The notes under the pieces were generated by a model. That model saw only the letters and a program-made list of their open reading frames with translations, had not been told where the DNA came from and made no database searches. A stretch of DNA of 64,000 nt, from assembly GCF_900637975.1 (NCBI RefSeq), contig NZ_LR134477.1, positions 992,001-1,056,000 on the forward strand, in the 5' to 3' direction. This document shows positions 1 through 64,000 of this stretch, piece after piece (the stretch's first letter is position 1; each line of letters opens with the position of its first letter). Both the position numbers and the translations under genes were made by a program. Origin of the DNA: Actinomyces viscosus (GTDB lineage Bacteria > Actinomycetota > Actinomycetes > Actinomycetales > Actinomycetaceae).

Positions 1-1015
1 CGCCACCGTGCTCCTCGACGTTCTCGATGATGGAGGCCATCGTACGAACGGCCTCGATGGGGTAGGCGCCCACGGAGGTCTCTCCGGAGAGCATGACCGC
101 GTCAGCGCCGTCGAGGATCGCGTTGGCGCAGTCGGATGCCTCGGCGCGGGTGGGACGCGGGTTCTGGATCATGGACTCCAGCACCTGGGTGGCCACGATG
201 ACCGGTTTGGCCTGGCGGCGGGCCAGCTCGATGGCTCGCTTCTGCACCAGCGGGACAGCCTCGAGGGGCATCTCCACGCCGAGGTCACCACGAGCGACCA
301 TGATGCCGTCGAAGGTGGAGACGATGTCGAAGAGGTTCTCCACGGCCTGGGGCTTCTCGATCTTGGCGATGACCGGGATGCGCACACCGACCTCGTCCAT
401 GATCTCGTGAACGTCCTTGATGTCGTCGGCGTCTCGAACGAACGACAGGGCGATGAGGTCGGCGCCGATCTTGAGCGCCCAGCGCAGGTCCTCACGGTCC
501 TTCTCACTGAGGGCCGGGACGGAGACGGCGACACCGGGCAGGTTGATGCCCTTGTTGTTGGAGACGTAGCCGGGTACCTCGACCTTGGTGACGACATCGG
601 TGTCCGTCACGGCCACGACGCGCACCGCCACGTTGCCGTCGTCGATGAGGAGCCGGTCACCGGGACGGCAGTCGCCGGGAAGGCCCTTGAAGGTGGTGGA
701 GGCGCGCTTGACGGTGCCGAGCACGTCGTCGATGGTGATCGTGAACTCATCGCCCTTGTTGAGCATGACCTTCTGGTCATCGACGAAACGGCCCAGGCGG
801 ATCTTGGGCCCCTGGAGGTCGACCAGGACGGCGACGGCACGACCGGAGGCGGCTGCAGCCTCACGGATACGGGCGATGACCTCCTCCTGGTCCTCCGCCC
901 GACCGTGGGAGCGGTTGATGCGTGCGACATTCATGCCGGCGTCCACGAGCGCTTGCACCTGCTCGGGAGAATCAGTGGCGGGTCCGAGGGTACATACGAT
1001 CTTGGCTCTACGCAT
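1..1015 (-). CDS. pyk: Pyruvate kinase, N-terminal 338 residues (3' end outside window)
   Basis: Glycolytic enzyme converting phosphoenolpyruvate and ADP to pyruvate and ATP in the cytosol. The frame begins at an ATG at 1015 ([13 protein letters not shown]) and stays open to the window edge, so the C-terminal allosteric domain is not seen. Visible landmarks are the substrate/K+ region NRSHG near residue 35, LQGPKIRLG, the lysine loop AKIEKPQ and the Mg2+ loop [12 protein letters not shown]. The shape of the N-terminus is the usual one for actinobacterial Pyk. It is the last visible gene of the minus-strand series DUF2752-hisI-trpC-like-lgt-pyk, with 124 bases between it and lgt. Family assignment is secure; regulation cannot be judged. 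Confidence 0.96.
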
Positions 1016-1139
1016 GGGGCCAGGATACGGGACACCGGCCCCTGTGCACGAGGACGAATCCCTGCACTTCTCAGGTTGCGACGAGCCTCACCCGGATGCT
1101 TCGTGGGCCCACCATCGTGCCGTGACCCTGAGCAACCGG

Positions 1140-2192
1140 TCAGGCCCCTGAGCCTGCGTGGGAATCCATCGTCTCAGCGTCCGTCTCAGCGCCCGTTTCA
1201 CTGCCTGTCTCAGCGTCGACCGCGGGCGTCGAGGAGTCCTCGGCCACCCTCTTTCCGGTGGAGTCGTCCCGCGAGTCGTCTCCCGCCCCATCGGCTCTCT
1301 GACCTTCCCCTTGTCTCTCGATGGCGTCACTGAGAGACCGCCTGGAGGCGATGGTCAGACCGATGGCGCCGATGAGGAAGATGACGATGGAGGTCCACAC
1401 GTTCAGTCGCAGGCCGAGAATCGTCTCCGCCTCGTCGATGCGCAGCATCTCGATCCACACCCGGCCGGCGGTGTAGACCATGAGGTAGACCCACAGCAGC
1501 CGGCCTCCGGTGACCCCGCGGCGAGCCAGCATCCTTCTACCGATCCACACCAGGGCTGCGGCCCCGGCGAGGTTCCACAGGGCCTCGTAGAGGAAGGTCG
1601 GGTGGAACAGGGTCCCGGGCGGATAGCTCGACCCGGGCGGCAGGTGGGCGTCGTCGATCTGCAGTCCCCAGGGCAGCGTCGTCGGCGCGCCGTAGAGCTC
1701 CTGGTTGAACCAGTTCCCCAGCCGTCCGATGGCCTGCGCGACCAGCAGCGCCGGCGCGACGGCATCGGCCAGAGGAGCGATGCGCAGGCCGCGGTGGCGC
1801 AGCAGAAGCACCCCGGCCAGGACACCGCCCGCGATACCTCCCCATATGCCCAGGCCGCCCAACCACACCTGCGGGATCAGAGCCGGGTCGCCGTCTCGGC
1901 CGAAGTAGGCCTCGGGTGAGGACAGCACGTGATAGATCCGGGCACCGACGATGCCTGCGGGCACGGCCACGATGGCCACATCGAGGACCACCTCCGGCTG
2001 GCCTCCCCTGGCGCGGTAGCGCCGGTCGGACCACCACACAGCCACGAACACGCCGGTGAGGATGCACAGCGCGTAGGCCCGCACCGGAATGGGACCGACG
2101 TGCCAGACGCTTGACGAGGGGCTCGGCAGGCCGGCAGGCGCCGACATCGCCGACATCGCCGACATCATGGTGGAAAGCGTGGTGGCGGGCAC
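1140..2192 (-). CDS. lgt: Prolipoprotein diacylglyceryl transferase
   Basis: Integral membrane enzyme that moves a diacylglyceryl group from phosphatidylglycerol to the lipobox cysteine of prolipoproteins, the first step of lipoprotein maturation. The Lgt signature GRLGNWFNQELYG is at residues 156-168, holding the arginine and asparagine equivalent to E. coli R143 and N146; a conserved His lies at residue 88. About seven hydrophobic segments precede a charged tail of roughly 60 residues rich in Asp, Glu, Ser and Thr, which is longer than in the E. coli enzyme. The GTG at 2192 directly abuts the TGA of the upstream gene, but ATGs at 2168 and 2165 are equally possible starts. A likely client, the lipoprotein at 61149-61805, is in the same window. 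Confidence 0.95.
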   Translation of the reverse strand: MPATTLSTMMSAMSAMSAPAGLPSPSSSVWHVGPIPVRAYALCILTGVFVAVWWSDRRYRARGGQPEVVLDVAIVAVPAGIVGARIYHVLSSPEAYFGRDGDPALIPQVWLGGLGIWGGIAGGVLAGVLLLRHRGLRIAPLADAVAPALLVAQAIGRLGNWFNQELYGAPTTLPWGLQIDDAHLPPGSSYPPGTLFHPTFLYEALWNLAGAAALVWIGRRMLARRGVTGGRLLWVYLMVYTAGRVWIEMLRIDEAETILGLRLNVWTSIVIFLIGAIGLTIASRRSLSDAIERQGEGQRADGAGDDSRDDSTGKRVAEDSSTPAVDAETGSETGAETDAETMDSHAGSGA

Positions 2193-3017
2193 TCAGAGGA
2201 CCTCTCGGTGGGCGGAAGGGATCAGCGCCGGGTGGGCCCCGGCGGCGACCAGCTCGGCAACGAACTGCTGAGGATCGACGGAACGGATGATGGCCTCACC
2301 GACGAGGACGACGTCGGCGCCGCAGCGAGCGAAGCTCATGACGTCGTGGGGGCCGCGCACTCCCCCGGCGGCGATGCGCGTGACCCGGGTGGGCAGCACA
2401 TCGGTGACCTGGTCGAACCGGCCGCAGTCGACGGCCAGGGTGTCGGGGTCCCGGGTATCGATGGCGATGATACGGGCACCGGCGTCAACCGCGGTCAAGG
2501 CCTCGCGACGGGTACGGGCCTCGACGACGGCGCTCATGCCCAGGGAGTGCACCCGCTCGATGAGCCCTTCCAGCACCAGGGTCTCGAGGCGGGCGTCGAG
2601 CATGAGCAGGTCGGCACCATGGGCCCGGGCCTCGTGAACCTGGTAGGGGGTCACCACCAGGTCGTTGGCGAGGACGGGAAGATCCACGGCGGCTCTGACG
2701 GCATCCAGGTCCCTGAGAGAGCCTCGCGTCGCGCTCGGGCCGGTGACGACTGAGACGCAGGCGGCACCGCCGGCGGCGTAGAAGCAGGCCAGCATGCCGG
2801 GGTCGCCGACGCCGCTAAGGTCTGCGAACGTGGCTGTGGAGCGCTTGACCTCGGCGATGACCGTGACCGCGCGATCATCGGTACGCAGGCTGGACAGGGC
2901 GCTGATGGCGCCGGGGGCAAGACGTGAGGACTCTCGCAGACGAGCCAGTGGGACACGCGAAGCGCGGCGGTCGGCAGCCGCCCTGGCATCAGCCACCATC
3001 GCCTCGAACGAGGTCAT
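2193..3017 (-). CDS. trpC: TrpC-family protein (indole-3-glycerol phosphate synthase fold) with altered active site
   Basis: The 274-residue protein aligns by eye over its whole length with actinobacterial indole-3-glycerol phosphate synthase (for example IAEVKR, VTPYQVHEARAHGAD, GVRG, VLVGEAII). The start is the ATG at 3017, preceded by a strong GAGGAGGTG ribosome site. Several residues of the classical catalytic set are changed: the RKDF lysine is Asn (LANDL), the SPS of KRASPS is TAT, the Asn of the GVN(A/N)R loop is Asp (IDTRD), and the ES of IAESGVRG is AG. The first lysine (EVKR) and the VE glutamate remain. No other trp gene is in the window. Seen: the substitutions. Inferred: it may not perform the IGPS reaction, being either a relic or a repurposed barrel. 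Confidence 0.85.
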   Translation of the reverse strand: MTSFEAMVADARAAADRRASRVPLARLRESSRLAPGAISALSSLRTDDRAVTVIAEVKRSTATFADLSGVGDPGMLACFYAAGGAACVSVVTGPSATRGSLRDLDAVRAAVDLPVLANDLVVTPYQVHEARAHGADLLMLDARLETLVLEGLIERVHSLGMSAVVEARTRREALTAVDAGARIIAIDTRDPDTLAVDCGRFDQVTDVLPTRVTRIAAGGVRGPHDVMSFARCGADVVLVGEAIIRSVDPQQFVAELVAAGAHPALIPSAHREVL

Positions 3018-3131
3018 CACGCACCTCCTCGATCTCACCTGTCGGCGCTCCTGAAGGGCGCCTGTCGTACCCATCGTGACGGCCGGAGGCCGTCTGTTGC
3101 AAATCGCTGGACGGCGTTGACCGCGGAACGG

Positions 3132-3524
3132 TCAGTCGGGGCGAGTGCCGAGCCGCGCCCCCAGGTCGCCGCCTGCCAGGAAGCAGGTGCGCTCACCGGT
3201 GTGGCAGGCCGCTCCGACCTGGTCGACCTCGACCAGGACGGCGTCACCGTCGCAGTCCAGGTGAACGGCTTTGACGTACTGCGCATGACCTGAGGTGTCC
3301 CCCTTGCGCCAGTACTCTCGGCGGGACCGCGACCAGAAGGTCACACGTCCCTCGGTCAGGGTACGCCGGAGCGCCTCGTCATCCATCCAGCCCACCATGA
3401 GAACCTCACGTGAGTCGTGCTGCTGGACGACGGCGCAGACCAGGCCATCGGCGTTGCGCTTCAGGCGCGCGGAGATCCAAGAATCGAGAGCCACGGCTGC
3501 ATTATGCACGTCGGTCTCCGTCAC
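3132..3524 (-). CDS. hisI: Phosphoribosyl-AMP cyclohydrolase
   Basis: Third step of histidine biosynthesis, hydrolysing the adenine ring of phosphoribosyl-AMP. The 130-residue product carries the full HisI signature: [18 protein letters not shown], the metal-binding Asp cluster LDCDGDA and the zinc cysteines in ACHTG-x3-C. The GTG start at 3524 overlaps the stop of the upstream DUF2752 gene as GTGA, which indicates translational coupling and decides against the much longer upstream reading. HisF is 2 kb away, so the his genes are not in one operon here. All expected active-site residues are present, in contrast to the neighbouring TrpC-like protein. Confidence 0.95.
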
Positions 3525-3979
3525 CCCGGAGGCCCGAGCAGCGGACCGAGGTAGACCCACATTCCGGGCAGGTTGCGAACCACGGCGAAAACAGCGAGTG
3601 CCACGCCGAGAAGGACGCCCTCTCTTCCCGTCATGAGCTGCCGAGGCCGCCCTCGGGCCGAGGAGACCAGCCAACGCAACAGCAGAAGAACCACCAGCGC
3701 CTCGACCACGAGGGCGAAGGGGTTGTAGCCGAGCGCTCCCCACAGGTCACCGTGAATGAGCTCCCGCGTCGCCCTCGTACCGCCGCACAGAGGGCACCAC
3801 AGTCCCGTCAGGCGGTGGAGCGGACAGAGGTCCGGAAGACCCGGAGAGCTGCGAGGCAGGGTCAGCGCCCGCAGAACGATAAGACCACCCGGTGCAGCGG
3901 CGAGAGCCATGAGAAAACCCAGACCGAACCGGCTGCGAGCAGTGGAACGACCGCCACTCGGGTAAACACTATGAGTCAT
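3521..3979 (-). CDS. DUF2752 membrane protein
   Basis: A 152-residue protein of the DUF2752 family, recognised by the block [18 protein letters not shown] followed by [14 protein letters not shown]. Three hydrophobic segments are visible: about residues 19-36, 88-102 and 120-136. The paired cysteines around the CPLCGGTR motif are typical of the family, whose function is unknown. The start is the ATG at 3979 (MTHSVYP). The gene ends in a four-base overlap with hisI, yet the family has no known role in histidine synthesis, so the coupling may only reflect compaction. Confidence 0.85.
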
Positions 3980-4019
3980 GTCCTGAAAACCGTCCCTACT
4001 CCTCAGACCTACACAAGAC

Positions 4020-4604
4020 CTACACACTCATGTACGCGGCGATGAAAAACACGAGATAAATGGCGTTGATCGCGGCTCCGACACTTCCCAGAACCACCCC
4101 GGTGATCGACAGCCCTTTATTCGTGGCACGACCCTCATCTGCGGCACGCATTCCTTTGACGCCTACAATGATCGCCGGGATCCCACATATTATACCAAAA
4201 TAGCAGTTAATGACCAGGCTTGCTATACCGAGCCCAAGCGCCCAGCCACCCAGGGCGTTGGCCTCATACCGACGCGGATCGTAGGCCACCCCCCAGTACG
4301 CGCCCGGCCCGTACGGCCCATACGGCACGTAGGGGCCGTAAGGAGCCGGCGGGTAGGCATACTGCTGACTGTACGGCTGGCCGTAGGGCTGCTCCGGAGG
4401 CACCTGGTACGGAGCCATCTGGTACGGAGCCATCTGGTACGGAACTGGCTGAGCACCAGCAGGATCGGCGCTGTAGTACCCGCCCTGGGCATGATCGACA
4501 CCCTGCTCAGCGTGAAAAGAGCCTTCTTGAGCAAAGAGGTACTGCTGGGCGTCGGCATCTCTTCTCCGATAGGGGTCGCCCTGATAAGGACCCGATTCGC
4601 TCAT
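4020..4604 (-). CDS. DUF4190 membrane protein with Pro/Tyr/Gln-rich N-terminus
   Basis: A 194-residue protein starting at the ATG at 4604 behind a GGGGGAATA ribosome site. Residues 1 to about 105 are a disordered Tyr-Pro-Gln-rich stretch containing short repeats of the type APYQM/VPPEQPYGQPY. The rest is a two-helix membrane domain with GGWALGLGIASLVI, an Ile-rich first helix and ADEGRATNKGLSITGVVLGSV, the usual layout of DUF4190 proteins. Function is unknown; such proteins are often near envelope genes. It is a paralogue of the shorter gene upstream (4785-5117), sharing the ADEGRATNKG loop. The TATAAT-like low-GC patch inside the first helix region reflects Ile codons rather than a promoter. 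Confidence 0.8.
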   Translation of the reverse strand: MSESGPYQGDPYRRRDADAQQYLFAQEGSFHAEQGVDHAQGGYYSADPAGAQPVPYQMAPYQMAPYQVPPEQPYGQPYSQQYAYPPAPYGPYVPYGPYGPGAYWGVAYDPRRYEANALGGWALGLGIASLVINCYFGIICGIPAIIVGVKGMRAADEGRATNKGLSITGVVLGSVGAAINAIYLVFFIAAYMSV

Positions 4605-4725
4605 TATTCCCCCGAGTAGGCTGCATGTCACCGCACAGACTACACGACCACAAGTCTCAGGTCATGCGGGCGACAACTCACCTCAATGGGGAGAACACCC
4701 CATCATGACTCCGTCCACACAACGG

Positions 4726-4764
4726 TTCGCCGCACAGGAACCCACTCGGGACCAGTGCGGCGAA
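4726..4764 (-). terminator. Inverted repeat, probable terminator of the 4785-5117 gene
   Basis: TTCGCCGCAC at 4726-4735 pairs perfectly with GTGCGGCGAA at 4755-4764 across a 19-base loop, 20 bases after the stop of the DUF4190 gene. There is no clear T-run, so termination activity is inferred only from position. Confidence 0.45.
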
Positions 4765-4784
4765 ACGAGGCAGGACTCTTAGAG

Positions 4785-5117
4785 TCACTGGAAGCTGTTG
4801 AAGATCTGCTGATTCAGGCCGGTGGCGTAGGCGACGATCATAAAAACGATCGAGATCCCACCCATGACGATACCCGAGATGGCCATCCCCTTGTTGGTGG
4901 CGCGCCCCTCATTCGCCGCCTGCATCCCCAGGTAGCCGAGGACGATCGCAGGGATGCCGGTGAATATACCGCAGCAGACCAGACTGGCAATTCCCAGACC
5001 GAGAGCCCAGCCGCCCAGCGAGTTCTTCTCGTCAGGTCGGGGACCGAAGCCGCCGGGAGCGTATCCCCCAGGCTGCTGACCATAAGGACTGCCTGGATAG
5101 GCACCCATGTTGCTCAT
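4785..5117 (-). CDS. Short DUF4190 membrane protein
   Basis: A 110-residue paralogue of the adjacent gene. It has a 30-residue Gly/Pro/Gln/Tyr-rich head followed by two membrane helices (GGWALGLGIASLVCCGIFTG and the segment after NEGRATNKGMAISG). The start ATG at 5117 follows GAGGAAA at good spacing. The two genes share the signature ANEGRATNKG, so they look like a tandem duplication in which the disordered head of one copy has expanded. Function unknown. Confidence 0.82.
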   Translation of the reverse strand: MSNMGAYPGSPYGQQPGGYAPGGFGPRPDEKNSLGGWALGLGIASLVCCGIFTGIPAIVLGYLGMQAANEGRATNKGMAISGIVMGGISIVFMIVAYATGLNQQIFNSFQ

Positions 5118-5516
5118 AGATTTCCTCCACGATTTCGGGAACAGGGATTATGCTGCCGAGAGCACAGTGCCGAATCGTAACAGGCATTCCTTCAAAACCA
5201 AAACCGCAGGCGCCGTAAGTTGTTTTTCCGATTCTCATCCGTTTAAATCAAAAAATCTTCGACACGATGCGTTCACATTAAGAACGGCAGAAAAAACAAC
5301 GTAAGGACACCGAGGAAGGAACAGAACCCACGGGTAGACGGCCGAAGGACTCTCCGAGGAAAACCATTGTTCCGACCTGGAATCCCGTCTAGAATTCACT
5401 GAACGATCGATATATAGATTCGCGTGCACCCGGACCTTGAGGCTCTTCTGCTGAGGCTGTAGGAAAGAATCCGGGAGAGCCTCATGCTCCGCCGGCCTAA
5501 GAAGCCTCCCACGGAC
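5118..5516. other. Intergenic stretch of about 400 bases, AT-rich in the middle
   Basis: No credible gene on either strand. The part around 5215-5305 is clearly AT-richer than its surroundings, with A- and T-runs, and may hold the promoter of the DUF4190 gene that reads leftward from 5117. An 8-base inverted repeat (5439-5446 with 5476-5483) lies near the end of hisF and is too weakly spaced to call a terminator. Confidence 0.4.
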
Positions 5517-6287
5517 TCAGCGAACCGGGTGCCCTCCAGCGCGCAGCGCGTCTTTCGCATCGGTGATGGTCATCGCGCCGTAGTGGAAGACCGAGGCTGC
5601 AAGGACGGCGTCGGCGCCGTGATCGGCCGCGATCGCGAAGTCCTCAGGACGTCCGGCACCGCCGGAGGCGATGAGAGGCACCCGGACCTGAGCGCGGACG
5701 GCATCGATCATCTCGGTGTCGAAACCGCCGGTAACGCCGTCGGCGTCCATGGAGTTCAGGAGGATCTCTCCGGCGCCGAGCTCAGCACCCCGAACCGCCC
5801 AGGCGACGGCGTCGATTCCGGTCGATACCCGTCCTCCGTGGGTGGTGACCTCGTAGCCCGAGGCCGTGGTGACACCGGACGGGCACCTGCGCGCGTCGAC
5901 GGACAGGACCACCACCTGGTTGCCGAAACGCTGTGCCACCTCTGCCAGCAGCTCGGGACGAGTGATGGCGGCGGTGTTGACGCCGACCTTGTCCGCGCCT
6001 GCACGCAGCAGCTGGTCCACGTCGTCGACAGTGCGCACTCCTCCGCCGACGGTCAGGGGGACGAACACCTGCTCCGCGGTACGGGACACCACGTCCAGCA
6101 TGGTGGAGCGTCCCTCGTGGGAGGCCGACACATCCAGGAAGGTGATCTCGTCAGCCCCCTGGGCGTCGTAGCGAGCGGCCAGCTCCACCGGGTCGCCGGC
6201 GTCCTTGAGCCCTTGGAAGTTCACGCCTTTGACGACACGACCGTCCTTGACGTCGAGGCAGGGGATGATGCGAATGGCGACGCTCAT
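5517..6287 (-). CDS. hisF: Imidazole glycerol phosphate synthase subunit HisF
   Basis: Cyclase subunit of the heterodimeric HisH/HisF enzyme, turning PRFAR plus ammonia into imidazole glycerol phosphate and AICAR. The 256-residue barrel has the two catalytic aspartates in [12 protein letters not shown] (residue 11) and [10 protein letters not shown], with phosphate loops TVGGGVRT and ASGGAGRP. The ATG at 6287 overlaps the TGA of the upstream FKBP-like gene by four bases (ATGA), so it is the last gene of the DyP-to-hisF series. No hisH is in the window. Confidence 0.97.
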
Positions 6288-7693
6288 AAGTGATCCTGGG
6301 TGGTGGGACGGGGAGATGAGGAGGCCTGGGGTGAGGCGGTCTGGTTGCCACTCGATTGTCCAGCGGATGTCCCGGAGGCCTTGCCCGGGTCCCTGGCGAG
6401 GACGTCGATGACCACGACAACGGGTTCGGTGCCCTGCGCCTGCTCCGCCGGGAGGGAGAGGACCACGCGCGAGCCCACCGTGATGTCGACCAGGTTCTGG
6501 GAGACGCCCACCAGGGCGTTGCTCATGTCGAGCTGCTTGGGCGGGATCTGGTAACCGAAGGTCGATTCATCCAGGGGCTGGCCCGTCGCCCAGCTGACCA
6601 TCGTGGTGCGGGCGATGAGCTTGTCCTGGGGGCTGATCTGGGGACCGGTGCCCTTGATGAGGACCGCGGTGGAGGCCTGGGTGGGAGCCGGGAGGCCTGC
6701 GGTGCTGACCGTGATGGAGCCGTCCGATCCTTCGCTGACAGTGGGGCTGCCCGCGGCGGGTTCCTTGGCCTCTCCGGTCGCCGTGGTGGGGAGAAGGTCG
6801 ATAACGGTGATCTTCGTTGTTCTGGAACCGTCCTCCTCATCGGCGGGCTCGCGAAGAACGACCCGGGCTCCCTCGCGCTGGCCCGAGACCGCTGCGTTGA
6901 TGTAGTCGCCCACCTCAGGACCCAGCAACCCCTGCCACAGCTTGTAGCCGTCATCGTTGCCAGTCGTGTTGCGTCCGTCGATGCCGGAGAACTGGGAGAC
7001 CTGCAGGATCACCGGCGATCCTTCTGAGACCGCACGTCCCTGGCCGGTCTCGACGACGTCGGTCAGCACGTCACTGGGAGCGGACAGAGAGGCCCCGTTG
7101 GCCAGGGCGATGGAGGGGGCCGAGCCCGAACCGAGCCGTCCGCTGATCGTCAGCAGCTGATTCAAGGGGGCATTTCCATCGAGCACGGTCGACTGGGCCA
7201 CGGTACTGGCCCCCGAGCCGTTCCTACCGGAGAGGAGCTTGTTAACGGCTAACGGCACCAGAATCATCGCGAGGATGACAACACCGATGAGGGCGACGGC
7301 CAGGGGCCCCCGGGGCATCCGTCCCAGCGGGCCCCCCGGTGTGCGCCGCGGCGGCGTCGTCTCTGCGTCGTCCGCATCGTCCGCGTCATCCGCATGATCC
7401 GCGTCGTCCGCCTCATCGACAGGCCGCCAGGAATGGAACGCTTCCTGCGCGGGAAGGGCGGACCGCCACTGAGCCTCCGGCTCAGCCCCAGAGGGCGCTG
7501 CTGTGCCGGTGGGCCGGGTTCCGGAGGACCGCGTCCCCATCTCTGCCGGAGGCTCGGAAAGCGCCGGCAGGTTCTCGGTCTGCGCATCCTGCTGGGCCTG
7601 CTGGGCCATCTCCTGAGCACGTTCGAGCGCACGGCGCTGACGCCGGGTCAGAGGCGCGCCTGCTCCGGGGTCAGGGGTGGAGGTAGTGCTCAT
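6284..7693 (-). CDS. Membrane-anchored protein with FKBP-like domains
   Basis: A 469-residue protein with a charged cytoplasmic head (residues 1-128), one membrane helix (about 130-152) and a large exported part. The head includes an Asp/Ala repeat at about 93-111 ([16 protein letters not shown]). The exported part contains segments reminiscent of FKBP-type prolyl isomerases: [14 protein letters not shown] followed by [23 protein letters not shown] and VVVVIDVLA, and a less complete copy before it. The aromatic residues that line an FKBP active site are mostly absent, so catalysis is doubtful. An FKBP-type gene near pafA is common in actinobacteria, which supports the family call. It overlaps hisF by four bases and lies 48 bases after pafA. 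Confidence 0.7.
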
Positions 7694-7741
7694 GTCATGT
7701 CTTCCGTCGGTCGCCTCGCCAGTGCCGTGAACGATTGCCGC

Positions 7742-9199
7742 TCACACCCCGGCGGGGAGGTCGGTTGCCGAGCGCTCCATGCTCTCCAGGAGTGCGTCGA
7801 TGCGTTCATCTGCAGCGCAGAAGGGATCACTCAGCGTAACAGTCGGGGAGGCGCCGTCGTCGAGGCGAACACCCACCCAGTCGACCGTCAGGTCTCGGCG
7901 AAGGTCCTCAGCCCTGGCGACGACCGCGCCACGCAGGTGCGCACGCGTTGTGGCAGGCGGAGTGCCCATCGCGCGTCGACAGGCTTCGTCATCGACGAAA
8001 CGACGCAGCATACCTGCGCTCTCCAGCCGTTGACGCAGCCCCTGATCAGGTGAGACGTCGTGGTAGGCCAGGGCCAACCGGGTCACTCGAGGATCCGTGA
8101 GCCCGGTATCGTGCCGCTGGCAGAAGCGAGTCACCAGCTGGTACTTGGCCGCCCAGTCCAGCTCCGTGACCACGAGCTCGGGCTGCTGGAGGCGAACGGC
8201 CTCGAGCCCCCGTTCCCACAGCTCCAGCGCGGCGGCGTGCAGCCCAGTCACCTCGACGCCTCCCGCGACGTGGTTGCGCAGCCGCTCGAGGTGCTCGGTC
8301 TGCATCTCCAACGCCGTCATGGTGCGGCCGTCGGCGCGTTCCAGGAGCGCGCGCCCACTCAGGTCGCGGCAGGTGTCGCGGATGGCCCGCATGGGATCGG
8401 CCAGGGCCAGGTCACTCAGGTCTCCCCCGCTCTCCAGGTAGTCCAGGAGCAGGTCCATGGCCGCCACCTTGAGCAGGGTGGATCCCTGGGCGATGTTGGA
8501 GTCCCCGACGATGACGTGCATGCGCCGGTAGCGCTCGGCGTCGGCGTGCGGCTCGTCGCGGGTGTTGATCAGTGGCCTGGCGCGGGTCGTCGCCGAGGAG
8601 ACGGCGTCCCACATCTGGTCCGCCCGCTGGGAGAAGACGTAACCCGAGTGCCTGGGACCACTGTGGGGTGCTGGGGGATGCGCCTCCTCATCTCCCACGA
8701 TGTGACCGGCGCCAACGAGGATCTGGCGGGTCACCAGGTGGGGCACGAGGGTTCGCGCGTCGTTCCAGAAGTCGCCGCGACGGCGCACGAGGTAGTTCTC
8801 GTGGCACCCGAAGCCGTTGCCCTCGGCGTCGCGGTTGTTCTTGAGCAGGTGGATCCGCCCGGGAACACCTGCGGCGGTCAGACGGGTATTGGCCTGCTGG
8901 GCCAGGTCCGCCATGACCAGCTCGCCGGCACGGTCCTGGGCGAGCAGGTCCTCGAGGTGGTCACACTCGGCGGTGGCGAACTCCGGGTGGGAACCCACAT
9001 CCAGGTAGAGGCGGGCTCCGCCGCGAGTGAAGACGTTGGAGGAGCGTGAGCGCTGAACCACCGGTTCGAAGAGCTCACGAGCGGCGTGGTCGGCGTCCAG
9101 GGGCGGCGGACCGTCCCCGGTGGGGGCGCAGGTGATGCCGTACTCGGTCTCCACCCCGATGATGCGCCGCGCCGGGGGCCGTGAGCCGCTCATGCTCAC
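7742..9199 (-). CDS. pafA: Pup-protein ligase PafA
   Basis: Uses ATP to join the C-terminal glutamate of Pup to lysines of target proteins. The 485-residue protein begins RRIIGVETEYGITC, with the conserved glutamates of the carboxylate-amine ligase fold, and shows SSNVFTRGGARLYLDVGSHPEFATAEC, LLKNNRDAEGNGFGCHENYLV and SATTRARPLINTRDEPHAD. The PafA-specific C-terminal domain runs from about residue 410. A GTG at 9199 overlaps the pup stop codon as GTGA; an ATG two codons later is the alternative. Direct contact with pup means no room for proteasome subunit genes, which separate the two genes in mycobacteria. Confidence 0.97.
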   Translation of the reverse strand: MSMSGSRPPARRIIGVETEYGITCAPTGDGPPPLDADHAARELFEPVVQRSRSSNVFTRGGARLYLDVGSHPEFATAECDHLEDLLAQDRAGELVMADLAQQANTRLTAAGVPGRIHLLKNNRDAEGNGFGCHENYLVRRRGDFWNDARTLVPHLVTRQILVGAGHIVGDEEAHPPAPHSGPRHSGYVFSQRADQMWDAVSSATTRARPLINTRDEPHADAERYRRMHVIVGDSNIAQGSTLLKVAAMDLLLDYLESGGDLSDLALADPMRAIRDTCRDLSGRALLERADGRTMTALEMQTEHLERLRNHVAGGVEVTGLHAAALELWERGLEAVRLQQPELVVTELDWAAKYQLVTRFCQRHDTGLTDPRVTRLALAYHDVSPDQGLRQRLESAGMLRRFVDDEACRRAMGTPPATTRAHLRGAVVARAEDLRRDLTVDWVGVRLDDGASPTVTLSDPFCAADERIDALLESMERSATDLPAGV

Positions 9200-9429
9200 T
9201 GGCCGCCCTTCTGGACGAAGCCCTGGACGAAGGCAGCCGCATTGGTCTCGATGACCGAGTCGATCTCATCGAGAATGCTGTCGACGTCACCGACCTGGGC
9301 AGTCGACGTCGTCTGTGCCGACGCCGTCGGCGTTCCGAGGCCGATCTGCTCCTCAGTGTCCTCGACAGTGGACTCGACACCGGCGCGACGAACCTGTCCG
9401 TGAGACTGATCGGCGTACTGCGGCGTCAT
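9196..9429 (-). CDS. pup: Prokaryotic ubiquitin-like protein Pup
   Basis: Small, largely disordered modifier. The ATG at 9429 (MTPQYADQSHG) gives 77 residues, somewhat longer than the 64 of M. tuberculosis Pup because of a Thr/Ser/Ala-rich middle. The C-terminal helix region SILDEIDSVIETNAAAFV is the ARC- and ligase-binding part, and the protein ends in KGGQ. A terminal Gln must first be deamidated to Glu by Dop before PafA can use it, which agrees with dop being next door. It overlaps pafA by three bases and starts 57 bases after dop ends. Confidence 0.97.
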   Translation of the reverse strand: MTPQYADQSHGQVRRAGVESTVEDTEEQIGLGTPTASAQTTSTAQVGDVDSILDEIDSVIETNAAAFVQGFVQKGGQ

Positions 9430-9486
9430 GTGGTGCTCCTTCACTCGTCCTCTCAAGCAGCGCGCCGCTGGTGGGCGCTGCGGTGC

Positions 9487-11172
9487 TCAGTCTCTCTCAG
9501 GTGCCGCCCGACGACCAATTTCCTCCAGGATGGTCGCCGTCTCATCGGGGCCGACCGCGACGTCGTCGGGCAGGCGCAGACGCAGCAGCTCGGGGTGGCC
9601 GGGGACATCGAGAACGAGGCAGGTCCAGGAGGCGCTCACGACCTGTGGGTAACGGTTGATGGCGGCGCCGCGAATGGTGGCGCGTGTGCCCTCTGGTGGG
9701 GTGACTGCGGCTCGCTGGACCTCGGCCTCGGTGACCAGTCGGTGGATCCGGCCGGCGGCGTCGAGCTTGTCGACGACGGAGCGTCCCGGACGAAGATCGG
9801 CCCACTGAATGTCGAGAGCGGCCAGGCGAGGATCGTCCCAGCCGGTTCCCGACCGGCGGCGCAGCCCCTCGCAGAGCTCGTACTTGGCGACCCACTCCAC
9901 CAGCTGAGCGGCCGGGCCCGATCCGTCACGGCGCCACCGCTCCAGGGCGTCGAGGCTCTGGCGCCACAGGTCGAGGGCATGCTGAGCCTCGGGGTCACCG
10001 CGGCGCGTCACGGCAGGAGTGACGGCGTTGAGATAGGTGCGCTGGATCGCCAGGGCGGTCATGGCTCCGCCCTGCGTGGTCAGCTCATAGGAGAGGGTGG
10101 GATCGTGGGACACGGCCCAGTGCTCCTCAACGGGGTCCCCGGTGATCGCCATGCGGCCGAGGTCCGTCACGGCCTCCCTGAGCTCGTCGGTGTCCTCGGC
10201 GTGCGCCTGCTCCAGGAACCACAGGAGCAGGTCCGTGGTGGCGACCTTGAGGTAGATGGGGACGTCGAAGCGGTTGGCGTCGCCGTTGATGACGTGCAGG
10301 CGGCGCCAGCGCGCGCCATCGGCGTGCGGCTCGTCACGGGTGTTGATGATGGGGCGGTTGAAGGTGGTCTGCAGACCGATCTCGGACTCGACGTAGTCGG
10401 CGCGCTGACTGATCTGGAAGCCGGGCCGCTCACTGCGCTGACCGATGCCGACCCGGCCGGCGCCCACGAGGACGGGGCGAGTGACCAGGAAGGGGGCCAG
10501 GACCGCGGCCAGCTCCTCGAAGGGCAGGTCCCGCCGCACGAGGTAGTTCTCGTGGGAGCCGTAGGCCGCCCCCTTGCCGTCCACGTTGTTCTTGTACAGG
10601 ACGATCTCCACCGGTGCGCCGGTGCTGACACGGTCGTCACTCAGAACCGTCATGGCGCGCCGGGCAACCACCTCCCCCGCCCGGTCCCAGACGAGAGCGT
10701 CACGAGGGGTGAGGACCTCCGGCGAGGAGTACTCGGGGTGGGCGTGGTCCACGTAGAGCCTGGCCCCGTTGACGAGAACCGTCGTCGTCGCGCGGGAAAG
10801 CGCCGCCTCGGCGGCGCTGGGGCGGGCGCGCGAGCCCCAGGGAGCCGGAGGCGGATCCACCGTTGCCGCCGCTGTGTTCGCGGCCGGTGAGGCGTCACCC
10901 GACGGCGCCGGGTGAGCGGGGTCGTCGGTGAGCTGGCTGGGGTGGGCAGCGGCTCGCGGGAGCCTGCCGCCGCGCAGGTCCGCCAGGGGGTCCTCCCCCT
11001 CGTAGTCCCAGCGCACGGCGGGCACGTCGGCTCCAGCGCAGTAGGCCTCCACCACCTGGCTGGAGAGCACCACGGGGTTGGCGTAGGGGTCGCCCGGGCG
11101 CAGGATTCCGAACTCGGTCTCCAGGCCGACGGGACGCGTCACCGGACCCGGCTGAAAGCCGATGTGCTTCAT
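9487..11172 (-). CDS. dop: Pup deamidase/depupylase Dop
   Basis: Deamidates the C-terminal Gln of Pup and also removes Pup from modified proteins. Homologous to PafA: RPVGLETEFGI near the N-terminus, VNGARLYVDHAHPEYSSPE, YKNNVDGKGAAYGSHENYLV and TTFNRPIINTRDEPHAD. The start is the ATG at 11172 (MKHIGFQ), which overlaps the arc stop as ATGA. At 561 residues it is longer than most Dop proteins because of an Ala/Pro/Ser-rich insertion at about residues 65-125, between the first ATP-site strand and the VNGARLY block. This is where the regulatory Dop loop lies in characterised enzymes. Confidence 0.96.
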   Translation of the reverse strand: MKHIGFQPGPVTRPVGLETEFGILRPGDPYANPVVLSSQVVEAYCAGADVPAVRWDYEGEDPLADLRGGRLPRAAAHPSQLTDDPAHPAPSGDASPAANTAAATVDPPPAPWGSRARPSAAEAALSRATTTVLVNGARLYVDHAHPEYSSPEVLTPRDALVWDRAGEVVARRAMTVLSDDRVSTGAPVEIVLYKNNVDGKGAAYGSHENYLVRRDLPFEELAAVLAPFLVTRPVLVGAGRVGIGQRSERPGFQISQRADYVESEIGLQTTFNRPIINTRDEPHADGARWRRLHVINGDANRFDVPIYLKVATTDLLLWFLEQAHAEDTDELREAVTDLGRMAITGDPVEEHWAVSHDPTLSYELTTQGGAMTALAIQRTYLNAVTPAVTRRGDPEAQHALDLWRQSLDALERWRRDGSGPAAQLVEWVAKYELCEGLRRRSGTGWDDPRLAALDIQWADLRPGRSVVDKLDAAGRIHRLVTEAEVQRAAVTPPEGTRATIRGAAINRYPQVVSASWTCLVLDVPGHPELLRLRLPDDVAVGPDETATILEEIGRRAAPERD

Positions 11173-12878
11173 GTCCTGTCCTTCCCGAGTCTGCGAACGC
11201 TGCGGATATCCGAGGCACGGGCGCCGATGAGTCGGGCCCACCCCTCGGGGGTGGTGGCGCCGGTGATCTCCTCATTCTGCCGAGCCTCGATCCCGACGGC
11301 CGAGCGGAGCCTGTCCACACTCAGGCCCCCTTCACCCCCGGCGAGCTCATCCTTGATGGAGGCGGTCTTGGCCCGGGAGACGATGGCGGCGAGCATGGCA
11401 CCGCTGGCCAGGTCGGCCAGGTGGAGGGTACGGGTGGTGGTAGCGGCGACGGCGGCCGCACGCGCCTCGGTGATCTCCAGGACGGCGGTGGCCTCGTTCC
11501 GCGCGTAGAGCGTCTCGACGACGACGTGGCGCAGGAAGGCGGCAGTGGCCTCACGGTCTCCCCCGTGGGCCGCGAGCTCCGCCGGAGCCAGAGGCAGGTC
11601 GGCGGTGAGGTGCCGGGCGAGGATCTCCTCGGCCCCGGTCTCATCGGGCCGGTTGATGCGGATCTTCACGTCCAGGCGCCCGGGGCGCAGGATCGCGGGA
11701 TCGATCATGTCCTCGCGGTTGGAGGCCCCGATGATGACGACGTTGCGCAGGGACTCCACACCGTCGATCTCCGCCAGGACCTGGGGCACGATCATGGTCT
11801 CGACATCAGAGGACACGCCGGTGCCGCGGGTGCGGAAGAGCGCCTCCATCTCATCGAAGAAGATGACCACCGGACGGTCCTCGGCGGCGGCCTTGCGGGC
11901 CTGGTCGAAGATGGCGCGGATCTGCCGCTCGGTCTCGCCGACGAACTTGCTCAGCAGCTCGGGACCCTTGATATTGAGGAAGGCGGCCGGGCGGCCCCTC
12001 ACGCCGGGGGCGCCTCCGGAGCCGGCCAGCGAGGTGGCCACGGCCTTGGCGATGAGGGTCTTGCCGCAGCCGGGTGGGCCGTAGAGCAGGAGCCCCTTGG
12101 GGGCTCGCAGCCCGTAGGCCTGGAAGAGCTCGGGGTGGGTGAAGGGCAGCTCGAGGGCGTCGCGGATCTGCTCGATCTGCGGGCCCAGTCCCCCGATGTC
12201 CGCCCAGGAGACGTCGGGGGTCTCGGCGACGACGAGCTGTTCAACACTGGTGCGCTCGATGAGCGCCGTGGCGACGTCGGCGCGCAGGTCGGCGGCCAGG
12301 GTGTCGCCTGGTTTGAGCCCCTCCCCGGCCCCGGCGATGCGGCGCAGAGCGGAGGACAGGGTGAGGATCCGGGTGCCTCCCGCTCCGGTGGTCACCAGGA
12401 CGCGGGCGTCATCAAGGGTCTCCTCCAGGGTGACGGCCTCACCGGTCTGGGGCTCGGGGAGGGTGGCGACGACGACCATCTGGTCGTTGACGGCCACGAG
12501 CCGGCCGATCCGGAGGTCATCGTCGTCCACACCCGGGTGGACGTGCAGAAGCATCTGACGGCCCGACAGGCTCACGGCAACCTCGCGCTCCTGTCCGGTG
12601 CCCTCGACGTTCGCCTCGTCCCTTGTGCCGGGAAGAGCGGTGAGCAGTCCCAGGGTGACCGGAGGGCGGGTGACGGCGTCGAGCTGCTGGCCGAGCTCGG
12701 TGATGCGCTCGCGGGCGGTACCCAGGGCGGCGACGAGGCGCTCGTTCTTGGAGGCCAGGCTGACGGCCTGGGCCCGGGCCTCGCGCAGCTGGTGGCTGGT
12801 GAAGTCCCTGGCGGGCATGCCCAGCGACTGAGTCCTGGACTGGGGCCTGTCCGTACCGCCTGCAGGGGTCTCAGGCAT
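11169..12878 (-). CDS. arc: Proteasome-associated-type AAA+ ATPase ARC (Mpa family)
   Basis: Ring ATPase that recognises pupylated proteins through an N-terminal coiled coil and unfolds them. The 569-residue protein has a coiled-coil-prone segment (about 28-70), OB-fold interdomains (about 75-215), then one AAA module with Walker A GPPGCGKT at 267-274 and Walker B IFFDEME at 339-345. The second-region SNREDMIDPAILRPGRLD is intact. The C-terminus ends RRLGKDRT and lacks the QYL-type tail by which Mpa docks on the 20S core. It overlaps trmI by eight bases and dop by four. Confidence 0.95.
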   Translation of the reverse strand: MPETPAGGTDRPQSRTQSLGMPARDFTSHQLREARAQAVSLASKNERLVAALGTARERITELGQQLDAVTRPPVTLGLLTALPGTRDEANVEGTGQEREVAVSLSGRQMLLHVHPGVDDDDLRIGRLVAVNDQMVVVATLPEPQTGEAVTLEETLDDARVLVTTGAGGTRILTLSSALRRIAGAGEGLKPGDTLAADLRADVATALIERTSVEQLVVAETPDVSWADIGGLGPQIEQIRDALELPFTHPELFQAYGLRAPKGLLLYGPPGCGKTLIAKAVATSLAGSGGAPGVRGRPAAFLNIKGPELLSKFVGETERQIRAIFDQARKAAAEDRPVVIFFDEMEALFRTRGTGVSSDVETMIVPQVLAEIDGVESLRNVVIIGASNREDMIDPAILRPGRLDVKIRINRPDETGAEEILARHLTADLPLAPAELAAHGGDREATAAFLRHVVVETLYARNEATAVLEITEARAAAVAATTTRTLHLADLASGAMLAAIVSRAKTASIKDELAGGEGGLSVDRLRSAVGIEARQNEEITGATTPEGWARLIGARASDIRSVRRLGKDRT

Positions 12879-13959
12879 GATCGCCCTCCTGGGCCGGCTC
12901 GGCGGTTCCGTCCTGGACGGGAGTAGCGTCAGTGGGCTGCTTGGCCCGGCAGTCGCGCAGGACGCGACGCACCTTCTTGTCGGTGCTGGTGCGCTCCTTG
13001 ACGTCGTCGGGCAGCCAGTAGCCGCCCTCGTCGTAGGCGCCGCGGGCGGGCGGGCGCTTGCGGGCCAGGGGCCGGGAGCCGGAGGCCAGGCGCCTGGCGG
13101 TCAGGAGGAAACCGGTGTGCGCCACCATGCGGTGGTCGGGGCGCACGGCCAGGCCGTCGACGTTCCAGGTGCGCACCATGGACTCCCAGGACTCGGGCTC
13201 GGTAAACAGCCCGCTGTGGCGCAGGGCCTCCACGGTGCGGGACAGCTGGGTGACGGTGGCGACGTAGGCCAGGAAGACCCCGCCGGGGACCAGAGCGGTG
13301 GAGGCGGCCTCGACGTTCTCCCAGGGGGCGAGCATGTCCAGGACCACCCGGTCGATGCTGCCCGCCTCCACCCGGGCGGCGACGACGTCGGCGAAGTCTC
13401 CGGTGCACAGCTCCCAGGCGGGGTGGTGGCGACCGAACCAGGCATCCACGTTGGAGGCGGCGATCTGGGCGAAGTCCTCACGGCGCTCGATGGACAGCAG
13501 GTGACCACTCTCCCCGATGGCGGAGAGCAGGTTCATGGTCAGCGCGCCCGAGCCCACCCCGGCCTCCAGAACGCGGGCGCCGGGGAAGATATCGCCCATG
13601 GCGATGACCTGGCCGGAGTCCTTGGGGTAGACCACCTGCGCGCCGCGGGGCATGGACAGCACGTAGTCGGCCAGGAGCGGGCGCAGCAGGAGCAGCTCGT
13701 GGCCGGTGTCGGTCTCGATGACGCTGCCCTCGTCCATTCCGACGACGTCCCGGTGGTGGAAGGAGCCCCGCACGGACTGGAAGTAGCCGTGGGGGTCGAG
13801 CAGGAAGGTGTTCTTGCGGCCCTTGGTGTCCGTCACCTGGATGCGCTCTCCGTACCGGAAGGGTCCTCGCCGGCCGGCCTGTCCCAGCACCTCCTGAGGA
13901 ACCGGGCGCTGGTAGGAATCCGTGGGTGAGAACGCCGTGTGCTCAGTATGCTCGCTCAT
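12871..13959 (-). CDS. trmI: tRNA (adenine-58-N1)-methyltransferase TrmI
   Basis: S-adenosylmethionine-dependent enzyme making m1A58 in the T loop of tRNAs. The 362-residue protein has the TrmI N-terminal domain (KGRKNTFLLDPHGYFQS) and the Rossmann SAM loop VLEAGVGSGALTMNL at about residues 130-144, followed by SIERREDFAQIAASN and VVLDMLAPWE. A basic C-terminal extension of about 60 residues follows. Position directly ahead of the ARC gene is the same as in M. tuberculosis (Rv2118c beside mpa). ATG at 13959, 18 bases after the encapsulin stop. Confidence 0.95.
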   Translation of the reverse strand: MSEHTEHTAFSPTDSYQRPVPQEVLGQAGRRGPFRYGERIQVTDTKGRKNTFLLDPHGYFQSVRGSFHHRDVVGMDEGSVIETDTGHELLLLRPLLADYVLSMPRGAQVVYPKDSGQVIAMGDIFPGARVLEAGVGSGALTMNLLSAIGESGHLLSIERREDFAQIAASNVDAWFGRHHPAWELCTGDFADVVAARVEAGSIDRVVLDMLAPWENVEAASTALVPGGVFLAYVATVTQLSRTVEALRHSGLFTEPESWESMVRTWNVDGLAVRPDHRMVAHTGFLLTARRLASGSRPLARKRPPARGAYDEGGYWLPDDVKERTSTDKKVRRVLRDCRAKQPTDATPVQDGTAEPAQEGDHA

Positions 13960-13977
13960 CAGGGCGAGTGTAGGACC

Positions 13978-14772
13978 TCAGCGTGTCAGCGCGACGCTCG
14001 CCTCGGAGGTGTAGGGGAGGAAGGTGAACGACTCCTGGAGGTAGAGCTCAATCGACTCGGCATCGTGCGAGAGGTACCCGATGGACAGGTCCTGGCCCAG
14101 GTGCAGCTCATAGTCACCGCCCCGTGTGCTCAGCAGGACGGCACCCTGGATGGCTGGTGCCCATAGGATGTCGCCGTTCAGGAGACGGTCGATGTGCTTG
14201 CGGATGGGGTAACCGTCGTCAGTGGTCTCGGCGACGACAGTCCACAGCTCTGCAGAGAGCAGGAGGGCGTACGGGCCCTCGACCCCGGCGAGGCGGAGCT
14301 CCTTCAGGGCGTCGGCCACTGCATCGGGGAGATCCTTCGACTGGGGCAGCTCAACGACGGGGTTCGAGCTGGTGGGAACCAGTCCGTCGATACCCGCGCT
14401 TGTCAGTCCGAAGAAGACAATGCCGTCCTCCGCCCGGGCGATCTGAGCCGCGGCGTCCTTGACGGGCTGACAGTCGGAGTCCTGGGCCCCACGGTCGACG
14501 GCGTCGACCGCCTCGCGGGTGACGCGGAAGGGAACCCGCAGCTCGACGACCTGCCGAACCTGACGCTGGTGGGCCTGAACCCCTTCGAAGGGGGTGTCCA
14601 CGCGCACCTGATGACCAGTGCGCACCGCCGCCAGATCCTCTCCGTCCGGTCCGACGACATCAACGACTCGGCGTCCGGCGATCCAGCGGATGAAGGTGCG
14701 CCGGGCCTCTTGGTCGATCTCGCTCCAGGCGGCCTCGGAGATGGGCGCGAGATCTCGATGCAGGTTGTTCAT
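13978..14772 (-). CDS. Family 1 encapsulin shell protein
   Basis: Self-assembling HK97-fold shell protein of a protein nanocompartment. The 264-residue sequence starts MNNLHRDLAPISEAAW, continues with SEIDQEARRTFIRWIAGRRVVDVVGP and FRVTREAVDAVDRGAQD, and ends with GYLSHDAESIELYLQESFTFL, all typical of the linocin M18/encapsulin family. Its ATG at 14772 overlaps the stop of the DyP peroxidase gene as ATGA, so shell and cargo should be made from one message. The shell probably packages that peroxidase. Length is normal for a 60-subunit family 1 shell, but assembly state cannot be read from sequence. Confidence 0.95.
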   Translation of the reverse strand: MNNLHRDLAPISEAAWSEIDQEARRTFIRWIAGRRVVDVVGPDGEDLAAVRTGHQVRVDTPFEGVQAHQRQVRQVVELRVPFRVTREAVDAVDRGAQDSDCQPVKDAAAQIARAEDGIVFFGLTSAGIDGLVPTSSNPVVELPQSKDLPDAVADALKELRLAGVEGPYALLLSAELWTVVAETTDDGYPIRKHIDRLLNGDILWAPAIQGAVLLSTRGGDYELHLGQDLSIGYLSHDAESIELYLQESFTFLPYTSEASVALTR

Positions 14773-15908
14773 ACCTCTCCCTTCAGGTTTCCGATCCCAA
14801 GGGAACCGTCGGACGGTTCGGATGAGACGCTCATGTCACTGTTGCGGTCCTCTGTCCTCCAATCGCCCGGTACCTCCGAAGGGCCGTTCAGCCCCAGGCC
14901 TCTGGCGGCACTCAGCTCAGTGGCGGGCTGGGTCGGGTCCTCCGGTCCGGGTTGGGGCCGGGCGGCGGCACGCGCGTGCTGGTCGGCCTCGTCGAGAAAA
15001 GCGGCCGGAGGGGCGAAGAAGAGGCAACCCGTCAGAGGTGTGGAGAAGTCCAGGATGCGATCGTAGTTGCCCTCGGGCTCCCCCAGGAACATTCGCCTGA
15101 GCATGAGCTCGGTGACACGCGGGTCGGCGGCATAGCTGATGAAGAACGTGCCCTGATCCCCGGATGCCTCACCGAAGGCGAGGTTGTCACGCACGATCTG
15201 GAGCTCGTTGCCATCGGCGTCCTCAATGGTGTTCATGGTGACGTGACTGTTAGTGGGCTGCTCATCATCGGGAAGCTGGATGTCATCGAGCTTGGTGCGA
15301 CCGATGACGCGCTCCTGCTCCTCAACACTCATCGAGTCCCAGGCCGTGAGGTCATGGATGTACTTCTGCTCAATGATGTAGCTGCCACCGGTCCAGGCGC
15401 CATCGTCAACGAGCGCCGCCACGACGGCCGCCTGACCCCGTGGACTCTCGGTACCGTCGACAAAGCCAAGTGGATCGCGCTCATCGAAGTAGCGGAAGGC
15501 GTGGACCTCGTCGTAGCCGGCGGCCACGGATCCCAGACGGCGCATGATCTGACGGGCGAGCTCGAAGCACATATCGAGCGTTGAGGCACGCAGGTGGAAG
15601 AACAGGTCTCCCGGCGTCGAGGGCGCGTGGTGCTTGCCGCCCTGAAGTGCCACGAAGTCGTGCAGGAACTCAGGTCGAGGCACATCGAAGAGGCGATCCC
15701 ACATGCCTGCCCCGATACCGACGACGCAGCTGAGCATCGTCTCGGGATAACGAAAGCCCACCGCCCGGGACAGCCCGGACACATCGGTCAGCAGATCTAT
15801 GACCTGGGCCTCGCCACCGTCCCGTACGGTGACGGTGAGGAAGATCGATGCCTTGGCCGGCGGAGCCAGAATCTCCTGGGAGAGATCCTGGGGGATGACG
15901 TCTCGCAT
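14769..15908 (-). CDS. Dye-decolourising (DyP) heme peroxidase with encapsulin targeting peptide
   Basis: Heme peroxidase of the DyP family, 379 residues, starting at the ATG at 15908. The family GxxDG motif is GFVDGTESP with Asp at 151. His222 in TNSHVTM fits the proximal heme ligand and Arg240 in IVRDNLAFG fits the distal arginine. After the catalytic domain (to about residue 310) comes a Pro/Ala/Glu-rich linker. The last 13 residues read DGSLGIGNLKGEV, which matches the cargo-loading peptide consensus of encapsulin clients. No secretion signal is seen, as expected for a shell cargo. It is the first gene of the minus-strand series. Confidence 0.95.
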   Translation of the reverse strand: MRDVIPQDLSQEILAPPAKASIFLTVTVRDGGEAQVIDLLTDVSGLSRAVGFRYPETMLSCVVGIGAGMWDRLFDVPRPEFLHDFVALQGGKHHAPSTPGDLFFHLRASTLDMCFELARQIMRRLGSVAAGYDEVHAFRYFDERDPLGFVDGTESPRGQAAVVAALVDDGAWTGGSYIIEQKYIHDLTAWDSMSVEEQERVIGRTKLDDIQLPDDEQPTNSHVTMNTIEDADGNELQIVRDNLAFGEASGDQGTFFISYAADPRVTELMLRRMFLGEPEGNYDRILDFSTPLTGCLFFAPPAAFLDEADQHARAAARPQPGPEDPTQPATELSAARGLGLNGPSEVPGDWRTEDRNSDMSVSSEPSDGSLGIGNLKGEV

Positions 15909-16082
15909 AACTCCACTTTAGAAGACGCCACTGAAAGAAACGATTGAATCACTCGATCCGTGTCGAACCGGCGCTCATGATCCGGTGTCCGTCTCCGTCA
16001 CGACGTCAGAGCAACGGGTAACCGGCCGGCACCGGACTCTTCATGCATCCCATAACGGTATGCACTTCGGTGCCATGACGGT

Positions 16083-16119
16083 ATGTCTGTGCAGATCGCC
16101 GTTCGGCTCCCGATGACAT
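16083..16119 (+). pseudogene. N-terminal stub of a ribbon-helix-helix antitoxin
   Basis: From the ATG at 16083 the sequence reads MSVQIAVRLP, the usual start of small actinobacterial ribbon-helix-helix antitoxins. One base is then missing before what would be the DDM codons, and the IS5-type element begins. The antitoxin frame resumes immediately right of the element (about 17036-17075) as VSFLDEAVAQGRAPS. The call rests on those two matching halves and on the toxin remnant that follows. Confidence 0.6.
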
Positions 16120-17034
16120 GGAGGCTTATTCATAGGGGTGTTTAGGGTGTTTTGTTGGTAATAGCGTGTCGCTAAGCAGGGTGGCGGCTTGCTCTTGAGA
16201 GAATCTTTGGTGCTTAAGCCAATCCAACCAAGAAGCAAACCGCCATGACGAATAGTAGCACGAGAATCCCTCGGTGTGAGGTTGTGGGCCTGTGCGAGGC
16301 CATTTTCGCCGAGAACCCCGATCTGCCGGTCTTCGGGGCGAGGGCGCTGGGGCTGTTCCTGTGCGTGCGACTGACCCTGACCTACCTGCGCCACAACCTG
16401 CCCCAGGAGCTGCTCGCCGAGCTCTACGGCGTCTCCCAGGCCACCGTCTCCCGCGTCATCAGCACCTACACGCCCCTGATCGCCCAGGCCCTCCAAGCCT
16501 CTGTACCGACGGTGGAGGACCTGGACCCCACGGCCCAGCTGATCATCGACGGCACCCTGCTTCAGTGCTGGTCCTGGAAGGACCACCCCGAGCTGTACTC
16601 CGGTAAGCACAAGACTACGGGGCTGAACGTGCAGGTGGCCTGCACCCTGTCAGGAACCCTGGCCTGGATCTCCGACCCCCAGGACGGAAGGGTCCACGAC
16701 ACCCAGGCCCTGCGCCACTGCGGCCTGCTCGACGTACCGGCCACCGACCTACCCGACGGGACACCACCACCACGCCATGTCGGCGACAAGGGGTACATCG
16801 GGCTGGGCATGATCACCCCGAAAAGAAAACCCGCAAAACTTCCCCTCCACCCAGACGACAAGACCTACAACACCACCGTCAACCAGATCCGCTACAAGAT
16901 CGAACGAGTCATCGCCAACATCAAGACCTGGAGAGTCCTGCACACCGGCTACAGAAGACCACCGGAAACCTTCCCGGAAACCATCTCCGCAGTCCTCGGA
17001 CTCATATTCACCTACACCCCATGAATAATCCTCC
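16120..17034 (+). mobile_element. IS5-family (DDE_Tnp_4-type) insertion sequence, apparently complete
   Basis: The ends are imperfect inverted repeats. The left end at 16120-16141 begins GGAGGCTTATTCAT and the right end at 17014-17034, read on the other strand, begins GGAGGATTATTCAT. Both continue into GGGGTGT with one base inserted in the left copy. The single transposase gene fills the element and its stop lies in the right repeat. No target duplication could be settled by eye. The element has landed in the antitoxin part of a toxin-antitoxin pair. Confidence 0.85.
16245..17024 (+). CDS. IS5-family transposase
   Basis: A 259-residue DDE transposase. It has an N-terminal helix-turn-helix (ELLAELYGVSQATVSRVISTYTP) and then the catalytic residues: Asp in LIIDGTLL, Asp in HVGDKGYIG and Glu in RYKIERVIANIKTW. 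The frame is intact from the ATG at 16245 to the TGA at 17022-17024, so the copy may still be active. The TGA overlaps an ATG in the right terminal repeat that opens the toxin remnant. Confidence 0.9.
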   Translation: MTNSSTRIPRCEVVGLCEAIFAENPDLPVFGARALGLFLCVRLTLTYLRHNLPQELLAELYGVSQATVSRVISTYTPLIAQALQASVPTVEDLDPTAQLIIDGTLLQCWSWKDHPELYSGKHKTTGLNVQVACTLSGTLAWISDPQDGRVHDTQALRHCGLLDVPATDLPDGTPPPRHVGDKGYIGLGMITPKRKPAKLPLHPDDKTYNTTVNQIRYKIERVIANIKTWRVLHTGYRRPPETFPETISAVLGLIFTYTP

Positions 17035-17350
17035 TTGTCTCCTTTCTCGACGAGGCCGTCGCTCAAGGACGCGCCCCGTCGTCATCCTGACTCGTCAGAC
17101 CGCTCGCGCGAGCATGACCAAGGTAACGGTGGCACCCATCACCTCGACGATCAGGGGCCTGTCGAGTGAGGTGCTGGTGGGAGCTGTCAACGGATTGGAT
17201 CATCCCAGCGCCATCTCGCTCGATAACGTGCTCACGATCCAGCCACGACTCCTCGGCCGCAATATCGGTTTTCTCACCGAGGAGCAGGAGCACGAGCTGG
17301 CTCACGCCGTCGTCCTCGCCTACGACCTGGAGCTCCCACTCCTACGATGA
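17021..17350 (+). pseudogene. MazF/PemK-type toxin remnant lacking its N-terminus
   Basis: The open frame from the ATG at 17021 first crosses the IS end and residual antitoxin DNA. From about 17080 it reads RPVVILTRQTARASMTKVTVAPIT, GLSSEVLVGAVNGLDHPSAISLDNVLTI and the usual MazF C-terminus to 17350. The first 15-20 residues of a MazF toxin, including the RRGDIWW-type block, are missing. The junction suggests a deletion that joined antitoxin codons to toxin codons near the shared bases around 17068-17084. About 85 toxin residues remain; activity is unlikely but not excluded. Confidence 0.7.
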
Positions 17351-17356
17351 TGTTCC

Positions 17357-18478
17357 TCAGCGCGCGCCGGTGGGGACGGCTCCGCTTAGGGTCCTTGAGT
17401 CCACCAGCACCAGCCAGCGCGAGACCTCTCGGGCCCGCTTCATGGCGTCGGCAGCCGCCTGCCCGGTCAGATCGGTGGTCACCGCCGCGGCCGGCAGCAC
17501 CGTGCAGACCTGGCCCGCGGTCACGTCGACGCCGGATGCAGGATCCTGCGCGCCATCCATCCCGAGCTCCTTGAGGGAGGACTCGTCGATGGCGCCCACG
17601 AGCTCGGTCCCGTCAGCCACCAGAACGAGGGCGGCCCCGCCGGCAATCGCGTCACGTGCCCGGGACAGGGGCGTATCGGGTCTGACGACGTGCACTGGCC
17701 TGGCCAGCTCACGCAGATCCAGCCTCGAGGCGGCTCGGGCGCCTCCGCCGAGCTCGAGGACCTGCCAGCTGGAGGCCGCGATCGACCACCCGACCATGAC
17801 CACCAGGATGAGATTGAATGCGTCGGGCTGGCGGCCCTCGAGCAGAAGCGGACGCAGGATCCACCACCACACGACTCCGCCGACCACGATAAGTCCGCCC
17901 CAGCCGGCCACCTTGAGACCGAGCCGGCGGTTACCGGTCACCTGCACCACGAGCGCAGCCAGGGCGTAGCCGCCGTCGAGGGGCAGACCCGGCAGAGCGT
18001 TGAAGACGGCCAGGGCCAGGTTGACCAGGGTCACGGCCCACACCGTGAAGGCGATGGGGATCGTCAGACGTGCGGAGTCCTGCACCTGCGTTCCGATCAG
18101 CCAGATGAGCAGGTTTGTGGCCGGACCGGACAGGGAGGTGACCAGGTCCTTCCACGCGGTCCACTCGCGTGCCGGCCCGAAGGAGGTCCGCCCTCCCCAC
18201 AGGTAGAGCTCGTAGCGGGTGGGGCGTCTCCCCATGAGGGTCCCGGCCAGGCCGTGCGCCAGCTCGTGCAGGAGGACCGAGGCGGCGACGCCCAGGACCG
18301 TGGCGACCACCACGAGCAGCACGGTCGTGGTCCCGAAGGCGCCCAGGGCGTTGGAGACCAGCGGGTACCAGCTGCCGGCGATGAGCAGGCCGAGCAGGAG
18401 CGAGGTCGGCGAGATGACGACAGGGGCGCCACCGATGCGGGCGATCACCCACTCGCCGGTCGATGTGGAGGCAGGCAT
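17357..18478 (-). CDS. Site-2 protease (M50) family membrane metallopeptidase
   Basis: Intramembrane zinc protease, 373 residues from the ATG at 18478. The zinc site is HELAH at residues 71-75 inside a membrane helix, completed by LPLDGGYALAAL near residue 180. Six or so hydrophobic helices occupy residues 15-235. The C-terminal third (about 250-373) looks like paired CBS-type modules (VHVVRPDTPLSRARDAI), as in the Rip3/SpoIVFB-like branch. It diverges from the nuclease gene at 18625 across about 150 bases. Substrate unknown; regulated cleavage of an anti-sigma factor or other membrane protein is the family theme. Confidence 0.88.
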   Translation of the reverse strand: MPASTSTGEWVIARIGGAPVVISPTSLLLGLLIAGSWYPLVSNALGAFGTTTVLLVVVATVLGVAASVLLHELAHGLAGTLMGRRPTRYELYLWGGRTSFGPAREWTAWKDLVTSLSGPATNLLIWLIGTQVQDSARLTIPIAFTVWAVTLVNLALAVFNALPGLPLDGGYALAALVVQVTGNRRLGLKVAGWGGLIVVGGVVWWWILRPLLLEGRQPDAFNLILVVMVGWSIAASSWQVLELGGGARAASRLDLRELARPVHVVRPDTPLSRARDAIAGGAALVLVADGTELVGAIDESSLKELGMDGAQDPASGVDVTAGQVCTVLPAAAVTTDLTGQAAADAMKRAREVSRWLVLVDSRTLSGAVPTGAR

Positions 18479-18624
18479 GGGCGCGAGCCTAACGCCGTCA
18501 GGGGCAGCATGCTGCATCTTCCCGGGGGCCACAGACGGCTTGTGCGCCGTTGAGTGCGCACGCTGTGAACGGGTCACCTCTCACTTCCGACACACTGTCA
18601 CCTTCTCACGGTAGCGTCACCCTC

Positions 18625-19554
18625 ATGTCCTGTGAGCCGCATACCGTCACCACCTCGCCTGCTCGGGCCGGCGCCAGGCCCACCGGGCCGGGTGCCGGCG
18701 GCGGCCCGGGGCGCAGTTCCGGTGGTGGACGTCGCGCGGCCCTGTCCCCGTCCCGGGCCAAGGACTTCATGCAGTGCCCGCTCATGTTCCGTCTGCGGAC
18801 AGTCGATCGTCTCCCCGAACCCGGTTCCCTGGCCACGCACAAGGGAACGGTTGTTCACGGCGTGCTGGAGCGGCTCTACGACCTGCCGGCCTCCGAGCGC
18901 CGTCCCGCGGCAGCTCTTGACCTGCTGCCCGGCCAGTGGGCGTCCCACAGGGAGAAGAACCCGGAGGTCATGGGCCTGTTCGAGGACTCCACCCAGGTGG
19001 AGACCTGGCTGGAGGAGGCGCGCGGACTCATCCGCACCTACTTCACCCTGGAGAACCCGCAGCGTCTGGAGCCGGCCGAGCGCGAGCTGTTCGTCCAGAC
19101 CGAGACCGGTGACGGCCTGCTCCTGCGGGGCTTCGTCGATCGCCTGGACGTGGCACCCGACGGCGCCATGCGCGTGGTCGACTACAAGACCGGTCGCAGC
19201 CCGGGCACGCGCTTCATGGAGGAGGCGCTGTTCCAGATGCGCTTCTACGCCCTGGTCCTGTGGCGGCTGCGCGGACGAGCGCCGGCTCGCCTCCAGCTCG
19301 TCTACCTCAAGGACGGGCGCGTTCTGACCCACGACCCGCGCCTGGCCGAGCTGGAGCGAACCGAGACCCGCCTGGCCCACCTGTGGGACGAGGTCGAGGA
19401 CTGCGCCCGCACCGGAACCTTCCGCCCCCGCCGCTCCCGGCTGTGCGACTGGTGCGCCTTCCAGGCCCAGTGCCCGGTCTTCGGGGGCACGACGCCGCAG
19501 ATGCCCGACGACGGGGTCACCCGTCTCCTGAGCGCCCGCCGCACTGCCGCCTGA
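18625..19554 (+). CDS. RecB-family PD-(D/E)XK exonuclease with four-cysteine cluster
   Basis: Single-domain nuclease of the RecB/Cas4 type, about 309 residues from the ATG at 18625. The nuclease core shows GTVVHGVLERLY, GFVDRLDV and VVDYKTGRSPG (the D-x(n)-(D/E)-x-K residues). One cysteine near the start of the domain (DFMQCPLMF) and three in LCDWCAFQAQCP near the end form the C-x(n)-C-x2-C-x5-C pattern that holds a 4Fe-4S cluster in AddB and Cas4. It has no helicase domain. The same nuclease lies beside trmI in mycobacteria (Rv2119), so this is a conserved neighbourhood split here by the encapsulin/DyP and IS5 regions. No clear ribosome site precedes the chosen start. Confidence 0.88.
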   Translation: MSCEPHTVTTSPARAGARPTGPGAGGGPGRSSGGGRRAALSPSRAKDFMQCPLMFRLRTVDRLPEPGSLATHKGTVVHGVLERLYDLPASERRPAAALDLLPGQWASHREKNPEVMGLFEDSTQVETWLEEARGLIRTYFTLENPQRLEPAERELFVQTETGDGLLLRGFVDRLDVAPDGAMRVVDYKTGRSPGTRFMEEALFQMRFYALVLWRLRGRAPARLQLVYLKDGRVLTHDPRLAELERTETRLAHLWDEVEDCARTGTFRPRRSRLCDWCAFQAQCPVFGGTTPQMPDDGVTRLLSARRTAA

Positions 19555-19574
19555 TCTCACCTATCGTCCCAGAA

Positions 19575-19603
19575 TTGCTACGGGGCGCACCCTCGGTTAC
19601 AGT
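19575..19603 (+). promoter_or_regulatory. Candidate promoter of the sulfur-transport module
   Basis: TTGCTA at 19575-19580 and TACAGT at 19598-19603 are separated by 17 bases, a good sigma-70-like arrangement. It precedes a short reading frame and then the YeeE-type transporter. This is pattern evidence only. Confidence 0.45.
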
Positions 19604-19651
19604 CCGTGGCGGTTGACAACCGTCGCCAACCACGTCACACCGGAGAAGCAC

Positions 19652-19735
19652 ATGAACGTCGCCCAGGCTCGCACCGCCCGCACCGCCCTGCGCGGGGCCG
19701 GCATGTGTATGCGCAGCCTGGTTCGGACGTTCTGA
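19652..19735 (+). CDS. Short ORF (27 residues), possible leader peptide
   Basis: An ATG at 19652, preceded by GGAGAAG, opens a 27-codon frame ending GMCMRSLVRTF. It lies between the candidate promoter and the YeeE/TusA genes, with about 200 untranslated bases after it. Cysteine-sensing leader peptides precede sulfur genes in other actinobacteria, and this one has a Met-Cys-Met cluster near its end. Only a single Cys is present, however. The rest of 19736-19936 holds a small hairpin (GGCGCC arms around 19770) and nothing else recognisable. Confidence 0.4.
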   Translation: MNVAQARTARTALRGAGMCMRSLVRTF

Positions 19736-19936
19736 GGCGGTCTCAGACAGATCGTTCTCTCCGGCTCCCGGCGCCCCGTGACGGCGCCCGAACAGCCACG
19801 TCCAGCCAGGCACCCACCTCACTCCCCCACCGGATGACGTGGCCCCCCCTCTGCATCTTCTTCCACCTGTGCTGCGTCACCGGTCCCCACGCAGGCTGCT
19901 TGCACCTGAAAGCGGCAGCCGGACAAGGACCACACC

Positions 19937-21006
19937 GTGCCAACACCCGCCATTCTTTCCGGGCTCGTCGTCGGAGCAGCCCTCGGCTTCATCCTTCAGC
20001 GAGGCCGTTTCTGCATCACCGGGGCCTTCCGTGACCTGTGGGTCTCTCGCTCCTGGCGCTGGTTCACCGCCTTCCTGCTGGCCATCGCCGTTCAGGCGGT
20101 CGGCGTCGCCGTCCTGACCGGTGCCGGCTCCATCAGCCCTGAGATCCCCAGGCTGTCCGTGGTTGCCACCGTGGCCGGATCCTTCCTCTTCGGAATAGGG
20201 ATTGTCCTGGCCGGGGGCTGCGCCACCGGAACCTACTACCGCGCCGGTGAGGGGCTGGTCGGCTCCTGGTTCGCGCTCGTGGCCTATGCGACCACGGCGG
20301 CCGCCTCCAAGACGGGGATCCTGTCCGGGGTAACCACATGGGTCAAAGGACTGTGGGTCACCAACCTCACCACCATCCCCGCCACCATCGGGGTGCCGGA
20401 CTGGGTCGGTGTCGTCATCCTGGCCGGGGTCACCGGGGTCGTGGTGCACCGGTTCGTCGTGCTGGGGCGCAACCGTGCCGCCCAGGTCCAGCTGCCCGCA
20501 CAGCGCACGGGCCTGGCTCACCTACTGCTGGAGAAGCAGTGGAACCCGCTGGTCACGGGACTCCTCGTGGGGATCGTCGCCATCATCGCGTGGCCCACGT
20601 CCTGGGCCTCGGGGCGCCCGGACGGGCTCGGGATCACGACGCCGTCGTCGAACCTGGTGAACCTCATCGTCACCGGAGAGGCCAAGCGGCTCGACTGGGG
20701 CGTCCTCCTGGTCCTGGGCATCCTCATCGGCTCCTACATCGCTGCCAAGGCCTCCGGAGAGTTCCGCGTGCGCGTGCCCAGCGCTCCATCGTCGGCGGCA
20801 TCCTTATGGGGATCGGAGCCGCCTGGGCCGGTGGCTGCTCGATCGGCAACGCCCTGGTGCAGACTTCGCTGCTGTCGTGGCAGGGCTGGACCGCGCTCGT
20901 CTTCCAGGTCCTGGGAGTCGGGGCCGCCGCCTGGTTCCTTCTCATCCGCCCCCGTCAGCGTCGTCGCGCCGAGCGCGCCTCCACCCGCGTCCCCGCCGCA
21001 GTCTGA
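19937..21006 (+). pseudogene. YeeE/YedE (TsuA-like) thiosulfate transporter, frameshifted
   Basis: Multi-pass membrane protein of the YeeE family, which takes up thiosulfate. The first frame (from a GTG at 19937) gives residues 1 to about 282 with GRFCITGAFRD and the AGGCATGTYYRAGEG motif. Near 20775-20785 the frame is lost. The remainder, with SIVGGILMGIGAAWAGGCSIGNAL, continues in another frame to the TGA at 21004-21006. Joining the frames would give a normal protein of about 356 residues. No homopolymer marks the break, so a sequencing error or a real one-base deletion are both possible. It is followed 36 bases later by a TusA-like gene. Confidence 0.8.
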
Positions 21007-21042
21007 CCCGCCCCAACAGCACCCGACACCAAGGAGAGATTC

Positions 21043-21264
21043 ATGCGCACTGTCCTGGAGACCACCGGCCAGGTCTGCCCCTTCCCCGTCATCGAGGCCG
21101 AGGAGGCCATGGAGGATCTCAGCCCCGGCGACGAACTCGTCATCGGCTTCGACTGCACCCAGGGGACCCAGACCCTGCCGGCCTGGGCCGCCGACAACGG
21201 CTACACCGTCACCGAGTTCGAGCGCACCGGCGACGCGGCCTGGACCATCACCGTACGCAAGTAG
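21043..21264 (+). CDS. TusA/SirA-like sulfur carrier
   Basis: A 73-residue TusA-family protein with the active-site motif VCPFPVIEAEEAM (Cys12 within CPxP). Such proteins carry persulfide sulfur, and beside a YeeE transporter the usual partner role is to accept sulfur from incoming thiosulfate (TsuB/YeeD). The ATG at 21043 has the ribosome site AAGGAGAG. If the transporter gene upstream is truly broken, this protein may have lost its direct partner. Confidence 0.9.
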   Translation: MRTVLETTGQVCPFPVIEAEEAMEDLSPGDELVIGFDCTQGTQTLPAWAADNGYTVTEFERTGDAAWTITVRK

Positions 21265-21287
21265 GCCGAGCCGCTACGGTTAGGCCT

Positions 21288-22280
21288 ATGGAGCACAGGA
21301 GACTCGGCCGAACCGGCCTGCGAGTGTCCTCCGTGGGCCTGGGCACGATGACCTGGGGCCGGGACACCGATGAGCTCGAGGCCAAGGAGCAGCTCGACAT
21401 CTTCCTCGACGCCGGCGGCACTCTCGTGGACACCGCCGCCTCCTACGGCGAAGGCGTCAGCGAGGAGGTGATCGGTGCGCTGCTGCGTGAGCACGTGGAC
21501 CGTCAGGACCTCGTCCTGGTCTCCAAGGCCGGGGTGCGCACCTGGCGCACCGGGGAGCGGTCCTCGGTGGCCGACGCCTCCCGCGGCTCCCTGCTGAACA
21601 CGCTCGACACCAGTCTGGCCCGCCTGGGCACCGACCATCTCGATCTGCTGCTGGTTCAGGTGCCCGACCCCACCACCTCCCTGGAGGAGACGGCGCACGC
21701 CCTGAGCCTGGCCGTCTCCTCGGGGCGCACCCGCTACGTGGGCATCGCCAACCACCCGGCCTGGGCATCGGTGCGCATGCACGATCTGCTCAGCGGCCTC
21801 TTCGGTGAGGGCGGACGGGGTCCGGGACTGGCGGCCGTCGAGGTGGAGCACTCACTGCTCTCCCGGGGCATCGAGCGCGAGCTCATGCCGGCCTCCCAGG
21901 CCCTGGGCTTCGGGATCCTGGGGTACGCGCCCCTGGGACGGGGGGTCCTCACGGGCAAGTACCGGGCGACGATTCCACCGGACTCGAGGGCCGCCTCGCC
22001 GCACCTGCGCTCCTACGTGTCCCCCTACCTGGGTGACCCGCACCGGGGGGTCGTCGAGGCAGTGGCCACCGCGGCGTCGGGCCTGGATCGTAAACCGGCC
22101 GAGGTCGCGCTGGCCTGGGCCCGCGACGCCGTCGGGATCGCCTCCACCATCGTGGGGGCGCGCACACCAGCTCAGCTCCAGGGCGTGCTCTCAGCCAACG
22201 ATCTGGAGCTCCCGGTCCAGATCCGCCACGCCCTGGACGAGGTCACCTCGGTGCAGCTCGGATACCCCGAGCGCTTCTGA
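21288..22280 (+). CDS. Aldo/keto reductase family protein
   Basis: A 330-residue NADPH-dependent oxidoreductase-type barrel starting at the ATG at 21288. Landmarks are GLRVSSVGLGTMTWG, DTAASYGEG (Asp48 and Tyr53), LVSKAG (Lys80) and ALAWARDAVGIASTIVGART near the C-terminus. The residue where the family usually has a catalytic His (LH-x2-D) is Gln124 in LLLVQVPDP, so turnover or substrate may differ. Substrate cannot be inferred. It begins 23 bases after the TusA-like gene and could share its message. Confidence 0.88.
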   Translation: MEHRRLGRTGLRVSSVGLGTMTWGRDTDELEAKEQLDIFLDAGGTLVDTAASYGEGVSEEVIGALLREHVDRQDLVLVSKAGVRTWRTGERSSVADASRGSLLNTLDTSLARLGTDHLDLLLVQVPDPTTSLEETAHALSLAVSSGRTRYVGIANHPAWASVRMHDLLSGLFGEGGRGPGLAAVEVEHSLLSRGIERELMPASQALGFGILGYAPLGRGVLTGKYRATIPPDSRAASPHLRSYVSPYLGDPHRGVVEAVATAASGLDRKPAEVALAWARDAVGIASTIVGARTPAQLQGVLSANDLELPVQIRHALDEVTSVQLGYPERF

Positions 22281-22310
22281 GCCGCTCGGCACCCTGGGAG
22301 TACCGCAGGT

Positions 22311-22445
22311 TCAGCCCCACACCAGGGCGACACGCCTCCCGCCGACCTCGTGGACGGGCACGTCCATGCCGAAGACCTCACTGAGGCGCTCCCGGGTCAT
22401 CGTCTCCTCCGGGGTGCCCTGAAGAACGACTCGGCCACAGCGAAA
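22311..22445 (-). pseudogene. C-terminal fragment of a siderophore-type ABC transporter ATPase
   Basis: On the minus strand a frame of about 44 codons ends in a TGA at 22311-22313. It reads CGRVVLQGTPEETMTRERLSE and then VFGMDVPVHEVGGRR, the tail seen in FecE/FepC-like iron-transport ATPases. Everything upstream, including the Walker motifs, is absent. A leftover of a lost iron-uptake operon is the simplest reading. Confidence 0.55.
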
Positions 22446-22447
22446 CA

Positions 22448-22478
22448 GTGGGGCCCGTGCGCCTGGCACGGGCCCCAC
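22448..22478. terminator. Strong bidirectional hairpin terminator
   Basis: GTGGGGCCCGTGC (22448-22460) and GCACGGGCCCCAC (22466-22478) form a perfect 13-base stem with a five-base loop. It lies between the convergent aldo/keto reductase and acidic-tail genes and probably serves both. No T-run, as is common in high-GC hosts. Confidence 0.75.
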
Positions 22479-22509
22479 CACTGAGCGTTGGAAGGTCGGG
22501 AGACCTCAG

Positions 22510-22833
22510 TCAGTCCTCGTCGTCGTAGTCCTCGTCATCATCATCGCCGTCATCGTCGTAGTCGTCATCCTCATCGTCGTCGTACTCGCCGTCATCGTCG
22601 TAGTCGTCATCGTCCTCATCCTCGTCATCAGCATCGGAGTCGAAGGCCTCGAAGGGGAGCTCGATGCCGTACGCGGTGAACAGTGAGTCGTCGTAGGTGA
22701 AGAAGGCGTCCTGGAGGGCGTTCTCGGCCGCGACCACGGCCGGGGAGAGCTCATCGCCGGTCGCGGCAGCATCCAGGTGCGCCTCGAAGGCGGCGATGAG
22801 TCGGTTGAGCGCGGACCGCGGGTCGTTCGTCAT
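22510..22833 (-). CDS. Small protein with long Asp/Glu/Tyr tail
   Basis: A 107-residue protein from the ATG at 22833. Residues 1-65 are an ordinary helical domain (ALNRLIAAFEAHLDAA, ENALQDAFFTYDDSLFTAYG). Residues 66-107 are almost only Asp, Glu and Tyr, in irregular DDD-E/Y repeats, encoded by GAT/GAC/GAG repeats. Similar proteins have been labelled as primosome or DNA primase in databases, but nothing here supports such a role. A DNA mimic or a metal-binding tail is possible and untested. Confidence 0.7.
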   Translation of the reverse strand: MTNDPRSALNRLIAAFEAHLDAAATGDELSPAVVAAENALQDAFFTYDDSLFTAYGIELPFEAFDSDADDEDEDDDDYDDDGEYDDDEDDDYDDDGDDDDEDYDDED

Positions 22834-22905
22834 GTAGGACACACTACCGGCTCTCCCCCACCCGGCGCACAGGTGGTCCGCAACGCAGAGTCGCGTCGCG
22901 TCTGA

Positions 22906-24006
22906 TCACGCGTTCTGACCGACACCCAGCTCCTGGCGAATGAAGCCCAGGAAGAGGTCCTCCCCCTTGATTCTGCTGGTCTCCTCAGGTCCGACGACAA
23001 CGCGTACGCCGTCGCGCAGGATCTGGGAGGCGCCGCCGTCGGGGCCCAGGGGCAGGATGATCCGTTCGGTTCCGGGCGTGTAGGTCGTGCTGGGCTCCCG
23101 GCCCGCGATGATGTCGGCGATGTTGTCGGCGACGACTCGGGCGTGGGCCCGGGCGGCGTCGGCGCGCTTGGACTCCCGCACATCGGTGATGTCGCCGATG
23201 GCCCAGACGCCGGGGTGATCCACCACTCGAAGATACTCGTCGACGCGGATCGTGCCGTCGTAGTGGCGCACCTCGTCGTAGTCATCGCTGAGGAATCCGG
23301 TGGCTGCCGCTGAGCCGTAGGCGCGGAACCACATGTCGGCCTCCACAGGACGTCCGCCCTGGGTCGTGACCCGGAAGGGTGAGAGCACGCCGACGTCGAC
23401 CGGGGGCAGGAAGCTGAGGGCGTCACCGGTGATGACCTCCACTCCGCGCTCGGCGAGCTGGTCGGCAATGGCCTCGCGGATCTCCGGCTTGTAGTCACCG
23501 GCGGGAAGGATCCTGTCGGCGGCCTCCAGCATGGTCACCTTGATGTTCGGGAAGGCCGAGGTGATCTCTCCCGCCAGCTCGATACCGACCGCACCGGCTC
23601 CCACGATGAGCACTCGTGAGCACTGCTCGAGGTTGGCGTGGACCCGCTCGATACGGGCCTTGGCGATGATGGAGGAGGACTCCATGTGCTTGGCCGGGAA
23701 GGGATAGGCGGTCCCCGTGGCCAGCACCAGGTAGTCGGCCTCGATCGGTCCGTGCCCGGAGACCTCGACGGTGGTACCCCGAACGGCCAGCGCCGTGCCG
23801 TGGACGACGCGTCCGTTGGTCAGGAGCCGGTCGTAGGGCAGGAAGATCTTCTCCGCCCAGTCCCGGTCGACCGCCGCCCGCAGCGCTGCGGCGTGGCTGA
23901 CGAAGGTGTCCTTCTGCTCCACGAGGGTGACCTCGGCGACGTCGTCGAGGGCCTTGGCGACGGTAATGCCGCCGTACCCACCGCCAACGATGGTGACGCG
24001 AGCCAT
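22906..24006 (-). CDS. FAD-dependent NAD(P)H oxidoreductase (AIF/FSP1-like)
   Basis: A 366-residue two-dinucleotide-domain flavoprotein. The FAD Rossmann motif VGGGYGGITVAKAL is at residues 7-20, a second motif VGAGAVGIELAG is near residue 134, and the FAD-binding WAIGDITDVRE comes late. The redox-active CxxxxC of glutathione reductases is absent, placing it with NDH-2/FSP1-type quinone or ferredoxin reductases. It starts at the ATG at 24006, 47 bases after the M3 peptidase stop, so the two may be co-transcribed. Membrane association cannot be judged. Confidence 0.87.
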   Translation of the reverse strand: MARVTIVGGGYGGITVAKALDDVAEVTLVEQKDTFVSHAAALRAAVDRDWAEKIFLPYDRLLTNGRVVHGTALAVRGTTVEVSGHGPIEADYLVLATGTAYPFPAKHMESSSIIAKARIERVHANLEQCSRVLIVGAGAVGIELAGEITSAFPNIKVTMLEAADRILPAGDYKPEIREAIADQLAERGVEVITGDALSFLPPVDVGVLSPFRVTTQGGRPVEADMWFRAYGSAAATGFLSDDYDEVRHYDGTIRVDEYLRVVDHPGVWAIGDITDVRESKRADAARAHARVVADNIADIIAGREPSTTYTPGTERIILPLGPDGGASQILRDGVRVVVGPEETSRIKGEDLFLGFIRQELGVGQNA

Positions 24007-24053
24007 ATTGTGTTCCTTCCGGTGATGAGAGGTGAAAACGCGGGCCGCGCTCG

Positions 24054-26105
24054 TCAGGTGAGTCCGCGGCGCTTGAGGAGAGGCAGGATGCTGGGGTCGC
24101 GCCCGGTGAAGGCGCGGTAGGAGTCCAGGGGGTCCCGGGAGTCGCCGCGGGCGAGGAACTCGCGCCGGAAGGTCTCCCCGGCCGTACGGTTCAGGCCGAG
24201 GTCACCGTCAATCGCGCCGTCGGTGGTGAACCACGTGATGGCATCGGCGTCCATGACCTCGCTCCAGATGTAGGCGTAGTAGGCGGCGCTGTAGCCGCCG
24301 GCGAAGACGTGGGAGAAGTAGGTGGTGCGGTAGCGCGGTGGCACGAGCGCGTCGTTGACCCCGGCCTCGGCCAGAGCCTGGTGCTCGAAGCGCTCAACCT
24401 CGTCGACATCTCCTGGGACCTGCCCGGGGACGAGGGTATGCCAGGCCTGGTCGAGCAGGGCGGCCCCCAGGTACTCCGTGGTGGCGTAGCCCTGGCCGAA
24501 GGTGCCCTGGCCGCGCAGCTGCTCGGCCAGCTCATCCGGCAGGGGCTTGCCAGTGTCCACATGGCGGGCGTAACCGGCGAGCACCTCGGGGTGAAGAGCC
24601 CACTTCTCGTTGAGCTGACTGGGGAACTCGACGACGTCCCGGGGAACGGCCGTGCCGAAGGCCGAGGGGTAGCGGGTCTCCGAGAACAGGGCGTGCAGGG
24701 CGTGCCCGAACTCGTGGAAGCAGGTGATGACCTCGTCCCAGGTCAGCAGGGCGGGCCCGGTGGTGGGCTGCTCGATGTTGCAGCAGTTGATGACGACCGG
24801 CCTGCGACCGGTGAGCCTCGAACCGGTGACGAGGCTGTCCATCCAGGCGCCCCCGGACTTGCCGGCTCGGGCGTAGTAGTCGCCGACGAAGAGTCCCAGG
24901 ACCGGGGCATCCGGCTCCTCACCGTCACGTACCTCCCAGACCCGCACGCCGGGGGCGTACATGTGCTCGGCCAGGTCCTCGCGCTCGTGGAAGGTGATTC
25001 CGTAGAGACGGTTGGCGGCGTAGAAGACCCCCTTGGTGATGACGCTCCACAGCTCCAGGTAAGGGGCCAGGACCTCGTCGTCGACGCCGAAGCGGTCCTT
25101 GCGCTCGGCGGCCTCGTAGAGGGGCCAGTCGGCGGGGCCGAAGGTCTCGCCCGCCTGCGTCTGGGGATCGCGCTCCATGCGGGCGGCGTAGAGCTGGGCG
25201 TCGCGGCGGGCGTTGGCCATGGCGGGCGGCGTGAGGCGGGCGAGCATCTCGCAGACCGCCTCGGTGGTTCTGGCGGCTGACTCCGCCGCCACGAGCGCGG
25301 CATGGTGCGGGTATCCGAGCAGTGCGGCTCGCTCGGCGCGCAGCGCCGCGAGCTGAAGGACGATGCTTCGGGTGTCGCCGGCGTCCTCCTGTCCGCCCAG
25401 CCCCCTGCTCATGGACCTCTCCAGGAGGGCGAGTCTGGCGCCGTGCGGTCGGGTGGCGGCCAGGGCCGGTGGGATCGTGACATTCGTGACCCCGGCGGCG
25501 TGCATCGCCTCGGTGGCCAGGACGGAGAAACGCATCTTGAGTGCGTTGACGCGGGCGTTGATCTCCCTGAGGGCGGCGGCATCCGACTCGTCCAGACCAA
25601 CGCCGTTGCGTTCGAACTCCTCAACGGTCAGACGGATGAGACGAGCGGTCTCAGCATCGATGACAGTGCCGTCAGCGTCGCAGGCGTCCTCGCCATCAGG
25701 CGCGGCGGCAACGAGATCGTCAAGAACCTTGACCCGCTGATAGAGGCGCGAGTCGAGATGGTAGGCGTCGGAGTGCGCCGCCAGATCGGGAGCGAGTGTC
25801 TCCTCGAGCGCATCCAGGTCCGGGCACTCTGTGGCGGCGGTCAGTGCGTCCAGAACCGTCAGAGCCCGCTCCAGCAGCTCACCGGACCGTTCCAGGGCGT
25901 CAACGGTGTTGGCGATCGTGGGCTCTGCCTCATTGGTGGCGATCGCCTCCCACTCCTGACGCTCGGCGGCCATTCCTGCCCGAATGGCCGGTTCGATGTC
26001 GGAGTGGTCCACTGCCGTGAAGCCGGGAAGCTCCAGGTCAAGCGGCCAGGGCCTGGCGAAGACGTTCGACTCCGGGAGGTCGGTGCCGTCGGTGGTCTCG
26101 CTCAT
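24054..26105 (-). CDS. M3-family oligopeptidase (Dcp/OpdA type)
   Basis: Cytosolic zinc oligopeptidase, 683 residues from the ATG at 26105 (MSETTDG). The thermolysin-like zinc motif HEFGH is at about residue 463 (bases 24703-24717) and is followed by the usual VVEFPSQLNEKWA block. The N-terminal two thirds are helical as in the family. It presumably degrades short peptides from protein turnover. It is in series with the flavoprotein gene downstream. Confidence 0.94.
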   Translation of the reverse strand: MSETTDGTDLPESNVFARPWPLDLELPGFTAVDHSDIEPAIRAGMAAERQEWEAIATNEAEPTIANTVDALERSGELLERALTVLDALTAATECPDLDALEETLAPDLAAHSDAYHLDSRLYQRVKVLDDLVAAAPDGEDACDADGTVIDAETARLIRLTVEEFERNGVGLDESDAAALREINARVNALKMRFSVLATEAMHAAGVTNVTIPPALAATRPHGARLALLERSMSRGLGGQEDAGDTRSIVLQLAALRAERAALLGYPHHAALVAAESAARTTEAVCEMLARLTPPAMANARRDAQLYAARMERDPQTQAGETFGPADWPLYEAAERKDRFGVDDEVLAPYLELWSVITKGVFYAANRLYGITFHEREDLAEHMYAPGVRVWEVRDGEEPDAPVLGLFVGDYYARAGKSGGAWMDSLVTGSRLTGRRPVVINCCNIEQPTTGPALLTWDEVITCFHEFGHALHALFSETRYPSAFGTAVPRDVVEFPSQLNEKWALHPEVLAGYARHVDTGKPLPDELAEQLRGQGTFGQGYATTEYLGAALLDQAWHTLVPGQVPGDVDEVERFEHQALAEAGVNDALVPPRYRTTYFSHVFAGGYSAAYYAYIWSEVMDADAITWFTTDGAIDGDLGLNRTAGETFRREFLARGDSRDPLDSYRAFTGRDPSILPLLKRRGLT

Positions 26106-26163
26106 GGGCCCATCGTGCCATGTGCCCACGGCTTCTCAAGCACAACAAGCAGACATTCTTGGG

Positions 26164-26733
26164 TCATTGGTCCTTGTCAGCATCCTCATCGAGTGCCTGG
26201 TCAGGGGCTTTTCCAGCCGCCAGGGACACGATGAGGTCAGCGATCTCAGGGCGATCGGGGTTCTGGCTCCGACTGTCAACGGCGCGGTTGGCCCACCAGC
26301 CGTCCACGGCCAGCAGTGCCACGCGTTGCATGGATGTGAGCTCTGAGACGTCCCCCACCCACTCGTGGCGCAGCGTGTCCCAGGCCTCCTCGAGCCTCTC
26401 CGCCTCTGGTGTGGCCGAGAGCATGAAGCTGATCTCTCCGGGGAGGATCTCGCCGTCGACGACGGAGCGCGTCAGAGCCTCGATCCGCTCTGAGCGACTC
26501 GCCTCCTCCAGCGGCTTTCCCAGTGCATCCAATGCCTCGTCCCGCCAGCGCTCGAAAAAGGCGCTCGCAATTCCCTCCAGGAGCTCGGTCTTGGTGCGGA
26601 AGTGATAGACGACTCCGCCGCGGGTCAGTCCGACATGTTCTGCCAGCGCCTCGAAGGTGAGAGCGTCGAATCCGTCCCGGTGAGCGAGCTCGAGCGCTCC
26701 GGTGATAATGCGGTCCCGTTTCGAGCTTCTCAC
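26164..26733 (-). CDS. TetR/AcrR-family repressor
   Basis: A 189-residue regulator with the N-terminal helix-turn-helix ALTFEALAEHVGLTRGGVVYHF at about residues 23-45 and a C-terminal ligand domain rich in helices. The GTG start at 26733 overlaps the MFS exporter stop (GTGA), so repressor and exporter are made from one message. A 36-base palindrome just upstream of the exporter is the obvious operator. Autoregulated drug-efflux control is the likely role; the ligand is unknown. Confidence 0.92.
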   Translation of the reverse strand: MRSSKRDRIITGALELAHRDGFDALTFEALAEHVGLTRGGVVYHFRTKTELLEGIASAFFERWRDEALDALGKPLEEASRSERIEALTRSVVDGEILPGEISFMLSATPEAERLEEAWDTLRHEWVGDVSELTSMQRVALLAVDGWWANRAVDSRSQNPDRPEIADLIVSLAAGKAPDQALDEDADKDQ

Positions 26734-28244
26734 GCAGCCTCCTTCATCACCTCACTCGTCGCGGGAACATGGCGCGCGGCCATGACTCCCGCTGCCAGCA
26801 GGATAACGGCAGCGATGACGGCTGTGGCCTGCATCGCGTGGGTGAAGGCGGTCTGAGCCTGCGCCAGCAGCTGGACCTGTAAGGGATCGGTCCGGTCGAT
26901 GACACCGGATAGGGTCGCCAGGGACTGCTCGGCGGCGTCGGCCACCTGATCGGGAAGACCTGCAGGGGCCTGCCCGAGCAGGATCCGGTAACCGACGTCC
27001 TGGGTGGTACCGAGTACCGCGATCCCCAGGGCGACGCCAAGCTCGAGCCCGGTCTCGGAGATGGCGGAGGCTGCTCCTGCCCGGTCAGCCGGCACGGATC
27101 CCAGGACCGCCCCGGTGGAGACCGTGAAGGCCAGGCCGATGCCGGCGCCGATGACGAGCAGCCCGAGGCAGATCACGACGATCCCACCGAAGGACTCCCC
27201 CACGGCGACGACGATCAGGCCTACTGCGGCCGTCATCAGTCCACCCCCGAGGGCTCGCCCGTTGCCGAGGCGGCGCACGACCGCGGCCACGACGGCGACG
27301 ACGGCGATGGAGGCCAGCGAGGTGGGGAGCTCGGTCAGCCCCGCCTGGAGCGTGGAGTAGCCCCGGACGAGCTGGAGGTACTGGGAGAAGAAGTACAGCA
27401 GACCGGCGAGCGCGAAGATCGCCAGAACGGTGGCCACGATCGCCCAGGTGAAGGCGGGGCGTTTGAAGAGCTCGACGTCGATAAGCGGCGTAGACAGGGT
27501 GCGCTGGCGCCGGATGAACAGCCACCCGGCGAAGAGCCCCGCGAGCAGGGCTGCTACGGCAGTACCCGTCAAGCCATCGTGTGCGAAGGACTTGACTGCG
27601 TAGACGATGGGAACAATGGCCAGCACCGACAGCATCGCGGAGAGCAGGTCGACCGGGCCTGCCTGGTTGTTCTTCGACTCGGGCAGGAGCCACAGCCCGG
27701 CGATGATGACGGCGGCCATGACGGGAACGTTGATGAGGAAGACGCTGCCCCACCAGAAGTGCTCGAGCAGGGCGCCGCCGACCAGGGGCCCCAGGGCGGT
27801 ACCACCGGAGCTGCCGGCCGACCAGATCGCGATGGCGGTGGTGCGTTGACGCGCGTCGGGGAAGATATTGCGGATGAGGGAGAGGGTGGAGGGCATGATC
27901 GTGGCGCCGCCGACGCCCAGCAGGGCGCGGGCGGCAATGAGCGCTCCCGCGCTCGGCGCAAAGGCCGCCATGACGCTGGCTGCGCCGAAGCTGAAGGTCC
28001 CGATGAGCAGAAGGCGTCGACGACCGATGCGGTCGGCGACGTTGCCCATGGTCACCAACAGGCCCGCCAGGGTGAAGGAGTAGATGTCGCCGATCCACAG
28101 CAGCTGACTGGCGGTGGGGCGCAGGTCTGCGCTCAGCGAGGGGATTGCCAGAGCCAGCACCGTGGAGTCGATGGCCAGCAGGGTCACGGCAAGGGTCAGG
28201 ACGGCCAGAGCCGCCCAGGCACGAAGTCCGGGTGTACGAGTCAC
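26730..28244 (-). CDS. MFS drug exporter, DHA2 (14-helix) family
   Basis: A 504-residue proton-coupled exporter of the EmrB/QacA type. It has LAIDSTVLALAIPSL in helix 1, the motif A variant GNVADRIGRRRLLL after helix 2, and the motif C-like GPLVGGALLEHFWWGSVFLINVP. About 14 hydrophobic helices can be counted. The GTG start at 28244 lies two bases from the palindromic operator at 28246-28281, and the gene is coupled to its TetR regulator downstream. Substrate not predictable. Confidence 0.93.
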   Translation of the reverse strand: MTRTPGLRAWAALAVLTLAVTLLAIDSTVLALAIPSLSADLRPTASQLLWIGDIYSFTLAGLLVTMGNVADRIGRRRLLLIGTFSFGAASVMAAFAPSAGALIAARALLGVGGATIMPSTLSLIRNIFPDARQRTTAIAIWSAGSSGGTALGPLVGGALLEHFWWGSVFLINVPVMAAVIIAGLWLLPESKNNQAGPVDLLSAMLSVLAIVPIVYAVKSFAHDGLTGTAVAALLAGLFAGWLFIRRQRTLSTPLIDVELFKRPAFTWAIVATVLAIFALAGLLYFFSQYLQLVRGYSTLQAGLTELPTSLASIAVVAVVAAVVRRLGNGRALGGGLMTAAVGLIVVAVGESFGGIVVICLGLLVIGAGIGLAFTVSTGAVLGSVPADRAGAASAISETGLELGVALGIAVLGTTQDVGYRILLGQAPAGLPDQVADAAEQSLATLSGVIDRTDPLQVQLLAQAQTAFTHAMQATAVIAAVILLAAGVMAARHVPATSEVMKEAA

Positions 28245-28245
28245 A

Positions 28246-28281
28246 GCCGTAACTTTACTATACGTATAGTGAAGTTACGGC
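28246..28281. promoter_or_regulatory. TetR-type operator palindrome
   Basis: A 36-base inverted repeat with one mismatched pair. Its core ACTATAC/GTATAGT is perfect, and the outer arms GCCGTAACTT/AAGTTACGGC are perfect too. It sits immediately before the exporter GTG start, so the regulator would block transcription or an early message. It is AT-rich in the centre and could include a -10 element. Confidence 0.8.
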
Positions 28282-28299
28282 CGTGGTGATTCACACTTT

Positions 28300-29448
28300 T
28301 CAGCGCAGGCGTCGGTGCCGCAGCACCTCGACCACATCGGGCGCGAAGTAGCCAGGACCTTTAAGGACCTTGCCGTCCTCGCGGTAGACCGGCCTGCCGT
28401 CGGCCCCCAGCTTGGACATGTTGGAGCGCTGCACCTCGGTGAGCACGGCTGCCAGGTCGATCCCGGTCTCCAGGGCCATGCCGTAGATGACGTAGACGAG
28501 GTCCGCCAGGGCGTCGGCGGCCTCGACGGTGTCACGAGCGCCATCATCGGCAGCGACCGCACTGCGGTAGCCCGACTCGACCTCTGAGCGCGCCGCCTGC
28601 CCGTAGACGGCGCCGACAAGCTCGGCGAACTCCTCGGCGATGAGGCTCATGCGCATGCTCAGGCTCTCCCGCTCGAGGCTGGCTCCGTCGGTCTGGACGG
28701 GCAGTCCGTAGACGTGGTGGAACCGGCGCACGAGAGCCTCAGGATCATCCCCCTCGCGTTCTCCGACGCCGTCGTGCGCCACGAGGGGCACGGCGCCGCC
28801 GGCGTCAACAGGGCCGTCCCAGGGCGCCTGCGGTTCGCGCGAATCCCCGGGAAGCAGGGTGGCGATCCATCCGTCTCGGAGCCGGCCATCATTATGCAGC
28901 AGACGGCGCACCCGCCCCTCCCTCTGGAAGCCGAGGGACCAGACAACCTTCCAGGAGGCCCAGTTGGGCACCGGGCCGTCGCTTGAGTCGTGGATGTCGC
29001 AGCGCCACCTCAGTGCGGACAGCCTCAGGGGACCATCCGGGTCGAAGGCCCTATCGATGAGGGCGGCGACGGCGCGGGTCATAGTGCCGCGTCCTCGCGC
29101 GGCACCGGTGAGCCAGTATCCGATCTCTCCGGTCCGAGTGCGTTCCGGCCCACTCAGGGTGACGCTCAGCATTCCCACGAGCTTCGTGGACGTGCCGTCA
29201 TCACCGGCTTCACGCACCGCCCAGGTCAGCTCACAACCCTCGCTCCAGCCGCCGGCGACGTTCTGCTCGACGAAGAACTGCGCGTCACTGCGCTGGTAGC
29301 CGCGAGGAACGAAGGTCCACTCCTGGATGTCGGCCTCCTGGCAGATCTCCGCGATGCGGTCGATGTCCTCCCCGGTCGGCACCGACAGGACGAGAGCGGG
29401 CAGATCGGCATCCGTATCTGCGGGAACGGTCATCTCAAAGGGATCCAT
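28300..29448 (-). CDS. GNAT acetyltransferase fused to an all-alpha NTP pyrophosphohydrolase-like domain
   Basis: A 382-residue two-domain protein from the ATG at 29448. Residues about 20-200 form a GNAT N-acetyltransferase of the RimJ-like type (EIGYWLTGAARGRGTMTRAV, NWASWKVVWSLGFQREGRVR). Residues about 245-380 resemble the MazG/DR2231-like all-alpha NTP-PPases: SLIAEEFAELVGAVYG with the metal-binding EExxE, DALADLVYVIYG, and the closing RSNMSKLGADGRPVY and DGKVLKG blocks. The joining segment is acidic. Either a modification or a house-cleaning role can be argued; the fusion order is the striking part. It ends 19 bases from the operator of the exporter. Confidence 0.85.
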   Translation of the reverse strand: MDPFEMTVPADTDADLPALVLSVPTGEDIDRIAEICQEADIQEWTFVPRGYQRSDAQFFVEQNVAGGWSEGCELTWAVREAGDDGTSTKLVGMLSVTLSGPERTRTGEIGYWLTGAARGRGTMTRAVAALIDRAFDPDGPLRLSALRWRCDIHDSSDGPVPNWASWKVVWSLGFQREGRVRRLLHNDGRLRDGWIATLLPGDSREPQAPWDGPVDAGGAVPLVAHDGVGEREGDDPEALVRRFHHVYGLPVQTDGASLERESLSMRMSLIAEEFAELVGAVYGQAARSEVESGYRSAVAADDGARDTVEAADALADLVYVIYGMALETGIDLAAVLTEVQRSNMSKLGADGRPVYREDGKVLKGPGYFAPDVVEVLRHRRLR

Positions 29449-29573
29449 GGGAGGCGATACTAACGCCTCCTCCTTCCCCGCTCCTGGTGGCACCTGAAAA
29501 TCGCCTCCCAGGTCAGTTCATGGGCCTATGCTCGAGGGCAACACCCCTGAGGATCCTGAGGAGAAGAGCCTGC

Positions 29574-30920
29574 ATGACTACCGCTCCGGCGTCTGAGAGC
29601 CGACGCCACGGCCCCGCGATCCCCCGCTGGATGCTGCCCACGGTGCGGGTGCGCAGGCGCGGCGACGTCATCACGGTCGAGCAGAGGGTTCCTGCTCGTG
29701 TGGAAAGCACTCGCAGTACAAGCAGTGGCATTTCCTCCGGTCGCATCCGCTACCAGCGCCGTATTCCGATCTATGAGTCCGGGTTGGGATTACCAACGGC
29801 GCTCGCCCTGGTGAAGGAGCGTCTCACGGTTCCAGCCGACGCTGCGGACGAACAGCAGGTTCGTCAAACCATAGAGAGCGCGATTGCGGCCTACGATCCA
29901 GGTACGGCGACCCTTTCCCGCCAGATCAATAGGGATGCACTGACGTGGCTTCTGCGGGCCGTTACTGGAGTGCTACTCACTGCATTCGGGATATATTTCT
30001 CCACCTCCCTTACAAACTCTGATTTACCATCAGCACCAGGCACTATATTCGCCTTCATCAACGGAGTCCTTTTAGTTGGTCCTCTAATTTTCATTGTCAT
30101 GTCAATCTCAATTGCAGTCTTCGGCGTTCGAGCCGCGTGGGCGCTGCGCACCCCGAAGTTCGTGGCCGAGGAGCAGTGGGGGTTGCTGCGTCAGACTCTC
30201 ACTCGACTGACCGGCCAGGATCCCGGATCCTCACGGCCTTTGGATGTTGAGGCGGGGTTGCGCCGCGACCTCATTACCCACCCACACGGGTCCTCAAGTG
30301 CCCGAGGAGTGACTCGCGACGGCCGTATGGGACCGCTCTGGCCCGATGCCTATGACGTCTCCAGGTCCATGAGACGTGGCCGCCGGACACTCGTCGGTAT
30401 GACGATCTTTGCGTCGATACCCTTGGCTGTCGGAGTCTTAGTCTGCGTACTGACCATCAACGCAGGACAACCCACGTTCATCCCCCTGATCTTCTGCACT
30501 GGCTTCTTTGGCATATTCGTCTCCGTGTCGTTGAAAGGATGTGATCGCCTGATCATTTCCTATCCAGACACGATGCCCGGAGGTACGGAGCCTCGCACCA
30601 TCACCTGGGAGGACGTTGATGTCCCCTCCCTCCCCACCTGGTGCGACGCTCGCCGGCGTGAACGCTACTGGAACCTCGTGGCGACCATGTTCGCGGTCGA
30701 GATCCTTGTCGCCGGTCTCGCGTTTGCCGTCGCTGTCATGCGCGCGCAGGCAATGTTCACAGCCCGTATCTCTTCAGAAGAAGCAGAATCCTCTGCGGTG
30801 ATGTTCAATTCAGCCTTCATCCTGGCCGTCATCGCTGCGGCAGCCGGCACCGTTGTCGTCGGCAGACTGTGGATACGGCAGAAGGACAGCGAGCTACGTC
30901 GTCGGGCAGGTATCGCCTGA
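29574..30920 (+). CDS. Multi-pass membrane protein of unknown function
   Basis: A 448-residue protein with ATG at 29574 and ribosome site GAGGAGAAGAG. Residues 1-120 are soluble and basic. Two hydrophobic segments lie at about 127-150 and 158-182, two more near 285-330 and two at 375-430. The middle soluble loop (about 195-280) carries no known motif. Codon use in 29990-30120 is AT-richer than around it. It is divergent from the GNAT fusion and convergent with the MFS gene at 30939. I do not recognise the family. Confidence 0.75.
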   Translation: MTTAPASESRRHGPAIPRWMLPTVRVRRRGDVITVEQRVPARVESTRSTSSGISSGRIRYQRRIPIYESGLGLPTALALVKERLTVPADAADEQQVRQTIESAIAAYDPGTATLSRQINRDALTWLLRAVTGVLLTAFGIYFSTSLTNSDLPSAPGTIFAFINGVLLVGPLIFIVMSISIAVFGVRAAWALRTPKFVAEEQWGLLRQTLTRLTGQDPGSSRPLDVEAGLRRDLITHPHGSSSARGVTRDGRMGPLWPDAYDVSRSMRRGRRTLVGMTIFASIPLAVGVLVCVLTINAGQPTFIPLIFCTGFFGIFVSVSLKGCDRLIISYPDTMPGGTEPRTITWEDVDVPSLPTWCDARRRERYWNLVATMFAVEILVAGLAFAVAVMRAQAMFTARISSEEAESSAVMFNSAFILAVIAAAAGTVVVGRLWIRQKDSELRRRAGIA

Positions 30921-30938
30921 GCCCGATTCGCGAACGTC

Positions 30939-32195
30939 TCATGCACGATCCTTCGCGCCTCCACGGCGCAGGATCGGCCAGCAGGTGACCATGATGAGGC
31001 CTCCCAGTAGGCCGTAGGCCAGAGCCACCCACAGTCCGTGGTCGTCGGCGAGCCAGCCGACAACCGGAGGCGCCAGAAGACCTGTGAGACGAGCCAGCCA
31101 GGACACGACGGTCAGGCCCAGCCCGGGGGGAAGTCCTTCGACGTCGTCGGCAGCAGAGTAGGTCACGGGCACGGCGACGGCGCAGCCGGCTCCGGAGATC
31201 GCCATACCGATCAGCGTCCCGGGAACGGAGGAGAGCAGGAGCGCGACACTCATGCCAAGGGTCACCAGCGCCCCACCCCAAGCGATCTCGGCACGCCGAC
31301 CAGCGGCATCGATGATCCGGTCCCCCACCAGACGCCCGACGATCATCGTCCCCTGGAGCGCCACCAGCCCCAGCCCCACATGGCCAGCAGCAGCGCCCTG
31401 CTCGGACAGGAGCAGGGAGGACCAGTTCATGGCGACGTCCTCGGGGAACATGGAGGCGGCGCACAGCAGCCCGACGACGCTGAGAACCAGGGTCGTCACC
31501 GGGAGTGAGCGGTACGACGAGGCCGACAGTGACGCCTGATGGGAGTCGTCAGATACCCCGGATTGAGCGAGGTCACGGTCAGCAGAGTCCTGACCGGGCA
31601 GGATCCAGCCCGCCAGCAGGGGACCCACCGAGATGATCAGCAGCAGCACCGCCGTCAGCATCATATGGGTTCCTATTGCCACACCGGCTCCGGCCATGGC
31701 CTGCCCCATGGCCGCACCCAGGACCGCACCCAGCGACCAGGCGGCATGGAAGCTCGTCACGATGGAAGCGCCCCAACGGCGCTGGACCCGAAGGCCGTGC
31801 GCATTCTGTGCGACGTCGACGATGGCATCCGTTCCGCCCACGACCAGGAGGCAGCCGGCCAGGACGATCCATGAACGGACCAGGCCTGCACCGAGAAGCG
31901 CCAGAGCCACCACGAGCATGCCCAGGCTGGCGACCTTGGCCGAGGTCAGACGGGAGATGAGCCAGGACGCAGCGAGCCCGGCCACGAGAGCGCCGACGCT
32001 GACCGCGGCGACGGCCTGACCGAAGGCCGCCTTGCTCAGATCCAGCTGCGTCACGATCTGAGGAAACCGTGGAACCAGGTTGGCGAAGCCCAGACCATTG
32101 GCCAGGAACACGAGGTAGACCCCAGTTCTGGCACGTATCAGCTCGGGAGCGCGTTGCGGGCTCAGACGGCTGCTCAGGGGGACAACGGGACTCAC
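30939..32195 (-). CDS. MFS transporter
   Basis: A 418-residue, 12-helix major facilitator. The first half begins GVYLVFLANGLGFANLVPRFP, like the YbjJ/FucP-like branch, and has SWLISRLTSAKVASLG in the loop 2-3 position. The second half starts after a hydrophilic central loop of about 40 residues (QDSADRDLAQSG...). The GTG at 32195 is the longest start; a later one cannot be excluded. Substrate unknown. It runs convergently towards the unknown membrane protein with 18 bases between stops. Confidence 0.88.
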   Translation of the reverse strand: MSPVVPLSSRLSPQRAPELIRARTGVYLVFLANGLGFANLVPRFPQIVTQLDLSKAAFGQAVAAVSVGALVAGLAASWLISRLTSAKVASLGMLVVALALLGAGLVRSWIVLAGCLLVVGGTDAIVDVAQNAHGLRVQRRWGASIVTSFHAAWSLGAVLGAAMGQAMAGAGVAIGTHMMLTAVLLLIISVGPLLAGWILPGQDSADRDLAQSGVSDDSHQASLSASSYRSLPVTTLVLSVVGLLCAASMFPEDVAMNWSSLLLSEQGAAAGHVGLGLVALQGTMIVGRLVGDRIIDAAGRRAEIAWGGALVTLGMSVALLLSSVPGTLIGMAISGAGCAVAVPVTYSAADDVEGLPPGLGLTVVSWLARLTGLLAPPVVGWLADDHGLWVALAYGLLGGLIMVTCWPILRRGGAKDRA

Positions 32196-32382
32196 TGAAA
32201 CAGGCTACTGGATGCGCGTCAGGATCCTGGGAAGTACTGCCCATCAGAACTTGGGAGACTGGGATGGCATCGGAGCCGTCTTATGCCTAAGCTGTCACTG
32301 GCAGAACGCTTTGCGACACGAGAGCCGTTGTCTCTTGTACATATGCCCATGATTCCCCGACCTCGTCTCACATGGAGGATGA

Positions 32383-32916
32383 ATGTCTTACGGAAGCGGA
32401 CCCACCCAGTACCCTGCCGGCCAGCCCTCGTACGGCGCCCCCCAGCAGTTCGGGACCCCAGCCCTGTCGCCCGATATCGCCCCACTGCCAGGAGCGTCTA
32501 TCGGCGAGGCCATCAAGCGCTTCTTCCAGCGCTACGCCCAGTTCCGCGGCTACGCCTCCCGCTCGGAGTACTGGTGGCCATGGCTGGTGAACTTCATCAT
32601 CAGCTTCACCCTGTCCCTCTTCACGACCATTCCAGCGATCCAGGCGGTGTCCGAGGCCATGGATGCCGCCCAGCACGGCGTCGCAGTGACACCCACATAT
32701 CCCAGCAGCTTTTACATCGTGTCGAGCATTGCGTCGATCTTCAGTCTCGTGATTCTTCTTCCGAGCCTGTCCTCCCTGGTGAGGCGCCTGCACGACACTG
32801 GAAAATCAGGATTCTGGATCTTCATCTGGCTCGTGCCGATCGCCGGACCGATCTGGCTGCTGGTCCTCCTCGCCTCAGAGTCTCGGCCTGATCTCTACCG
32901 TGCTGAGTGGAACTGA
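32383..32916 (+). CDS. DUF805 membrane protein, copy 1
   Basis: A 177-residue protein with a disordered Gly/Pro/Tyr/Gln head (MSYGSGPTQYPAGQPSYG) and a DUF805 domain: RFFQRYAQFRGYASRSEYWWPWL at residues 43-65, membrane helices at about 65-85 and 110-130, RRLHDTGKSGFWIF, and a closing SRPDLYRAEWN. ATG at 32383 behind GGAGGATGA. It is a close paralogue of copy 2 downstream. The function of DUF805 proteins is unknown; a stress or envelope role is often assumed. Confidence 0.9.
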   Translation: MSYGSGPTQYPAGQPSYGAPQQFGTPALSPDIAPLPGASIGEAIKRFFQRYAQFRGYASRSEYWWPWLVNFIISFTLSLFTTIPAIQAVSEAMDAAQHGVAVTPTYPSSFYIVSSIASIFSLVILLPSLSSLVRRLHDTGKSGFWIFIWLVPIAGPIWLLVLLASESRPDLYRAEWN

Positions 32917-32940
32917 TCCCAGTCTCTTCTCTACGAACAG

Positions 32941-32975
32941 CGTGGTCCCCGGAACCTTGGGTTCCGGGGACCACG
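32941..32975 (+). terminator. Hairpin terminator after DUF805 copy 1
   Basis: A perfect 16-base stem (arms beginning CGTGGTCCCCGGAACC) with a three-base TTG loop, 25 bases after the stop. Its core CCCCGGAACC recurs in the terminator of copy 2, so the duplicated unit included the terminator. Confidence 0.85.
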
Positions 32976-33195
32976 TGTTCACTACCTCCACACCGGAGCG
33001 GAACCGATACCACTACGGAAATACGGGGGTTCCGAAGAGCACCCCTCGTATCAGGGTTTGCTGCCGAGATGACAGGGAAGGGCTCCTCCCCCTAGGCTGC
33101 CTTCGCCAGGCCAACCCAGGTCTGGCTCGGCATTTCCCTTGAGACGCCATGGATGCATCACCCCCCAACGTCTCTCAATCTCACTTGGAGGATTC

Positions 33196-33741
33196 ATGTC
33201 CTACGGAAGCGGCCCCGCCCCCTACGGCGAGCAGCCCCCCTACGGCGGTCAGGCACCCTACGGCGGCGGACCCACCCCCTATGGGGCTCCCCAGCAGTTC
33301 GGACAGTTCGGGCCTCTACCTCTGACACCAGACATCGCCCCTCTGCCTGGTGCAAGCTTCAGCGAGGCCGTGAAGCGCTTCTTCCAGCGCTACGCCCAGT
33401 TCCGCGGCTATGCGTCCCGTTCCGAGTACTGGTGGGTGGCGCTCTTCAACAGCCTTGTTATACTCGGCTTCTACCTGCTGGCATTCATCTTCATTTCTCT
33501 TAGTGAGTCATCTGACAGCACCGGAGCCGGTATCGGGTTTATCGTGGTTGGGCTTCTCTACATGCTCTATGGACTGGCTATTTTTATCCCGAGCCTGGCC
33601 CTCACGGTACGTCGTCTGCACGACAATGGAAAGTCCGGACTCTGGCTGCTCCTCGGCTTCGTACCCGGTGGCTCAATCGCGCTCCTGGTCTTCTTCTGCA
33701 TGGAGTCCCGTCCCGATCTCTACCGTCCTGAGTGGAGCTGA
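33196..33741 (+). CDS. DUF805 membrane protein, copy 2
   Basis: A 181-residue paralogue of the preceding DUF805 gene. The head is a Tyr-Gly-Pro-Gln repeat (APYGEQPPYGGQAPYGGGPTP), then EAVKRFFQRYAQFRGYASRS and the same membrane layout, RRLHDNGKSGLWLL and SRPDLYRPEWS. The ATG at 33196 has GGAGGATTC before it. The two copies share the longest identity around FFQRYAQFRGYASRSEYWW and differ most in the first extracellular loop. Confidence 0.9.
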   Translation: MSYGSGPAPYGEQPPYGGQAPYGGGPTPYGAPQQFGQFGPLPLTPDIAPLPGASFSEAVKRFFQRYAQFRGYASRSEYWWVALFNSLVILGFYLLAFIFISLSESSDSTGAGIGFIVVGLLYMLYGLAIFIPSLALTVRRLHDNGKSGLWLLLGFVPGGSIALLVFFCMESRPDLYRPEWS

Positions 33742-33765
33742 GCCGGCGGCCGCCGAAAAGTAAGA

Positions 33766-33801
33766 CATGATCCCCGGAACCTCAGGGTTCCGGGGATCAT
33801 G
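33766..33801 (+). terminator. Hairpin terminator after DUF805 copy 2
   Basis: CATGATCCCCGGAACC at 33766-33781 pairs perfectly with 33786-33801 over a four-base loop. It closely matches the terminator after copy 1 and lies ten bases before the 3' end of tRNA-Leu on the opposite strand. Confidence 0.85.
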
Positions 33802-33810
33802 TGTTGGTGG

Positions 33811-33898
33811 TGTCCGAGGGGGGACTTGAACCCCCACGCCCGTTTAATAAGGCACTAGCACCTCAAGCTAGCGCGTCTACCTATTCCGCCACTCGGAC
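33811..33898 (-). tRNA. tRNA-Leu(GAG)
   Basis: The minus strand folds as a class II tRNA. A seven-base acceptor GTCCGAG pairs with CTCGGAC, the anticodon stem CTAGC/GCTAG surrounds the loop TTGAGGT with anticodon GAG, the variable arm is long, and the T arm is GGGGG-TTCAAGT-CCCCC. The discriminator is A; CCA is not encoded. Confidence 0.96.
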
Positions 33899-34010
33899 TT
33901 GTGTTGTTCCACCGCCTCTCAGCGGCTCCGCCGGAGACTCGCTCCGGCGACGCAGAGAAACTTAGCATGACGGCTACCGAGGCCACCAAACCACCTTCGA
34001 GTGCTTCCCG

Positions 34011-34925
34011 TCACAATCCGGTGCTCTCGACGCTGAGGGTCACCTGCATGGACCAGCTCGCCCCGGGATCGATGGTGGGAGCGTGCTCACGCACTGCCCC
34101 GCTCTCGACGCAGACCATGGTGGGGAACTCGTCGTCGGCCATGTCCTGCAGCGGTGCACTGTAGGTGGACCAGGGGTTCCACACGATCGTGGAGGGGGCG
34201 TTGCGCTTGTCCACGCGGATTGTGCGTTGGTGACCGGGGTCGGTCACGGTGACCGGCTCGGCCGAGTCGTAGATTCGATCCACTGGGCCGGAGATGTGAA
34301 CCTCCCCCTCCTGGACCCGGTGGGCCTCCTGGGGACTGCGTGCCAGATTGTCACTGTAGGAGGCTCCGGCCAACCCGCTGATGAGGCTGGCGGTGACATC
34401 GTGGACCGAGAGGTAAGTGTGGGCAGCGGCCTCCACCGTGCGAGGCTCGTTCCCGTCGTTGCGCAGGCTGAGCCCGAGGCGCAGAGTCTCACCGACCTCG
34501 ACCTCGTAGAGCGCCGTCAGGCGGTCGCGGCTGACGCTCAGAAGAGCACTGACACCGCCGTCGTCGGTGCTGGTGACCGTCCGCAGCTGCCAGGGTGCGA
34601 TGCGCGCCCAGCCGTGCTTCGGTACGGCGTCGCCGTTGATGCCGACGCCGAACTCCGGCAGGCACAGAGGAATTCCTCCACGGATAGCGGTGGAGCCGTC
34701 AAAGACCGCCTGCCGTGAGGTGAAGATGACCTCGGACCCGCCGCGTGGCACCCATGAGGTGACGGTGGCGCCGTGAAGGTAGATCTCCGCGGCTCCGGCC
34801 GGGGCATCGATGAGGAGTCGCGGCTGCCCTCCCAGCCCCGGTCCCAGCGCGGCGGTGCGAGGTAGACGCACCTGGTTCGGCGCTGCGGAGGAGTGAGACT
34901 GATTGCTGACATTCGGGGCGGTCAT
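34011..34925 (-). CDS. D-hexose-6-phosphate mutarotase (YeaD-like aldose 1-epimerase)
   Basis: A 304-residue galactose-mutarotase-fold protein that would interconvert alpha and beta hexose 6-phosphates. Key blocks are EIYLHGATVTSW, AIRGGIPLCLPEFG, KHGWARIAPWQ, AAAHTYLSVHDV and VWNPWSTYSAPLQDM with FPTMVCVESG. The conserved His residues (HG and AHTYL) and the late Glu (CVESG) are present. ATG at 34925, divergent from the AI-2E-type transporter gene. Confidence 0.92.
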   Translation of the reverse strand: MTAPNVSNQSHSSAAPNQVRLPRTAALGPGLGGQPRLLIDAPAGAAEIYLHGATVTSWVPRGGSEVIFTSRQAVFDGSTAIRGGIPLCLPEFGVGINGDAVPKHGWARIAPWQLRTVTSTDDGGVSALLSVSRDRLTALYEVEVGETLRLGLSLRNDGNEPRTVEAAAHTYLSVHDVTASLISGLAGASYSDNLARSPQEAHRVQEGEVHISGPVDRIYDSAEPVTVTDPGHQRTIRVDKRNAPSTIVWNPWSTYSAPLQDMADDEFPTMVCVESGAVREHAPTIDPGASWSMQVTLSVESTGL

Positions 34926-34994
34926 GGGGCCACGCTAGTAGGCTGTGCGTGTTTCGTCAGCCCGTTAACCAGCGAAGGACTGAACGTTTACCCC

Positions 34995-36455
34995 ATGGCA
35001 ACAACCAGCTCCCCGTCAGAGGACCCGTCAGAGGACGCACCGGATCGGGCTCCCGAGCGTCCTCAGAACGCCGACTCCCACCTGATGGCCCAGACGCCCG
35101 AGTCGGGAAGGAAGCCGTCCCGAGACGTTCTGAGCAGCAGCGGCCTCCTTGGACGGCTCAGAAGTGCTCGTACGGCCCTGGACCGAGGGATCGACTGGGC
35201 GGAGAGGCGCAGGCAGGCGGATCGCGACTACCGGCTGCACTGGGAGTCTGACCCGGGCGAGGAGACCACCACCAAGCCGGCGACTCCCCCGGTGTCCACC
35301 ACCCATGTCCGTGTGGCACCGTCGGTCTCCTTCCCGGAGACGGTGACGACCCGTTCGTCGGTGATGGACTCCCTGCCCTCCTGGCTGGTGCGAGGCGGCA
35401 TGGGAGCCTGGCTGGGCCTCGGCATCATCATTGTGATCGGCCTTGTCTTCTACGCCACCTCCCAGGTGATCCCGGTGTTCATCGGCCTGTTCATGGCACT
35501 GGTGTTCACCTCGATCCTCCAGCCGCTGGTGAACCTCTTCGCCAGGATCATGCCTCGCTACCCAGCAACCTTCCTGGCCCTGCTGACCACCATTGGGACG
35601 ATCGCTGGTCTGGTGACCTACGTGGTCACCTCTGTCACCAGTCAGTGGAGCTCCCTGGCCTCCCAGTTCAGTGACGGTCTCGACACAATCATGGACTTTC
35701 TGGAGCACGGGCCGCTGCATCTGACGCAGCAGCAGGTCTATCACCAGGTCCAGGTCTGGTTGCGCCAGGGGCAGCACTATCTGCAGTCCAATGCCCCCTC
35801 CCTGGCCTCGGAGGTCGTCTCCAACGCGAGTGCCGTCGTCGATGTGCTGACGGTCCTGGCTCTGGCCCTGTTCGTCACGATCTTCTTCCTCGCCTCCGGA
35901 GGCAAGATGTGGCGCTGGTTTCTCAACGAGCTGCCCGCCACGATGCGCGAGTCGACCCACCGGGCTGCGGGTGCCGGCTGGTACACCTTCGCCGGCTACG
36001 CGCGCGGGACCGTGCTGGTGGCGCTAACCGACGCCATCATGGCCGGCATATTCCTGCAGCTGGTGGGGATCCCGTTGGCGGCGCCCCTGGCGGTGCTCGT
36101 GTTCATCGGTGCTTTCATCCCGATCATCGGTGCGCCTCTGGCGATGCTTGTGGCCATGGTGGTGGCTCTGGCCTCCGGAGGCTTCGTCACTATGATCGTC
36201 GTCGGCGTGGGGGTCGCGGGCATCGGCCAGATCGAGGGGCACATTCTCCAGCCCCTCATCATGGGACGCCAGGTCTCTTTGCACCCGGTGGTGGTGATCA
36301 TCGGGGTCGCCCTGGGAACCTATGCCTCCGGGCTGCTCGGTGCGATTGTCGCGGTCCCCCTGATCAGCGTGGCCTGGTCCGTCTACTCCGAGCTGCACAC
36401 CAAGGACGCCCCGGTCACCGGTGAGCTGCCCTCGTACTCCTCCCGCAAGGAGTGA
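34995..36455 (+). CDS. AI-2E family transporter
   Basis: A 486-residue membrane protein of the AI-2E exporter (TqsA/PerM) superfamily. The first 125 residues are a hydrophilic head, charged and Arg-rich around DRGIDWAERRRQADRDYRL. Eight hydrophobic helices follow, with the family blocks PVFIGLFMALVFTSILQPLVN, AGAGWYTFAGYARGTVLVAL and the closing GQIEGHILQPLIMGR. ATG at 34995. Members export diverse solutes, including Na+ in some cases, so the AI-2 label should not be taken literally. Confidence 0.9.
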   Translation: MATTSSPSEDPSEDAPDRAPERPQNADSHLMAQTPESGRKPSRDVLSSSGLLGRLRSARTALDRGIDWAERRRQADRDYRLHWESDPGEETTTKPATPPVSTTHVRVAPSVSFPETVTTRSSVMDSLPSWLVRGGMGAWLGLGIIIVIGLVFYATSQVIPVFIGLFMALVFTSILQPLVNLFARIMPRYPATFLALLTTIGTIAGLVTYVVTSVTSQWSSLASQFSDGLDTIMDFLEHGPLHLTQQQVYHQVQVWLRQGQHYLQSNAPSLASEVVSNASAVVDVLTVLALALFVTIFFLASGGKMWRWFLNELPATMRESTHRAAGAGWYTFAGYARGTVLVALTDAIMAGIFLQLVGIPLAAPLAVLVFIGAFIPIIGAPLAMLVAMVVALASGGFVTMIVVGVGVAGIGQIEGHILQPLIMGRQVSLHPVVVIIGVALGTYASGLLGAIVAVPLISVAWSVYSELHTKDAPVTGELPSYSSRKE

Positions 36456-36497
36456 GGGCCGGTGTGGGCCATTAGGGGCTGGTGAGGGACGTTGTCC

Positions 36498-39400
36498 TCA
36501 GCACCAGTCCCGGCTGCCAGTGACGGGTACACCGGGAAGGGCCTGGAGGTGCTCGGCCATGAGGGCAACGACCCCGTCTCCCCTCTCCACGGTGCCACGC
36601 ACGATGAGGGCGCTGGCGCGTCTGCCGATACTGCGGTAGCGGCGCCACATGCCGGCTCGACAGACGACGTTGAGCAGACCGGTCTCATCTTCCAGGTTGA
36701 GAAAGATCATGCCGGTAGCCGTGTGTGGCCGCTGCCGGTGGGTGACGACGCCGGCGACCCTCACTCGGCTCCCGTGCTCCTGGCCTGAGAGATCGGCTGC
36801 GGCCAGTATGCCGTCAGCGACAAGTTCGGGACGTAGCAGCCTCAGAGGAGAGCCGTGGGTGGAGACTCCGGTCAGGCTCAGATCGGCGGCCTGACGCTCA
36901 CGGTCGGTCATGGTCGGCAGGGTCGGGGCGACGACGCCGACAGCGGTGCCCGGAAATGTGGGCTGAACCCATTCCCTCGGGTCCTGGCGGGAGGCGCTAC
37001 GGCGTCGGCCGTGCTCATCGGACAGGACCCCTGCGGCCCACAGTGCCCGACGGCGCTCCACTCCCAGGCTATCGAGGGCTCCCGATGCAGCCAGCACCTC
37101 AAGGCGGGAACGGTTCAGGCTCACGCGTCGAGCGAGGTCGGCCAGGTCCCGGTAGGGGCCGTGGGCACGGCGCTCTGTGACGATGGCCTGCGCGGCCCGA
37201 TCCCCCAGTCCCTTGACCGGCGCCAGCCCCAGACGCACCGCGAGATCGTCATGAACATCAAGTGGCGATGGGGCGGCGGGATGGGGCGTGAGCGGTTTCC
37301 ACTGCTCCGTCAGATCTTCTGACGGCCCTGCGCCTCGTTGTTCCGCCCTCTGCTCGACGGTGGCCTGTGCCAGGGAGTGGTTGACGTCTGCGGGAAGGAC
37401 TCTCACGCCGTGGCGGCGGGCGTCGGCCACGAGGGACTGCGGGGACCAGAAGCCCATGGGCTGGGCGGCGAGGACCCCGGCGTAGAAGTCCTCGGGCTTA
37501 CGCGCCTTGAGCCAGGCCGAGGCGTAGACCAGGTAGGCGAAGGAGAAGGCGTGGGACTCGGGGAAGCCGAACTCGGCAAACGACCTCAGCTTGCTGTAGA
37601 TCTTCTCAGCAGTGGCTTCGTCGATGCCTCGGCCCCTCATGCCGGCCACGAGCCGGTTGCGGAGAGCCTCCATGCGCTCGATGGATCGTTTGGCCCCCAT
37701 GGCCTGGCGCAGGGTGTCGGCCTCGGCGGGGGTGAACCCTGCGGCATCGACGGCGATCTGCATGAGCTGTTCCTGGAAGAGCGGTACGCCCAGGGTCTTG
37801 GACAGGGCGGGTTTGAGGGAGTCGTGCAGGTAGGTGACCTTCTCACGCTTCAGCCTGCGGCGGATGTAGGGGTTGACGGCGTCGCCCTGGATGGGGCCGG
37901 GGCGGATGAGGGCGACCTCGACGACGATGTCGTAGAACTCCTTGGGGCGCAGTCGGGGCAGGGTAGCCATCTGCGCGCGTGACTCGACCTGGAAGACCCC
38001 GACCGTGTCCGCGGCCGTGAGCAGTCGGTAGACGGCCGGATCCTCCTCGGGGAGGGTGTGCAGGCCCCAGGGACGACCGGTCTGGGAGGTGCGCAGCTCG
38101 CCCTCCTCGACGACGTCGGGCACGGTCTGCCCGCGCTCGGCCAGGGTGGTGAAGGCCAGGCGCAGCGCAGTGAGTGCTCCCAGGCCCAGGAGGTCGAACT
38201 TGACCAGGCCGGCCTCGGCGCAGTCGTCCTTGTCCCACTGGAGGACCGAGCGGTTGTCCATGGAGGCCCAGCGCACCGGGCACACCTCGGTGACGGGGCG
38301 GCCGCACAGGACCATGCCTCCGGGATGGACCCCCAGGTGCCGGGGCAGGCGCAACAGCTTCTCGGCGATGTCGAGGACCGGCTCGGGAACCTCCTCGCCC
38401 TGTCCTGTCAGTCCTCCGGGGTGCACCGTGGTCCAGCGGTCCATCTGCCTGGCCCAGGTGTCCTGCACTCCGGCGGGGTGGCCGAGGGCTCGGGCAGCGT
38501 CGCGAACGGCGGATCTGGGTCTGTAGGAGATGACGTTGGCGACCTGGGCGGCGCAGTCTCTGCCGTATCGGGAGTAGACGTGCTGGATGACCTCTTCACG
38601 GCGGCAGGCCTCGATGTCGAGGTCGATGTCCGGGTAGCCGGCTCGCCCCGGGGACAGGAACCGTTCGAAGAGCATCTTGTGCCGGACGGCGTCGACGGCA
38701 GTGATTCCCAGGGCGTAGCAGACTGCGGAGTTCGCGGCCGATCCTCTTCCCTGGCACAGGATCCCCGACTGCGCACAGAACTCGACGATGGCGTGCACGA
38801 TGAGGAAGTAACCTGGGAAGCCCAGGGACTCGATGACGTCGAGCTCGTGGTTGAGCACCTCCCAGGCTCGGGGGTGCTCCTGCGGGGTGCCGTAGCGGCG
38901 GGTGGCGCCTTGGCGGGTGAGCTCGCGCAGCCAGCTGGCGGGCGTGTGCCCTTCCGGAACATCGGCGTCGGGGAGGTCGGGGACGATGAGGGAGAGGTCG
39001 AAGGCGAGGTCGGAGGCGAGGTCCGCAGCAAGGTCGACGGTGTGGGGGCTGCGGCGGTGGAGCCTGGCCATGTCCTGGGCTCCTCTCAGCCAGCGGCCGA
39101 TGGCGGGAAGGTGACCGCGGGCGTCTTCCAGGTCGGTGACCAGTCGGGTTGCGGTGAGGACATCGGCGAGTCGGGCGTCGGAGGGGCGGGCACAGCGCAC
39201 CGCGCCAGTGGCCACGAGGGGTAGTCGGTGGGCGCGGGCCAGCCGTGTCAGAGCGTCGGTGAGGGCCGCGTCGGTGGGGCCGCCGTCCAGGGTGAGCTCG
39301 ACGGCCAGACCCACGGCGGCGTCCCCCTCAACGCTCAGCCCACCGGTAGTGGCGCTGGTGGCGGAGGAACGGCCACGGTCGGGGGTGGCGAAAAGCTCGG

Positions 39401-39914
39401 CGAGACGCCCCAGGCAGGCGTCCGCCGCCGCCATATCCCAGGTGCCGGGGCGGTGGGGATCGCCCAGAGCCCGGCGCAGGGGACCGTTGGCGGTGCCAGT
39501 GAGGATGAGACAGGTTCCGGCCTCTCCCCCGGTCTGGCTGGTGGAGGCGGCGCGAAGAGCCGAGGCGAGAGTGGGCAGGTCGTGGGCCGGTTCCCGGCGT
39601 TCTCCAGCGTTCAGGTTGTGCTGTGAGATGGCCGATACCAGGCGGTAGTAGCCGGTGGGATGACGAGCCAGGACGGGAAGGCGGGAGCCGTCGGCAAGGG
39701 TGAGCTCGGCACCATGAATGGTGGGCATGCTGCGGACACGACCTGCCTGCGCGTGCTTGACGATGCCGGGGACACCATCGTGATCGGTGAGAGCGAGAGC
39801 CTCCAACCCGAGCTCGACGGCGGCCGCGACCAGATCATCGGGCTCGTTGGCTCCGTCAAGAAAGGAGTAGGCGGAGTGAGCGTGAAGCTCGGCGTAGCGG
39901 TGTCGATTAGTCAT
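36498..39914 (-). CDS. dnaE2: Error-prone DNA polymerase DnaE2
   Basis: Translesion polymerase of the C family, 1138 residues from the ATG at 39914 (MTNRHRYAELHAHSAYSFLDGA). It has an N-terminal PHP domain, the palm aspartates in GYPDIDLDIEACRREEVIQ, GRGSAANSAVCYALGIT, the finger block RPGPIQGDAVNPYIRRR and the OB fold near the end (GSRVRVAGVVTHRQRPHTATG). The frame stays open for another 2.7 kb upstream into the HNH region, but PHP homology fixes the start. The usual partners ImuA and ImuB are not adjacent. The start lies 23 bases from the HNH pseudogene stop. Confidence 0.95.
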   Translation of the reverse strand: MTNRHRYAELHAHSAYSFLDGANEPDDLVAAAVELGLEALALTDHDGVPGIVKHAQAGRVRSMPTIHGAELTLADGSRLPVLARHPTGYYRLVSAISQHNLNAGERREPAHDLPTLASALRAASTSQTGGEAGTCLILTGTANGPLRRALGDPHRPGTWDMAAADACLGRLAELFATPDRGRSSATSATTGGLSVEGDAAVGLAVELTLDGGPTDAALTDALTRLARAHRLPLVATGAVRCARPSDARLADVLTATRLVTDLEDARGHLPAIGRWLRGAQDMARLHRRSPHTVDLAADLASDLAFDLSLIVPDLPDADVPEGHTPASWLRELTRQGATRRYGTPQEHPRAWEVLNHELDVIESLGFPGYFLIVHAIVEFCAQSGILCQGRGSAANSAVCYALGITAVDAVRHKMLFERFLSPGRAGYPDIDLDIEACRREEVIQHVYSRYGRDCAAQVANVISYRPRSAVRDAARALGHPAGVQDTWARQMDRWTTVHPGGLTGQGEEVPEPVLDIAEKLLRLPRHLGVHPGGMVLCGRPVTEVCPVRWASMDNRSVLQWDKDDCAEAGLVKFDLLGLGALTALRLAFTTLAERGQTVPDVVEEGELRTSQTGRPWGLHTLPEEDPAVYRLLTAADTVGVFQVESRAQMATLPRLRPKEFYDIVVEVALIRPGPIQGDAVNPYIRRRLKREKVTYLHDSLKPALSKTLGVPLFQEQLMQIAVDAAGFTPAEADTLRQAMGAKRSIERMEALRNRLVAGMRGRGIDEATAEKIYSKLRSFAEFGFPESHAFSFAYLVYASAWLKARKPEDFYAGVLAAQPMGFWSPQSLVADARRHGVRVLPADVNHSLAQATVEQRAEQRGAGPSEDLTEQWKPLTPHPAAPSPLDVHDDLAVRLGLAPVKGLGDRAAQAIVTERRAHGPYRDLADLARRVSLNRSRLEVLAASGALDSLGVERRRALWAAGVLSDEHGRRRSASRQDPREWVQPTFPGTAVGVVAPTLPTMTDRERQAADLSLTGVSTHGSPLRLLRPELVADGILAAADLSGQEHGSRVRVAGVVTHRQRPHTATGMIFLNLEDETGLLNVVCRAGMWRRYRSIGRRASALIVRGTVERGDGVVALMAEHLQALPGVPVTGSRDWC

Positions 39915-40639
39915 AAATGTCAGTGGCGCCGGTCTGGTTAGAAGGGTGGGGCTTGGTCGATGAGGGGTGCGGGTCCGAGGGTGTGGGTGGCGTGGGGGTA
40001 GGGGGTGGTTTCGTAGTCTCCGGCTTTCTGGCCGGGGGTGGGGCCTCGGGTGGTGAGCCGGAGCGGGCTGTTGGTGTCGTTGGTGTTGTTGGTGCTGTGG
40101 GTGTTGGTCAGGGCGGTGTTGAGCCGGTCGATGATCTCGGGGCTGATCTGGTTGCTCAGGGTCGTGGGTACCTGGGCGCCGGGGAGGTAGTGCTGGCGCG
40201 GTCCGACTTTCTTGGGGAGGCGGTTGATGGTGGCGTCGGGGTGGCGCTGGTAGACGGTCTTGTCGGGGGTGTGCCAGGACAGCACCCCGGTGTCCTCGTT
40301 GCGGGTCAGGGCCCATCCGGGGGTGTGCTTGAGGCGGTGGTGGGTCTGGCACAGGGTGACCAGGTTGTCCAGGCTGGTGGTCCCGCCCTGGCTCCAGGGG
40401 GTGAGGTGGTCGATGTCGCACCTCTGGGCGGGGGTCTGGCAGGTGGGGTAGACGCAGGAGTGGTCGCGGGCGCGCACCAGGTCGGCAAGGCCTGCCGGGG
40501 GACGGTACCGGCTGCGGCCCACGTCGATGACGGTGCCGCTGAGCGGGTCGGTGACCAGGCGCCTCCAGGTACCCCCAGCCGCCAGGCACCAGGCAGTGGC
40601 CGCCGGCACCGCGGGCGCCGATCAAGACCTCAGCAACCC

Positions 40640-40760
40640 CGGCGACGTTGGCAGGCTCAGTGACCTCGGTGGCGTTGGCGGGATCAGTGAGCCCGGTGGC
40701 GTTGGCGGGCTTGGTGGTCTCGGTGGTTTCGGTGGCTGTGGTGGCAGCCCCGGTGACAGG
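40640..40760. repeat. Imperfect short tandem repeats inside the HNH gene
   Basis: Irregular repeats built around GGTGGCGTTGGCGG and GGTCTCGGTGG encode a Thr/Ala/Asn/Glu-rich linker (PANATGLTDPANATEVTEPAN on the minus strand). They lie just before the frameshift. Confidence 0.6.
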
Positions 40761-41250
40761 GGCGGCCTGCGTAGGCGTGGGTGCTGTCGCGTGCGGGGCA
40801 GTCCCAGCGGGCACTGCGACAGGAACCCGGTCAACGGATCCGGCAGCGGGCAGACTCCTGCCGCTGGTGGTGGGCGACTCGCGCTCGGTGAGCTCCAGCG
40901 CGGTTGCGGGGCCACCGCCACCGGGGCTGCGATGAGAGGGGTCTCCTACGGGTGGGGCCAGGCCCGCCGGGCCCTGTGGGCTGGTCAGTGTGGTGAGGCT
41001 GGTCAGGGGGACGGTGACGTTGACGTTGATGCGGATGTTCTCGGGCAGGGGCAGGTACCCGGTGGGTGAGGGTCTCCACCAGGGGCTGGTGGATCCCACC
41101 AGGGAGCTCAAGGCGCTGAGGAGTCCTTCCAGGGGCACCCCGTCCGGCAGCAACCGCCCCGGATTGGCAGCCACCGTCTCAGGCACCGCACCGGGCGCCG
41201 CGTCGGGCGCGCAGGGGTTCTGCGGGCCGGTCGGGCTCGACACCACCCAA

Positions 41251-41348
41251 GAATCCCCGCAACCCCCGCGATCCCCGCAATCCCCGCGATCCCCGCACTT
41301 CCCGTGATCCCCGCACTTCCCGTGATCCCCGTGATCCCTGTGATTCCG
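41251..41348. repeat. Nine-base minisatellite inside the HNH gene
   Basis: About ten near-identical units of the type GATCCCCGC / ATCCCCGCA follow one another. On the minus strand they encode the HGDHGKCGD-like repeat of the HNH protein. The unit length of nine keeps the frame, so copy number can change without breaking the gene. Confidence 0.7.
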
Positions 41349-42338
41349 GGAGTCCACGGGAGCCGTAGGCAAAGGCTCTGGTGTGTCTGGGTGGTGTTCC
41401 TCGGCCTGCCTCTGACCGTGAGCGGCGGCGCCTTCCGGATGGGACGCGCCGTCACCGGCACCGCTGTCGGAGCGGTTCCCGCGACCGCAACCGCAGCCGC
41501 ACTCGGGCCCCGTCAGAACGGGGTGAACGGGGTGGCTGCAGGCGGTCTGCTGGCTGGCCCGCAGGGTGGCCAGGGTCATGCTGGTGATGGCGTCGGCTCG
41601 CAGCTGGGCCAGGGTGCGCCTCTCGCCGGTGGCACGTGCGCTGGCGGCGATGGCGTCCAGGGTGGCGTCCAGCAGCAGGGCGTCCATGGCCGGCAGCAGC
41701 ATGCTCACCCGGCAGACCCCCTCACCGGCGGGCCTGGGGCGCGACACACACCGACGGCTCGTGTTGGCCTGGGCGCGCTCGGCGTGACCGTCGGGGTCAA
41801 GACGGATAAGGGCTCTCTCGATGTCGCGTCCCAGCTGGCAGACGCTGCGCCGGGGCGCCTGGGGCAGCACCTGCTCTTGAACCTCCAGGGCCACCGGGGC
41901 GGGCACCCCCTCGAGACGACGAGTTACCAGGCAGGCTTTGGCTGAGTCCAGCACCCCGCAGCGCTCCATAGCCTCGACCGGCCCGAAACCGGCGCTCATC
42001 AAGGCGGTGCCGTGGTCGATGACCTGCCCGGCCCGGGTGCGGGAGACTCCGAGGCGGGCCGAAAGGAGGCAGGTGGTGTTCAAGCGCCGCTCGTCATAGC
42101 CCACCACGGGGGACACGGTGCCTGCTGGGCCCCACTGTCCGGGGTGGGTCGACAGCTCCGCGCACCCGGTCAGGCAGGCCGCCGCCAGGGCCTCACCCCA
42201 GGCGGCCCAGGCCGCCAGGCGCCGGCAGGCCGCCACCAGCTCCCCCAGCCCGTTACCTTGTTGGTGGTCCCGGGTGGTCCGGGGCTGGGCCAGCTGCTGT
42301 GGGCATGATGTCTTGCCCCTGTCTTCTAATGATCCGGG

Positions 42339-42446
42339 GGGTGTTGTCACCCGCGGCAGCCGGGCGCTGGTGACCGCTGATAAGGGGAACGACCCGCTGC
42401 GTGTGAGGTCTTTCGTAACGTGGGTGCGGGACCGGTCGTCCACCGG
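42339..42446 (+). ncRNA. Candidate bridge-type RNA in the IS110 left end
   Basis: Three hairpins lie in the noncoding left end: GGGTG/CACCC with a TTGT loop (42339-42352), GCGG-CAGC/GCTG-CCGC with a CGGGC loop (about 42353-42377) and CCGGT/ACCGG (42432-42446). IS110-family elements are known to express a structured bridge RNA from this position (shown for IS621). That this element does so is inference. Confidence 0.45.
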
Positions 42447-42459
42447 CTGACCCTCACCC

Positions 42460-43692
42460 ATGCAGCGAGAGGTGGCAGGAGAGATGGATATCGAGGACAT
42501 CGACGTCTTCATCGGCATCGACGTCGGCAAGAGCGAGCACTGGGCCACGGCCCTGAGCCGGGACGGGCAGAAGGTCCTCGACAGGGCCCTGCCCAACGAC
42601 GAGGACCGGCTGCGTGAGGTCTACCAGCGCCTGCAGGCAAAGGGGCAGGTGCTGGTGGTGGTCGACCAGCCCGCCACCATCGGGGCCCTGGCGGTGGCGG
42701 TGGCTCAGGACATGGGCATCACCGTGGGCTACCTGCCCGGGCTGTCGATGCGCCGCATCGCTGACCTGACGCCGGGCAGCGCCAAGACCGACGCCAAGGA
42801 CGCTGCCGTCATCGCCGGCGCAGCCAGGACCATGCCTCACACCCTGAGAGCCGTCAGCGCCTCGGAGGAAGAGGCTGCGGCGCTGAGCATGCTGACTGGC
42901 TTCGACCTGGACCTGGCCCGCCAGGTCAACCAGACCGCAAACCGGATCCGGGGCCTGTACACCCAGATCCACCCCGCCCTCGAGGCCGTGGTGGGGCCCT
43001 GGCTGGAGCACGACGCCGTCTTGGAGGTCGTCGCCGCCTGGCCCACTCCAGCCGATCTGAAGCGAGCGGGCAAGGCAAGGATTGACGCCAGGCTCAAGAA
43101 GCACGGGTGCAGGCGGCACGCCACCTGGGCCGGCCAGATCGTCTCGGCCCTGGAGCACCAGACCGTGGTGGTCGCCGGCACCGACGCCGCCGCAGTGGTG
43201 CTGCCCCACCTGGCTAGGCAGCTCATCTCCCTGCACGCTCAGCGGGCCGATGTCGCAGCCCAGGTCGAGACCCTGGTGCAGGCCCACCCTCTTTACCAGG
43301 TCCTGACCTCCATGCCCGGGATCGGGGTCAGGACCGCAGCCGTCTTCCTGGCCGAGACCCTGGGCAAGACCTTCGACGCCGGAGCCCAGCTGGCCTCCTA
43401 CGCCGGGCTCGCTCCTGTCACACGTCGCTCCGGCTCATCGATCCGTGGTGAGCACGTCTCCCACGGCGGCAACAAGAGGCTCAAGCGCGCCATGTTCCTG
43501 TCCGCCTTCGCCTCACTGCGCTCCGACCCCGTCTCCCGGGCCTACTACCAGCGCAAACGCAACCAGGGCAAACGCCATAACCAGGCCGTCCTCGCCCTGG
43601 CCCACCGCCGCATCCTGACCCTGCACGCCATGATCCGCAACGGCGCACTCTACGACCCCCAACCAGCCACGAAACTACCCACCGCCGCTTGA
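42460..43692 (+). CDS. IS110-family transposase
   Basis: A 410-residue DEDD transposase with an intact frame; the ATG at 42484 (MDIEDIDVFIGID) is an alternative start giving 402 residues. The N-terminal RuvC-like domain shows GIDVGKSEHWATAL and the later Asp pair in KTDAKDAAVIAG. The C-terminal Transposase_20 domain has LTSMPGIGVRTAAVFLAE, LASYAGLAPVTRRSGSS and GGNKRLKRAMFLSAF, which holds the serine used in strand exchange. The element may be active. Confidence 0.92.
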   Translation: MQREVAGEMDIEDIDVFIGIDVGKSEHWATALSRDGQKVLDRALPNDEDRLREVYQRLQAKGQVLVVVDQPATIGALAVAVAQDMGITVGYLPGLSMRRIADLTPGSAKTDAKDAAVIAGAARTMPHTLRAVSASEEEAAALSMLTGFDLDLARQVNQTANRIRGLYTQIHPALEAVVGPWLEHDAVLEVVAAWPTPADLKRAGKARIDARLKKHGCRRHATWAGQIVSALEHQTVVVAGTDAAAVVLPHLARQLISLHAQRADVAAQVETLVQAHPLYQVLTSMPGIGVRTAAVFLAETLGKTFDAGAQLASYAGLAPVTRRSGSSIRGEHVSHGGNKRLKRAMFLSAFASLRSDPVSRAYYQRKRNQGKRHNQAVLALAHRRILTLHAMIRNGALYDPQPATKLPTAA

Positions 43693-43720
43693 CACACCAC
43701 ATAGGGGCACCCCCCGGCCC

Positions 43721-44099
43721 CCAGACCCATGAGCCCCGAGGAGGCGGCCTCCTCCACCCCCAGGACCCGGCACCGCTCAGCAGCACCCACCAGAACCGCA
43801 TCACCGCCAGGCTCACCGGGGAGCAGGGCTGGCACCACGTCATCGGCGCCGGCACCGGCGTCGCCGTCAGCAGCGGTGGGGCCTTCACCGTCAGGACCCT
43901 GGGCGCTGACCAGCAGGCGGGACAGCAGGCCCTCGACCACACCGGCCAGCACCCCACCCGCCCCCAGGGACGCCAGCACACCCGCCACATCCCCCACCGG
44001 CACCGGCTGCGGGCTCGGGCCCGCAGCCCCGGCGGGCGCGCCCACCCCACCCGGCACGCTGCCGGCCGGGTCACAGGGAAGCACACCACCATCGAACAT
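43721..44099 (-). pseudogene. DUF222/HNH gene, N-terminal part
   Basis: From an ATG at 44099 the minus strand reads MFDGGVLPCDPAGSVPGG, then Ala/Gly/Pro-rich sequence, VLASLGAGGVLAGVVEGLLSR and finally VLGVEEAASSGLMGLGAG, where the IS110 element interrupts it. It belongs with the larger part at 39938-42310. The restored protein would be over 900 residues, unusually long for the family, mainly because of linker repeats. Confidence 0.65.
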
Positions 44100-44199
44100 A
44101 TGTACAGTATAGCCCCACCCACCACCACCCGCACCCCGAACCACCCCAGCAAACCGCCGCAATCACAACGAAAACGCTGCATCGACAGGAACCGCTTGG

Positions 44200-44659
44200 A
44201 GTGCGTGGTGCCGGGGTTGTCGTAGACAATGACCGGCAGGTCAGCGTGCTCGGTGACGGTACGAAACAACTCGTACACGTCGTCGTCAGTGAGGGGGTGG
44301 TAGGTCATCGGGGCCAGCAGGACACCAGCCGCGCCAGCCTCCTGCGCACTATCAACATGAGCGAGGACACAGTGAGGTGCGCAGGTCACCGACACCGATG
44401 AACACCGGCGTCGGCCCGGCGCGCTCAACGGCGAGGCGAGCCACCCGAGCACGCTCAGCCGGTGCGAGGTATGCGTAGGACCCGGTCGAGCCGAGGGCGG
44501 TGATGGAGTCGACCCCCGCCACAGCCAGCCGTTCGACGAGCCTCACGAAGGCATGCTCATCGACGGCGTCGTCACGAAGCGGCGTGAGAGGAAGGCGCTG
44601 AGTCCGGTGAAGCGTTTCCGCCGATCGACACGTATGTCCAGGAAGTCATTCGAACTCAT
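44200..44659 (-). pseudogene. Dihydrodipicolinate synthase family (DapA-like) remnant
   Basis: From an ATG at 44659 the frame reads FTGLSAFPLTPLRDDAVDEH, LVERLAVAGVDSITALGSTGSYAYL and PVFIGVGDLRTS. One extra base near 44370 shifts the frame, after which VLAHVDSAQEAGAAGVLLAP, DDDVYELFRTV and PVIVYDNPGTTH follow. Homology stops at about 44205 and the barrel's second half, including the Schiff-base lysine, is gone. The cut lies about 100 bases from the start of the HNH gene. Confidence 0.8.
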
Positions 44660-44714
44660 TGTGCGAGACACTCATCAAAGCCCCGTCAATACGGCATTTT
44701 CCGCAACTCACAAC

Positions 44715-44880
44715 TCAGGCGAGATGAACGGCGACAGCGCCGAGGATGGCCAGTATCCATGAGGCGAAGGAGCCGATGAGGAACTCCTCGGCTTTTTGCC
44801 CTCCTTCATCCTTACTGATCTCAGGGAATCGAATGACGCCTGACTCATGACGCTTAGTGTGCCGGGGGTGGGGCGTTTAG
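44715..44880 (-). pseudogene. Possible C-terminal tail of a membrane protein
   Basis: A minus-strand frame ends at the TGA at 44715-44717 and reads KDEGGQKAEEFLIGSFASWI followed by LAILGAVAVHLA, a single hydrophobic helix at a C-terminus. Upstream it runs straight into IS DNA. I do not recognise the family, and the fragment could be chance. Confidence 0.3.
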
Positions 44881-46557
44881 CCTCGATCTTTCATTGGTTG
44901 GTTGAGTGGGGTGTGGGTGGCGTCGTTGCCGGTGTCGTGGGGGCGATTATGCCGGTTGGGTGTGACGGTCTGCCGCGTGTCGTCTCGCGGTGGTCGGGCC
45001 TTTCCAGGGGCCAGGGTTGTTCCTTCAGGGTCGTGGTGGGCAGGAGGCGGCGGTCGGGTGCCTATGGTGCGGGTAGGGCCTGAAAGCTGCTCAGTGCGGT
45101 CAGCAGGAGGCTGGTGAAGGGGTGGTCGGCCTTGTAGCGCAGGACGGTGCGGCGGGCACGGTGGGTGATGACGGCGGGGATGCTCATCAGGCGCAGGCGG
45201 ATCGTCCTGGGCTCCCAGGTGCGGGCGGGGGTGGAGGCCAGGGCGAGCGGCTGGGAGAAGGCCAGCAGGTCACAGGCCAGGGCCACGATCAGGCACCAGA
45301 TACGGTTCTGGGCGAACCCCTGCAAGGGAAAGCGGTCAAGCCCGGTGTCCTTGGCACAGCGGATACGGTCCCCTGGCAGCGGGCCCGTAGCCGGTGGCGG
45401 ACCTCGAGATCGGCGAGCTGACCTACTTTTGTGTTGGTGGCGAAGGCGGTCAGCCGGTAGCCCCCGACGTCCTCGAAGCGCAGCTGGGCTCCCTGGTGGG
45501 GCCGCTCTCGGCGCACGGTTGACCCGCGTCCCCTTGGGCCAGGCGGTCAGGTCCAGCAGGTCAGTGATCTCAGCGACGTCCGCACCCTGCCTGGGCTGTC
45601 CGTCAGCGTTGTAGGCCGGGTCCCAGGCGGCCTCGGGGATGGTGCCCGTGGATCTGCGGCGTGTGGTCCGGCAGCGTGAACCCCACGCTGTAGGACACCC
45701 GCCGACGGGCCAGGAGCTCAATGGTCTCCTTCGTGCCTCCGGCCCCGTCGATGCGCACCAGCACCTTTCTACCGGGTCTGGGGCCGAGCCCGGCCTGGTC
45801 CAGTGCCCGGCGGATGATCTCGACGTGGTCGGCGGCAGTGTTCGATCCCGCGTTACCGGGACGCAGCACGAGCGCCGCGCACTCACCCCCACCGTCGGGG
45901 CCGTGGTCGAACCACGCGGTCAGCGGGTGGTAGCCGAACCCCTTCTTGAAGGTCGGGGCCGCACCCTCTTTGTCTGAGTGCACATTAACCAAGGTGGCGT
46001 CGACGTCGATCACCAACGGCCGGTTCGCCGAGACGCCGGCGGTCGGTGAGTGCTCGCCGGCCAGGGCCCACACCCGATGCCGCGCTGTCCTGCGGGCCCG
46101 GTTGACGGCGGCCTCGACAGCCTCGACGTGGTCGGCCAGGGCCCCTGCAAGTCGCGAGACCGTCGGGTCGGAGGCAACAAGCCCGAAGACCTCCTTGTCG
46201 CACCGCAGCAGCGAAAGGTCCGACAGGCACCGGCCTCCCAGGGCCACGCACACCGCCAGATCCAAGATGATCTTGCCCGGGTCGTGCACCGACCCCGGCC
46301 GCCGCCACGTAGACAGGGCCTGCGAGAGCTCGTTGCCCAGGCCCGTGACCCCGCTCGTCTCGGTCAGCAGCCTCGCCCCGGCCAGACCCACCGCCGGCAC
46401 CTGACCGGACTCCACACCCACAACCGGGTACAACCCGCTATTCTTCACCACGAAGGTGTCCTCCCCCTGGAGTTCTCGGATTTCAGCAACCCGCATTATT
46501 CCAGGCGAAGCGACACCTTCACCCCACTTTCACCACCTCAACGATGAAATCTCGAGG
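44881..46557 (-). mobile_element. IS1380-family insertion sequence, decayed, with TTAG target duplication
   Basis: The left end CCTCGATCTTTCATTG (44881-44896) matches the right end, read on the other strand, CCTCGAGATTTCATCG at 13 of 16 positions. TTAG occurs directly outside both ends (44877-44880 and 46558-46561), the expected four-base target duplication. The 1677-base length is normal for the family. The transposase is broken. Confidence 0.88.
45062..46496 (-). pseudogene. IS1380 transposase with several frameshifts
   Basis: The N-terminal 290 residues (46496 to about 45640) contain HDPGKIILDLAVCVALGGRC, the first catalytic Asp in LVIDVDATLVNVHSDKEGA, KKGFGYHPLTAWFDHG and LVRIDGAGGTKETIELLARR. 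Beyond that, the body continues through at least three frame changes (near 45640, 45515 and 45340) to ADHPFTSLLLTALSSFQ at the end. No full-length product can be made. Confidence 0.85.
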
Positions 46558-46561
46558 TTAG

Positions 46562-47581
46562 AGCCTACAGAGGCGACTGCCTCGCAGTCTGATAGGGCCT
46601 GTCCGTAGCGGATGGCTCGGTACTGCACGCCGCGGTCGCAAGTGGTGCACCAGGCCAGAGAGATCAGCCCCGGTGCGTTTTCGCTGCCAGACGGCCATCT
46701 TGAGGGCGTCCAGGGCCAGGTCGGTGCACACTGGCCGGTAGGTGGTCTGCCACCCCATGATCCGCCGCGAGAAGACATCGGTGACGAAGGCGACGTAGAC
46801 CCACCCCGAGAACGTACGCACATAGGTGATGTCGGCGACCCACAGCTCGTTGGGCCTGAACGCGCTGAAATGCCTTTTGACGAGGTCGGCCGGGCACCGG
46901 TCCGGAGGTGCCGAGCGGGTCGTCCTGGGCGACTTGGCGCGCCTGACGCCGCGGTAGACCCATAACCCGCATGAGGCGTTCGACGGTACAGCGGGCCACG
47001 TGACCGGCTCCGTGACGCTCGGCGACCTCAAGGGCGACCCCGCATCACGTGCATCTTGCGGGCCCCCAGCACCGAGTAGCTGGTTCTTGTGGACCCTGGA
47101 TATCTCCGCCTTGAGGGCCTCGTCGAGCAACGACCTGGCTGATGGAGGACGGCTACGACGGGCGTAGTAGGTGCTCGGGGCGATCTGCACACCAGCCTCG
47201 CTGAGCGTGGCGCAGATCGGCCAGGCCCCGAGCTCCTCCTTCTTGGCCTCGATGTACTGACAGATCAGCGCGACGGGCGCTCACACTCCGCCGCGAAAAA
47301 AGCCGACGCGCTCTTCAGGATCGCGTTGGCTCTTCGCAGCTCTCGGACCTCCCTTCTCCAGCTCCTTGATCCGCTGCGCTTCATCGGTGGTGGTTCCCGG
47401 TCTTAGACCACCATCGACCTGGGCCTTCTTGACCCAGGAGCGCAGAGCCTCGGGGTGGACTCCCAGCTCCTCGGCGATCCTGCGGATCGCGCCCTTGGCC
47501 CGCGCCGGGTCGGCCAGCGCCTCCAAGGCCCGTCCTCGTGGCCCGCTCGCGCAGCTCATCGGGGTACTTCCTCTGTCCCAT
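46562..47581 (-). pseudogene. IS3-family OrfA/OrfB transposase, frameshifted and truncated
   Basis: OrfA begins MGQRKYPDELRERATR at 47581 and continues, after a frame change, as IRRIAEELGVHPEALRSWVKKAQ. OrfB begins MQIAPSTYYARRSRPPSARS and keeps the DDE core only in part: NELWVADITYVRTFSGWVYVAFV, then in another frame DRGVQYRAIRYGQALSDCEA. At least four frame changes are needed to read it through. It is inactive. Confidence 0.8.
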
Positions 47582-47633
47582 GACAGTGATCCTTCCGTGT
47601 CATCACCGCCTCCATCAAACCCGGGGCGATTCA
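46562..47633 (-). mobile_element. IS3-family remnant, 3' end missing
   Basis: The 5' terminal repeat is at about 47606-47633 (read on the minus strand TGAATCGCCCCGGGTTTGAT), followed by a degenerate orfA and orfB. The other end is lost: OrfB homology stops at ASVGS next to the IS1380 insertion point. Since TTAG duplication rejoins unrelated DNA to that point, the truncation is older than the IS1380 insertion. Confidence 0.8.
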
Positions 47634-47681
47634 ACGCATCACGAGCCGGTAGCGGCCCTGAGGCGTCAGCGGAGCGTTACG

Positions 47682-47786
47682 GTGGGTCATGGCAGCGGGG
47701 CTTTCTATGTCAGAAGGATGATTCAGCACCACCCATCCTGACAGCCCAAGCCCCGCTGCCCCCACGACTACAACCTCATGACCCAC
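47682..47786. repeat. Nested inverted repeats of unknown origin
   Basis: GGCAGCGGGGCTT (47691-47703) pairs perfectly with AAGCCCCGCTGCC (47748-47760). Inside lie TGTCAG/CTGACA, and outside GTGGGTCAT (47682-47690) pairs with ATGACCCAC (47778-47786). The structure sits between the IS3 end and the acetyltransferase gene, where there is no gene. It may be the fused ends of a lost IS or a MITE-like element. Confidence 0.6.
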
Positions 47787-47827
47787 AACAACTAGCTCCG
47801 ACCATCCACTCCCCCATACTCATCTGC

Positions 47828-48340
47828 TCACGCCCGATTGACGCGGGCCAGCACCAGCATGTCGGCGTACTGGCCGCCCACCAAGTAGCGCTGCGTCAGC
47901 CGGCCTTCCTCCACAAAGCCCAAGCTGCGGAAGAGCCCGAGAGAGGCGGCGTTGCCGGCCAGGATCCAGGCCTCCAGACGATGCAGCCCCAGCTGACCTG
48001 TCGCCCAGTCGATGACTGCCCGGCTGCCCGCCGCACCATAGCCCTGGCCTCGATCGCTCGGCCGCCAGATGCAGATGCCCACCTGAGCGACGCGGCTGCG
48101 CCAGTCGATGGCATGGATCGAGGCCTCGCCGACCAGACGACCATGGTCGGCGACCAGCACGAAGCTGTAGGCGGTGGCGGGCAGTGGACCCGCTGTATCG
48201 GCGATCTTGCGACGCAGCTCCGCGCTGCTCCTCGGCCGCCAGTAGGGCAAGCCATACTGCGCCAGCTCCGGCCAGTTCGCGCACGCCTCGAGGATGGTGG
48301 GGATGTGGGCCTCGGCCAGCGCCTGGAGAGTGATGACCAT
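47828..48340 (-). CDS. GNAT acetyltransferase (RimJ/RimL type)
   Basis: A 170-residue acetyltransferase. The acetyl-CoA loop is IWRPSDRGQGYGAAGSRAV near residues 92-110, followed by RLEAWILAGNAASLGLFRSLGF, the usual RimJ ending. ATG at 48340; an upstream GTG is less likely. The substrate could be a ribosomal protein, an amino sugar or an antibiotic; nothing decides. It is bounded by the IS3 remnant region and by the XRE gene, which diverges from it. Confidence 0.88.
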   Translation of the reverse strand: MVITLQALAEAHIPTILEACANWPELAQYGLPYWRPRSSAELRRKIADTAGPLPATAYSFVLVADHGRLVGEASIHAIDWRSRVAQVGICIWRPSDRGQGYGAAGSRAVIDWATGQLGLHRLEAWILAGNAASLGLFRSLGFVEEGRLTQRYLVGGQYADMLVLARVNRA

Positions 48341-48444
48341 GGCGCTCCTCCCCTCGGCTACCGCACATCGTCTGCCGCCCGCACCACGTGATGCTACTCA
48401 TCAGTCTGTAGACCTTCAAGTAGCAGGTAGCCAGGCTGAGAGAT

Positions 48445-48660
48445 GTGGCTGTTGGTGATCTCCAGAAGACGGTGGGCAGGAACCTGCGTGCCTACCGGCT
48501 GGAGAGAGGCCTGAGCCAAGAAGCCTTCGCAGACGCCCTTGGCGTCCACCGCACCTACATGGGCGGAGTCGAACGAGGCGAACGCAACCTCACCCTCAAG
48601 AGCCTGGAGAAGATGGCAGAGCAGATTGGGGTGGAGGCGCTCCAGCTCCTGCAAAGGTAG
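48445..48660 (+). CDS. Small XRE-family regulator, C-protein-like
   Basis: A 71-residue, single-domain helix-turn-helix protein (NLRAYRLERGLSQEAFADALGVH, then YMGGVERGERNLTLKSLEKM). The size and layout match controller proteins of restriction-modification systems and many solitary XRE regulators. GTG start at 48445. It heads a group of plus-strand genes that includes an HNH nuclease, but no methyltransferase is nearby. Confidence 0.85.
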   Translation: MAVGDLQKTVGRNLRAYRLERGLSQEAFADALGVHRTYMGGVERGERNLTLKSLEKMAEQIGVEALQLLQR

Positions 48661-48867
48661 TGCAGGGTTGAAGGAGTTGGGAGAGCGGGGTTGTGGTGGA
48701 TGGGGAGCGAGTTTCGCTCCTGGAGGGCGCTACTGTCACAGCCGATGCAGTGCAACGCAACCGTGACCCTCCGCCCACCGCTGCCAGCACCCCTCGATGG
48801 GATACTGACAAAGTTATTGCGCTGATGCTGCGGTCGCACACAGTCGTGCTGGCTGCTCACAGCAGAG

Positions 48868-49626
48868 GTGCTTGGTTCGGTTGCATGGAAGAAGGCGTGC
48901 CCTGTGCCCGTGGAGCAGGAGTGGAGGGTTGGGCTGTGCGCCAGCTGCCTTGAGCCGCTCGACCCGACCGAGGTTGGAAAGAAACACGTCGGCTTCTGCT
49001 CAGAGCACTGCCGCAAGCAGGCCGAGAAGATCCGCTACGTCCGGCAGGCGATACGCGATGGCCGCAGCACAGACCCGCTGACTGCACTGGTCATCTCCAG
49101 CAATATGATCACCTTCCTCGCCTTTGACCTGGCCTACACCAGGCCGCGACTGAGTGACGAGCTTCGCCAAGAGGTGCTGGCACAGAACGACGGCCGCTGC
49201 GTTAGCTGCAACGAGCGGCCAGCGACCGAAGTTGACCATATCGACGGCGGATCGATCGAGCTGAGCAACCTTCGCGGGCTCTGCCGGAGGTGCCACGTGC
49301 TCAAGCCACGTGGCGAGATCCCCGACGATCTCACCCGAGACGGCGCAGGCACGATCGACACCAGTGAGCAGTCCCAAAAACTGCGGCAGCTCTGGCGACT
49401 GGCACTGCGTAGCCGCCAGCCGCTCGACGAAGCGCCGGAGTGGCGCGACCTACGCGAACGCGCCGCCGAATACGCCGACACCAGGTTCGGCTGGATCACC
49501 CAGCAGATCCTGTGCGATGAGCCAACCTGTCCAGCCCATGACGGCATTCACTGGCGAACGGAGTGGCCGCGATATAGGCGAAAGTGTCGGGAGTGGGCTA
49601 AGGAGAGGGCTGCGGCTGGTTCATAA
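48868..49626 (+). CDS. HNH endonuclease domain protein
   Basis: About 252 residues. An N-terminal zinc-finger-like part (CASCLEPLDPTEVGKKHVGFC and SEHCRK) precedes an HNH core: LAQNDGRCVSCNERPATEVDHI, SNLRGLCRRCHVLK, with the HNH-type His in VDHI and paired cysteines. The C-terminal 80 residues contain CDEPTCPAHDGIHW, another Cys/His cluster. The GTG at 48868 is the longest start and a GTG at 48910 is as plausible. The 207 bases before it hold no credible gene. Confidence 0.82.
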   Translation: MLGSVAWKKACPVPVEQEWRVGLCASCLEPLDPTEVGKKHVGFCSEHCRKQAEKIRYVRQAIRDGRSTDPLTALVISSNMITFLAFDLAYTRPRLSDELRQEVLAQNDGRCVSCNERPATEVDHIDGGSIELSNLRGLCRRCHVLKPRGEIPDDLTRDGAGTIDTSEQSQKLRQLWRLALRSRQPLDEAPEWRDLRERAAEYADTRFGWITQQILCDEPTCPAHDGIHWRTEWPRYRRKCREWAKERAAAGS

Positions 49627-49673
49627 CCGACAACCACAACCATCCACATACTCAAGGATACAAAGAAGCAGAA

Positions 49674-50543
49674 ATGACAGATATCGAGAATCGTGATCAG
49701 CGCAAACAGGCGTCAATCGCAAATATCGTGACCGACACGAACCTTGTCCAGATTGCCAAACTTAGTGCAGCCGCCCTGGATTCATCTATCGCAAGCATCA
49801 ATAGACTCACGATACCACGAGAGACTCAAGAATCGCTACTTCAAGCAGTAGCAGCAATTGCGGAGATGAGCCAGAAGATGCAACAAGACTGGATCGTAAG
49901 TCTGAGCAAGATCCAGATTCAACTGCCACCAATCATATTTACACCTGAAACACGACGCAGTTTGACGTCGATCACCTCAACATTGAGTGAAATAGCCCTT
50001 CCGCAGATCCAACAAACATCGCTTGCAATTTCAAACAACCCTGAGCTGATCAGTTCACTCACTCAGACAATAAGCAAGTTACATGTTCTCAACGAAGACT
50101 TGAACAAGCGACTGGCAAAGTCAATTGCCGCCATCGACTTTCCGTCAATTTTGAAAGAATACGATTCGACAATCAAAGATTCCAGCACGTTCGCAACCCC
50201 GCTCGGCTTAGATCTTGAGCAACTAATTGACACCCAGACGCTGCCGATTGATGCGACAGCAGGACCTGAGGCTTACGAGGTCATCAGCAAGGAAGCACCA
50301 GAGCTAGCGGCATCGATTGACGTAGCAGCCGACAAAGCAAATACAGGACTTTTGTCGAAAACAATAGTGCGATATTCGCTTGCTTGCAGCGTGTTGCTCA
50401 TTATCGCGATGGCGATACTTGTGGGCAACAACAATATAAAAATCCTTCCCCCAGAATGGGCCGCCTGGATTCGATCAATAACACAAATTGGAGCAGAAGG
50501 GGTGCCACTTGCGATTATGATAGGAAAAGGCAAATCAGAATAA
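49674..50543 (+). CDS. Helical protein with C-terminal membrane segment, unknown
   Basis: A 289-residue protein from the ATG at 49674. It is rich in Ser, Thr, Ile, Gln and Leu and seems to be a long chain of amphipathic helices (residues 1-225), followed by a membrane helix at about 234-251 and a second hydrophobic stretch at 270-284. No known motif. The gene is markedly AT-richer than the core genes: 25 of 60 bases in 50041-50100 are G or C by hand count, against 41 of 60 in 24721-24780. That indicates foreign origin. It ends 61 bases before the next gene and is likely to be co-transcribed with it. Confidence 0.75.
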   Translation: MTDIENRDQRKQASIANIVTDTNLVQIAKLSAAALDSSIASINRLTIPRETQESLLQAVAAIAEMSQKMQQDWIVSLSKIQIQLPPIIFTPETRRSLTSITSTLSEIALPQIQQTSLAISNNPELISSLTQTISKLHVLNEDLNKRLAKSIAAIDFPSILKEYDSTIKDSSTFATPLGLDLEQLIDTQTLPIDATAGPEAYEVISKEAPELAASIDVAADKANTGLLSKTIVRYSLACSVLLIIAMAILVGNNNIKILPPEWAAWIRSITQIGAEGVPLAIMIGKGKSE

Positions 50544-50604
50544 TATTCTGACAACCCACGACATATAGAACAACTCATCCTCTAATCTCGCAGGAACTGA
50601 CAGC

Positions 50605-51492
50605 ATGACAACAAATCCATGGACGCCACTTTCGGTAAGAAGAAATCAGCGAGACGATTTCGGTCCAATCGACGGCGTTCCAACATTCATGAGACGCAGC
50701 ATTAATAAGTGGATCACTAATACAATAGAGTGGGTCGCACATGATGGCCAACTGCCACTTGTAACTCAAATTGCACTTGAACTACGTATCGATGAACTCA
50801 GCGACAACATTGACAATTTCTATCCTGGCAATGCCGTCATCGTTTGCATACAAAACAGCAGTCTATGGGGTAACATATATGACGAATCAAGGGCTCTCGA
50901 CGTCATAGATTGGCTCCTTGGTCACGGATTCGGCCACGCACAATCACTTGAACACATCTTAAAGTCTGCTGGCCACGTTCTCCGCGTATCGCCCGACGGC
51001 AGCCGTCTAGTGGAGCGGATTGAACCGACTCTTTGGGACGAGTACGAGCAGGTAGCTCAGTTAGACGATCAAGCTTCGCAATACATGCAAGAAGCATGGG
51101 CCCTTGCCTTCGGTCGCGACCCAAATTTGAGTGACGCCTGGGGCAAGGCTATCAAGGCCATCGAAACACTTCTTAAACCAATCGTCTCACCCAAAAACAA
51201 CAAAGCAACCATTGGTAGTATGACCAGCGAACTCCGTCAAGCACCAGACAAGTGGGAGTGCAAGCTGCCGGATCGAGTTTATAACGTCAATGGCGAGATA
51301 AACGTCAAGCCCGGCATCGAGGTATTCATTGACGCTCTTGCAACCATTGGCTACCAGCCTGATCGGCACGGCAGTGATCAACCGCAAGACGTCGACGAAG
51401 CCACCGCGCGCAGCGTTGTATTCTTGGCTACGACGGTTGTCGGTTGGCTACGAGACGGGATACTGAGAACGGTTGACAGCATTGACAGTTGA
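50605..51492 (+). CDS. Protein with abortive-infection-like C-terminal domain (tentative)
   Basis: A 295-residue AT-rich gene. The N-terminal third is not recognised. The C-terminal part (EPTLWDEYEQVAQLDD, AWALAFGRDPNLSDAWGKAIKAIE, IVSPKNNKATIGSM, then a late DRHGSDQPQDVDEATARSV block) matches from memory a widespread family of hypothetical proteins often found with defence genes and sometimes called Abi-like. The call is family resemblance only. It pairs with the preceding gene in an AT-rich two-gene block. Confidence 0.6.
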   Translation: MTTNPWTPLSVRRNQRDDFGPIDGVPTFMRRSINKWITNTIEWVAHDGQLPLVTQIALELRIDELSDNIDNFYPGNAVIVCIQNSSLWGNIYDESRALDVIDWLLGHGFGHAQSLEHILKSAGHVLRVSPDGSRLVERIEPTLWDEYEQVAQLDDQASQYMQEAWALAFGRDPNLSDAWGKAIKAIETLLKPIVSPKNNKATIGSMTSELRQAPDKWECKLPDRVYNVNGEINVKPGIEVFIDALATIGYQPDRHGSDQPQDVDEATARSVVFLATTVVGWLRDGILRTVDSIDS

Positions 51493-51562
51493 CAGCAGAG
51501 CACAAATCCGAAATACGTAAATAGTTTGCCAACAATTACCGATCGGAAGTATAATCAATAGC

Positions 51563-52621
51563 ATGACTAATAATCCAGATCCTCCCACCAAACTCATCCG
51601 CAACTCCACCGCCGAGTTCCTCATCTTCACCGCCCAAGACGGTGATTCCAGCATCGAGGCACGCTACGAGGATGAGACGATCTGGCTAACGCAGCGCCTG
51701 ATGGCCGAGCTGTTCGACGTGGACGTGCGCACCATCAGCGAGCACCTCGGGAACGTCTTCTCCTCCGGCGAGCTGGAGCGTGAGGCAACTATCCGGAAAT
51801 TCCGGATAGTTCGATCCGAGGGCTCACGCCAAGTGACACGCAGCATCGACCACTACAACCTCGACGCCATCATCTCGGTGGGCTACCGCGTCAACTCGGT
51901 GCGCGCCACCCAGTTCCGCCAGTGGGCTACTAGCGTGCTGCGCGACTTCGCCATCCGCGGCTACGTCATCGACCGCCAACGTATGGAGAACGGCACCTTC
52001 CTGGGCGAGGACTACTTCGAGCGCCTGCTTGATGAGATCCGCGAGATCCGCCTGTCCGAACGTCGCTTCTACCAGAAAGTTACCGACATCTACGCCACCA
52101 GCATCGACTACAACAAGGACGCCCCTACCACCAAGCGCTTCTTCGCCACCGTCCAGAACAAGCTCCACTACGCCGTCCACGGCCACACCGCCGCCGAGCT
52201 CATCACCTCCCGTGCCAGGGCCGACCAGCCCCACATGGGCCTGACCAGCTGGGCGAACAGCCCAGACGGCAAGATCCTGCGCGGCGACGTGACCATCGGC
52301 AAGAACTACCTCACCCGCGACGAGCTCGAAGACCTCGGCCGCCTGGTCAACGCCTTTCTTGATCTGGCCGAGTCCCGTGCCCGCCGTCAGATCCCCATGA
52401 CGATGGAGGACTGGGCCACACGCCTCGACGCCTTTCTCGACCTGGACGACCGCCAGATCCTCGACAGCGCAGGCCACATCTCCAAAGCCCAAGCCGACGA
52501 CCATGCTCTGAGTGAGTTCGAGAAGTTTCGCATTATCCAGGACCGCAATTACGTCAGCGACTTCGATCGGCTGGAGCAGCAGGCAGCGCAGCAACCCGGC
52601 AGAGATGCCAAGCAGGAGTAG
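51563..52621 (+). CDS. RhuM-family protein
   Basis: A 352-residue member of the RhuM (Fic-associated/virulence-labelled) family. The N-terminal DNA-binding-like domain reads IWLTQRLMAELFDVDVRTISEHL, IRKFRIVRSEGSRQVTRSID and AIISVGYRVNSVRATQFRQW, then AELITSRARADQPHMGLTSW and ITVGK-like IGKNYLTRDELEDLGRLVN. RhuM proteins recur in defence and mobile islands; their activity is unknown. Composition returns to high GC after its first codons. Confidence 0.88.
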   Translation: MTNNPDPPTKLIRNSTAEFLIFTAQDGDSSIEARYEDETIWLTQRLMAELFDVDVRTISEHLGNVFSSGELEREATIRKFRIVRSEGSRQVTRSIDHYNLDAIISVGYRVNSVRATQFRQWATSVLRDFAIRGYVIDRQRMENGTFLGEDYFERLLDEIREIRLSERRFYQKVTDIYATSIDYNKDAPTTKRFFATVQNKLHYAVHGHTAAELITSRARADQPHMGLTSWANSPDGKILRGDVTIGKNYLTRDELEDLGRLVNAFLDLAESRARRQIPMTMEDWATRLDAFLDLDDRQILDSAGHISKAQADDHALSEFEKFRIIQDRNYVSDFDRLEQQAAQQPGRDAKQE

Positions 52622-52675
52622 CGAATACACTGCGGATTGACCTGGGTGCGGTCTCATTGTCGTTCTGGCTACCAA

Positions 52676-53200
52676 TCACCCCTGCGCCGTCGCCAGATGC
52701 TTCTTGACCGTATCCCGCCCAAAGCCGAGCTCCAGCCCGATCTCGATGTAGGTACGCCCCTGGGCGTGGAGCTGCTGGGCACGTTGGAGATCATCGCTGG
52801 TGAAGCGTCGCCTGCGACGGGGCGGTTGCGTGGCCTGGCGGCAGGTAGCACGGACGGTGGTCTCTGCGACACCGACCTCGGCAGCGATCTGGCTGACAGA
52901 CATGGCCGTGCGGGCCATATCGAGGATCTGCTGCTTCTTTGCCGCGCTGACCGGACGGCAGGCCATGTTGCGGACGCCGCGGGCTGTCGGGGTCTCGCTC
53001 GCCTGCCCAGTAGGCGCTACGCTAGCCGTACTCGGTTCCGGAGCCACTTCACCCGCGATGAGATGCTTGCGGAAGGCGAGCAGGGGCTTCCAGTTGTTTG
53101 TGTCGAGCTTGCTGAAGCGCACCACAGCATCGCTATACAAACCCTCACCCTGAGAAACAGCCCCCGTAGCCGTCTCAGCCGAGGCTGGCCGCCCACCCAC
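52676..53200 (-). CDS. Protein with two helix-turn-helix segments, intact copy
   Basis: A 174-residue protein whose C-terminal half holds SAAKKQQILDMARTAMSVSQI followed by AAEVGVAETTVRATC and, later, GRTYIEIGLELGFGRDTVKKHL, two Hin/resolvase-like helix-turn-helix units. The N-terminal half (KLDTNNWKPLLAFRKHLIAG) is not recognised. The GTG start at 53200 lies inside the 367-base repeat, so this copy keeps its whole coding region and only 64 bases of its former upstream DNA before the IS1634-type element. Confidence 0.7.
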   Translation of the reverse strand: MGGRPASAETATGAVSQGEGLYSDAVVRFSKLDTNNWKPLLAFRKHLIAGEVAPEPSTASVAPTGQASETPTARGVRNMACRPVSAAKKQQILDMARTAMSVSQIAAEVGVAETTVRATCRQATQPPRRRRRFTSDDLQRAQQLHAQGRTYIEIGLELGFGRDTVKKHLATAQG

Positions 53201-53264
53201 CTCCCGTTGACTCAGTTCTTGTCCGACTGTGTGCGGGTCCCATCATTGAGAGTCGCTCACAGCG
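52898..53264. repeat. Left copy of a 367-base direct repeat flanking an IS
   Basis: Identical by eye to 54933-55299, offset 2035. It abuts the left terminal repeat of the IS1634-type element exactly, so it is a target duplication. It contains the start and N-terminal 101 codons of the helix-turn-helix gene. Confidence 0.92.
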
Positions 53265-54932
53265 CCTGACTTGGCTCATTGCGGGGTGGTTGGGTCGCTG
53301 GGGGTGTGGTTGTGGTTGGGATTGTGCGGGTTGCGTGGGTGGGGGTGCGCACTAACGTGGGGGTATGAGTCCGTACGTTCGCGCGGTCAGGACGGCGTCG
53401 GGGGCCCGTGCGGTGCAGATCGTGTACTCCTCCCGCAAAGGAGCCCGCAGCATCGAGCACATCGGCTCAGCCCATGACGATGCTGAGCTGGCGGCGCTTA
53501 AGGAGGTCGCCAGGCAGCGTCTCAACGCTGGCCAGCTCAGCCTTGACCTGCCGGGCCTGAACGGTACGGACGTCGGGGGAAAGGGACCGCAGGCGCTGGC
53601 TGGGGCCGGGCGCGTAGCGCCGATCACCTCCAACCGGATGGGAGTGCTCCTGGAGACGCTGGAAGCGGCTTGGAAGGCAGTGGGCCTGGACGGGCTCGGT
53701 GGTGCTGACGAGGTCTTCCGCCAGCTCGTTACCGCCAGGCTGATCGAGCCGACCAGCAAGCAGGACTCCCTGCGGGTCCTGGCCGAGGCAGGTCTGACGC
53801 CGGTGTCCTACGCCACGGTCAAGCGTCATCTGCCCCGCTACGCCGCTGAGGAGTTCACCCGGGGCCTGTCGCGCCTGCTGGCCGGACGCGCCCGCATCGA
53901 CCGGGCCTCGCTGGTCCTGTTCGACGTGACGACCCTGTACTTCGAGACCGACAAGGCCGACGGTTTCCGCGAGCCAGGCTTCTCGAAGGAAAGACGCCTG
54001 GAGCCGCAGATCACGGTAGGGCTGCTCACCGACGAGACCGGGTTCCCTCTACGGGCCGAGGCCTTTGAGGGCAACAAGGCCGAGACCGCCACCATGATCC
54101 CGACGATCAACGACTTCATGAACGCCTACAACCTCGACGACGTGGTGGTCGTCGCCGACGCCGGGATGATCAGCGCCGCCAACAAGCAGGCCCTGGAGGC
54201 AGCCGGCCTGTCTTACGTGCTGGGCTCACGCACCTCACGCGTCCCCCACGTGATCAGCTCCTGGCACGACAACCACCCCGACCAGGACGTCCCCGACGGG
54301 CTGACCCTGACCCAGCCCTGGCCCGCCGGAGCCAGCGACCAGCGCCGTGACGAGACCATCTACTACCGCTACAGCGCCGACAGGGCCCGACGCACGCTAC
54401 ACGGGATCGACACCCAGGTCGCCAAGGCCGAGAAAGCCGTCGCAGGAAAGATCCCCGTCAAACGCAACCGCTTCGTGCACCTGTCCGGCGCCACCAGGAG
54501 CATCAACCGCGACCTGGAGACACGGGCCCGGACCCTGGCCGGGTGGAAGGGATACGTCACCAACCTGCCCAACCCCGACCCCGAGACGGTCATCGGTGCC
54601 TACCACCGCCTGTACAACATCGAGAAGTCCTTCCGCATGTCCAAGTCCGACCTGAGAGCACGCCCCATCTACCACCACCTGCGCCAGTCCATCGAGGCCC
54701 ACCTGACCATCGTCACCGCCGCCCTGGCCATGGCCCGATGGCTGGAGAACACCACCGGCTGGTCCATCAGACGCCTGATCACCACCAGACGCCTGATCAC
54801 CACCGCCCGCCGCTACCGCACCATCACCATCAACATCACCGGACACACCCTCACAGCCGCCGCCCCACTCCCACCCGACCTCATCCAAGCCCTCAACAAC
54901 ATCCACCACGACACTAAATGAGCCAACTCAGG
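53265..54932 (+). mobile_element. IS1634-family insertion sequence, complete
   Basis: The 1668-base element has 16-base ends CCTGACTTGGCTCATT (53265-53280) and, inverted at 54917-54932, CCTGAGTTGGCTCATT, one mismatch. It encodes one intact transposase whose stop codon lies in the right repeat. It is flanked by a perfect 367-base direct repeat. Long, variable target duplications are a known property of IS1549 and IS1634. Confidence 0.93.
53365..54921 (+). CDS. IS1634-family transposase
   Basis: A 518-residue DDE transposase with catalytic residues at Asp187 (VLFDVTTLYFETD), Asp265 (VVADAGMISA) and Glu420 (YHRLYNIEKSFRMSK). The IS1634/IS4-type YREK-like signature is RLYNIEKSFRMSKSDL. An exact 18-base tandem duplication (54769-54786 and 54787-54804) doubles RRLITT near the C-terminus without changing frame. 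The copy looks functional. Confidence 0.92.
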   Translation: MSPYVRAVRTASGARAVQIVYSSRKGARSIEHIGSAHDDAELAALKEVARQRLNAGQLSLDLPGLNGTDVGGKGPQALAGAGRVAPITSNRMGVLLETLEAAWKAVGLDGLGGADEVFRQLVTARLIEPTSKQDSLRVLAEAGLTPVSYATVKRHLPRYAAEEFTRGLSRLLAGRARIDRASLVLFDVTTLYFETDKADGFREPGFSKERRLEPQITVGLLTDETGFPLRAEAFEGNKAETATMIPTINDFMNAYNLDDVVVVADAGMISAANKQALEAAGLSYVLGSRTSRVPHVISSWHDNHPDQDVPDGLTLTQPWPAGASDQRRDETIYYRYSADRARRTLHGIDTQVAKAEKAVAGKIPVKRNRFVHLSGATRSINRDLETRARTLAGWKGYVTNLPNPDPETVIGAYHRLYNIEKSFRMSKSDLRARPIYHHLRQSIEAHLTIVTAALAMARWLENTTGWSIRRLITTRRLITTARRYRTITINITGHTLTAAAPLPPDLIQALNNIHHDTK

Positions 54933-55235
54933 AGACATGGCCGTGCGGGCCATATCGAGGATCTGCTGCTTCTTTGCCGCGCTGACCGGACGGCAGGCCA
55001 TGTTGCGGACGCCGCGGGCTGTCGGGGTCTCGCTCGCCTGCCCAGTAGGCGCTACGCTAGCCGTACTCGGTTCCGGAGCCACTTCACCCGCGATGAGATG
55101 CTTGCGGAAGGCGAGCAGGGGCTTCCAGTTGTTTGTGTCGAGCTTGCTGAAGCGCACCACAGCATCGCTATACAAACCCTCACCCTGAGAAACAGCCCCC
55201 GTAGCCGTCTCAGCCGAGGCTGGCCGCCCACCCAC
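54933..55235 (-). pseudogene. Truncated copy of the helix-turn-helix gene
   Basis: The right repeat contains the start codon (55235) and first 101 codons of the gene at 52676-53200, identical up to MARTAMS. The frame then runs into the IS end. This copy has the native upstream region but no helix-turn-helix units. Confidence 0.85.
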
Positions 55236-55299
55236 CTCCCGTTGACTCAGTTCTTGTCCGACTGTGTGCGGGTCCCATCATTGAGAGTCGCTCACAGCG
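54933..55299. repeat. Right copy of the 367-base direct repeat
   Basis: Second copy of the target duplication. Beyond 55299 the sequence differs from that after 53264, because the original chromosome continues here while the left copy continues into the IS. Confidence 0.92.
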
Positions 55300-55340
55300 G
55301 ATTGCCAGTATGAAGGAGCGCACTCGTACTCCCAGCCCGC

Positions 55341-55718
55341 TCAGAAAGGTGTCCAGATACCGGAGCGGCTCACTGTCAGCCGACCCCAGCTCATCCACTC
55401 CGGAAGTAGGCTGCCGATCATCATCTCATAGGCATAGAAGGCGATGTCCTCCCCAGGAATCATAAAGGCAGATCCTGACCCTATTCGGAGCAGTTTGCGA
55501 AATCCCGGCTGTGCGCTCCAGGTAAGTATCCAGCTCGTCATTGTCGATATATCTTGCTGTGTATCCCCTGGTGTGATGTTGATGATGCGACGGCAGTCGT
55601 ATGCCTGTGTACCGGCCTGACCTGCAAGTATGGCCGTGGTAGGACGACGGCCATCCGCAATGTGCTGGTCTGTCCAGAAGCCGGCTGAGAGGTCCGTCTT
55701 CTTGCACTGAGCGATCAC
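55341..55718 (-). CDS. Hypothetical protein
   Basis: A 125-residue frame reading KKTDLSAGFWTDQHIADGRRP, AILAGQAGTQAYDCRRIINI, SWILTWSAQPGFRKLLRIG and ending SGIWTPF. The Trp-rich, low-repeat composition suggests a real or formerly real protein, perhaps cut from a larger one since no clear ribosome site is seen. The family is not recognised. It lies directly upstream of the helix-turn-helix gene in the original order. Confidence 0.45.
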   Translation of the reverse strand: MIAQCKKTDLSAGFWTDQHIADGRRPTTAILAGQAGTQAYDCRRIINITPGDTQQDISTMTSWILTWSAQPGFRKLLRIGSGSAFMIPGEDIAFYAYEMMIGSLLPEWMSWGRLTVSRSGIWTPF

Positions 55719-55844
55719 AGAAGGATTATCGATGACGTCGAAAGCCCCTTCAATGAAACAGACACTTCCTACTACTGTCGGGCGTTACCAAGTTGTACTG
55801 TCTCATTTAGCGCCATACCGCAAGTATGCTGCACAATACTCTTC

Positions 55845-56882
55845 ATGTCCTCGCAGATCCCACCCCTCATTATTGCTCTGGCATTCTTCGGAATAATTTG
55901 TGTCGCCGAATTATACAGAGCGATTCGTCAAAAAATTCGGCGGCGTCAGGAGGAAGCCGCATCATCTCCCCATGAGGGCGAGGAGTCCACCTGGGATGAG
56001 CTCACCAGGCAGCACCGACCCATCATGAGCTCCGACCCCGTCTCGTTCTCCCCCGGCCCGTACGAGCGACTCGCGGCGATCTCGGCGCCGTACGCCCTGT
56101 GCCACCAGGATCCATGGGACCGTCTCGATTCCTCGGACCCCGAATCTGAACGGGAGATGCTCGCCCGAGACTGGGGAGTGCACTCCCGCATCGATCTTCT
56201 CACCCAGATCTTCCAGCTGATCATGTTCGGCCACCGCAGCGACTTCGATGAGGAACGCGCCCGGTGGACCAACACCTCTCTGGCTGAGGCCGAGCGCTAC
56301 GAGCTGCGAGGCGCAGCCGAGTCCTCTGAGGACGCAGCCGAGACGCTGTGGCGTCTGGAGCGGATGCGCAACAACGACCGGGGCATCCGGAACGTGGACT
56401 TCGCGGCCTGGGACATGGTCCGCGCAGCCATGCTGACACGGTACGGCACCGCACTGGGCTGGCTGACCGAGGCGGAGGCGTGGGACACGCTGGCACTGCT
56501 GGACCGAGCACTGCGGGAGCGTTATCAGAGCTGGACGCAGGTCTGGGAGTCGTTCCGGCTGACACGCTGGTACTGGTACTCCGAGGGCGGCGAGGAGGAG
56601 CACTTCAACGACCTGCACGACCTCAACCGCTCGCTCCTCCTCCTGGGCCCAGACGGACCGTGGAAGCTCATCCCCTGGGAGACCCCGGTTCCCGATTCGT
56701 CCCTCATGATCCTGGACGATCTTGTTAACGCCGGGGTAGCCGCACCCCTGAGCACTGGCGAGCGGGCGCGCGCCACGCAGTGGGAGCGCTGGGTCGACGA
56801 CCAGGTCATCGCCCGCGTACGCCGCTCTCAGCAGTTCGGCCCTTATCACGAACGGCACCACCGGTTCACGAAGAACCTTTGA
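55845..56882 (+). CDS. DUF1266 protein with N-terminal membrane anchor
   Basis: A 345-residue protein. Residues 6-25 form a membrane helix (LIIALAFFGIICVAELYRAI), followed by a basic stretch. The rest is a DUF1266 domain: NVDFAAWDMVRAAMLTRYGTALGWLTEAEAW and SWTQVWESFRLTRWYWYSEG. The family is of unknown function and is often near secretion or polymorphic-toxin immunity genes. ATG at 55845. Confidence 0.85.
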   Translation: MSSQIPPLIIALAFFGIICVAELYRAIRQKIRRRQEEAASSPHEGEESTWDELTRQHRPIMSSDPVSFSPGPYERLAAISAPYALCHQDPWDRLDSSDPESEREMLARDWGVHSRIDLLTQIFQLIMFGHRSDFDEERARWTNTSLAEAERYELRGAAESSEDAAETLWRLERMRNNDRGIRNVDFAAWDMVRAAMLTRYGTALGWLTEAEAWDTLALLDRALRERYQSWTQVWESFRLTRWYWYSEGGEEEHFNDLHDLNRSLLLLGPDGPWKLIPWETPVPDSSLMILDDLVNAGVAAPLSTGERARATQWERWVDDQVIARVRRSQQFGPYHERHHRFTKNL

Positions 56883-56959
56883 TATGCACCACGACAACGA
56901 TGTCGCTTGTCGATCCGCCTCATCATCGCCGTCGCTTCGAGCGGGCAAGGAGCAGCGCC

Positions 56960-57160
56960 CTACCCGCGCTTGTCGACCATCATCTCCACAGCCTTGACGG
57001 CTCTACGTCGGCGGGTCTCCGCGCGCTTCGCCTCACAGATCCAGCGCAGATACTCATTCTGGTGCGAGGGAGGCAGAGTCGCGAATATCTTCTCCGCCGT
57101 CTCGTTCTCCGACAGCGCCTCGGCCAGCTCCGCCGGGATTCCTGCCTGATCGTTACTCAT
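56960..57160 (-). CDS. Small YdeI/OmpD-associated family protein
   Basis: A 66-residue protein from the ATG at 57160 behind GGAGGAGACT. It matches the C-terminal helical module of the YdeI/OmpD-associated family (LAEALSENETAEKIFATLPP, then EYLRWICEAKRAETRRRRAV). The N-terminal DUF1801-like part of longer family members is missing, so it is a stand-alone module. Role unknown; larger homologues have been linked to bacteriocin protection. Confidence 0.8.
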   Translation of the reverse strand: MSNDQAGIPAELAEALSENETAEKIFATLPPSHQNEYLRWICEAKRAETRRRRAVKAVEMMVDKRG

Positions 57161-57220
57161 AGTCTCCTCCAACTGATCGACAGGCTGCCGCACGGTCCAA
57201 GGGTTCGTATACGGAGCTTG

Positions 57221-57296
57221 TGGTGGACCCGGCCGGACTCGAACCGACGACCGACGCGGTGTAAACGCGTTGCTCTACCAACTGAGCTACAGGTCC
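57221..57296 (-). tRNA. tRNA-Val(UAC) with encoded CCA
   Basis: Cloverleaf on the minus strand: acceptor GGACCTG with CGGGTCC (one G-U), D arm GCTC-AGTTGGTA-GAGC, anticodon stem ACGCG/CGCGT around TTTACAC giving anticodon UAC, and T arm with GGTTCGAGTCC. CCA is encoded at 57223-57221. Confidence 0.95.
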
Positions 57297-57485
57297 GACG
57301 CAGGCGCTCTGCGAGACACAGCCGTAGTCCCAACCACGACGCTTCACAGGCCTGCACGGGCGGCCGACGGCGCGAACCACCCTGGCCGGTGACTCTACCG
57401 CTTCCGCGGCGCAAGCCACGAATCGCCCCGGGCTTTCACCACGACGCAGGACGGCGCTGGACAAGCCGCTCGGCCGCGGGCCGTG

Positions 57486-57890
57486 TCAGCGCCCTCGGCT
57501 GGAGACCCTGATTCCGCTCCAGTGCTGCCCCATCGAGGCGGCGGAGGTCGCGTGCATGCCGGCGGTGGCGGCCGCCTCCTCCACCTCTGCGGCCTGAACG
57601 GCACCGGTGGTGCGCGCCTTGGGCGTCAGCACCCAGATGAGGCCGGCGCCGTCGAGGTTGGCCTGGGCATCCACCAGGAGGTCGGTGAGATCGTCGACGT
57701 CGCCGTCGTCATCGCGCCACCACACGATGGCCGAGTCGGCCACGTCCTCATAGTCCTCGTCCACCAGAGTGGTTCCGGTCTCGGCCTCAGCCGCCTGCCG
57801 CAAGGTCTCGTCGACGTCATCGTCGTAGCCGAACTCCTGGATGATGAGACCGGAGGCGAAGCCGAAAGCCCCACCCGCTGTACTCGCCAC
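57486..57890 (-). CDS. DUF3052 family protein
   Basis: A 134-residue acidic protein from a GTG at 57890. It matches DUF3052: LIIQEFGYDDDVDETLRQAAE, DSAIVWWRDDDGDVDDLTDLL and GLIWVLTPKART. Genes of this family stand next to aceE in mycobacteria (Rv2239c with Rv2241) and here too, in divergent orientation. Function unknown. The C-terminal 30 residues form an Ala-rich helix. Confidence 0.9.
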   Translation of the reverse strand: MASTAGGAFGFASGLIIQEFGYDDDVDETLRQAAEAETGTTLVDEDYEDVADSAIVWWRDDDGDVDDLTDLLVDAQANLDGAGLIWVLTPKARTTGAVQAAEVEEAAATAGMHATSAASMGQHWSGIRVSSRGR

Positions 57891-58286
57891 TTCCTTACAC
57901 CGTCCTTCTGGGCTGCGCCCGTCTGTCGCTCGCCCGCTGCTGGGCGATGGGTACTAGCCCACCTCACCCGGTGCCAGCCGCGCAAGTGAACACGCACTTC
58001 AGATTACCTTGAACTTTGCTTTGAACGCCGTTCCAGACGTAGCCGAGGACTCAGCGACTCACCCTCCGCCCGCTATGCGGAAACCTACCCTCCAGCATGT
58101 GGCCCACACCATACGTGAGGTAGGACTTTCCTCCCGCTGGGTGCAGCGTTCGCACCGTCTCAGGTCGTAGATTAGGGCCGTCATCCACAGCGGCCTGACT
58201 TCAGTCGCACGTAGACGCCGTCTTCGGCACCACGGTGCGCGCGCAAGGCTCGGGCCCACCGCACAGACGCGAGGAAAGAGGATTCC
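57891..58286. other. Divergent intergenic region between DUF3052 gene and aceE
   Basis: About 400 bases without a gene. It must carry promoters for both neighbours, but no convincing -35/-10 pair stands out. A direct repeat TTGAAC-n9-TTGAAC occurs at about 58010-58025. The aceE ribosome site GAGGAAAGAGG is at its right end. Confidence 0.4.
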
Positions 58287-61040
58287 GTGAGCCCCACCAG
58301 TGACTCCACGCCGCTCATTGACGGCCTCCTGACGAAGGTGACCGACAACGACCCAGAGGAGACCAAGGAGTGGCACGAGTCCCTCGATGCCCTCATCGCG
58401 GACAAGGGCGCCAAGCGGGCGCGCTACATCCTGCTGAGCATGCTGGCCCAGGCCCGCCAGAAGAACGTCACGGTGCCCACCCAGATGACGACGCCGTACA
58501 TCAACACCATCGACGTCACCAACGAGCCCTACTTCCCCGGTGACGAGAGCGCCGAGCGCACCTACCGGCGCTGGCTGCGCTGGAACGCCGCCGTCATGGT
58601 GACCCGGGCGCAGCGCCCCGGCGTCGGGGTCGGTGGCCACATCTCCTCCTACGCCTCGACCGCCACCCTCTACGAGGTGGGCTTCAACCACTTCTTCCGC
58701 GGCAAGGACCACCCCGGCGGCGGCGACCACGTCTTCTTCCAGGGGCACGCCTCCCCCGGCAACTACGCCCGCGCCTTCCTCGAGGGGCGCCTGAACGAGG
58801 CGGACCTCGACGGCTTCCGCCAGGAGGAGTCCCGCCCGGCCGGCGGCCGCGGCCTTCCCTCCTACCCGCACCCGCGCCGCATGGAGGACTTCTGGGAGTA
58901 CCCCACCGTCTCCATGGGGCTGGGCCCCGCGGAGGCTATCTACCAGGCCTGGTTCGACAAGTACCTCCAAGGCGCCGGCATCAAGGACACCTCCCAGCAG
59001 CACACCTGGGCCTTCCTGGGCGACGGCGAGATGGATGAGCCCGAGTCGCGCGGCATGCTGCAGCTGGCGGCCAGCCAGCAGCTGGACAACCTCACCTTCG
59101 TCGTCAACTGCAACCTCCAGCGCCTCGACGGCCCGGTGCGCGGAAACGGAAAGATCATCCAGGAGCTCGAGGCCTTCTTCAAGGGTGCCGGCTGGAACGT
59201 CATCAAGGTGATCTGGGGCCGTGGTTGGGACCAGCTGCTCGCCGCGGACAAGGACCATGCCCTGGAGCACCTCATGATGGAGACGCTCGACGGCGACTAC
59301 CAGACCTTCAAGGCCAATGACGGCGCCTACATCCGCGAGCACTTCTTCGGCCGCGACCCGCGTACCGCCGAGCTCGTCAAGGACTGGACCGACGACGAGA
59401 TCTGGGCCCTTCAGCGCGGCGGCAACGACTACCGCAAGATGTACGCCGCCTACAAGGCCGCCATGGAGCACAAGGGACAGCCCACGGTCATCCTGGCGCA
59501 CACGGTCAAGGGCTACCTGCTGGGCGGGCACTTCGCCGGCCGCAACGCCACCCACCAGATGAAGAAGCTGACGCTGGAGGACCTCAAGGCCCTGCGCGAC
59601 CGGCTCCACATCCCGATCACCGACGAGCAGCTCGAGGCCAACCCGAAGATGCCGCCGTACTACCGGCCGGCCGAGGACGACCCCTCCCTGCTCTACATGC
59701 TGGACCGGCGCCGCCAGCTCGGCGGCTTCATCCCGGAGCGCCGTGACGGCGGTGTCGAGCTCGAGCTTCCCGGCGACAAGACCTACGACATCCTCAAGAG
59801 CGGCTCGGGCAAGCAGGAGGTCGCCTCCACGATGGCCTTCGTGCGCCTGCTCAAGGAGCTCATCAAGGACAAGGGCATCGGCCGGCGCATCGTGCCGATC
59901 ATTCCCGACGAGTCGCGCACCTTCGGCCTGGAGTCTCTCTTCCCCACCAAGAAGATCTTCAACACCCAGGGCCAGAACTACACGCCGGTGGACGCCGACA
60001 TGATGCTGTCCTACCGGGAGTCCACCTCCGGCCAGCTCATGCACACCGGTATCAATGAGGCCGGCTCGGTCGCCCTGTTCCAGGTCGCCGGAACGAGCTA
60101 TGCCACCCATGGCGAGCCGATGATCCCGGTCTACATCTTCTACTCGATGTTCGGCTTCCAGCGCACCGGCGACCAGTTCTGGGCCGCCGGGGACCAGCTG
60201 GCGCGCGGCTTCATCATCGGGGCCACCGCCGGGCGCACCACCCTGACCGGTGAGGGCACCCAGCACATGGACGGCCACTCCCCCATGATCGCGGCCACCA
60301 ACGACGCCGTCGTCAGCTACGACCCCGCCTACGCCTACGAGATCCGGCACATCGTGCGCGACGCCCTCGAGCGCTGGTACGGGCCGGACTCGGGTCGCAA
60401 CCGGGACGTCATGTACTACCTGACCGTCTACAACGAGCCCATCCACCAGCCCGCGGAACCCGACGACGTCGACGTCGAGGGTATCCTGCGCGGCATCCAC
60501 CGCATCAGCCCCGCCCCCGACGGCGAGGGCCCCGAGGTCCAACTGCTCGCCTCCGGTGTCGGAATGCCCTGGATCGAGGAGGCTCGCCGGATCCTGGCCG
60601 AGGACTGGGGCGTGCGCGCTACGACCTGGTCCGTTACCAGCTGGAACGAGCTGCGTCGTCAGGCCCTGGAGGTTGAGAAGGCCAACTTCCTGGCTCCCGA
60701 CGCCGAGCGACAGGTTCCCTACCTGACGCAGAAGCTCTCCGGGGCGGGCGGCCCCTTCATCGCCACCAGCGACTACGACCACCTGGTCCCCGACCAGATC
60801 CGCGCCTGGGTGCCCGGCGACTACTACACCCTGGGTGCTGACGGCTTCGGCTTCTCCGACACCCGCGCCGCCGCCAGGCGTCACTACCTCATTGACGCTC
60901 AGTCGGTGGTGGTGCGTGCCCTCCAGGCGCTGGTGGAGCAGGGCCGCCTGGACCGCTCCGTCCTGGCTGAGGCGATTGCCCGCTACGAGCTGACCAACGT
61001 CAACGCGGGCGCCTCCGGATCCCAGGGAGGGGAGTCCTGA
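58287..61040 (+). CDS. aceE: Pyruvate dehydrogenase E1 component, homodimeric type
   Basis: Thiamine-diphosphate enzyme that decarboxylates pyruvate and feeds acetyl groups to the E2 lipoyl domain. At 917 residues it is the AceE type. Landmarks are [43 protein letters not shown], the TPP/Mg2+ motif [12 protein letters not shown] near residues 245-256 with [15 protein letters not shown], and [19 protein letters not shown] in the second half. GTG start at 58287 behind GAGGAAAGAGG. No aceF or lpd is adjacent. Confidence 0.97.
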
Positions 61041-61079
61041 CTCCCGCCGTGCGGCTATAGTACGCAGCGTTGATCAGCT

Positions 61080-61123
61080 GCGGTGCCGGTGGAACGAGCT
61101 CCTCGTCGTTCCACCGGCACCGC
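61080..61123 (+). terminator. Hairpin terminator after aceE
   Basis: GCGGTGCCGGTGGAACGA at 61080-61097 pairs perfectly with 61106-61123 across an eight-base loop, 40 bases past the aceE stop. It precedes the lipoprotein gene, whose ribosome site follows within 20 bases, so it may attenuate rather than fully stop. Confidence 0.8.
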
Positions 61124-61148
61124 CGCGCCTACCGAAAGAGGTCCCACG

Positions 61149-61805
61149 GTGTCTTGTCCCCCGCTTCTGCGCTGCGCCTCGTTCGTCACCGCGTGCCTGC
61201 TGGCCCTGTCCGGATGCTCTGCCGTTCAGGCCGTTCTCTCGGGGTCATCATCGTCCTCCCCGAGCCATGTCCGAGAAACCGCCGCGTCGGAGGCGAAGAA
61301 GCCCGCGGACGACCCGGACACCAACGATCCGGACGCCACTGGTCCAGTTGATTCTCTGGAGTACGGCAACTGCACGTCCTCTGAGGTACGCGACTACGAC
61401 GAGGAGCTGACGGACAACGATGAGGAGGACAGCCGCGCCCAGGCGGAGGTCCAGGTCACCAAGGTCATTCCCGCCTCAGACCAGGTCAACGTCACGACCG
61501 ACGGGCTCACCGTCGATCAGGTGGTCAAGGTCTCGGCAGGCGCGCGAGACGTAACAATCACCGCAACAAACCTCGTCGTCATCATTGAGGGCGAGATCGA
61601 GTCACTCACCGTTCACGGCTTCAACAACACGATCTGGATCGACGCCGCCCGTAAAGTCACATTTGGGTCAAGCGATGACGACAATCTCAATCACGTGTTC
61701 TGGCACTCCACTCCACCGCAGTCGAAAGTGGATCCGCAAGGAGCCAATGTGGTGGGCAAGGACATCCACGCCCCGGTCATTCGCTCCTGCAGCGTCTTCT
61801 CCTGA
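61149..61805 (+). CDS. DUF3060-like lipoprotein
   Basis: A 218-residue exported protein from a GTG at 61149 (ribosome site AAAGAGG). The signal peptide ends in the lipobox LSGC, lipid-anchored at Cys22 or so after processing by Lgt and LspA. A Ser/Pro/Asp/Glu-rich linker follows. The C-terminal 120 residues show the repeated beta pattern of DUF3060 (VNVTTDGLTVDQVVKVSAGA, VTITATNLVVIIEGEIESLTV, HGFNNTIWID), likely a small parallel beta helix. Function unknown. Confidence 0.83.
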   Translation: MSCPPLLRCASFVTACLLALSGCSAVQAVLSGSSSSSPSHVRETAASEAKKPADDPDTNDPDATGPVDSLEYGNCTSSEVRDYDEELTDNDEEDSRAQAEVQVTKVIPASDQVNVTTDGLTVDQVVKVSAGARDVTITATNLVVIIEGEIESLTVHGFNNTIWIDAARKVTFGSSDDDNLNHVFWHSTPPQSKVDPQGANVVGKDIHAPVIRSCSVFS

Positions 61806-61907
61806 CACCTCCCGCGAGGGAACGTTCGGCCTCCGTTATCAGCACGTAGCACTCATCTAGCACAAAGACTCCCTGACTACCCCCCGAAATTCGGAGGCCG
61901 AGCTCGT

Positions 61908-63386
61908 TCAGCCCACTGGATCGGGCGCCGTCGGCACCACGGGCGGGGTCGACGGATCGGATCCGGAGTACACCTTCAGGTCACGGAAATGGGGGCGCAG
62001 GAGGTTCTCCGGGCTGAGAATCTCATCAAGGACGGACTCCTCGAGCAGGCCCATCTCCAGAACCACCTCTCGCACACTGCGTCCGGAACGGGCGCACTCA
62101 CGTCCCACCAGGTCGCCGTTGTGATGACCGATCACCGGGTTGAGGTAGGTGACGATTCCGATCGAGTCGAGGACATTACGGCGGCAGACCTCCTCATTGG
62201 CCTCAATCCCCACAATGCACAGCTCTCGCAGGGTCGACATCCCGCGAGTGAGGAGATTGATCGACTCGAAGATGGCCTGGGCGATCACCGGCTCCATGAC
62301 ATTGAGCTGTAGCTGGCCCGCCTCGGCGGCGAAGGTCAGGGCGACGTCGTTGCCGATGACCTTGAAGCAGACCTGGTTGACCACCTCCGGGATCACCGGA
62401 TTGACCTTGGCGGGCATGATGGAGGAACCGGCCTGTCGCTCGGGCAGCCTGATCTCCCCCAGCCCCGCCCGAGGACCTGAGGACAGCAGCCGCAGGTCAT
62501 TGCAGATCTTGGAGAGCTTGACCGCCAGGCGCTTGATCGCGGCGTGCATTGAGACGTAGGCGCCGGTGTCACTCGTGGCCTCCAGCAGATCCTGTGCTCC
62601 CCGGATGTCCAGACCGGTCACCTCGCGCAGATGCCCGACGACGGTGCGCTGGTAGTCGGGCGGGGTGTTGAGTCCCGTACCGATGGCGGTAGCACCGAGG
62701 TTCACCTCCAGAAGCAGGGCAGCGTTGTTGCGAAGCCGACCGATCTCCTCCTCCAGCAGGACGGCGAAGGCCTCGAACTCCTGTCCCAGGCTCATGGGAA
62801 CGGCGTCCTGAAGCTGGGTGCGTCCCATCTTCAGGACGTTGACGAGGTCCGCCCCCTTGGCGCGCATGGCCGCGATGAGCTGTTCGAGCTCTTCGATGAG
62901 GGAGTCGACGAGCGTGAACAGCCCTAAACGAAAACCGGTCGGATAGGCGTCGTTCGTCGACTGGGACTTGTTGACATGATCGTTGGGGTTGACGACGTCG
63001 TAACGGCCCTTGGCATAGCCGAGGTACTCCAGCGCGAGATTGGCGATCACCTCGTTGGTATTCATGTTGACGCTGGTGCCGGCACCTCCCTGAAACTGGT
63101 CGACCGGAAACTGATCCAGGCACCGCTCGGCAACCAGCACCTGGTCGCAGGCCCACACGATCGCACCGGCGACCTCCGGGTCAAGCGCCCCTAGATCACT
63201 ATTCGCTAACGCCGAGGCCTTCTTCACCTGCACCATGCCGCGAACAAAAGCTTCTTCGTCGCCGACCACCGATCCTGAGATCTGGAAGTTCTCCATCGCT
63301 CGCAGCGTATGGATTCCCCAATAGGCTTCCAATGGTACTTCCCGCGCACCAAGAAGATCTTCCTCTGTACGGGTCGCCTGCATCAT
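61908..63386 (-). CDS. aspA: Aspartate ammonia-lyase
   Basis: Interconverts L-aspartate with fumarate and ammonia. The 492-residue protein starts at the ATG at 63386 with GGAGG six bases upstream; an ATG one codon later is possible. The superfamily signature [15 protein letters not shown] at about residues 313-327 is intact, as are [20 protein letters not shown] and the general TSDTGAYV block. It converges with the lipoprotein gene and diverges from the PucR-type gene. In a fermentative host it could supply fumarate for respiration. Confidence 0.95.
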
Positions 63387-63495
63387 CTTGAGCCTCCGAA
63401 GTTGTCTCGTTGAGTGCATGCACACACACCTCTATGCTGACACACGGCACGCATGCACGAGTCATTGCAGATTCACTTACCGCATGTTCCACAAT

Positions 63496-63513
63496 GGTTA
63501 CGCTATTGTAACC
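63496..63513. promoter_or_regulatory. Perfect inverted repeat upstream of aspA
   Basis: GGTTAC-n6-GTAACC (18 bases) lies 110 bases upstream of the aspA start in the shared 265-base intergenic region, which is AT-richer than its flanks. A second palindrome ACACGA-AC-TCGTGT is at 63570-63583, closer to the opposite gene. Regulator unknown. Confidence 0.5.
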
Positions 63514-63651
63514 TGTGTAATCCAGTCCGTCCTCACGACGCGCCACTCTCAGTTATCCCCGTATTTTCAACACGAACTCGTGTCGGATCACACGCCGCGC
63601 CAATCGAGAACCTACTGTCATTACGATATTCCAGTCGGTAACATCCACAGC

Positions 63652-64000
63652 ATGGATGAGTTGAGCGCTCCGGGGGTGTCTGCACTGCGACAGGCGCAGG
63701 ACACAATTATTGAACACTCACTGGACCGCATCAGTTCGGCCCACGATTTCTACCGAACCCTGCCGGAAGGATCTCGCGACCAGATCGCGGCGGTGGCCCG
63801 CCTGGGCGTCACGATGTTCGTCGACTCGGCGGAGAACCCCGAGACCCCGCTGGTTCCCTCCCAGATCTTCTCCGTGGCCCCCGCCGCCCTGACCGGGGTC
63901 ATCACGCTGGAACAGACCCTTGCCCTGGTGCGAACGGTCCTCGACGTCGTTGTTGACGAGGCTCCTCGCGCGGTCCCCAAGGAGGACCACGACACGGTCC
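63652..64000 (+). CDS. PucR-type transcriptional regulator, N-terminal part
   Basis: The frame opens at the ATG at 63652 (MDELSAPGVSALRQAQDTII) and runs out of the window after 116 codons. It reads EHSLDRISSAHDFYRTLPEG and IAAVARLGVTMFVDSAENPE, then SQIFSVAPAALTGVITLEQT. This resembles the start of the PucR-like regulator that accompanies aceE and fatty-acid genes in actinobacteria (Rv2242/FasR). The C-terminal helix-turn-helix is outside the window, so the call leans on neighbourhood. Confidence 0.65.
   Translation, partial: MDELSAPGVSALRQAQDTIIEHSLDRISSAHDFYRTLPEGSRDQIAAVARLGVTMFVDSAENPETPLVPSQIFSVAPAALTGVITLEQTLALVRTVLDVVVDEAPRAVPKEDHDTV

Follow-up and report, generated by a model that had tools for sequence, protein, structure and literature searches.

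An IS1634-family insertion sequence of Actinomyces viscosus that makes both 5-bp and long target duplications

One and the same insertion sequence (IS) of Actinomyces viscosus makes both 5-bp and long target duplications, the 5-bp repeats lying mostly at palindromic targets and the long ones mostly at targets that fit on one half. Wherever a complete pre-insertion site was found, it was single copy. From the bases at the insertion boundaries, we consider that split-target insertion, in which the two IS ends would join two separate sites, is probably the best explanation of the long repeats. The ordinary 5-bp duplications and the target signature at the boundaries both go beyond an earlier sequence-only reading of the window (the whole 64,000-nucleotide stretch of DNA analyzed here), which had described one copy of the IS between two long repeats.

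The element and its 367-bp repeat

The features of the window that bear on the insertion are the following:

52676..53200, minus strand: helix-turn-helix ORF, 174 aa, kept open via the left duplication copy
52898..53264, no strand: 367-bp target duplication, left copy (A site, first five bases AGACA; B site, last five bases CAGCG)
53265..54932, plus strand: IS1634-family insertion sequence, 1668 bp, called from its terminal inverted repeat boundaries, the exact flanking repeats, and NCBIfam NF033559
53265..53280, plus strand: left terminal inverted repeat, CCTGACTTGGCTCATT, with a 15/16 match to the right end
53365..54921, plus strand: transposase ORF, intact, 518 aa
54764..54799, plus strand: 18-bp imperfect tandem duplication (17/18) within the transposase gene
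54813..55235, minus strand: second copy of the 5′ end of the helix-turn-helix ORF (right duplication), running on into the IS
54917..54932, minus strand: right terminal inverted repeat, CCTGAGTTGGCTCATT (reverse complement)
54933..55299, no strand: 367-bp target duplication, right copy

The two flanking stretches are identical over 367 bases, as the sequence-only reading had claimed, and the match ends exactly there on both sides. An exact repeat of this kind adjoining both ends of a complete IS is no chance event; it is the product of the IS insertion. The claim of a complete 1668-base IS adjoining both repeats was likewise borne out, and the transposase ORF is intact. The 16-bp terminal inverted repeats that had been described are present but not perfect, being identical at 15 of 16 positions.

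The earlier assignment to the IS1634 type also held, with the transposase scoring 366.4 bits against NCBIfam NF033559 (IS1634 family; cut-off, 100) in a profile search, and its scores with the six other IS models listed for it were all below their cut-offs. The candidate catalytic residues, picked by eye, are D187, D265, and E420. Both the window protein and the IS4 family proper (IS10, IS50) are DDE transposases with the Y..x...E......K arrangement, but the YREK motif of the window protein is incomplete, with Y413, E420, and K427 in place and L416 replacing R. According to the available text of PMC2266710, this R is mostly missing in the IS1634 family, whose ends read C-----YT, and the subgroups of IS4 duplicate 7-13 bp. 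The ends of the window IS agree with this consensus (CCTGACTT / CCTGAGTT), and the host copies, at 1668 and 1650 bp, lie within the family length range of 1500-2000 bp. The longer version is found in 3 host copies and the shorter in 8, the difference being 18 bp, and the frames are open in both versions (five copies scored). No solved structure matched the window transposase sequence at E 0.01, and a search for the clamp motif, in its simple form only, found none in this protein. The closest named full-length relative of the IS is from Actinomyces oris, at 83% over the best segment. The window element is a recently inserted, intact member of the IS1634 family.

The helix-turn-helix ORF at 52676-53200 is still open because the left duplication copy carries its 5′ end together with 64 bp upstream. 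Long duplications are of consequence to the host in this respect, since one of them can keep open a gene that would otherwise be cut by the insertion. Inside the duplication, a 79-bp segment (53119-53197) has second matches in several Actinomyces genomes and at 670715-670793 of the host. Just left of the insertion there is a RhuM-family gene (PF13310; window 51563-52618), which also matches the PADLOC candidate defense family PDC-S05 (527 bits), and a tRNA-Val gene (anticodon tac; window 57221-57296) lies 2 kb to the right.

Duplication lengths and empty sites

The host genome, a single contig of 3.49 Mb, contains 11 full copies of the IS. Measuring the repeats that flank the other copies, a check proposed by the sequence-only reading, gave direct repeats at all 11 copies, ranging from 5 to 367 bp, i.e., 367, 25, 85, 5, 5, 181, 35, 129, 77, 21, and 83 bp for L001 to L011, the last with one mismatch. 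Two copies have 5-bp repeats (TAGGA and TATGA), and nine have long ones (21-367 bp), which are all different in length and sequence.

IS-free relatives carry the target in single copy, in line with the target duplication that had been claimed. For 5 of the 11 host sites, an unduplicated site was found in relatives across both boundaries:

L003, 85-bp repeat: one relative, 77%
L004, 5-bp repeat: one relative
L005, 5-bp repeat: one relative
L006, 181-bp repeat: 11 relatives
L010, 21-bp repeat: five relatives

At L006, the nearest relative, G036, was aligned over 241 bases with no gap. At the window site, the left boundary is contiguous in nine relatives (left only) and the right boundary in one other relative, G036 (right only, 77%); each boundary is intact in different relatives, and a whole empty allele was found in none of the relatives compared. 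The remaining five host copies gave no two-boundary match in the genomes searched. One of the host copies, L002, has in its left flank a segment of ~50 bp with matches at dozens of sites scattered over Actinomyces genomes, which represents an interspersed repeat.

The wider survey comprised 134 copies with two recognizable ends, each insertion being counted once. Rows without two recognizable ends (21 + 5, some of them duplicates) and partial transposases were dropped before counting, and a Mycoplasmopsis gallopavonis copy (43 bp), a Geobacillus copy (5 bp), and L123 (5 bp) stand outside the sample. The repeat was 5 bp long in 18 copies, 6 bp in one, and 11-976 bp in 80 (median, 80.5), with 1-4 mismatches in 9 of these 80; no repeat was found in 35 copies, some of which could be deletion-type outcomes. 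Sorted by identity to the window transposase, there were 2 short, 11 long, and 2 without a repeat at 70% or more; 0, 29, and 12 at 55-70%; 0, 6, and 5 at 45-55%; and 16 short plus the 6-bp one, 34 long, and 16 without a repeat below 45%. Nine near-complete genomes, none in more than four contigs (G000, G030, G027, G049, G076, G242, G160, G326, and G620), provided 46 copies for which both ends and sufficient flanking sequence were available, with 15 repeats of 5-6 bp, 29 long ones, and 2 copies without a repeat (L150 and L162) by hand tally. Deletion-type outcomes thus number at most 2 among these 46.

Repeat lengths from 6 to 20 bp were rare (6, 11, 14, and 20 in the survey and one of 19 outside it). 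A single length class was rejected for this reason, and the 5-bp and long repeats look like separate classes. An odd repeat length as a rule was also rejected; all 11 host lengths are odd, but this is probably chance, since the wider set has just 48 odd lengths among 80. Five IS1634-family elements of ~2.83-2.9 kb in Kibdelosporangium, Actinomadura, and Amycolatopsis (L017, L021, L038, L047, and L083) have an extra 1.2-kb segment left of the old inner IS end and hardly differ between genera in the 500 bp that were compared. Their left end was set ~1.2 kb further out, and the five elements re-called in this way carry repeats of 14-49 bp.

Target bases at the boundaries

At both boundaries of the long repeats, the five repeat bases next to the junction show an excess of T at position 1 and of A at position 5. 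Most long-repeat boundaries lack T or A, and only 24 of 80 on the left and 22 of 80 on the right have both in the exact 5-bp register; the 24 other offsets gave 2 of 80 on average and never more than 5. The boundaries of the window copy, AGACA and CAGCG, fit the motif poorly. The enrichment extends to the half that was not joined: in 32 of 60 insertions the left site has A at its position 5 (p 4e-10), and in 24 of 60 the right site has T at its position 1 (p 2e-5). The test was repeated on 20 insertions outside these 60, consisting of 13 from newly searched genomes, the five re-called ~2.9-kb elements, the truncated L075, and one distant Persicobacter copy. The T...A pair was present in 7/20 on the left and 7/20 on the right, and the unjoined half had A in 10/20 left sites (p 0.0009) and T in 7/20 right sites (p 0.04).

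The two length classes differ in target symmetry. The palindrome YCNGR was found in 13 of 18 5-bp targets but in 7 of 160 long-repeat sites, a contrast that comes mainly from more distant elements because only 2 of the 18 short-class sites belong to elements at least 55% identical to the query. For the same reason, the comparison was also made within genomes in which both classes occur. Among the sites of G027, G076, and G242, 14/14 halves of 5-bp sites had the inner base versus 6/20 unjoined halves of long-repeat sites (p 4e-5), and the addition of G000 gave 16/18 versus 7/38. Three long-repeat sites in the both-class genomes are full palindromes joined by one end only, and the same is true of all 7 fully palindromic sites among the 160. 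Across the long-repeat sites, the inner base was found in 81/160 joined halves and 41/160 unjoined halves (p 3e-5), and on the unjoined half its count of 37 falls slightly below the 48.8 expected from local composition (p 0.04). On the other hand, YC on the joined half is also weaker in the long class (65/160 versus 30/36 in 5-bp sites, p 4.5e-6), and long-repeat sites may therefore simply be poorer targets overall.

Neither helical phasing nor scanning accounts for the distance between the joining points. Rayleigh tests of the 80 lengths at 10.0, 10.5, and 11.0 bp gave p values of 0.73, 0.38, and 0.28, on which helical phasing was rejected; on the first 60 lengths, the best period between 9.5 and 12 came out at 10.7 (p 0.06, uncorrected for the scan). 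This lack of periodicity argues against a rigid loop. Site-like 7-mers were as frequent inside the duplicated interval as outside, with no depletion between the used sites, indicating that the second end is not simply taking the next available site, and scanning to the next acceptable site was rejected.

Split-target insertion and its rivals

In split-target insertion, the transposase would capture a target in which T and A form a pair at a spacing of five bases, and one IS end would be joined to a half that fits (Y-C when read from the side of joining). Were the other half fit as well, making a YCNGR palindrome, the second end would join there and 5 bp would be duplicated; a single fixed-stagger cut explains this class. 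If that other half were unfit, the second end would instead join a different half-fit site, on the opposite strand and at a distance of tens to hundreds of bases. With the nicks offset in the usual 5′-overhang sense, synthesis from the two target 3′ ends, through either strand displacement or an assembled replication fork, would copy the interval and leave a long direct repeat, while nicks with the opposite offset would give no simple insertion. That only the duplicating offset would produce a simple insertion fits the count of 29 long duplications versus at most 2 repeat-free copies. According to the available part of PMC4549789, the transposase of an IS1634-family element in Acidiphilium binds the sliding clamp, which makes a link to host synthesis plausible. 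It is an even call whether split-target insertion is a normal outcome, the choice between one-site (5-bp) and two-site (long) joining being decided by how well each half of the 5-bp target fits.

A variable duplication could also arise if one opened region, such as a replication gap, a transcription bubble, or an R-loop, were attacked by both ends, the two strands being cut hundreds of bases apart while single-stranded and then filled in. This would yield duplications only, and the clamp binding reported in the available part of PMC4549789 would suit it. However, it does not predict a T...A pair in 5-bp register at each boundary, unjoined side included, nor does it tie 5-bp repeats to palindromic targets. 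Moreover, with dnaA (2.684 Mb) taken as the origin and the terminus as the opposite point, we worked out by hand that 5 of the 11 host copies run with the fork and 6 against it; an effect of replication-fork orientation was rejected on these counts, whose power to reveal a bias is low. We regard the opened region as unlikely. Quite unlikely, too, is the entry of the two ends into two sister chromosomes behind the fork at different positions. It shares with split-target insertion the prediction of a separate target site at each boundary, but the duplication expected in one order would be matched by a deletion in the other, and equal numbers are hard to reconcile with 29 long duplications and at most 2 repeat-free copies (one-sided binomial ~2e-7, by hand).

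The same equality of deletions and duplications would be expected if two ordinary 5-bp insertions, close together and in the same orientation on sister chromosomes, were followed by crossing-over between the IS copies. Complete target sites would then lie at both boundaries, and a T...A pair is indeed enriched at both; however, full palindromic sites should have been left behind and were seen in 7/160 only, and two independent insertions within a few hundred bases would be required at 9 of 11 loci, which makes this course very improbable. It is hardly conceivable that the repeats are older than the arrival of the IS or are an assembly artifact, and no support for either was found. At 5 of 11 sites, relatives have a single copy that spans the two boundaries, e.g., over the 241 gap-free bases of G036 in the 181-bp case, so that pre-existing repeats are refuted at the sites with a complete empty site. 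In addition, the long host repeats all differ from one another in length and sequence, and the same pattern was found in many other assemblies.

Long repeats are known from IS1549 of Mycobacterium smegmatis and IS1634 of Mycoplasma mycoides, for which the available text of PMC2266710 gives 8-514 bp, variable from copy to copy, with no model proposed as of 2008. The sequence-only reading, which had attributed the long repeats of these elements to an unexplained mechanism, agrees with this text. No later mechanistic model for long repeats was found in searches of one open-access library, from which most subscription papers are absent. Like these two elements, the window IS has an IS1634-family transposase and long direct repeats that vary between copies (the nine host lengths of 21 to 367 bp given above), but unlike them as described in the available text of PMC2266710, it also gives 5-bp repeats, and its relatives reach 976 bp. 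The boundary signatures are described here for the window IS and its relatives, IS1549 and IS1634 being compared through that description. The same text gives AT-rich direct repeats of 5-6 bp as typical of the family, with long ones in the two founding elements. The long repeats of nine host copies match these founding elements, the typical form fits a minority, 2 of the 11 host copies having 5-bp repeats, and the 5-bp sites of the relatives are mostly YCNGR and not AT-rich. Similar in size to the window IS and belonging to the same family, but with short repeats only as far as the available parts of the sources go, are ISGka5 of Geobacillus (6 bp; PMC8024623), the Geobacillus plasmid copy (5 bp, ATTTT), and Acidiphilium IS1634-1 to -3 (PMC4549789), for which we took three 6-base sequences, given under the legend "inverted repeats," as target repeats. 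None of the repeats seen for these elements resembles YCNGR.

The window IS is a further case of the long-repeat behavior of IS1549 and IS1634, the mechanism of which is now testable. The survey yields the prediction that a palindromic 5-bp target, once one of its halves is broken, should give a duplication of tens or hundreds of base pairs in place of 5 bp. In textbooks, DDE transposition is recognized by target duplications of fixed length, to which IS1549 and IS1634 form an exception. If split-target insertion is true, the length of the duplication would be set by the symmetry of the target and the distance to the second site, not by a fixed stagger. Such a rule would be new for DDE transposition and would answer a question that dates back to the description of IS1549 and IS1634.
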